From a virus, in the IMG/VR virus record IMGVR_UViG_3300018410_000043, positions 1-25,186 of that record: a stretch of 25,186 bases of DNA; one strand, 5' to 3'. Position 1 is the first letter of the stretch. Each line of letters starts with the position of its first letter. The notes beneath the pieces are model-generated. The model was not told where the DNA came from, ran no database searches, and was given only the letters and a program-made list of their open reading frames with translations. Positions 1 through 25,186 of the stretch are shown here, in pieces. A program made the position numbers and the translations under genes.

Positions 1-345
1 ACCCCGACAAAGACAAAAGAGTATGAAGCCCGCATTCAAGCAGCAGCATGGTCAGCTATGAAGCAGCATGGCCTAGAGCCGACAGACAGGCCGGTTCACG
101 TTGATATGGTGGCTTTCATGGACATACCTAAAAGCTGGTCAAAGACCAAGAGGCTAGAAGCGGAATATAATGCCCTTCGACATACCAGCAAACCTGATTT
201 GGATAATATTATTAAAGCTGGATTGGATGGCATAGTGGGAGCCGTGATAAACGATGACAAACAGGTTCACAGCATCAAAGCCAGAAAAGTGTATTGTCAT
301 CCTGATAGAGGGCCAGTTCTCTATATTTCGGTTGCATGGGAATAG
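1..345 (+). CDS. RusA-like Holliday junction resolvase, 5'-truncated
   Basis: RusA-family endonucleases are homodimers that cleave Holliday junctions during phage recombination or before packaging. The frame is open from base 1, and the residues before the first in-frame ATG at 58 (PTKTKEYEARIQAAAW) look like the conserved N-terminal part of RusA. The gene therefore begins upstream of the window and 58 is not its true start. The acidic core typical of the family is visible: KPDLDN, then GLDGIVGAVINDD followed by QVH. The visible part is 114 residues, close to the full family length of about 120-140, so few residues are missing. It runs rightward and overlaps by 25 bases, tail to tail, with the leftward HNH gene. 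It probably works with the ERF/SSB recombination genes on the other strand. Family assignment is strong by motif; activity is inferred. Confidence 0.85.
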   Translation, partial: TPTKTKEYEARIQAAAWSAMKQHGLEPTDRPVHVDMVAFMDIPKSWSKTKRLEAEYNALRHTSKPDLDNIIKAGLDGIVGAVINDDKQVHSIKARKVYCHPDRGPVLYISVAWE

Positions 346-647
346 CTGTAATCTGGCCCATACGTTTCACGCCACAGCTTCGGCTCACGATGGAGCGCGA
401 TTTTGGATGTGTCAAAAAGACCCTGATGATGCCCTTCACATAACGGGATACAGCTTAGATCTGAACGCTTGCTAGTTCCAAACCTATCATGGATGGGATG
501 ATGGGCTTGCGTGGGGCTGCGCTGCACTTCACCAAACGCCTCACAGATGCAGCAATTTTGCTGGCGTATCCATGCAAGGAACTTGATGCTTTTCTTATCC
601 TTTGGAGCCTTGAGGCCCAGCGGCGGCTTATTTGCTAAGTTGGTCAT
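321..647 (-). CDS. HNH-type nuclease of the Ref/DUF968-like recombination group
   Basis: This 108-aa protein has a zinc/HNH-like layout: C32-C33-x-C35, then A48-H49-H50 with D54, and finally P68-L69-C70-x-x-H73-H74. The pattern of a paired Cys, AHHP, then PLC..HH matches the small phage HNH proteins related to P1 Ref and DUF968, which take part in phage or RecA-linked recombination. It is the last gene of a leftward operon holding ERF, SSB and a DUF1367-like protein. It overlaps the preceding gene by 20 bases and the convergent RusA gene by 25. The ATG at 647 is the only clear start; the ribosome binding site is weak and translational coupling is likely. The family is assigned from motif spacing only, and whether it cuts DNA is inferred. 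Confidence 0.7.
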   Translation of the reverse strand: MTNLANKPPLGLKAPKDKKSIKFLAWIRQQNCCICEAFGEVQRSPTQAHHPIHDRFGTSKRSDLSCIPLCEGHHQGLFDTSKIALHREPKLWRETYGPDYSYSHATEI

Positions 648-1053
648 ATGTTGGATCGTATCCTATTGCTTCTGATAGCTTGCTCATAGCAGCCTCAAAG
701 AAATCCATAAATTCTTTCTGATCCATTTTATCAAACGCAATGCTATCTGGAACATAATAAATCTGGCCCGTTACGCCGTTTATAACGCTCTTGTAATAGC
801 CGCAAAGCATTTTCAGATCGTTGTGCAAGTGATCCTTTGTTGCCCACTTCCCTGTGGCCTTTACAACGCCTGTGAGCGTGGCCCAATAGAAAGCGTGATG
901 CGGATTAGAGCGATTGGCAACTGGCTTTAAATCGAATAGCTGCCCTTCGCTGTAATCTTCCATCATATACGCAACGTGCTTGCTGATTGGTTCCAACGTG
1001 CCATTGCGCATAGTGACTTGCAAATGCGGATGATCACCACGGGATTTCATCAT
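628..1053 (-). CDS. DUF1367-like phage recombination-region protein
   Basis: The 141-aa product resembles DUF1367 proteins of lambdoid phages: an N-terminal strand-like segment (HLQVTMRNGTLEP), a central basic NRSNPHHAFYWATL stretch equivalent to the family's RNP..HRKFFALL, and a helical C-terminal region (KEFMDFFEAAMSKLSEAIGYD). The family's function is unknown; it usually sits among recombination and nin-region genes, as here between SSB and the HNH protein. The start is uncertain. ATG codons at 1053 and 1050 overlap the end of SSB by 20 bases, and another in-frame ATG lies at 1011. I prefer 1053/1050 because residues before 1011 complete the first strand. No good Shine-Dalgarno site is visible at any of them, which suggests coupling to SSB translation. 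Confidence 0.6.
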   Translation of the reverse strand: MMKSRGDHPHLQVTMRNGTLEPISKHVAYMMEDYSEGQLFDLKPVANRSNPHHAFYWATLTGVVKATGKWATKDHLHNDLKMLCGYYKSVINGVTGQIYYVPDSIAFDKMDQKEFMDFFEAAMSKLSEAIGYDPTYDQLSK

Positions 1054-1393
1054 CTATATCACGCTGGGGTTGATCGTGTTCTTGATGCTGCACTTCTTCT
1101 CTGGCCTTGCCGCCAAGCAACGTCACGGCAGAAGCGCGAATATCCAGATAAGGCTTGTCGTTATAGATCCGCATTGAAAAATCACCAGAGACAGAAATCT
1201 TGATGCCCTTCTTCACATAGCTCACGATGGCTTGCGCTGCCTTGCCCCAATAGGCGCAATCAAAATATAGGACGCTTTTATTTGCGCCATATCCATCTTG
1301 AACGGCCACAGAGAACTTTAATACGGGTGTACCTTTATGCTCACGCAATTCTGCATCTCTGGTGACGTTGCCGGCGATTACTATATTCTTCAT
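1034..1393 (-). CDS. ssb: Single-stranded DNA-binding protein (SSB)
   Basis: A 119-aa OB-fold SSB. The N-terminus (MKNIVIAGNVTRDAELR) and the central FDCAYWGKAAQ...YVKKGIKISVSGD match the classic SSB strand pattern. The last residues, DDEIPW, are a variant of the DDDIPF acidic tip by which bacterial SSBs recruit partner proteins. It coats single-stranded DNA during phage replication and recombination and is placed directly after the ERF annealing protein. Its ATG overlaps the ERF stop (ATGA), so the two are probably translated at matched levels. It is shorter than E. coli SSB (178 aa) mainly because of a short linker. Identity is clear from sequence pattern; dedicated interaction with the ERF protein is inference. 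Confidence 0.9.
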   Translation of the reverse strand: MKNIVIAGNVTRDAELREHKGTPVLKFSVAVQDGYGANKSVLYFDCAYWGKAAQAIVSYVKKGIKISVSGDFSMRIYNDKPYLDIRASAVTLLGGKAREEVQHQEHDQPQRDIDDEIPW

Positions 1394-1962
1394 TTCATTA
1401 ACTCCCTCTTGCGATTATTGTGAGCATCAAACAACATATCATACTGCTCACTTGTCAAACCGACATGCTCTATTAACTTTTTATATCTAGCCTCATTGGC
1501 CGCGAACTTCTCAGCATCACAATTCTTGTAAAACTCAATGGCTGCATCAATTCTGGCATTTAAATCAAGCTCCATCGATGGGCCTTTTTTATTTGCCACG
1601 GCTGCATTCCCATCATCATCCTCTGGCGCAATCCCTGCCAATCCCAGCAGCCCATAACGCCTTGCGTATGTAATCGCAGAGCCAAGACCCTGCATATCGT
1701 TCTTGCCCAGAACCAAATAAACCTTGCTGTTAAAATCTAAGCCAGATGAGTGGAGCAGCTTGGTTTCCACAAAATGCCCTTCCTCGTCCTTATCGTTGCG
1801 CTGTAGAACAGCAAAGCCATTAGCATGGAATGCACCCATCGTGGCGTTTACCACCGCTTCAAGATCAGCATATTTGCTTTTGAAGTGCGGGTTTTTGCTG
1901 TTCTTTACGGCTGCGCCCATTTCGCTTTGTGCTTTTAATAAAGCTTTAATTGCATCAGACAT
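1390..1962 (-). CDS. erf: ERF-family single-strand annealing recombinase
   Basis: A 190-aa protein of the ERF superfamily (P22 Erf type), which anneals complementary single strands in RecA-independent phage recombination and genome circularisation. Diagnostic stretches are KNSKNPHFKSKYADLEAVV near residues 20-40, and the core LGSAITYARRYGLLGLAGI followed by the acidic EDDDGNA near residues 95-120. The C-terminal part (about 130-190) is helical and variable, as expected for the family. The ATG at 1962 lies inside the end of the preceding 59-codon ORF and its stop overlaps the SSB start. With SSB and the HNH protein downstream it forms a compact recombination operon. The family assignment is strong. 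Confidence 0.88.
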   Translation of the reverse strand: MSDAIKALLKAQSEMGAAVKNSKNPHFKSKYADLEAVVNATMGAFHANGFAVLQRNDKDEEGHFVETKLLHSSGLDFNSKVYLVLGKNDMQGLGSAITYARRYGLLGLAGIAPEDDDGNAAVANKKGPSMELDLNARIDAAIEFYKNCDAEKFAANEARYKKLIEHVGLTSEQYDMLFDAHNNRKRELMK

Positions 1963-2134
1963 TGAGAGACTCCTTCAATCGGTTATGTTCCTGATTGGCT
2001 TTTTCAATACCAGTCTCAAGCGCATTGATCATCTGCGTGGTTATTAAAGATGGTATTTTGTTGTCGGTTGCAGTCTTGATAATCTCAAAAAGAACATGGT
2101 TCTTAATAACTATTGGTGTTGGATGCTTATGCAT
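1955..2134 (-). CDS. Small 59-aa protein leading the recombination operon
   Basis: A 59-codon frame begins at the ATG at 2134 with a good Shine-Dalgarno sequence (GAGGAG, complement of 2141-2146) five bases or so upstream. It ends at 1955, overlapping the ERF start by eight bases. The protein is largely helical and hydrophilic: it begins MHKHPTPIVIKNHVLFEI and ends with a charged helix (GIEKANQEHNRLKESLNV). I do not recognise a family. Its position as first gene after the divergent control region, strong ribosome site and exact coupling to ERF support a real gene. It may be an early regulator or an accessory to ERF, but the sequence gives no direct evidence for either. Confidence 0.6.
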   Translation of the reverse strand: MHKHPTPIVIKNHVLFEIIKTATDNKIPSLITTQMINALETGIEKANQEHNRLKESLNV

Positions 2135-2215
2135 TATTTTCTCCTCAATTTATAAATCTTATTTACACTCGCCAATTTGTAATGTAAAGCATAATTATCA
2201 ATTTTGCCACAAGGA
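2135..2215. promoter_or_regulatory. Divergent control region with TTACA/TGTAA half-sites
   Basis: This AT-rich gap separates leftward recombination genes from rightward regulatory and replication genes, so it must hold both promoters. Half-sites are visible: TTTACA at 2162-2167, then TGTAA at 2178-2182 and TGTAAA at 2183-2188, giving TTACA-N10-TGTAA and TTTACA-N15-TGTAAA inverted pairs. These are candidate operators for the small HTH protein encoded next to it. Read leftward, TTTACA (2188-2183) with a 17-base spacer to TAAATA (2165-2160) is a possible but weak promoter. Read rightward, CATAAT (2190-2195) is a good -10 without an equally good -35. Promoter positions are uncertain. Confidence 0.4.
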
Positions 2216-2224
2216 ATGAATGGT

Positions 2225-2413
2225 ATGGAAAACCGCAATATATTATCTCTTAATAGAATGCGTGAAATGTTGGAGGATCGGAACATTTCATCAGTAGCCA
2301 GAAACACTGGCATCAATCGGGTCACGCTGTCGCAAATAATCAACGGCACAACAGATCCAAAATATTCAACTATGGAAAAACTATCTAATTATTTGGAGGA
2401 AAAAGATGGATAG
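2225..2413 (+). CDS. Cro-like small HTH transcription regulator
   Basis: A 62-aa XRE/Cro-type DNA-binding protein. The helix-turn-helix is visible as ISSVARNTGINRVTLSQIIN followed by GTTDPKYSTMEKLSNYL, the usual third helix and following loop of Cro/CI N-terminal domains. There is only room for the DNA-binding domain, with no dimerisation or protease-substrate domain, so it is Cro-like rather than a CI repressor. I chose the ATG at 2225 because AAGGA at 2211-2215 lies nine bases upstream; the ATG at 2216 and a TTG at 2204 sit too close to it or before it. It likely controls the divergent promoters beside it, perhaps through the TTACA/TGTAA half-sites. It overlaps the next gene by eight bases. 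Confidence 0.75.
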   Translation: MENRNILSLNRMREMLEDRNISSVARNTGINRVTLSQIINGTTDPKYSTMEKLSNYLEEKDG

Positions 2414-2618
2414 CCAAACCAAACAATTATTGCAGCATTTGCGGGATCACAGATGCATTCAGCCAATGACAGCTTTGCGCCAGCTTGGGATATACCGGCT
2501 GGCCGCAAGGATCAAAGACTTGCGCGATGAAGGCCATGAAATCATCACTGATAGAGTCGGTCAAAAGCGGATTGCGGAATATACTTTGATTAAAGAAAAA
2601 ACCCCCAGCGTGAACTGA
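2406..2618 (+). CDS. Phage helix-turn-helix domain protein (HTH_39-like)
   Basis: The 70-aa product matches the common phage pattern of a short winged-helix protein: TKQLLQHLRDHRCIQPMTAL, then RQLGIYRLAARIKDLRDEGHEI, and a short basic wing (TDRVGQKRIAEYTL). This LGIYRLAARI.DLR.EGH signature is typical of small phage HTH proteins (Pfam HTH_39/HTH_55 type) found in early regions; the role is probably transcription or replication control, but it is not established. The ribosome site GGAGG at 2396-2400 is strong, and the start overlaps the previous stop (ATGGATAG). The stop codon lies inside a weak terminator-like hairpin at 2602-2621. Fold is likely, function inferred. Confidence 0.7.
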   Translation: MDSQTKQLLQHLRDHRCIQPMTALRQLGIYRLAARIKDLRDEGHEIITDRVGQKRIAEYTLIKEKTPSVN

Positions 2619-2627
2619 GGGCTTTAG
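2602..2627 (+). terminator. Weak terminator-like hairpin after the HTH genes
   Basis: CCCCCAG (2602-2608), a six-base loop and CTGAGGG (2615-2621) form a seven-base stem with one C-A mismatch, followed by CTTTAG. The hairpin contains the stop codon of the preceding gene. With only a short T run it would be at most a partial terminator between the regulatory genes and the replication initiator. Confidence 0.4.
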
Positions 2628-2716
2628 TCGAACAGGTAAATGCGTTATTCTTAACAGGCAATAAATCAACGCAGGGTCATAATACTTGGCCTTGCCCTAA
2701 CAAACAAGGGTAAAAT

Positions 2717-3406
2717 ATGTCTCACTACATGACAGCTTTAGCAATGAAGCAAAAAGGACTCAAACCATCCACTAAGGTCGTGCTTTATTGGATTGCAGAT
2801 CACCATAACAGTGAAAGCGGCGATTGCTTTCCAAGCCATAAACGCCTCGCAGAATTATCTGAATTGACTGATAGAGATGTTAGAAGGCAAATCAGCAAGT
2901 TAGTTGATGTTGGATTAATACAAATTGAAAGCAGAACAAGACCTAATGGGTCACAGACATCTAACAACTATATATTGTGTTTGCATGAAGATGATGGTCG
3001 GACAAATAGTCCTGCCCCCACGGACAAATTGTCCAGCCCCCCTGTATCAAATTGTCCTACCCTTAACCTTGGAATAAATAACCTTGTAAATGAACCTAAT
3101 ATATTGATCGAAAGATTTGATGAGTTCTATGCAGCTTATCCAATCAAGAAGGGAAAAGGCGCAGCAAAGAAGGCTTGGGAAAAGGCTGTAAAGAAAGCTG
3201 ATCCCGATCACATAATTTCAAACGCAGCATTGTATGCTTCAAGCGTTCAGAACAAAGATCCTAAATTCATAGCACACCCAGCAACGTGGCTAAATGCTGA
3301 GAGATGGGATGACGATATTAGCAAAGAACTCTTGCAAGCATCCATAGATCCGCAAAATATGATGCTCGACGTTTTGAAATCAATGGGGTTAAAATACAAT
3401 GCGTGA
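2717..3406 (+). CDS. Phage replication initiator (N-terminal HTH_36-type winged helix)
   Basis: A 229-aa initiator with the two-part design of lambda O-like proteins. Residues 1-85 form a winged-helix domain: KPSTKVVLYWIADHHNSESGDCFPSHKRLA resembles the HTH_36 family, then LTDRDVRRQISKLVDVGLIQIE is the recognition helix and wing. Residues about 93-125 are a Pro/Ser/Asn-rich linker. Residues about 130-210 carry a C-terminal domain common in phage replisome organisers (FDEFYAAYPIKKGKGAAKKAW ... HPATWLNAERWDDD), thought to contact the helicase or its loader. The linker codons hold three iteron-like repeats. A Shine-Dalgarno site (AAGGG, 2706-2710) precedes the ATG by six bases and can pair weakly with CCTTG at 2690-2694. 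No DnaB-type helicase is in the window, so the host helicase may be used. Confidence 0.8.
   Translation: MSHYMTALAMKQKGLKPSTKVVLYWIADHHNSESGDCFPSHKRLAELSELTDRDVRRQISKLVDVGLIQIESRTRPNGSQTSNNYILCLHEDDGRTNSPAPTDKLSSPPVSNCPTLNLGINNLVNEPNILIERFDEFYAAYPIKKGKGAAKKAWEKAVKKADPDHIISNAALYASSVQNKDPKFIAHPATWLNAERWDDDISKELLQASIDPQNMMLDVLKSMGLKYNA
3000..3063 (+). repeat. Three iterons inside the initiator gene: probable replication origin
   Basis: Three related copies lie in tandem: GGACAAATAGTCCTGCCCCC at 3000-3019, GGACAAATTGTCCAGCCCCC at 3022-3041, and ATCAAATTGTCCTACCC at 3047-3063. Their CAAATwGTCC cores begin at 3003, 3025 and 3048, spacings of 22 and 23 bases, about two helical turns. Copy 2 has a perfect six-base inverted repeat (GGACAA-A-TTGTCC). 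AT-rich DNA follows, with TAACCTTG repeated at 3064-3071 and 3079-3086. Iterons plus an AT-rich stretch inside the initiator gene is the arrangement of lambda ori within gene O. Origin function is inferred. Confidence 0.65.
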
Positions 3407-3863
3407 AGATCAAATAAACACAATGACTACGAAGCTGCTGGCGCGGCTAAACCCGCCAAGAGCAATATCATCTAATCCAGAAGGCATAAAGGCAGAGGCA
3501 GAGCTTCTATGCAAAACAATAAATAAGATGGCACCAAGCCGTGAATATCAACAGTGGTTCGATCTATTTGAAGAAGCGGTTTTAAGCAATCTGGAAACCC
3601 GTACATGGCCGACGATCAAAGAGCTTAAAAAGGCTGCAAAGGAAATAGCACCAAAGCGGCCAGAGTTTCGTGATCTTACGAATGAACCAGCATGGCATCC
3701 AGATCCCTATAAGATCAACGCCCAGCGCATAAAGAATATGGAGCCTGTTGGAGAAGAATGGATAAGCGGAAAGCAATCAGAGCAGCTTATGAGCAGGGGT
3801 TTAATTGAGGAAAGTGAGCTTGAGCCTTATCGTAGCTTCCTAGCCCACAGCGCACTTTATTGA
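3399..3863 (+). CDS. Unknown early protein next to the replication initiator
   Basis: A 154-aa protein that I do not recognise. It starts inside the end of the initiator gene (ATG at 3399, eight-base overlap), so the two are almost certainly co-translated. The N-terminal two thirds are helical (TTKLLARLNPP, then KAEAELLCKTINKMAPSREY, YQQWFDLFEEAV, WPTIKELKKAAKEI). The C-terminal third is Pro/Trp-rich (EPAWHPDPYKINAQRIKNM) and then helical again. By position it matches the lambda P slot, where helicase loaders or helicase-interacting proteins are found, and several phage proteins of this size in that slot have a similar helical N-terminus. No Walker ATPase motif is visible, so it is not a DnaC-type loader. 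Confidence 0.55.
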   Translation: MREDQINTMTTKLLARLNPPRAISSNPEGIKAEAELLCKTINKMAPSREYQQWFDLFEEAVLSNLETRTWPTIKELKKAAKEIAPKRPEFRDLTNEPAWHPDPYKINAQRIKNMEPVGEEWISGKQSEQLMSRGLIEESELEPYRSFLAHSALY

Positions 3864-3927
3864 AAAAGCAGTTTGACAGTTTATCTAAAATCTGTTCATC
3901 TGTCATTCCATTGAAAAGGAGATTGCA

Positions 3928-4947
3928 ATGTCAATCATAAAACAAATCAGCCTAAGCAAGGTTGATCCAAACCCGTATCGGATGCTTGGAGATTATCCAT
4001 ACAGCGAGGAAAAGCTGTCTGTGTTAGTTCGCAGCATTAAAGATGTTGGCCTGTGGGAAGGCGTTATTGGGCGTGAAAAGGATGATCGTGTGCAGATTGC
4101 ATTTGGTCATCACAGAATAGAGGCGGCTAAACGTGCTGGCTTATCTGAAGTTAATGTTGTTATTCGTGATTTATCAGATGACGATATGCTGCGCTTTATG
4201 GGCCGTGAGAACGGTGAAGATTACCGCACAGACTTTCTTGTGTTGCTTGAAACGTGGGAAGCGGCGTGTAAAAGCTATACGTCGCGCGACGTACAGGTCG
4301 AACAACCTGTTGAAATTGCTAAGTTTTTGGGTTGGGTTCAAAACAGGTCACATTCTGATTTTCCACAAATGAACCGTTCAGCAGAGGCTTGCAACAGTGC
4401 TTACAACCTTATTAAAGGCAAATACCTTGAGCGGTCTGATCTTGAAAGCCTTACAGTCAACGAGGCCAGAGAGATTTGCACTAGAGCGCAAGCCAACATG
4501 AAGCGTCTTGATGCGATGGGTAAGCAGGGAAATCGCACGGCTTCTGAGATTGAAACGTCAAAGAAGCAAGTAGCAAAGGCTGTAAAGGCAACCGCGAAGC
4601 AATCCAGAGAGGGTCACGTAGCTCAAAGGGATCTTCGCAGCACATTGGATGTAAATACTTACCGATTGGCAAAAGAGGCTAAGGTTAAGGAGCCTTTGTT
4701 TGCGCAGTTTGGCAATCAACTGGCTGATCGTATTTCTGCAATGCTCAATGATGATGTGAACGCTGGAAAGCTGGAAAATATCATTGATGCGCTGGATGTG
4801 ATCGAGAATGAGCAAGACCATGCTGTTGTCACATCTATCAAGGCCAACCTTAAAGGCTTGTCAGAGCGCTCTATGCGCTGGCGCAGCAAGATGAGCAAAG
4901 AAAAGGTGGTGGAACTAAAAGCAATCGAGGGAGGCGCTGATGTCTAA
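3928..4947 (+). CDS. ParB/Srx-fold protein, free-standing
   Basis: A 339-aa protein with a ParB-like nuclease (ParB/sulfiredoxin) domain in about residues 5-100. It starts with the strand KVDPNPYR, has SVLVRSIKDVGLWEGVIGRE, and contains the phosphate-binding GHHR motif (residues 60-63, within AFGHHRIEAAKRAG). In ParB this fold is a CTPase clamp; in other phage proteins it is a nuclease or unknown. Residues 100-339 are mostly helical with lysine-rich stretches (ASEIETSKKQVAKAVKATAKQ) and may include a ParB-like HTH, but the typical sequence is unclear. No ParA lies nearby, which argues against plasmid-style partition by this pair alone. AAGGAG at 3916-3921 gives a strong ribosome site. A role in host DNA degradation, gene control or methylation is open. 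Confidence 0.7.
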   Translation: MSIIKQISLSKVDPNPYRMLGDYPYSEEKLSVLVRSIKDVGLWEGVIGREKDDRVQIAFGHHRIEAAKRAGLSEVNVVIRDLSDDDMLRFMGRENGEDYRTDFLVLLETWEAACKSYTSRDVQVEQPVEIAKFLGWVQNRSHSDFPQMNRSAEACNSAYNLIKGKYLERSDLESLTVNEAREICTRAQANMKRLDAMGKQGNRTASEIETSKKQVAKAVKATAKQSREGHVAQRDLRSTLDVNTYRLAKEAKVKEPLFAQFGNQLADRISAMLNDDVNAGKLENIIDALDVIENEQDHAVVTSIKANLKGLSERSMRWRSKMSKEKVVELKAIEGGADV

Positions 4948-5419
4948 GCATTTACGGAGAGAAGCGGCACGGGCTTGCCCGATACATCAAACGATTATGG
5001 AAACAGCAGCAGATCAGCTTTGTTTGCATGGGGTCTTTGAGAAAGATGCAATACTTGATCAGCTAAACTTGAAAGCAATGTCTGATGCTATTCGCTGGGA
5101 TTACATCAGGGATTTCTTGCAGGAAGAGCAAGGTTGTGAGCTTGTTCCATTAGCAAGTGTTTATTTCAAACGGCATCAAAGGCACGATGAGATAGCAAAC
5201 CCATCAAGGTATATTGCTGGCGGTCACGGCAAAAAAACTGCTGGATATGCAGCTATAACATCAAACAATGATCATCTTGTAGTGGCAAAGATAAAGATCA
5301 AACACGCCATCAGTAACGGGGTTGGCGAAGCATTTAGGAATTATTTACAAGCGGCTGAAGATAAGCGGGTTGGAAGTGGCCTAACGCCTTTGCAAATAAG
5401 TGTAGATAAAGCTTCATAA
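4940..5419 (+). CDS. Unknown 159-aa early protein coupled to the ParB-like gene
   Basis: I do not recognise a family. The ATG at 4940 overlaps the ParB-like stop by eight bases and a GGGAGG sequence at 4928-4933 serves as ribosome site. The protein begins with a basic stretch and two cysteines (LRREAARACPIHQTIM, then DQLCLHGVF), continues with a helical part (EKDAILDQLNLKAMSDAIRWDYIRDFL as seen in short pieces), then a conserved-looking turn GGHGKKTAGYA and a helical end. The middle resembles a winged-helix layout (two helices, a strand LVPLASVYF, then a basic GGHGKK loop), so DNA binding is possible. This is only a pattern impression. A terminator follows 12 bases after the stop. Confidence 0.55.
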   Translation: MSKHLRREAARACPIHQTIMETAADQLCLHGVFEKDAILDQLNLKAMSDAIRWDYIRDFLQEEQGCELVPLASVYFKRHQRHDEIANPSRYIAGGHGKKTAGYAAITSNNDHLVVAKIKIKHAISNGVGEAFRNYLQAAEDKRVGSGLTPLQISVDKAS

Positions 5420-5431
5420 ATTCATCAATTT

Positions 5432-5463
5432 AACCCTGCCTTGATTGGTGGGGTTATTTTGTT
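5432..5463 (+). terminator. Rho-independent terminator closing the early operon
   Basis: AACCCTGCC (5432-5440), loop TTGATT, GGTGGGGTT (5447-5455) pair over nine positions with two G-U pairs. ATTTTGTT follows. This sits 12 bases after the stop of the 159-aa gene and ends the early rightward transcript. Its loop also provides the -35 element of the promoter listed next. Confidence 0.65.
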
Positions 5464-5468
5464 ATAAT
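5441..5468 (+). promoter_or_regulatory. Strong sigma70-type promoter with extended -10, overlapping a terminator
   Basis: TTGATT at 5441-5446, a 16-base spacer and a perfect TATAAT at 5463-5468 preceded by TG one base upstream (TGTTATAAT, 5460-5468) make a convincing sigma70 promoter with an extended -10. Transcription would start near 5475, about 20 bases before the methyltransferase ATG, leaving just enough leader for the AGGA ribosome site (5485-5488). It is the best promoter in the window and could also read through into the terminase and head genes. Confidence 0.65.
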
Positions 5469-5495
5469 AAACAAAACCGACAACAGGACACATCA

Positions 5496-6776
5496 ATGCA
5501 AGAATGGCCCGCTGATAAAGTAACGCGCCGCAAGGTGGCTTCACTTATTCCATATGCAAGAAACAGCCGCACTCATAGCGATGAACAAGTTGCTCAAATA
5601 GCCGCCAGCATCAAAGAATGGGGTTTTACTAATCCAATCTTGGTGGACATTGATGGGGAAATAATAGCCGGTCATGGCAGATTATTAGCCGCGCAAAAGC
5701 TTAATATTGATGAAGTTCCAACGATGACAGCCGTGGGATGGAGCGAAGCACAGAAACGCGCTTACGTCATAGCCGATAATAAACTCGCATTAAACGCTGG
5801 CTGGGATAATGAAATGCTTAAGGTCGAACTAGATGGCCTCAAAGATTTAGATTTTGATATAGATTTAACCGGCTTTAATGCAGATGAACTTGCTGACCTG
5901 TTTCCAGAGCCAGAAAAAGCTGGGCTTACCGATGAGGACGCCGTTCCAGAAGCGCCAGAGCATCCTATAACGGTAGAGGGCGATATTTGGGTGCTTGGCA
6001 ATCATCGGCTAATGTGTGGCGACAGCACAAGCATCGAAGCCTTAGAAAAGCTATGCGAGGGTCAGCTAGTCGATATGTGGCTTACCGATCCTCCTTACAA
6101 TGTTGCTCTTGGTTATGATGAAACCCCAGAGGAGGCAAAAAAAAGAAATAGACGAACAGACGGATTAACAGTTTCAAATGATAAAATGACCGATAAAGAG
6201 TTTCGCCAATTTTTGACTGACTGTTACACTTCTGCGGATGCAGTAATGAAGTCTGGTGCAGTTTTTTACATTTGGCATGCAGATAGCGAAGGTTACAATT
6301 TTCGAGGAGCAGCCTTTGATATGGGATGGCAAGTCAGGCAGTGTTTAATATGGAAGAAACAAGTGCTTGTTATGGGGCGGCAGGATTACCATTGGATGCA
6401 CGAGCCTTGTTTATATGGCTGGAAGGCGGGAGCCTCTCATCTATGGGCAACAGATCGGAAGCAGACAACAATATTAGAGTTTGATCGTCCGAGTAGGAAC
6501 AAAGAACACCCGACTATGAAACCAGTGGAGTTATTTTCCTACCAGATGCAAAACAACACCAAAGGCGATGATTTGGTGCTAGATAGTTTTGCAGGATCAG
6601 GAACGACAGCAATAGCCTGTGAGAAGTTTAATCGTAGAGCTAGATTAATGGAGTTAGATCCAAAATATTGCGATGTCATCATAAAGCGCTGGCAAGACTT
6701 CACTGGCAAGCAAGCAGTACACGAAGCCACGGGCAAAACTTATGCAGAAACAAACCAAGTTAATGAGCATGGTTGA
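5496..6776 (+). CDS. DNA methyltransferase with N-terminal ParB-like domain (beta class)
   Basis: A 426-aa fusion. Residues about 10-110 form a ParB/Srx-like domain (LIPYARNSRTHSDEQVAQIA, IIAGHGRLLAAQKL, then AYVIADNKLALNAGWD). The catalytic half begins near residue 160. DPPY (198-201, in TDPPYN) is motif IV and FAGSGTT (365-371) is the SAM-binding motif I; DPPY before FxGxG places it in the beta class of N6-adenine/N4-cytosine methyltransferases. Such ParB-MTase fusions are common in phages and are generally orphan enzymes that mark phage DNA. No restriction enzyme lies beside it. I chose the ATG at 5496, preceded by AGGA; the frame is open to 5445, but that extension lies in the terminator and promoter. 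Target sequence cannot be read from the gene. Confidence 0.88.
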   Translation: MQEWPADKVTRRKVASLIPYARNSRTHSDEQVAQIAASIKEWGFTNPILVDIDGEIIAGHGRLLAAQKLNIDEVPTMTAVGWSEAQKRAYVIADNKLALNAGWDNEMLKVELDGLKDLDFDIDLTGFNADELADLFPEPEKAGLTDEDAVPEAPEHPITVEGDIWVLGNHRLMCGDSTSIEALEKLCEGQLVDMWLTDPPYNVALGYDETPEEAKKRNRRTDGLTVSNDKMTDKEFRQFLTDCYTSADAVMKSGAVFYIWHADSEGYNFRGAAFDMGWQVRQCLIWKKQVLVMGRQDYHWMHEPCLYGWKAGASHLWATDRKQTTILEFDRPSRNKEHPTMKPVELFSYQMQNNTKGDDLVLDSFAGSGTTAIACEKFNRRARLMELDPKYCDVIIKRWQDFTGKQAVHEATGKTYAETNQVNEHG

Positions 6777-6951
6777 AGCCGCGTCAAATGTTCTTATTGG
6801 ATATATTATCGCAACCGCAGCAACTTATGTTATATTACCATTACACGGTTATCAAATAACCACGCAAAAGGCGCTATCGATTTCATTGGCTTTTACAGCT
6901 ATATCGTTAGCACGTTCTTACATTCTCAGGAGGCTGTTTAACAGATTTTAA
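6742..6951 (+). CDS. Small two-helix membrane protein (DUF7220-like)
   Basis: A 69-aa protein with two predicted membrane segments, NVLIGYIIATAATYVILPL and the later ALSISLAFTAISLARSYIL, ending in the basic RRLFNRF. The pattern 'EAASNVLIGY... LPLHGYQIT... F.AISLARSYILRR.FN' matches a widespread family of small phage membrane proteins (DUF7220-like) that often sit between early genes and the terminase. Its function is unknown. It overlaps the methyltransferase by 35 bases; ATG codons at 6742 and 6763 are both possible and neither has a strong ribosome site. Holin function is conceivable from topology alone, but no endolysin is near and the family is not known as holins. Confidence 0.7.
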   Translation: MQKQTKLMSMVEAASNVLIGYIIATAATYVILPLHGYQITTQKALSISLAFTAISLARSYILRRLFNRF

Positions 6952-6952
6952 T

Positions 6953-7339
6953 ATGGCAAACGGTGAAGCTGGCAGACCAATGATTGAACTAACCAAAGAT
7001 CAAATTAGGGAAGTAGAAACCCTAGCGGCTGTATTATCTACAGATGACATTGCCGATTATTTCGGTGTAGGTCGCACAACTTTTTATGCGCTAATGGATA
7101 GAAATCCAGATATTTCTGAACGCTATAAAAGGGGAAGAGCCAAAGCAAAGGCATCAATATCAGGTGGATTGATTAAAAAAGCACGGGCTGGTGATACTAC
7201 TTCGCAGATATTCTATTTGAAAACGCAATGCGGCTGGCGTGAAACCCAACACATCGATCACAGCAGCACAGACGGATCTATGACACCGCAAACAATAGAG
7301 CGCATAATCATTGACGAAGCTCCAGATCCAGACGCCTAG
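6953..7339 (+). CDS. terS: Terminase small subunit
   Basis: A 128-aa protein directly before the large terminase, with a 29-base overlap. The helix-turn-helix is visible at about residues 25-50 (LAAVLSTDDIADYFGVGRTTFYALM), followed by a helical oligomerisation part with the family phrase IKKARAGDTTSQIFYLKTQCGWRE at about 70-95. TerS rings recognise phage DNA and load it onto the motor. AGGAGG at 6926-6931 is about 20 bases from the ATG at 6953, rather far; an in-frame ATG at 6980 is an alternative but would also lack a ribosome site. The assignment rests on motif plus neighbour and is good; packaging mode (cos or headful) cannot be told. Confidence 0.82.
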   Translation: MANGEAGRPMIELTKDQIREVETLAAVLSTDDIADYFGVGRTTFYALMDRNPDISERYKRGRAKAKASISGGLIKKARAGDTTSQIFYLKTQCGWRETQHIDHSSTDGSMTPQTIERIIIDEAPDPDA

Positions 7340-8528
7340 ATGGGCATTGCCTTTGCTTCAAGGGCAAGATGGTCATCCAAGATATAGAGGCGCAAAAGGT
7401 GGTCGTGCATCTGGTAAATCACATTTCTTTGCAGAAGCAGTAATTGAGCGCCAGCTTATGAACCCAGATACTAGGGTCGTTTGTATTCGTGAGGTGCAGC
7501 GATCCTTGAAGTTCTCAGCCAAGCAACTGCTGGAAGATAAAATCAATGCGCTGGGCGTTGAGCATTTGTTTGAGATACAAAACACCGAAATAAATAATTT
7601 ACGCGGCAATGGAATTATTATCTTTCAAGGTATGCAAGACCACACTGCCGACAGCATAAAATCATTAGAGGGTTTTGATATAGCTTGGTGCGAGGAAGCG
7701 CAGAGTTTATCAAAGCGATCTATTGAACTGCTAGATCCAACCATGCGCAAGGATGGCGCAGAGCTTTGGTTTAGCTGGAACCCCAGAAGCCCCAGCGATG
7801 CCGTTGAGCAAGTATTTCAAGAAAACAATAATAAATGTTTAGTTCACGTTAATTACAGCGATAATCCTTTCGCTCCAAAATCAATGGTTGATCTTGCTGA
7901 AACGGCAAAGGAGCGTGATTTTGACCGTTATGCTCATATTTGGCTGGGTGAATATGAAACAGTTAATGAAGCACAAGTATTCTATGGCAAATGGAAGGTA
8001 GAGGATTTTGAGCCTGTTCAAGGATGGGATGGCCCTTATCTTGGGGTTGATTTTGGTTTTCGCCCTGATCCTTTAGTAGCAATAAAGTGTTGGGTTTATG
8101 ACGAAACGCTGTATATAGAAAAAGAGGCTTATGGGGTCGGGATCGAAATAGATGATACGCACAACTTTATTTGCAAGCATATACCAGAATTTGACCGCTA
8201 TACTTGCCGCGCTGATAGCGCAGAGCCAAAGACTATATCATACCTTCAAAGGCATGGTTTCCCGCGCATGGAAGGCGTTAAAAAGTGGCCTAACAGCATC
8301 CAAGAAGGAATAAGGTTTATTCGCGGCTTCAAATCTGTCATAATAGCGCCAAACTGCAAAGGTGCGATTGATGACTTTAGGCTTTACAGTCACAAGGTCG
8401 ATAAATTATCAGGTGACATATTGCCAGATGTTATTGATGCAAATAATCATGCGCCTGATGCAATACGTTACGCAATCGCGCCTTTGATTAAGGTTCAAGC
8501 CTCTGGAAGAATGGTGATCAGAATATGA
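7311..8528 (+). CDS. terL: Terminase large subunit, PBSX/Terminase_3 type (TTG start)
   Basis: A 405-aa packaging ATPase and nuclease. Walker A is GGRASGKS (residues 30-37) and Walker B lies in FDIAWCEEAQ (122-131). The nuclease aspartates of the RNase H fold are seen in GVDFGFRPDP (about 245-254), RADSAEP (about 300-306) and HAPDAIRYA (about 379-387). Length and motif order fit PBSX-type terminases. The start must be TTG at 7311: an in-frame TAA lies at 7305-7307, and the conserved TPRWALPLL comes only eight codons later, while the first ATG (residue 50) would remove Walker A. The 29-base overlap with terS suggests coupled translation. Its stop overlaps the portal ATG (ATGA). Confidence 0.92.
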   Translation: MTKLQIQTPRWALPLLQGQDGHPRYRGAKGGRASGKSHFFAEAVIERQLMNPDTRVVCIREVQRSLKFSAKQLLEDKINALGVEHLFEIQNTEINNLRGNGIIIFQGMQDHTADSIKSLEGFDIAWCEEAQSLSKRSIELLDPTMRKDGAELWFSWNPRSPSDAVEQVFQENNNKCLVHVNYSDNPFAPKSMVDLAETAKERDFDRYAHIWLGEYETVNEAQVFYGKWKVEDFEPVQGWDGPYLGVDFGFRPDPLVAIKCWVYDETLYIEKEAYGVGIEIDDTHNFICKHIPEFDRYTCRADSAEPKTISYLQRHGFPRMEGVKKWPNSIQEGIRFIRGFKSVIIAPNCKGAIDDFRLYSHKVDKLSGDILPDVIDANNHAPDAIRYAIAPLIKVQASGRMVIRI

Positions 8529-9931
8529 GTAATTCAGTCGCAAAAGTCAGTAACGAAATCCAATACATGCTAGATCAATCTGCGCCTGTGCGTGATTTGG
8601 TTGAAGGTGGTCAGCATATGCGTGACATGGGTCAAAAGTATTTGCCCAAATTCCCACAAGAAACCGATGACGATTATGAGGCCAGAAAAGCTGGCACATG
8701 GTTATTTGATGGCGTTGGTAAGACGATTGAAGATTTAACCGGCAAGGTATTCGATCAGCCGGTATTCTTGCAAGAAACTGGAACCGATCTTGACGTATGG
8801 TCTTTTAATATAGACTTGGAAGGTCGTGATTTATCGCAATTCGCGCATGATGTTTTCAATGATGCACAACGATCTGGCATATCATTTATATTGGTTGATG
8901 CGCCGCCACGGCCAGCAGATTTAACCAGAATACAAGCCGATCAAGGAAACTTTCGTCCATATTTTCAGCATATCAAGCTTGAAGAAGTTTATGGATATAA
9001 ATGGCAGCTAATCAATAACGCTCCAACTATTACGCAAATTCGGATTGGTGAAAAGATCACGCAAGAAAACGGCGATGAGTATGATCCTGATGAAGTGCAG
9101 CAAATCCGTGTTTTAACCATGCCTGTTGAAAACGATCAAATCGTGGGCAATATGTTTGTGCGTTTATACCGGCAAAATGAACGTGATGATTGGGTGCTTT
9201 ACGACGAATATCAAACAGCCTTAACCAAAATCATGCTTGCTCCATTAGATATTGGAAGAACCAGCTTTATGATGGCAGAGCCACCACATGCGCGGTTGGC
9301 AGAGATTAACTTAGCGCATTGGCGGTCGCAATCCGATCAAGCAAACATTATGCATCACGCTCGTGCTCCAATGAAATACTTTCATGGCTATAGCAGGGAA
9401 GATTTAGAGGACTTCGCTGAAGGCGTTGGATATGCTTTTTATTCTGCTAATGAAAACGCTAAGATTGGCGTTGTTGAACATTCTGGCGCGGCCATCGATG
9501 CAGGGCGAACTGAGTTAAAGGATATGGAGTTCCAGATGCAAGCAATGGGCTTGCAATTAATTGTATCACGCACCGGCACATCTACGGCCACAGGCGATAT
9601 GATTGATGAAAACAAGGTTAATAGTCGCTTGGGAATGTGGGCTGATAATCTTAAAGACACGCTGGAAAGCGCTTATTCCTATATGGCAGAACTTGCTAAT
9701 ATTTCCACCGATATAACCGTGATTGTGAATAAAGACTTCGCGGCAAGTGCGCTATCACATTTGGATATGGATGCTTTGAGCAAAATGTATCTTGCTGGCG
9801 TTATTTCAAAGGTTACTTACATCAATGAAGCTAAACGGCGCGGCATCTTAGCTGAAGAAGTAGAGCCAGAAGATGAGGCAGAAATGATAGCCGATCAGCC
9901 TATGGACGAGCCTGATGGCAATATCGGATGA
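8525..9931 (+). CDS. Portal protein (DUF4055 family)
   Basis: A 468-aa protein forming the dodecameric ring through which DNA enters the head and to which the tail attaches. The N-terminal YLPKFPQETDDDYEARKAGTW and GKTIEDLTGKVFDQPV match DUF4055-type portals. The stretch ARLAEINLAHWRSQSDQANI (about 258-277) corresponds to the family's region before the central helix. The C-terminus is acidic (EVEPEDEAEMIADQPMDEPD). The position between terL and the head morphogenesis gene is the standard one. It starts on an ATGA overlap with terL and overlaps the next gene by 17 bases. Confidence 0.88.
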   Translation: MSNSVAKVSNEIQYMLDQSAPVRDLVEGGQHMRDMGQKYLPKFPQETDDDYEARKAGTWLFDGVGKTIEDLTGKVFDQPVFLQETGTDLDVWSFNIDLEGRDLSQFAHDVFNDAQRSGISFILVDAPPRPADLTRIQADQGNFRPYFQHIKLEEVYGYKWQLINNAPTITQIRIGEKITQENGDEYDPDEVQQIRVLTMPVENDQIVGNMFVRLYRQNERDDWVLYDEYQTALTKIMLAPLDIGRTSFMMAEPPHARLAEINLAHWRSQSDQANIMHHARAPMKYFHGYSREDLEDFAEGVGYAFYSANENAKIGVVEHSGAAIDAGRTELKDMEFQMQAMGLQLIVSRTGTSTATGDMIDENKVNSRLGMWADNLKDTLESAYSYMAELANISTDITVIVNKDFAASALSHLDMDALSKMYLAGVISKVTYINEAKRRGILAEEVEPEDEAEMIADQPMDEPDGNIG

Positions 9932-10964
9932 TTTCGCAGACGCTACGATTAGACACCAAGTTTATTTGCAGCGTTACAAATCAGGCGTAGTGAATAAAAT
10001 ATTAGCTTTGCTGAAGGGCGTTGAGTCTGACATCGTGCAGCAAGTGGCAAAGCGGGATTTGCAATCTTTAACTAGGCGGCAAGTTGATCAGCTATTAGCA
10101 AACCTCAAGCGCAAGATTGATCAAGGCTATGAGCCGGTCATTGATTTGTTAAATGATCAGGTAAAGCAACTGGCTGGCTATGAAAAGCGTTGGCAGATGG
10201 ATATGTTTAGCAAAACTGTTCCCATAGATTTGGATTTTGTCGCACCTTCTGATGAGCAAATTATCGCATCTGTAATAGCCAGACCTTTTCAAGGCTTGCA
10301 GTTAAAGGATTGGTATAAGGGCTTACCTGATGGTCAGTTTCGCCGATTGCGTGAAGCAATTAGACAAGGTTACGTTGATGGCGATACCACGCAGCAAATA
10401 GTTCAAGCTATTCGCGGCACAAGAACCACATCAGGCATATTAAATATTTCTCGCAGGGCCGCAGAAACAACAGCCAGAACGGCTTTATCGCACACGGCTA
10501 ATGTTGCACGAAATCAGGTTTATAGGCGCAACCGAAGATTAATTAAATCTGTTGAATGGGTTGCTACATTAGACGGTAGAACGTCTGCAATATGCAGAGC
10601 AAGGGATGGTAAAGTTTATCCAACTGACAGTGGGCCAAGACCGCCAGCACATCCAGCTTGCAGATCAACAACTATTCCTGTTCTTAAATCTTTACGTGAA
10701 TTAGGTATCAAAGCGGATGAGGTGCCGATTAAATCAACAAGGGCATCGATGAACGGACAGGTTTCATCAGAATTAAATTATGGGGCATGGCTACGAAAGC
10801 AGCCGGTTTCATTCCAGAATGAAGTGTTGGGAGTTAAAAAAGCCCAGCTTTTCAGAAGGGGTGATTTAGCAATGGATCGTTTCGTTGATAAAAAAGGTAA
10901 CGAGCTAACGCTAGATCAACTCAGAGAGCGCGAAAGCGCAGCGTGGGCCAAAGCTGGCCTTTAA
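9915..10964 (+). CDS. Phage head morphogenesis protein (SPP1 gp7 / Mu F-like)
   Basis: A 349-aa minor head protein. The SPP1 gp7/Mu gpF domain occupies roughly residues 175-260: ARTALSHTANVARNQVYRRN, then VEWVATLDGRTSAICRARDG, and the cysteine-containing RPPAHPACRSTTIPVL close. Such proteins bind the portal, enter the procapsid in few copies and aid assembly or DNA ejection. The N-terminal part is helical and basic. The product is not fused to a protease and no separate head protease gene is visible, which fits the P22-type coat downstream, since P22 coat is not cleaved. The gene overlaps the portal by 17 bases. Confidence 0.86.
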   Translation: MAISDDFADATIRHQVYLQRYKSGVVNKILALLKGVESDIVQQVAKRDLQSLTRRQVDQLLANLKRKIDQGYEPVIDLLNDQVKQLAGYEKRWQMDMFSKTVPIDLDFVAPSDEQIIASVIARPFQGLQLKDWYKGLPDGQFRRLREAIRQGYVDGDTTQQIVQAIRGTRTTSGILNISRRAAETTARTALSHTANVARNQVYRRNRRLIKSVEWVATLDGRTSAICRARDGKVYPTDSGPRPPAHPACRSTTIPVLKSLRELGIKADEVPIKSTRASMNGQVSSELNYGAWLRKQPVSFQNEVLGVKKAQLFRRGDLAMDRFVDKKGNELTLDQLRERESAAWAKAGL

Positions 10965-10982
10965 AACCGATGGGGAAATAAA

Positions 10983-11678
10983 ATGGCAAACGAAGCTGAA
11001 GCAGTAGATCAAACAGAAACGGTTGATGACCGTGATCAATTAATTAATGAGCTTAAATCGCAACTAAAGGAAACCAATCAAAAGCTGGTGGACTCCAATG
11101 AGGAAGCGATGCGGCGCAGAAAGACCGTTGAAAAGTGGAAGGAGCTTGGCGAAAGCCCTGATGCTGTGCGGGAAATGTTAAACAATAAACCGGCAGAAGC
11201 TAATAATAACGAAGAAATTATTAATCAGATCAAGCAGCAATATGAAGGCAAGCTATCTGAAAGCCAAAAACGATTGCAAAATTACCAACAGAAAATTGCA
11301 ATGGCTGAATTAAAATCTGCTTTAGCTGGCGAAAATATCATTCCAGAAGGCTTAGATCCCATCACTTTAATGGCGCAACAACGTATAGCCTTTGACGAAA
11401 CTGGAAATTCGCGTATAATGAACGCAGATGGAACTAAACCCCTCGCTGGTTCGGGGGCTGATGGCTACGCAACCGTGGCAGATTTGGCAAAAGAACTAGC
11501 AGCGTCAAAGATGGGCCAATTATTCGTAAGGGATAACGGTCTATCAGGTGGAGGAAAACCACCAGCGTCCCAGCAAGGGAATCCCCAATCTAAAACCGTG
11601 ACTCGTTCTCAATGGGATACAATGACCCAGCGCGATCGAGCTACATTTGTAAAAGACGGCGGCAAGGTCAGAGACTAA
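10983..11678 (+). CDS. Scaffold-like head assembly protein
   Basis: A 231-aa acidic and helical protein lying just before the coat gene. Residues 18-60 (LINELKSQLKETNQKLVDSN...) and about 80-115 (NNEEIINQIKQQYEGKLSESQKRLQ, in pieces) look like coiled coils; the C-terminus turns basic with QWDTMTQRDRATFVKDGGKV. This is the shape and position of phage scaffolding proteins (GP20-like and related minor structural families), which shape the procapsid and then leave. The residue pattern is low in complexity, so family naming is uncertain. The ribosome site is GGGGA before the ATG. The assignment is by position and composition. Confidence 0.7.
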   Translation: MANEAEAVDQTETVDDRDQLINELKSQLKETNQKLVDSNEEAMRRRKTVEKWKELGESPDAVREMLNNKPAEANNNEEIINQIKQQYEGKLSESQKRLQNYQQKIAMAELKSALAGENIIPEGLDPITLMAQQRIAFDETGNSRIMNADGTKPLAGSGADGYATVADLAKELAASKMGQLFVRDNGLSGGGKPPASQQGNPQSKTVTRSQWDTMTQRDRATFVKDGGKVRD

Positions 11679-11700
11679 CCGCTAACCAAGGAGAAAAAGA

Positions 11701-12867
11701 ATGGCAAACGTTCTTACTGATTTGGCGGCAGACATTTATGTGGCCGCTGACGTTGTTGGCCGCGAGTTAGTCGGCTTTATTCCAGCATCAACAATCAACG
11801 CAGATGGTTCTGAAACTGCTGCTGTTGGTCAAACTGTGCGCTCATTCGCAACGCGCGAAGCATCAGCCGTTGATATTACGCCTTCTATGACTATTCCAGA
11901 AGGCACAGATCAAACCATCGATAACAAAACGCTGACAATGACAAAACAGCGTGGTGTTCAGATCCCATACACAGGCGAAGATGTACGCTTGTTAAATGGT
12001 GGCGCTGGTTATGAAACCGTTTATGGTGATCAAATCGCACAAGCGATGCGTACACTTGTCAACGAAATGGAAGCTGACCTAGCAGAAGAAGCATATACAA
12101 ACGCTTCACGCGCTGTTGGTACTGCTGGCACAACGCCATTTGGATCAAACTTTGATCTGGTTGCAGAAGCCCGTCAAGTTTTGGCAGATAACGGAATGCC
12201 AATGAATGATGGTCGTATTTCACTTGTTATGAATACTGCCGCTTCAACAAAGCTTCGCAATTTGGCATCACTTTCATCAGTAAACCAAGCTGGCAATGAC
12301 ACTTTATTGCGTCAAGGCACCTTGCTTGATTTGCAGGGCGTTATGATCAAGGAAAGCGCACAAGTTCAGTCGCATACTAAGGGCGGCGCAACAGGTGCTT
12401 TGATCAATAACGTAGCTGGTGAAGCTGTAGGTCAAACTACACTAACGCTTGATACAATAACAGTTAATACAACTGGTATTGTCGCGGGTGACGTTGTTAC
12501 CTTCGCTGCTGACACAACAAATAAATATGTTGTGAATACTGGCTTGGTTGCAACCTCTGGTGATATTGTTATTGGCGATCCGGGCTTGTTAATTGCTGCG
12601 CCAAATAACAATGCGATGACCATTGGCAACTCATTCACTGCGAACGTGATGATGCACCAGAAAGGCATGGAGCTTGCAATGCGCGCACCAGCAAAGCCAA
12701 TCGGTGGTGATGCAGCAGTTGATGTGATGATTGTTCAAGATCCGACTTCTGGTTTGGTCTTTGAAGTATCTGTTTACAAAGGCTTTAGCAAAGCAATGAT
12801 CCAAGTGGGTGTTGTTTACGGCTACAAAGCTTGGAACAGCAAAGCAATCGCCACAGTTATGGGCTAA
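11701..12867 (+). CDS. Major capsid protein, P22 coat (gp5)-like
   Basis: A 388-aa coat protein. The N-terminal LTDLAADIYVAADVVGRELVGF and the downstream AVGQTVRSFATREASAVDI, IDNKTLTMTKQRGVQIPYTGED and ISLVMNTAAS follow the P22 coat protein 5 family. Residues about 235-310 form a strand-rich Thr/Val/Asp section (TLTLDTITVNTTGIVAGDVVTF) that corresponds to the inserted domain of that family, and the C-terminus has GLVFEVSVYKGFSKAM.QVGVVYGYKAWN. P22-like coats assemble on scaffold without proteolysis. AAGGAG at 11690-11695 is the strongest ribosome site among the late genes, as expected for an abundant protein, and a terminator follows directly. Confidence 0.88.
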   Translation: MANVLTDLAADIYVAADVVGRELVGFIPASTINADGSETAAVGQTVRSFATREASAVDITPSMTIPEGTDQTIDNKTLTMTKQRGVQIPYTGEDVRLLNGGAGYETVYGDQIAQAMRTLVNEMEADLAEEAYTNASRAVGTAGTTPFGSNFDLVAEARQVLADNGMPMNDGRISLVMNTAASTKLRNLASLSSVNQAGNDTLLRQGTLLDLQGVMIKESAQVQSHTKGGATGALINNVAGEAVGQTTLTLDTITVNTTGIVAGDVVTFAADTTNKYVVNTGLVATSGDIVIGDPGLLIAAPNNNAMTIGNSFTANVMMHQKGMELAMRAPAKPIGGDAAVDVMIVQDPTSGLVFEVSVYKGFSKAMIQVGVVYGYKAWNSKAIATVMG

Positions 12868-12873
12868 TAGATC

Positions 12874-12893
12874 GGGGGCTTCGGCCCCCTTTC
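12874..12893 (+). terminator. UUCG-loop terminator after the coat gene
   Basis: GGGGGC (12874-12879), TTCG, GCCCCC (12884-12889) form a perfect six-pair G/C stem with a stable UUCG loop, followed by TTTC. It begins seven bases after the coat stop. The T run is short, so some read-through into the downstream basic-protein genes is likely, giving a step-down after the coat gene. Confidence 0.75.
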
Positions 12894-12911
12894 TCACCAC
12901 AGGAGGTTAAT

Positions 12912-12983
12912 ATGCCGCGCCCTTATTTAAAGAAAAAAGGTCTGATCGTTAAGAAGAAGAAGGCCAAGAAGAAGAAAAAGTAA
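12912..12983 (+). CDS. 23-aa lysine-rich peptide
   Basis: A very short gene: ATG at 12912, six bases or so after a perfect AGGAGGT (12901-12907), one of the best ribosome sites in the window, and a TAA directly abutting the next ATG at 12984. The product begins MPRPYLKKKGLIV and ends in a run of ten residues of which nine are lysine; 13 of 23 residues are Lys and there are no acidic residues. It resembles the lysine-rich tails of DNA-condensing proteins. I know no family for it. Its strong ribosome site and position at the head of a cassette of basic proteins make it likely to be translated. Function is unknown; a DNA- or capsid-binding peptide is a reasonable guess. Confidence 0.65.
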   Translation: MPRPYLKKKGLIVKKKKAKKKKK

Positions 12984-13178
12984 ATGGCTGCTAGACGCTC
13001 AAGAAAACGCAAATCAACGATAAACTCTGCTGGCAATTATACAAAGCCAAAGATGAGGAAGCGCTTGTTTTATGCCATCAAGAGTGGATCTAAAGGTGGT
13101 CGTGCTGGTCAATGGAGCGCAAGAAAAGCGCAAATGCTGGCAAGGCGATATAAGGCTGCTGGCGGGGGTTATAAATAA
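12984..13178 (+). CDS. Small basic phage protein (SARKAQMLA motif)
   Basis: A 64-aa protein rich in Lys and Arg with nearly no acidic residues: MAARRSRKRKSTINSAG, then TKPKMRKRLFYAIKSGSKGG and GQWSARKAQMLARRYKAAGGGYK. The segment TKP..RKRL...IK.G.KGG.PGQWSARKAQ.LA..YK..GGGYK is one I associate with a recurring short protein of marine phages and some giant viruses, of unknown function. It starts immediately after the stop of the 23-aa peptide and its stop overlaps the next ATG by one base. Composition suggests nucleic-acid binding or virion packaging. The family link is from memory and not checked. Confidence 0.65.
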   Translation: MAARRSRKRKSTINSAGNYTKPKMRKRLFYAIKSGSKGGRAGQWSARKAQMLARRYKAAGGGYK

Positions 13179-13405
13179 TGGCCCTTAAAAAGAACCAGCA
13201 ATCATTGAAAAAATGGACGCGCCAGAAATGGGGTTACACCGGCAAGAAAGGCAAAAGCCGATATTTGCCTAAAGCCGTAAGGGATAGCTTAACGCCAGCA
13301 CAGAAAGCGGCTGGTTCCAGAGCAAAGAATAAAGCAACGAAAGCTGGCAAGCAAAGTGCCAGATATACAAAAGCAGAGCGCAGGGCATTGCGGAGATTAA
13401 GATGA
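13178..13405 (+). CDS. Small basic phage protein (DUF5872-like)
   Basis: A 75-aa protein with the pattern SLKKWTRQKWGYTGKKGKSRYLPKAV, then SLTPAQKAAGSRAKNKATKAGKQ and a polybasic C-terminus (KAERRALRRLR). The W.KQKW....GK...RYLPK....LSPAEKAA..RAK...KKGKQ layout resembles DUF5872-type proteins reported in viruses, whose function is unknown. It is rich in Lys/Arg, has one Asp and one Glu, and lacks hydrophobic core segments, so it may be disordered until bound to DNA. It overlaps both neighbours (one base before, ATGA after), which shows the cassette is translated as a unit. DUF assignment is tentative. Confidence 0.62.
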   Translation: MALKKNQQSLKKWTRQKWGYTGKKGKSRYLPKAVRDSLTPAQKAAGSRAKNKATKAGKQSARYTKAERRALRRLR

Positions 13406-13683
13406 GAAAACGTGATCCGCGCATAAAAAGATTAGGGGTTTCTGGTTTTAACAAGCCAAAAAGAACGCCTAATCATCCCAAGAAATCTCATGTTGTTTTG
13501 GCAAAGGTTGGCGATAAGGTTAAAACAATTCGCTTTGGGCAGCAGGGCGTAAAGGGCGCGGGTAAAAACCCAAGGACAGCGGCGCAGAAAGCAAGGCGTA
13601 AATCGTTTTTAGCGCGTCATCAAAAGAATATTGCAAGAGGTCGCATGAGTCCAGCATATTGGGCTGCAAAGGTTAAATGGTGA
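13402..13683 (+). CDS. Small basic phage protein (KKSHVVLAKVGDKVKTIRFGQQG motif family)
   Basis: A 93-aa strongly basic protein. A compact strand-like segment, KKSHVVLAKVGDKVKTIRFG, is followed by the GQQGVKGAGKNP turn and a helical basic end (KARRKSFLARHQKNIARGRM, then SPAYWAAKVKW). I associate this KKSHVV..K.GDK.K.IRFGQQG...RH.KNI..G.MS.AYWA..VKW sequence with a recurrent uncharacterised protein of marine phages. The first half could form a small beta fold, so unlike its neighbours it may be structured. It is the last of the four basic genes and lies four bases before the head-tail connector gene. Its placement suggests a virion or packaging role; this is inference. Confidence 0.65.
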   Translation: MRKRDPRIKRLGVSGFNKPKRTPNHPKKSHVVLAKVGDKVKTIRFGQQGVKGAGKNPRTAAQKARRKSFLARHQKNIARGRMSPAYWAAKVKW

Positions 13684-13687
13684 TTAA

Positions 13688-14191
13688 ATGGCACTAGATA
13701 CAACAATCGGTGGGACAGATACAAATAGCTATATCACTTTAGCTGAGTGGCAAGCATACTGGTTAGAGCGTAATATTGATGTTTCGCAGCATGGTCACGA
13801 TGCAGCCCATGAGGCTAATCTTGTGCAAGCGGCTCAATGGATAAATCAGACTTATAATTTCGTCGGTGATAAGCAATATCAATATCAAGCGATGGCATGG
13901 CCTAGATTAACTATGCATCTGGTAGAGGGCTGGCCGATTGATCCTGATACCATCCCGCAAGATATAAAGGACGCACAGGCTGAAATGGCCTATTTGATAC
14001 ACGAAGGCGCTACGCCTTTTGCAAGCGTATCAGGCGGCGCTGTGGTGCGTACTAAAAGCAAGGCTGGGCCAGTGGAAACAGAAACCGAATATACAAACTT
14101 CAGAGAAATACCGCGTTTCGTGGCGATTGAAGGGTTGGTTTCAAGATATACTGTATTCGGTGGTTCACAGATTAAAATGGTGAGAGCATGA
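13688..14191 (+). CDS. Head-tail connector (DnaT-like/Ad1 adaptor family)
   Basis: A 167-aa protein. The N-terminal pattern TTIGGTDTNSYITLAEWQAYW, followed by EANLVQAAQWINQTYNFVG, AMAWPRL and PDTIPQDIKDAQAEMAYLI, matches the phage family labelled DnaT-like ssDNA-binding protein in databases. In phages that family is in the structural module and acts as the first head completion ring under the portal, which fits here after the coat genes. The C-terminal KSKAGPVETETEYTNF...PRFVAIEGLV is typical of the same family. The database name should not be read as evidence for replication function. It overlaps the next gene by ATGA. Confidence 0.75.
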   Translation: MALDTTIGGTDTNSYITLAEWQAYWLERNIDVSQHGHDAAHEANLVQAAQWINQTYNFVGDKQYQYQAMAWPRLTMHLVEGWPIDPDTIPQDIKDAQAEMAYLIHEGATPFASVSGGAVVRTKSKAGPVETETEYTNFREIPRFVAIEGLVSRYTVFGGSQIKMVRA

Positions 14192-14556
14192 CAACGATCA
14201 CGGCCATTGCTGATGCAGCATTTGATGCAGTGGCTTTAGCCATTACAGATGCCATTGATGATGCCACAATAAGCTATGATACAAATGGCACTTACAATCC
14301 AAGCACCGGCGTTTATCCAGTAACCACAACCACAATTAACGGCAGGGCGTTGTTTGATACAGAGATCCCTGCAAATGATATTTTTCCTGATACGGTTATT
14401 GGCCCACAGGATCAGCTTGTATTGCTAGAGGGTTTTTCTGCGGTTGTTAAGGAAGGCTATAAGCTAACGGTTAATAGCGTTGATTATGAAGTAAAACGGG
14501 CGCAAGCCATTGTTGGCTCTGTTTCGTTACAATATGCGGTGGTGCTAGAAAAATGA
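14188..14556 (+). CDS. Head closure / head-tail joining protein
   Basis: A 122-aa protein between the connector and the HK97 gp10-like protein, the slot of head closure (stopper) proteins. Sequence: a helical, acidic beginning (ADAAFDAVALAITDAIDDATISY) and then strands (TINGRALFD, QDQLVLLEGFSAVVKEGYKL, VDYEVKRAQ...AVVLEK), the beta-barrel-like pattern of this class. It starts on an ATGA overlap and ends in another. The family cannot be named from sequence alone; position carries most of the weight. Confidence 0.62.
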   Translation: MTTITAIADAAFDAVALAITDAIDDATISYDTNGTYNPSTGVYPVTTTTINGRALFDTEIPANDIFPDTVIGPQDQLVLLEGFSAVVKEGYKLTVNSVDYEVKRAQAIVGSVSLQYAVVLEK

Positions 14557-14954
14557 CCGCCAAGCAATTCACCTTGCAGCTAAATAAAGAAATAGCTGAT
14601 ACAGAAGAAAAGATTGAGGATGCGATTTCATTAATTGCAATGGATAGCTTGCGCGGGGTTGTTATGAAATCCCCTGTTGATACGGGTCGTTTTCGTGGAA
14701 ATTGGATAGTTTCAAAAAACGCTGCAAACACAACGTCTAGTCAGGTTACGGATAAAAATGGCGGTCAAACAATCACCAAAGGATCAGGCGTTATTGATAC
14801 TTTTGAGATGAATACAGATAGCAGGATAATAATTCAGAATAATTTGCCTTATGCAAACCGTTTAGAAAATGGATGGTCTAAGCAAGCTCCAAATGGAATG
14901 GTGGCTTTGACTGTCGCTGAAATGCAGCGCAAATATAGGAATATTCTGATATGA
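14553..14954 (+). CDS. HK97 gp10-like neck/tail completion protein
   Basis: A 133-aa protein with the HK97 gp10 pattern: an N-terminal helical part, then VMKSPVDTGRFRGNWIVSKN (the family's PVDTGxLRxSW motif) and NNLPYANRLENGWSKQAPNGMV (the family's YA..lE.G.....P.G). HK97 gp10-like proteins sit in the neck and help join head and tail. ATGA overlaps on both sides make this part of a coupled four-gene head-tail block. Identification is by clear motif. Confidence 0.82.
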   Translation: MTAKQFTLQLNKEIADTEEKIEDAISLIAMDSLRGVVMKSPVDTGRFRGNWIVSKNAANTTSSQVTDKNGGQTITKGSGVIDTFEMNTDSRIIIQNNLPYANRLENGWSKQAPNGMVALTVAEMQRKYRNILI

Positions 14955-15385
14955 GCTATGCAACAGAGCGCCGCGCAATCGAAACATATTTAAATACGCA
15001 ATGGTCGGATGCAACGCCGATTGGTTTCGATGGGCATGAATTTGAACCCACAGCCAACAGCATTCGCGTTACAATTCAAAATGGTCAGGTTGTGCAGGGA
15101 TCTATTGGCGCTGCGGCCAATCGGATTGATCACATTGGATTAGTAAGCATTCAAATCTTTACCGAAAGCGGCAAAGGAACACAGACTTGGCGGGGATATG
15201 CTGAAACTTTAGATGGCATTTTCTTTGATAAACGAATAACAGATGCGGGTGCAGTAGCGACTACCAACGAGTTCATCAGATTTTCACCAGAGCAACAGCA
15301 CCCATATATTTCTGGCGAAGTTTCTGATATACCTTTTCATATCGCAACTTTTGTCGCACCATTCGTGCGCTACGAGTATAAATAG
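14951..15385 (+). CDS. Tail terminator / minor tail protein (DUF4128-like)
   Basis: A 144-aa protein placed immediately before the tail-tube gene, the slot of tail terminators (lambda U-like). It begins with a helix (ATERRAIETYLNTQWSDATPIGFDG), then has strands IRVTIQNGQVV, HIGLVSIQIFTESGKGT, and an ETLDGIFFDKRI helix. This beta-alpha order is that of the tail terminator fold, and the sequence resembles DUF4128. It overlaps the gp10-like gene by ATGA and is separated from the tube gene by eleven bases with AGGAGG at 15385-15390. Confidence 0.75.
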   Translation: MSYATERRAIETYLNTQWSDATPIGFDGHEFEPTANSIRVTIQNGQVVQGSIGAAANRIDHIGLVSIQIFTESGKGTQTWRGYAETLDGIFFDKRITDAGAVATTNEFIRFSPEQQHPYISGEVSDIPFHIATFVAPFVRYEYK

Positions 15386-15396
15386 GAGGCCACAAC

Positions 15397-16344
15397 ATGA
15401 CTGGCATTGCATCAAATCAGCTTCGATCAGCTTTTGTGGCTGAAGCTACGGCTGGAACTACACCATCAACTCCATCGTTCACCAACAGTGACGTTCCCAT
15501 AAACATGACCGCCGCACCTAATATGATTGAGCATCGATCATTAGCGGCCAAGGGCGAGGCTGTACAAACCGCAATCGGCGGCATTGACGTCACTGGAAAT
15601 ATGTCTGGCACATTGGTTTATGGTGCTTATGATGATTTCTTTGAGAGTCTGTTTCAAGGCACTTGGACAACTGATGTTTTGAAGAACGCTAAAACCACGC
15701 AATCATTGACGGTTGAAAACGCCATTGCAGCGGGTGAAGGCGGCACAAATACGATGATGCGCTATCAAGGCGTTGAAGCAACTGGTGGATCAATCACGCT
15801 AACATCAAACGCAGATATTACTTTTGCTTTTGATTTAATCGGTATGGGTTCATCAGATACATCAACCAGCGCAATAACAGGCGCAACATATACAGATCAG
15901 ACTGAGCGCACACCCCTTTCATCTGGAGTAGATGTTGGAACGATTGCCTTTAGCGGCTACACGTTGGATGCATTTGAAAGTGCAACGATTAACTTTAACT
16001 ATGATGGCCGTGAAGCGCAGAATATTCTTGGCAACAGTTTTACAAAAGGTGGCCTAACAAAGGGCGCAGCATTAGCTGAGATTACTGCGCGGGTTTATGT
16101 AGATGCAAACTTTGCAGCTATGTATAATGCAGCGCGTGATACCGATCACAGTTTGTTTAGCGTCACTTTCCCCTTGGGATCTGTATCTAGCAAGAAATAC
16201 ACATTGGTTTTCCCAACTTGTAAATTCACTGGTTCTAATTTGGACTTTACTGCCACAAACTCAATGCAAGATATTACCATCAGAGCGCTTTATGATGAAA
16301 CAACAGAAGATGCTTCAATGAAGCTAACAAGGGCTGTTTCATAA
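15397..16344 (+). CDS. Major tail (tube) protein
   Basis: A 315-aa tube subunit of the Phage_tube_2-like type: LRSAFVAEATAGTTPSTPSF near the start, HRSLAAKGEAVQTAIGGIDVTGNMSGTLVYGAYDDFFESLF in the core, and a later GGSITLTSNADITFAFDL, followed by YTLDAFESATINFNYDGREAQNILG. The alternating strands are as in siphovirus tube proteins that stack in hexameric rings. Strong AGGAGG ribosome site. Its position before the chaperone and tape measure is standard for siphoviruses. Confidence 0.84.
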   Translation: MTGIASNQLRSAFVAEATAGTTPSTPSFTNSDVPINMTAAPNMIEHRSLAAKGEAVQTAIGGIDVTGNMSGTLVYGAYDDFFESLFQGTWTTDVLKNAKTTQSLTVENAIAAGEGGTNTMMRYQGVEATGGSITLTSNADITFAFDLIGMGSSDTSTSAITGATYTDQTERTPLSSGVDVGTIAFSGYTLDAFESATINFNYDGREAQNILGNSFTKGGLTKGAALAEITARVYVDANFAAMYNAARDTDHSLFSVTFPLGSVSSKKYTLVFPTCKFTGSNLDFTATNSMQDITIRALYDETTEDASMKLTRAVS

Positions 16345-16508
16345 TGGCCATGATTGCTTTGGTAAAATTCACCGCTGATATTGATGGCAAGCCTGTGGTT
16401 TTTAGGGCTGGTGATAAAATATCAGATGCCGTTGTAAAAAAATTGGGTCTTGCGGATAAACCTCATCTCGCTGGGTCTAATACATCTAAACCGACAAAAA
16501 CCGAATAA
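16344..16508 (+). CDS. 54-aa protein between tail tube and chaperone
   Basis: A 54-codon frame whose ATG shares one base with the tube stop (TAATG) and ends at 16508. The product begins MAMIALVKFTADIDGKPVVF, continues with RAGDKISDAVVKKLGLADKPHL and ends in a Ser/Thr/Lys tail. The first 45 residues look like a small folded beta-alpha domain and the C-terminus looks disordered. Its reading frame is tightly coupled to the tube gene and codon use looks like its neighbours', so it is probably real. I know no family; the K...GD.I......LG arrangement resembles short phage proteins found beside tube genes. Function unknown. Confidence 0.62.
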   Translation: MAMIALVKFTADIDGKPVVFRAGDKISDAVVKKLGLADKPHLAGSNTSKPTKTE

Positions 16509-16520
16509 GTGCAGCACTTA

Positions 16521-16550
16521 GGGGGCTGGTTTGTCGGTATTCCAGCCCCC
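16521..16550 (+). other. Perfect 9-bp hairpin before the chaperone gene
   Basis: GGGGGCTGG (16521-16529) pairs perfectly with CCAGCCCCC (16542-16550) around a 12-base loop. No T run follows on either strand, so it is not a classical terminator. Its loop (TTTGTCGGT, 16530-16538) is complementary to ACCGACAAA at 16490-16498, which allows an alternative or pseudoknotted pairing. It may attenuate transcription or protect or process the RNA between tube and chaperone genes. Confidence 0.6.
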
Positions 16551-16574
16551 ATCAAAACCGACGAGGAAACCGAA

Positions 16575-17054
16575 ATGCTTAATTTAAAGAAACCTAAAAT
16601 GTCCGATATGACCTATCGGCGCGAATTTTCTGATGAACTTACCTTTTTATCTGAGGAAGATAAAACGTGGATAGAAATAAAGTGTCGCGCTGGTGGCTGG
16701 GCAAATCCTGATTTGGTTAGATTGCGTGATGACATACAAACATATCGCCAAGCAAAATCCATCGAAAGCGCAAAGCTGATAAAAGATACTACTAAATATG
16801 CAGAAATGAGCGCAGCAACTGATAAGGAAGTTGGCCGCAAGTTATTTGAGGCGATCTTTGATGCTTGTGTTATTTCTTGGAATACAAATATTAAAAACGA
16901 TAGCAAAGCAATGCAGTGTGATAAGGATCATTTCCTTGCACTTGCTGATATTCGCATAAATGAAATATCTGAGTATTTTATGGAATTTGCTAAATACGTT
17001 GATGAATTATCTAACTTTCGTGCTGAAGCGGATGGAGAAACGGAAAAAAACTAA
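16575..17054 (+). CDS. Tail assembly chaperone, zero-frame product (lambda gpG equivalent)
   Basis: A 159-aa protein in the slot of lambda gpG between tube and tape measure. It has LTFLSEEDKTWIEIKCRAGGW at about residues 23-43, a helical body, and ends DGETEKN. gpG-like chaperones coat the tape measure during tail assembly and are extended in a minority of translations into gpGT. The ATG at 16575 has GAGGA at 16563-16567. The longer GTG frame from 16509 passes through the hairpin and is unlikely. Near its end is a canonical slippery sequence, so a -1 fusion with the following 104 codons is expected. The family-level link is by position, length and frameshift, not by sequence identity. Confidence 0.78.
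   Translation: MLNLKKPKMSDMTYRREFSDELTFLSEEDKTWIEIKCRAGGWANPDLVRLRDDIQTYRQAKSIESAKLIKDTTKYAEMSAATDKEVGRKLFEAIFDACVISWNTNIKNDSKAMQCDKDHFLALADIRINEISEYFMEFAKYVDELSNFRAEADGETEKN
17045..17051 (+). other. -1 programmed ribosomal frameshift site (A_AAA_AAC)
   Basis: In the chaperone frame the sequence reads A AAA AAC directly before TAA (17052-17054), the canonical X XXY YYZ pattern. The -1 frame is open from 17051 (CTA ATT GAT GCG) to the stop at 17363-17365. A GGAG (17034-17037) lies seven bases upstream and could act as the internal Shine-Dalgarno stimulator seen at bacterial -1 sites. No strong downstream hairpin is evident by eye. Confidence 0.8.
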
Positions 17055-17365
17055 TTGATGCGCTTTTATGGTCTTTTAGGTATTCACCGCGTGATGAAAC
17101 TTATTTGATGTCTAAAGGCGCACTGAAAATAGAAGATAAACCTATTCCCGCAAATATGACTGCATGGACAGCTTTTCATATGTTGCGAGGCTCTAGGCAA
17201 ATTGGCTATGGTGGCGTTTCCCCTATACCGTTCAGCGAAATTATGGCATATTGCACCCATGCGGGCGTTGATGACCCGATGGAACGGCAGCAAGTTGCTA
17301 AGTTTGTAATGGCACTGGATCGAACGGAGCGCGAAGAATATGGCAACAATAAGTCTAAATCTTAA
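17051..17365 (+). CDS. Tail assembly chaperone, -1 frame extension (lambda gpT equivalent)
   Basis: 104 codons read only after the -1 slip, giving a predicted 263-residue fusion with the 159-aa zero-frame part. It begins LIDALLWSFRYSPRDETYLM and includes PANMTAWTAFHMLRGSRQIG and ERQQVAKFVMALDRTEREEYG. The T part of such chaperones binds the tape measure. An internal ATG at 17105 could start a 86-aa product but has no ribosome site, and the frame is open through the slippery site, so fusion is favoured. The C-terminal end overlaps the tape-measure start by 26 bases. Confidence 0.75.
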   Translation, partial: LIDALLWSFRYSPRDETYLMSKGALKIEDKPIPANMTAWTAFHMLRGSRQIGYGGVSPIPFSEIMAYCTHAGVDDPMERQQVAKFVMALDRTEREEYGNNKSKS

Positions 17366-19133
17366 CGCACAAGGAATTAAAACTGGTGCGCGTGACGCTA
17401 AGCAATCATTAGACTCGGTTAAGCAATCCGCAACGTCCACGGAAGCGGCGGTTGTTCGCAGCAGTAATAACATGGGTTCGGCCATTACTCGCATGGGCAA
17501 TATGTCTGGCGCTCAAAGGTTTGTATTCCAAAACACTGCAAACCAGCTTGGTGATATTGCTGTTCAAGCGTCTATGGGAACTAATATCTTTAGGGTTTTG
17601 GGAATGCAGTTGCCACAAATTGCTGGTGGTTTTGCTATTCTTGGCGGCGCAATGGGAACCGTCTTGCCGATATTAGGTGTAATTGCTGCTGTCGGTTTCC
17701 CGATTATTGCGATGTTTACATCAATGAGTGGTGCTGCTGATACATTTGATGATAAATTAGAAAATTTGCGCGATACTATAAGCGCTATGGAAAAGGCTCA
17801 AGGTCTTTTAAATATGGGTTTGACTGAAGCAGAAGATCGTTTTGGAACGCTCACTCATTCGGTGCAAGTGTATGCGAAAGCCCAAGCGGATTTGGCTTTA
17901 AATGAAGTTGCTAGAAATCTAAGATCTTTAGCATCTGAGCTTGCCGAGGTAGGATCAAAATATGAATCTGTTGGCCGAAAAGGAAGAAGGCTAAACAGGT
18001 CGGTGCAAGAAATCAGAAAAGAATTTGATTTGACATCTGCTGAAGCAAAAATATTGCAAGCGGCATTTGATGATTTTTCTGCATCTATGCAAAGTGCAGA
18101 CCTGACCAAAATGGATGAAGGCACAAAAAATTTAGTGCAAACAATGTATGATTTAGGGGTTTCGTTAGAAGAAACTGAAAATGATGCATTATTAGGCTTT
18201 ACGCAGTCAATGGTCGATTTTGGCATTGAAGCTGCAACAGCTAGAAAGTTGGCTGAAGAATTAAGGGCTGGAATTTTATCATTAGATGTTCCTAAGCCCG
18301 TTTTCCCTGATCCAGAAGAAATTGTAATGGGTCAGTTTCTTGTGCCTGATCCAGAAGGTATGAGAAATTCTTATAATGCTGGGCAAAAATTATTGATTGA
18401 GGAGCGCAAAAAAGCAGCAAAAGAAGCGCAAGCTGCGTTAGATAAAGAAAAAAGGGAATTAGAGAGTTTTGCTGAAAAGTTTGAACCAGTATTAACTGCG
18501 GCGGCTGAATACGAAGAAACGATGACTAAGTTAAATCGGGCGCGGGAAATTGGTGCAATTACAGAAGAACAACACGCTCAAGCCACAGCCGTTGCAACCG
18601 ATAAATATAGAATAGCAGCTGGTGAATTAGTTGATTATACGGCTGTTGCAAATAATTTTGCTAATTCGCTTGAAGGTAGCATGATGCAATTGGCGGAAGG
18701 AACTTTGAGCGTAGAAGATGCGTTTAAGAATATGGCGGCACAAGTCATAAGAGAACTTTATAGAGTTTTGGTTGTCCAGCAGCTTGTAAACGCTGCAATG
18801 GGATTATTTGGCTTTAGCCCAAGTTCTGGTGGTGGATTTGTTCCGACAGGTGGCGCTGGTGCATTTGGTGGGCCTGTTTCGCCTTCTCAGGGAATAGTGG
18901 TTGGTGAACGTGGGCCAGAGGTATTTTTCCCGCCATCTAAAGGTAATCTTGTTCCCAATAATAAAATTGGTGGGAATGAAGTTATTGTTAATCAAACAAT
19001 CAACGTTACGACAGGTGTACAGCAGACAGTTCGTGCTGAGGTGCTAGGCTTGATGCCTCAGATAGCAGAGGCATCTAAAGCTGCTGTATTAGACGCTAAA
19101 CGGCGTGGCGGCGCATTTGCAGGAGCATTTTAA
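17340..19133 (+). CDS. Tail tape measure protein
   Basis: A 597-aa tape measure that sets tail length. The N-terminal region (SLNLNAQGIKTGARDAKQ...) and the hydrophobic stretch around residues 90-130 (IAGGFAILGGAMGTVLPILGVI, AVGFPIIAMF, seen in pieces) would insert in the host membrane during ejection. The central part is helical with Lys/Glu-rich coiled coils (about 340-390). The C-terminal GGFVPTGGAGAFGGP... then VGERGPEVFFP...N.VPNNK is the common tape-measure end motif. Using the usual value of about 0.15 nm per residue a tail near 90 nm is expected; that value is general knowledge, not measured here. Confidence 0.88.
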   Translation: MATISLNLNAQGIKTGARDAKQSLDSVKQSATSTEAAVVRSSNNMGSAITRMGNMSGAQRFVFQNTANQLGDIAVQASMGTNIFRVLGMQLPQIAGGFAILGGAMGTVLPILGVIAAVGFPIIAMFTSMSGAADTFDDKLENLRDTISAMEKAQGLLNMGLTEAEDRFGTLTHSVQVYAKAQADLALNEVARNLRSLASELAEVGSKYESVGRKGRRLNRSVQEIRKEFDLTSAEAKILQAAFDDFSASMQSADLTKMDEGTKNLVQTMYDLGVSLEETENDALLGFTQSMVDFGIEAATARKLAEELRAGILSLDVPKPVFPDPEEIVMGQFLVPDPEGMRNSYNAGQKLLIEERKKAAKEAQAALDKEKRELESFAEKFEPVLTAAAEYEETMTKLNRAREIGAITEEQHAQATAVATDKYRIAAGELVDYTAVANNFANSLEGSMMQLAEGTLSVEDAFKNMAAQVIRELYRVLVVQQLVNAAMGLFGFSPSSGGGFVPTGGAGAFGGPVSPSQGIVVGERGPEVFFPPSKGNLVPNNKIGGNEVIVNQTINVTTGVQQTVRAEVLGLMPQIAEASKAAVLDAKRRGGAFAGAF

Positions 19134-19757
19134 ATGGCTATTACATATCCTAGATCGCTGCCTACCCACACGGGTTTAATGAGCATTACGCTAAGAGCGG
19201 TTAATCAAACTGCTTTAACGATGTCACCATTTAGCTTTAAGCAGCAGATCCATAATCATAGCGGCCAAAGATGGGAGGCCGAAATTCAACTGCCGCCTCA
19301 GAATAGAGCAGATGCAGAGCAATGGATAGCTTGGCTGCTAAGCTTGAATGGCATGGCTGGGTCATTTTTGCTTTTTGATCCGCTAAATACCACACCAAGA
19401 GGCGCTCTAGGTGGCACTCCTGTTGTAAACGGATCAGGGCAAGTTGGTGGGTCATTATCTATTGATGGTTGCAGCAATAGCGTTACTGGTTGGCTAAAGG
19501 CTGGGGATTACATTCAACTAGGTGGCGGCGCGTCTGCTTCCTTGCACAAGGTTCTTACAGATGTTGATACGAATGCCAGCGGACAAGCCACCATTGATCT
19601 CTGGCCGTATATCAGAACTGCACCTTCAGATGGTGCGACTGTAACCACATCAAATTGCGTTGGCAGATTTAGATTGAATAGTGGTCAGCAAGATTGGACT
19701 ATTAACAGCGCCTCAATTTACGGGATTACATTTGCTGCTATTGAGGTCGTGCCATGA
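19134..19757 (+). CDS. Distal tail-like protein downstream of tape measure
   Basis: A 207-aa protein directly after the tape measure (TAA abuts ATG), the position of the distal tail protein (Dit-like). It has the strand-rich N-terminus MSPFSFKQQIHNHSGQRWEA and WIAWLLSLNGMAGSFLLFDP, followed by Gly-rich strands (GGGASASLHKVL). The RW...E..LPP..R..A..W.AWL..L.G..G.FL..DP arrangement recurs in marine siphovirus tail-tip proteins. The fold assignment is inference from position and strand pattern. Confidence 0.68.
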   Translation: MAITYPRSLPTHTGLMSITLRAVNQTALTMSPFSFKQQIHNHSGQRWEAEIQLPPQNRADAEQWIAWLLSLNGMAGSFLLFDPLNTTPRGALGGTPVVNGSGQVGGSLSIDGCSNSVTGWLKAGDYIQLGGGASASLHKVLTDVDTNASGQATIDLWPYIRTAPSDGATVTTSNCVGRFRLNSGQQDWTINSASIYGITFAAIEVVP

Positions 19758-20419
19758 CCAGAGTTTTAGGAACTGTAGCGGATGTCCTTGAGCTTGACGA
19801 AATATTCCCGTTCTTTGCCATGCAGCTTATGTTTGATGAGCGCAAAACAACATTCAACGGGAGCATTGTGCAACATGGCCCGTTGTATCTTTGGACTGGC
19901 CTTGGTGATCTTACGCATGAAGGAATAACCTATATTGGCACAGGCAACATGCTGCAAATCTCTGAGGTTACTGAGACAGCCGATTTAAGGGCCGCTGGCG
20001 CTACTATTACGTTGTCAGGGGTTCCACTAGAAACAATTTCTCTGGCGATGCAGGAGCCGTATCACGGGCGCGAGTGTCGCGTTAAGTTTGGCATTTTAGA
20101 CGCAAACAGAAATAAAACACTGAACGAAGATGGCGATGCTATTCTTTACGAAGATACTTCAGATGTTGATAACTCTGCTGGCACTGTCAGCCTGCTGGTT
20201 GATTTATTCACTGGCTATATGGATCGGATGGATATTGCAGAAAGTCCTGATAGTTCGGTCATATCGCTGTCTGTTGAAAACAAGTTGATTGATTTGCAGA
20301 CCCGAAAGGTCAAAAGGTACACATCTGAGTTTCATAAGATCCTTTATCCAAACGACAAGGCTTTTGATTACTTGAATTACTTGCAAACGCAAAAGCTGAA
20401 GTGGGGCGGTGAAAGATGA
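19754..20419 (+). CDS. Tail tip / baseplate hub protein (DUF2163-like)
   Basis: A 221-aa protein starting on an ATGA overlap. Its strands (FAMQLMFDERKTTFNG..., LYLWTGLGDLTHEGITYIGTGNML, TETADLRAAGATITLSGV...) and the later LVDLFTGYMDRMDI are typical of the siphovirus tip proteins that include DUF2163-like domains. The C-terminal helix (DYLNYLQTQKLKWGGER) ends in a coupled start for the DUF6950-like gene, an arrangement common in tail tips: adaptor, then cysteine-protease-fold protein, then J-like hub. Activity beyond structural is not expected. Confidence 0.7.
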   Translation: MTRVLGTVADVLELDEIFPFFAMQLMFDERKTTFNGSIVQHGPLYLWTGLGDLTHEGITYIGTGNMLQISEVTETADLRAAGATITLSGVPLETISLAMQEPYHGRECRVKFGILDANRNKTLNEDGDAILYEDTSDVDNSAGTVSLLVDLFTGYMDRMDIAESPDSSVISLSVENKLIDLQTRKVKRYTSEFHKILYPNDKAFDYLNYLQTQKLKWGGER

Positions 20420-20838
20420 GCGCCTTTGATAGATATTTAGAGCAATCAAGGCAAAAGCCTTTTGCTTGGGGCGATCATGACTGTATCACATTCGCAAACA
20501 AAGCTTGCGCCGCGCAAAGAGGTTGCGGGTTTGCAGACGAGTTTCTCGGCAAATATACTACATCGAAGGGTGCGCTTTTAACCTATCAGCGTTGGATTAG
20601 ATCAACGAAATATGATAGTTTGATAAATGCGGTAGATGATAGGCTTGAGAGATTGAAAACCAATATTCCACCCATTGGCTCTATTGCTGCTAAGCAAGAT
20701 AATTTATCACATGCGGTTTTGCCCATTAAGTTTGGCGTTTGCGTTGGTCGGCTTATAGCCTTTGTCGGCGCAGACAGATTAGTTTTGCGCCAGCCCTCTA
20801 GCGATATGATTTTCTGGAAGGTTAGCAATGGGCAGTGA
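20416..20838 (+). CDS. DUF6950-like tail protein, NlpC/P60-derived
   Basis: A 140-aa protein in the slot of the lambda K-type NlpC/P60 peptidase before the J-like hub. Cys23 lies in WGDHDC, matching the catalytic-cysteine helix of the fold, and the end KFGVCVGRLIAFVGADRLVL matches DUF6950. In that strand the usual catalytic His is replaced by FGVCVG, though His99 (LSHAVLP) lies just before it. The protein is therefore likely an inactive or altered NlpC fold that keeps its structural place in the tail tip. The family link is fairly good; lack of peptidase activity is inference. Confidence 0.72.
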   Translation: MSAFDRYLEQSRQKPFAWGDHDCITFANKACAAQRGCGFADEFLGKYTTSKGALLTYQRWIRSTKYDSLINAVDDRLERLKTNIPPIGSIAAKQDNLSHAVLPIKFGVCVGRLIAFVGADRLVLRQPSSDMIFWKVSNGQ

Positions 20839-22936
20839 ACAAGATAGAAACAGGTTTTTTGGCGCTGTCATAACTGGCGCGGCTCTTGTGGCGACAGGCG
20901 GCACCGCAGCATTTACTGGCGTGGCTGGGGGGTTAAGCACGTTTTCTGCTGCTGGCGCTTTAGCAGTTGCACAAGTTTCTGCAATTAGTCTTGCCGCTGG
21001 TTACGCCTACAGCGCACTGGCAGGAAACACGAGCTTACCCGACTTCCGAAATCAAGTCAGGTCATATGACATTAATCAACTTGGCTCTGCCCTACCAACT
21101 GCTCAGGTTTACGGTGAAACTAAAATTGGCGGGGCAATATTCTATCAAGAGACTACAATCGAAAATGATTATCTGCACAGAATGATTGCGTTTGCAGACC
21201 ATGAGATAGAGAGCTTTGAGGAAGTATATCTTGACGAATATAGGCTTACATTGGCGGGCAATGGTCGTGTGAGTGGTGCAACTGATATTGCTGGTAATGA
21301 AATTGATATTTTCACTTCAGATGAATACGCAGTAGCTTATATTGCCCAAATCCAAGAAAAGCTAGGCACAGCAGATCAGTCTTACAGTCCGATTGATGGT
21401 AGCGAGGTTTGGGACGCAAGCCACACTGCATCAGGCGTTGCATATCTTCACTGCACCTTTTTATACAGTGCAGACGCATATCCAAACGGCGCACCAACGA
21501 TTACAGCAGTTGTAAAAGGTAAAAAGCTATACGATCCTAGAACGCAGACAACGGCTTATAGCAATAACTCTGCGCTTGTGCTGCGTGATTATTTAATAAG
21601 CAGTGGCATAGCTGATGCTAGTGAAATCAACGAAACATTATTTTCTGCGGCTGCAAATATCTGCGATGAAGATGTCACCTTAGCAGATGGCACTACTGAA
21701 AAAAGATACACTTGTAATGGTAGCTTTACGACTGATGTAGACCCTGCAAAAATCATTGGCACAATCGTTGATACGATGGGTGGCATGGTTTGGTATAGCC
21801 AAGGCCAATGGGGCTGCAAGGCGGCAAAATACACGGCTCCAGTCTTAGCGCTTAATGAGGATGATTTTCGCTCTGGGCTATCTATTTCGACGCGAAACAG
21901 CCGCAAAGATGGTTTTAATAAGGTTATTGGATTATTTCGCAGCCCAGACACAAACTGGCAGCAGACAAACTTTCCTAGCATTACCAGCCCAACGTTTTTA
22001 AACGTAGATGGCGGGCAGGAAAACACGCTAGAAATGGATTTGCCGTTTGTCACATCCAGCGCAACGGCGCAGCGCATAGCTAAAATTGCTCTATATAGAA
22101 ACAGAGAGCAGCTAAAAATAAGCGGATCATTCGGCATGAGGGCGCTTAATTTAACTGTGGGCGATCTGGTCACAATTACTTACGACAGGCTGGGCTTTGA
22201 TGCTAAGGTTTTTGAGGTAACTGAGTGGACGTTTGGGCTTGCCTCCGACATGACGCTTCAAGTCAGCATGTCTTTGCAGGAAATAAGCTCTGGTATATTC
22301 AATTGGGATGCCGATGAGACTGCTTTTGAAAGCAATAATACAACATTAACGCCAGCCTTTTCTGTTCCCGCTGTTGGCCTGTCTCACACTGTTTCTGAAG
22401 TTGTCTATAACGAGAAAATCACCAGCACTTTATTTGTGACAGTTTCATCCACCCATCCAGAGCAAATTGATAGCGTTGAGGTTGAGCTTATTAGAACAAC
22501 CAAAGGCGATGCTGATGTAAACTTTATGGGAATTGTTATAAGCTTTTTGCGTATTATCGTAGGCACCGCCACTACAAGTGAACTGTTTTTATTCCAAACA
22601 GATCCAAGTAATCAATATTTTGGAAACATTTCAGACTTGGGAACGCAAAACATATCCATTGATGATGTGATTTGCTTATTGCGCCGACAAGTCGGTCTGG
22701 AAAACACGACTGCTCAAGATAATTATATCGATAATACGTTTGTTCCCACGATGGTCAATGATCCAGTAAAATACGGATCTTATGTAACGGTACAGCCTTA
22801 CCAAGAAGAATTTGTCGTGGTCAACAAAGGTGATCTTGGATTGTTTGAATTTAAGGACATTGAGGAAGGCGACTACACTGTCAGAGCTAGGGGTATCAAT
22901 GCACATGGAACAAAGGGGCCGTGGGTAGAGAGATGA
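20828..22936 (+). CDS. J-like central tail tip (hub) protein
   Basis: A 702-aa protein. Residues about 10-70 are hydrophobic and Gly/Ala-rich (FFGAVITGAALVATGG..., SAISLAAGYAYSALAG), followed by the hub body (SALPTAQVYGETKIGGAIFY, LHRMIAFADHEIESFEEVYLDEY). The later MRALNLTVGDLVTITYDRLGFDAKVFEVTEW (in pieces) is the usual end of the hub tail-tip fold. After about residue 515 an FN3-like domain starts (SEVVYNEKITSTLFVTV..., ending EEGDYTVRARGINAHGTKGPW), seemingly interrupted by a ~110-residue insert. It probably contacts the host surface or places the receptor-binding proteins. ATGA coupling to the next gene. Confidence 0.82.
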   Translation: MGSEQDRNRFFGAVITGAALVATGGTAAFTGVAGGLSTFSAAGALAVAQVSAISLAAGYAYSALAGNTSLPDFRNQVRSYDINQLGSALPTAQVYGETKIGGAIFYQETTIENDYLHRMIAFADHEIESFEEVYLDEYRLTLAGNGRVSGATDIAGNEIDIFTSDEYAVAYIAQIQEKLGTADQSYSPIDGSEVWDASHTASGVAYLHCTFLYSADAYPNGAPTITAVVKGKKLYDPRTQTTAYSNNSALVLRDYLISSGIADASEINETLFSAAANICDEDVTLADGTTEKRYTCNGSFTTDVDPAKIIGTIVDTMGGMVWYSQGQWGCKAAKYTAPVLALNEDDFRSGLSISTRNSRKDGFNKVIGLFRSPDTNWQQTNFPSITSPTFLNVDGGQENTLEMDLPFVTSSATAQRIAKIALYRNREQLKISGSFGMRALNLTVGDLVTITYDRLGFDAKVFEVTEWTFGLASDMTLQVSMSLQEISSGIFNWDADETAFESNNTTLTPAFSVPAVGLSHTVSEVVYNEKITSTLFVTVSSTHPEQIDSVEVELIRTTKGDADVNFMGIVISFLRIIVGTATTSELFLFQTDPSNQYFGNISDLGTQNISIDDVICLLRRQVGLENTTAQDNYIDNTFVPTMVNDPVKYGSYVTVQPYQEEFVVVNKGDLGLFEFKDIEEGDYTVRARGINAHGTKGPWVER

Positions 22937-23799
22937 CTATAAAAATCGCACCAGCACGAAAACTGCCATTGGATGTTGAGGATTTCAGCGCTGAAGTTAA
23001 TGGCAACACAACACAACTGGAATGGAAGCCAGTTGCAAGCCCAAATCTGAGCTATTACCAGATTAGGCATTCTGTAGCGACTTCCAACGCGATTTGGAGT
23101 GATGCTACTACAGTAGTCGCTAAGGTTAGTAGACCAGCTAATTCTATCTCTGTGCCAGCTAGATCCGGCTCATATATGATTAAAGCATATACAAAAGCGG
23201 GTAAGCCTAGCGCTGATTATTCTATTGCTGTGGTTCCAGCCGCTAATGTTAATTCGTACAGCCAAAGCCTGACGCAAGCGGAAGCACCTAGTTTTACGGG
23301 TAGTAAAATCGGGCTGACTGTAGCGAGCAATAAGATTTATGCAACGGGTGGCGGCACTGCTCAAAACTTAAATCGATATGATTTCAGCAATTATATTGAA
23401 ACGCATGACAGCACAGTGCGGTTGGCAAACATTCGCATTGATGCAACGACTGTGCGGAAAGATCTTACAAACGGTCTTTTTGATGCTTTGCCAAATTTGT
23501 TTGACGATCTGCCGACAGGGATTGTTTATAGCTCTGACTACAACTCTCAAACATATACAAATACTGGCTTTGATTTTGTCCACAACAAGACAAATCACAA
23601 CGACACTAATTTGGTCTTTCAAATATCAACAACGGATGATGATCCAGCGGGATCACCTACATGGTCGAGTTACAATTTTTTTCGTGCTGGGCAATTCTCT
23701 GGGCGAGCCTTTAGATTTCGTGTATATTTCAATTCAACATCGCAAGGCTTCAGCGCAGAGGTCAGCGCATTAACAGCATATGTGGAGTATAATACCTGA
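22933..23799 (+). CDS. FN3-containing tail tip protein, continuation of the J-like hub
   Basis: A 288-aa protein coupled to the hub by ATGA (start at 22933; the GTG at 22921 would add four residues). Residues about 15-100 look like an FN3 domain (TTQLEWKPVASPNLSYYQIRHS, SISVPARSGSYMIKAYTKAGKPS). The rest is strand-rich and aromatic (GFDFVHNKTNHNDTNLVFQIS, SYNFFRAGQFSGRAFRFRVYF), as in J-type C-terminal domains. In lambda-like phages such domains are the C-terminal part of one large protein, so here J seems divided in two genes. It may carry the receptor-contacting end; this is inference. Confidence 0.68.
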   Translation: MTIKIAPARKLPLDVEDFSAEVNGNTTQLEWKPVASPNLSYYQIRHSVATSNAIWSDATTVVAKVSRPANSISVPARSGSYMIKAYTKAGKPSADYSIAVVPAANVNSYSQSLTQAEAPSFTGSKIGLTVASNKIYATGGGTAQNLNRYDFSNYIETHDSTVRLANIRIDATTVRKDLTNGLFDALPNLFDDLPTGIVYSSDYNSQTYTNTGFDFVHNKTNHNDTNLVFQISTTDDDPAGSPTWSSYNFFRAGQFSGRAFRFRVYFNSTSQGFSAEVSALTAYVEYNT

Positions 23800-24461
23800 T
23801 GTCACAGCATGATATGGATATAGCCAACCAAGCGGCGGCTGATTTAAGGGCAGATTTAAACAACGCGCTGCAAGCATTAGCCAGCACAAGCTCAGGAACA
23901 TCTGCGCCGACTACGCCTTATGCTAATCAGCTTTGGTACGATACAAGCAAGAATGTGCTTTACCTCAGAAATGAGGCTAACTCATCTGACATTCCTTTAG
24001 GCTATATAGATCAAGCCAGTAGTGATTTCGAGATTTATAACACGACAAGCATTATTTCTGGCAATGCTTCAACAGGTATAACGCTTCATGGAAATTTAAG
24101 TGTTGCTTCTTCGGCTTCATTGACTAGTGGAACCAGCCCTTTGGGGCAGTTAATTTCACCCGCTAATTTTAAAACTGCTGTTGATACACTTGTTGCAACG
24201 ACTGGAATAGGAAACAGTCAAACGTGGCAAGATGTAAGCAGCAGCCGCGCTGTCAGCACAGTTTATCAAAACACAACTGGAAAGCCTATTCAGGTAAACG
24301 TCGATACAAACGCAGATGTTGTTCTGCAAGTGTCTAGCGATAATTCTACATATATTAGCGTTGGCACAACCTTGAACGGTGTATCTGCGATCATCCCGAA
24401 TAATCATTATTACAAAGTCAATGGTTCTGGGACTGTAGGCTACTGGGCAGAATTGAGGTAG
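23799..24461 (+). CDS. Tail fibre-type protein
   Basis: A 220-aa protein starting in a TGATG overlap. The N-terminus SQHDMDIANQAAADLRADLNNALQAL, then APTTPYANQLWYDTSKNVLYLRNEANSSDIPLG (in pieces), is the pattern of a very common tail-fibre N-terminal module of marine phages (QHDY.IAN....R.DLN.AL.A). The C-terminal QTWQDVSSSRAVSTVYQNTTGKPIQVNV is a module found at the end of many fibre proteins and probably forms a beta-rich receptor-binding head. It lacks the IYHDGS repeats of the next gene. Confidence 0.75.
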   Translation: MSQHDMDIANQAAADLRADLNNALQALASTSSGTSAPTTPYANQLWYDTSKNVLYLRNEANSSDIPLGYIDQASSDFEIYNTTSIISGNASTGITLHGNLSVASSASLTSGTSPLGQLISPANFKTAVDTLVATTGIGNSQTWQDVSSSRAVSTVYQNTTGKPIQVNVDTNADVVLQVSSDNSTYISVGTTLNGVSAIIPNNHYYKVNGSGTVGYWAELR

Positions 24462-24464
24462 AAA

Positions 24465-25186
24465 ATGGCTGATAAAAAGATAAGTGAATTAACGGCACTT
24501 ACAGGTGCTAATGTAGCGACAGACGATCAGCTGGTAATTGTTGATACCTCTGCTGCTCTGACTAAAAGCATTACGATAGATGAGTTCAAGAACGCCTTAG
24601 ATACGGCCACTGGCTTTGTCAGGATAACTGGCGATACCATGACGGGTGATCTAAGCATGTCTGGCGCAAATATTACGCTTGGTGATAGCTCTGGCGTTTC
24701 AGATGATAGGATTGTGCTGGGAGATGATAGTGATTTGCTCATATATCATAACAATCCCAATTCATTTATCAGAGATCAGGGAAACGGTAATTTTTTCATA
24801 ACTACTGATGGAAATTACATTTTTCTGGCAAAAGATGATTTAACTAATATGGCTACGTTTCAAGTTGATGGGCCTGTGGATCTGTATCATGCAGGATCAG
24901 CCAAACTCGCCACCACCAGCACAGGCATTGCTGTAACAGGTGACGCTACCTTTGCTGATAATGGTAAAGCCATCTTCGGCGCTGGGTCTGACCTACAGAT
25001 TTACCATGATGGGTCTGAAAGCATTATTAAAGACGCTGGCACAGGAAATCTAAAAATACTTGCGACTGATTTACGGATTAACAATGCAGATAGCAGTAAG
25101 TCGTATATTACTGGTGTTGATGGTAGTTATGTAAATTTATATTACAACGGGTCACAAAAACTTGTCACCACCAGCACAGGCGTAGA
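24465..25186 (+). CDS. Repeat-containing tail fibre protein, 3'-truncated by window end
   Basis: The frame opens with ATG at 24465 and stays open to the window end, 240 codons so far, so it is a partial gene. The N-terminus ADKKISELTALTGANVATDDQLVIVDTS is a fibre-head module. It then carries repeated units: SDLLIYHNNPNSFIRDQGNGNF, the better-kept SDLQIYHDGSESIIKDAGTGN, and YVNLYYNGSQKL, each near TTSTG. These IYHDGS repeats with KLATTSTGIAVTGDATF linkers are characteristic of marine phage fibres and are thought to form elongated trimeric shafts. The gene likely continues well beyond the window. Confidence 0.82.
   Translation, partial: MADKKISELTALTGANVATDDQLVIVDTSAALTKSITIDEFKNALDTATGFVRITGDTMTGDLSMSGANITLGDSSGVSDDRIVLGDDSDLLIYHNNPNSFIRDQGNGNFFITTDGNYIFLAKDDLTNMATFQVDGPVDLYHAGSAKLATTSTGIAVTGDATFADNGKAIFGAGSDLQIYHDGSESIIKDAGTGNLKILATDLRINNADSSKSYITGVDGSYVNLYYNGSQKLVTTSTGV
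24911..24926 (+). repeat. Direct repeat in fibre gene, copy 1
   Basis: CACCACCAGCACAGGC at 24911-24926 recurs exactly at 25166-25181, encoding TTSTG in both places. Fibre shaft repeats of this sort can recombine and change fibre length. Confidence 0.8.
25166..25181 (+). repeat. Direct repeat in fibre gene, copy 2
   Basis: Exact 16-base copy of 24911-24926, 255 bases downstream and in the same reading frame. Confidence 0.8.

Follow-up and report, generated by a model that had tools for sequence, protein, structure and literature searches.

The viral DNA analysed here (the window; 25,186 nt, IMG/VR record IMGVR_UViG_3300018410_000043) carries four small genes for very basic proteins between its major coat gene and a head-tail adaptor gene, and the first of them encodes a lysine-rich peptide of only 23 residues. 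The locus raises the question of whether so short a reading frame is a gene at all and, if so, what such proteins do beside the head genes. All features of the window described below lie on the plus strand. The coat gene (11701..12867), the partner of the 23-residue peptide p23, is of the P22 coat type (PF11651, E 9.3e-13; phrog_283, E 2.5e-70). It is followed by a GC-rich hairpin with a UUCG loop, recognised from sequence and fold (GGGGGCTTCGGCCCCC; 12874..12889), and by p23 itself (MPRPYLKKKGLIVKKKKAKKKKK; 12912..12983). The AGGAGGT Shine-Dalgarno (SD) site that an earlier note on this DNA had placed ahead of p23 is present in the sequence at 12901..12907. The p23 stop and the p64 start abut with zero gap (TAA, then ATG), p64 (12984..13178) overlaps p75 (13178..13405) by 1 nt, p75 overlaps p93 (13402..13683) by 4 nt, and 4 nt separate p93 from the adaptor gene Ad1 (13688..14191; phrog_477, E 2.4e-31; PF20557, E 5.3e-35), the right boundary of the slot. 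These coordinates and junctions agree with the earlier description of four touching or overlapping basic ORFs of 23, 64, 75 and 93 aa on one strand (12912-13683). The net charges of the products are +13 (p23), +20 (p64), +23 (p75) and +26 (p93), with pI values of 11.0-12.0; the neighbouring proteins are acidic (coat, -14; portal, -37; scaffold, -5; the adaptor as well).

The peptide contains 12 Lys, one Arg and no acidic residue (57% K+R), so the 13 lysines counted previously are in fact 13 basic residues. It is rare, being present in 26 IMG/VR stretches, and sampling of IMG/VR with one degenerate DNA pattern and one coat query recovered 13 distinct full-length DNA versions (haplotypes). They read MPR[PAT]YLKKKGL[VI][VA]KKK, then vary over a stretch and finish in KKKKK, with 23 or 25 codons in all. 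The differences among the 13 versions are mostly synonymous (pN/pS 0.085); the ratio is 0.08 on codons outside the search pattern and 0.079 among the versions retrieved by the coat query alone, where third positions make up 19 of the 30 variable sites. In the pair formed by the window and one relative (L034), pN/pS is 0.073 for p23, 0.12 for p64, 0.11 for both p75 and p93, and 0.26 for the coat gene. p23 thus genuinely codes for protein and is under selection. Its lysine codons in the window are mostly AAG (9 of 12), as against 172 AAG and 193 AAA in the other genes counted, and codons 7-9 are almost always AAG AAA AAA across relatives. In keeping with the supposition that the peptide is undescribed, it matches no family in Pfam, PHROG, NCBIfam or the other family libraries searched; nor was a description of phage peptides like it found in the open-access literature. 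BLAST gave no match in isolate phages, and because low-complexity filtering affects that search, the absence of p23 from isolates is weak evidence.

p23 has a fixed place behind the coat gene. In every copy p23 follows a P22-type coat gene at 47-49 nt (in the window, 44 nt lie between the coat stop and the p23 start), with the hairpin and an SD-like site ahead of it, and its stop codon touches or overlaps the start of the next gene. Paired changes preserve the hairpin stem in relatives (GGGGAGC..GCTCCC, GGGGGG..CCCCCC). The earlier note regarded this element as the coat-gene terminator; the hairpin is real, but a terminator scan of the window hairpin made no call, the required T-run being absent, and a terminator role is therefore only possible. 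The RNA fold of the coat-p23 junction as a whole is not beyond that of shuffled sequences (z -1.07); the hairpin is local and strong. The genes that follow p23 vary, being p64, p93 directly (L017, L019, L243, L251), another ORF (L249) or a p93 remnant (L010), so that p23 goes with the coat gene more closely than with the cassette. Loss of the 23-codon ORF from relatives that keep its neighbours, which had been named beforehand as a sign against the peptide, is not what was found: p23 is kept in the relatives that have its neighbours behind the coat gene, and the contigs L082 and L083 substitute another Lys-rich peptide.

In these two contigs, the p23 slot is filled by an unrelated 29-residue Lys-rich, AT-hook-like peptide, MPKGMGTYGTKKGRPPKKKGGKKKGGKKK (L082:1504-1593; L083:4329-4418). 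The coat stop, the hairpin, the SD site and a stop/start overlap (TAATG) are retained, and downstream of the peptide come a further small basic gene and p64-p75-p93, in that order. A swap of one Lys-rich peptide for another would be predicted where charge counts and the precise sequence does not; coming from two closely similar contigs, it only suggests a charge-based role. As for the AT-hook family (PF02178), p23 lacks the GRP core and gave no match, MPKGMGTYGTKKGRPPKKKGGKKKGGKKK has GRPPKKK yet no Pfam match, and a 55-aa relative from L016 scored E 0.16, below the cut-off.

The three longer proteins match PHROG profiles over most of their lengths: p64, which has two predicted helices (model pLDDT 79), belongs to phrog_17747 (E 1.5e-32), p75 to phrog_14910 (E 2.3e-16) and p93 to phrog_7595 (E 1.1e-37). 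All three are families of unknown function, so that membership says nothing on role, and p23 is a member of none of them. Searches of Pfam, NCBIfam and PDB with p64, p75 and p93 gave nothing above threshold, and no convincing relatives of solved structure were found for them by sequence. A fold search with the p64 model, which was built on an alignment of viral contigs only, returned nothing but relatives of p64 itself and a single fusion with the annotation ParB/sulfiredoxin. The set occurs in roseophages, pelagiphages and HMO-2011-type phages, and p93 also in cyanophages. p93 and p64 are each present in more than 500 IMG/VR stretches, and marine viruses repeatedly carry p64-p75-p93 as one block, which together with the PHROG matches supports the earlier description of them as recurring marine-phage proteins of unknown function.

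The position of the set differs between genomes. Among 42 coat-anchored loci long enough to judge (near-identical contigs kept), the set, or p93 on its own, stands behind the coat gene in 9, in the portal-MuF gap in 17 and ahead of the portal gene in 5, and was undetected by tblastn in 11. Thus 31 of the 42 loci have the basic set in their head region, and none has it in two places. In Celeribacter phage P12053L and in HTVC034P, p93 or p64/p75 lie outside the capsid gene block. No coat relatives were found in bacterial genomes, and these therefore offer no prophage or host clue. The earlier picture of a coupled four-gene cassette is right in that the genes touch and their products are basic, but they form no fixed unit: p23 stays by the coat gene, and p64, p75 and p93 relocate.

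Structure prediction gives p93 a compact fold of a beta hairpin and helices (pLDDT 89), for which none of Foldseek's candidates among solved structures reached Z >= 2. Similarity to DUF5754 (PF19058) is weak; the window p93 scores 16.4 bits, below the gathering threshold of 27.4, and 13 of 19 p93 relatives match it with a best E of 0.005. A likewise weak similarity of the window p93 to DUF6321 is below the gathering cut-off. Meanwhile, fold and sequence searches with p93 reached longer phage proteins. Gp125 of Vibrio phage ICP1, an annotated capsid protease (phrog_9979; Peptidase_S78_2/XkdF), carries the p93 domain at residues 182-263, after an XkdF-type peptidase domain (hhalign probability 98.3, E 1.8e-14), and an FG...YW...W pattern is common to both. 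In Aeromonas phage 4L372XY gp107 and Vibrio phage 1.101.O gp105, the p93 domain lies ahead of a Peptidase_S78_2 domain. The fusions therefore come in two orders, and all three genes (L262:2952-3788; L264:3279-4202; L265:3276-4442) are located between portal and scaffold/coat. p93 itself lacks the XkdF protease domain (PF14550) and matches the accessory domain of the fusions only. The fusions tie the p93 domain to head assembly and are the best evidence for its action there. They support the earlier assignment of these proteins to the head module, although relatives carry the set elsewhere too. In contrast to free-standing marine p93 (+16 to +30; +26 in the window), the same domain in its fused form has a charge of about +2 in ICP1 and the Aeromonas phage and of +11 in the longer 1.101.O stretch. 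Because fused copies are far less basic, p93 probably has a conserved job beyond plain DNA neutralising; the charge is apparently an addition in the free-standing marine proteins, separate from the core function, and the label "histone-like", a conjecture for the set as a whole, is too simple for p93.

Our tentative reading, which we hold to be nearly as probable as not, is that p23 is a polycation of the head module, binding nucleic acid and working beside relocatable basic head proteins. The tiny polycation would be made together with the coat protein and would bind by charge, either to packaged DNA or to nucleic acid at the assembling head; if so, it may be present in virions. p64, p75 and p93 would be part of the same head module, working with p23 in a joint job or alongside it, and p93 would be a domain for head assembly, present in other phages as a fusion to the head protease. 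p23 may thus be a phage-made polycation for building or filling the head. In favour of this reading are the low pN/pS of p23, its constant place behind the coat gene, its replacement in L082 and L083, the crowding of tiny basic ORFs around p64, p75 and p93 described below, the head-region position of the set in most coat-anchored loci and the protease fusions. The low charge of the fused domains, the isolates with these genes outside a capsid block, the 11 coat relatives in which the set went undetected and the rarity of p23 weigh against it. Adenovirus mu and baculovirus P6.9 are, like p23, very short, extremely basic and made late. By short length and extreme basicity p23 falls among viral protamine-like polycations; it is built on Lys and not on Arg, and the likeness is one of composition, with no homology claimed.

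Several other readings were weighed. The four proteins could be late-expressed factors that bind nucleic acid or ribosomes in the host cell, at the nucleoid, on transcripts or in translation, and that ride in late operons without being part of the head. High charge suits binding to RNA no less than to DNA, and in P12053L, HMO-2011 and HTVC034P the genes stand at late-operon ends or beside non-structural genes. The head-protease fusions, a hit in PHROG to a minor head/DNA pilot protein, and the repeated placement in the head block of coat relatives point the other way, and we consider a host-side role fairly unlikely. It is unlikely, too, that p23 serves mainly as a cis-acting leader whose poly-lysine translation sets the amount of p64 or p93 through the touching stop and start. 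Such a leader would account for the strong SD site of p23, for a next gene without a good SD site in the window, and for the touching or overlapping stop and start in all lineages. However, the next gene changes between lineages and p23 does not, and the non-lysine head MPR-x-YLKKKGLVV is conserved like the tail with synonymous change free, although stalling on poly-Lys would also conserve residues.

Binding of p23 to a protein, by which it would bridge or decorate the acidic coat lattice, the scaffold or the portal, would fit its locking to the coat gene and the negative charges of these partners, and T7-type phages also carry a small extension or ORF directly after the coat gene. We nevertheless think it quite unlikely, as the unrelated AT-hook-like, Lys-rich replacement in the slot speaks for unspecific charge over a fitted surface. 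The T7-type coat-downstream "head protein" (phrog_12582, a 10B-like extension) shares its place after the coat gene with p75, and p75 and T7-type ORFs (L267, L268, L270) have in common a short motif, LTPAQKAAxxRAxNKA, at a tblastn E of about 0.3-1 that makes homology a candidate only; unlike p75, the T7-type ORFs are not strongly basic. A 10B-like origin of p23 itself, in which frameshifting or readthrough would extend the coat protein into p23, is hardly credible. The p23 frame of the window is indeed open back into the coat gene (a 50-codon ORF from 12831), but a product of this type needs a fixed frame relation and a frame open into the coat gene, and across relatives p23 has neither. Its frame relative to the coat gene is -1, +1 or 0, which excludes a frameshift product, and in L007, L010 and L034 in-frame stops lie between the coat stop and p23.

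The head-polycation reading of p23 can be widened, though we regard the wider form as doubtful: marine tailed phages may carry a large overlooked class of Lys-rich peptides of 15-50 residues, including p23 and the MPxGKGTYGSKxGRPPKKK family, that would be interchangeable on the strength of their charge and not of their sequence and, together with the relocatable basic proteins of the head, would serve as protamines of the phage or as counter-ions in packaging. Small cations and polyamines are the generally accepted means by which DNA is neutralised in tailed phages, and several eukaryotic viruses encode protamine-like peptides. If true, a selected, coat-locked polycation of 23 residues and a wider class near head genes would make the idea of phage-encoded counter-ions directly testable. 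Such short ORFs are often uncalled and low-complexity filters hide them, which leaves a gap in annotation; for these reasons, and because trypsin shreds such peptides before mass spectrometry, existing virion proteomes may have missed them.

At 156 loci retrieved by way of p93 or p64, we surveyed ORFs of 15-45 codons that have an SD site ahead and a Lys+Arg content of 38% or more. There are 43 within 600 nt of p64, p75 or p93 (0.20 per kb), as against 10 elsewhere on the same strand (0.012 per kb) and 3 on the other strand (0.003 per kb). Tiny basic ORFs are thus about 17 times denser beside the basic genes than elsewhere on the same contigs, a figure uncorrected for all unannotated basic genes nearby, and one or more occur at 46 of the 156 loci. 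A scan with the core pattern GTYG..K.GRPPKKK found at least 120 stretches with at least 96 distinct peptides, most of them of 19-50 residues, and many of those among the matches listed stand beside p93, p64 or MuF. The widespread unannotated family MPxGKGTYG[ST]KxGRPPKKK has variable Lys-rich tails and an AT-hook-like core, and occurs near p93, p64, MuF or the coat gene.

Other small genes were seen in comparable places. Three peptides encoded after p93, near portal/MuF, resemble the N-terminus of p23 (MPGKYLRKSG.., L039:2169; MPYKDLKKQG.., L040:171; MPRKDMKKSG.., L049:1541), a likeness that makes homology a candidate only. In L037, L038, L041, L042, L044, L065 and L070-L072, the coat-downstream slot holds a different small gene, some 50-200 nt downstream of the coat gene; its product, MEEKKKPGRKPKLVKM...DVHPSEVENYKxGDYKV, also has a basic PGRKPK stretch. 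The coat-downstream small gene of L014 and L016 ends in KRGRPKKK.
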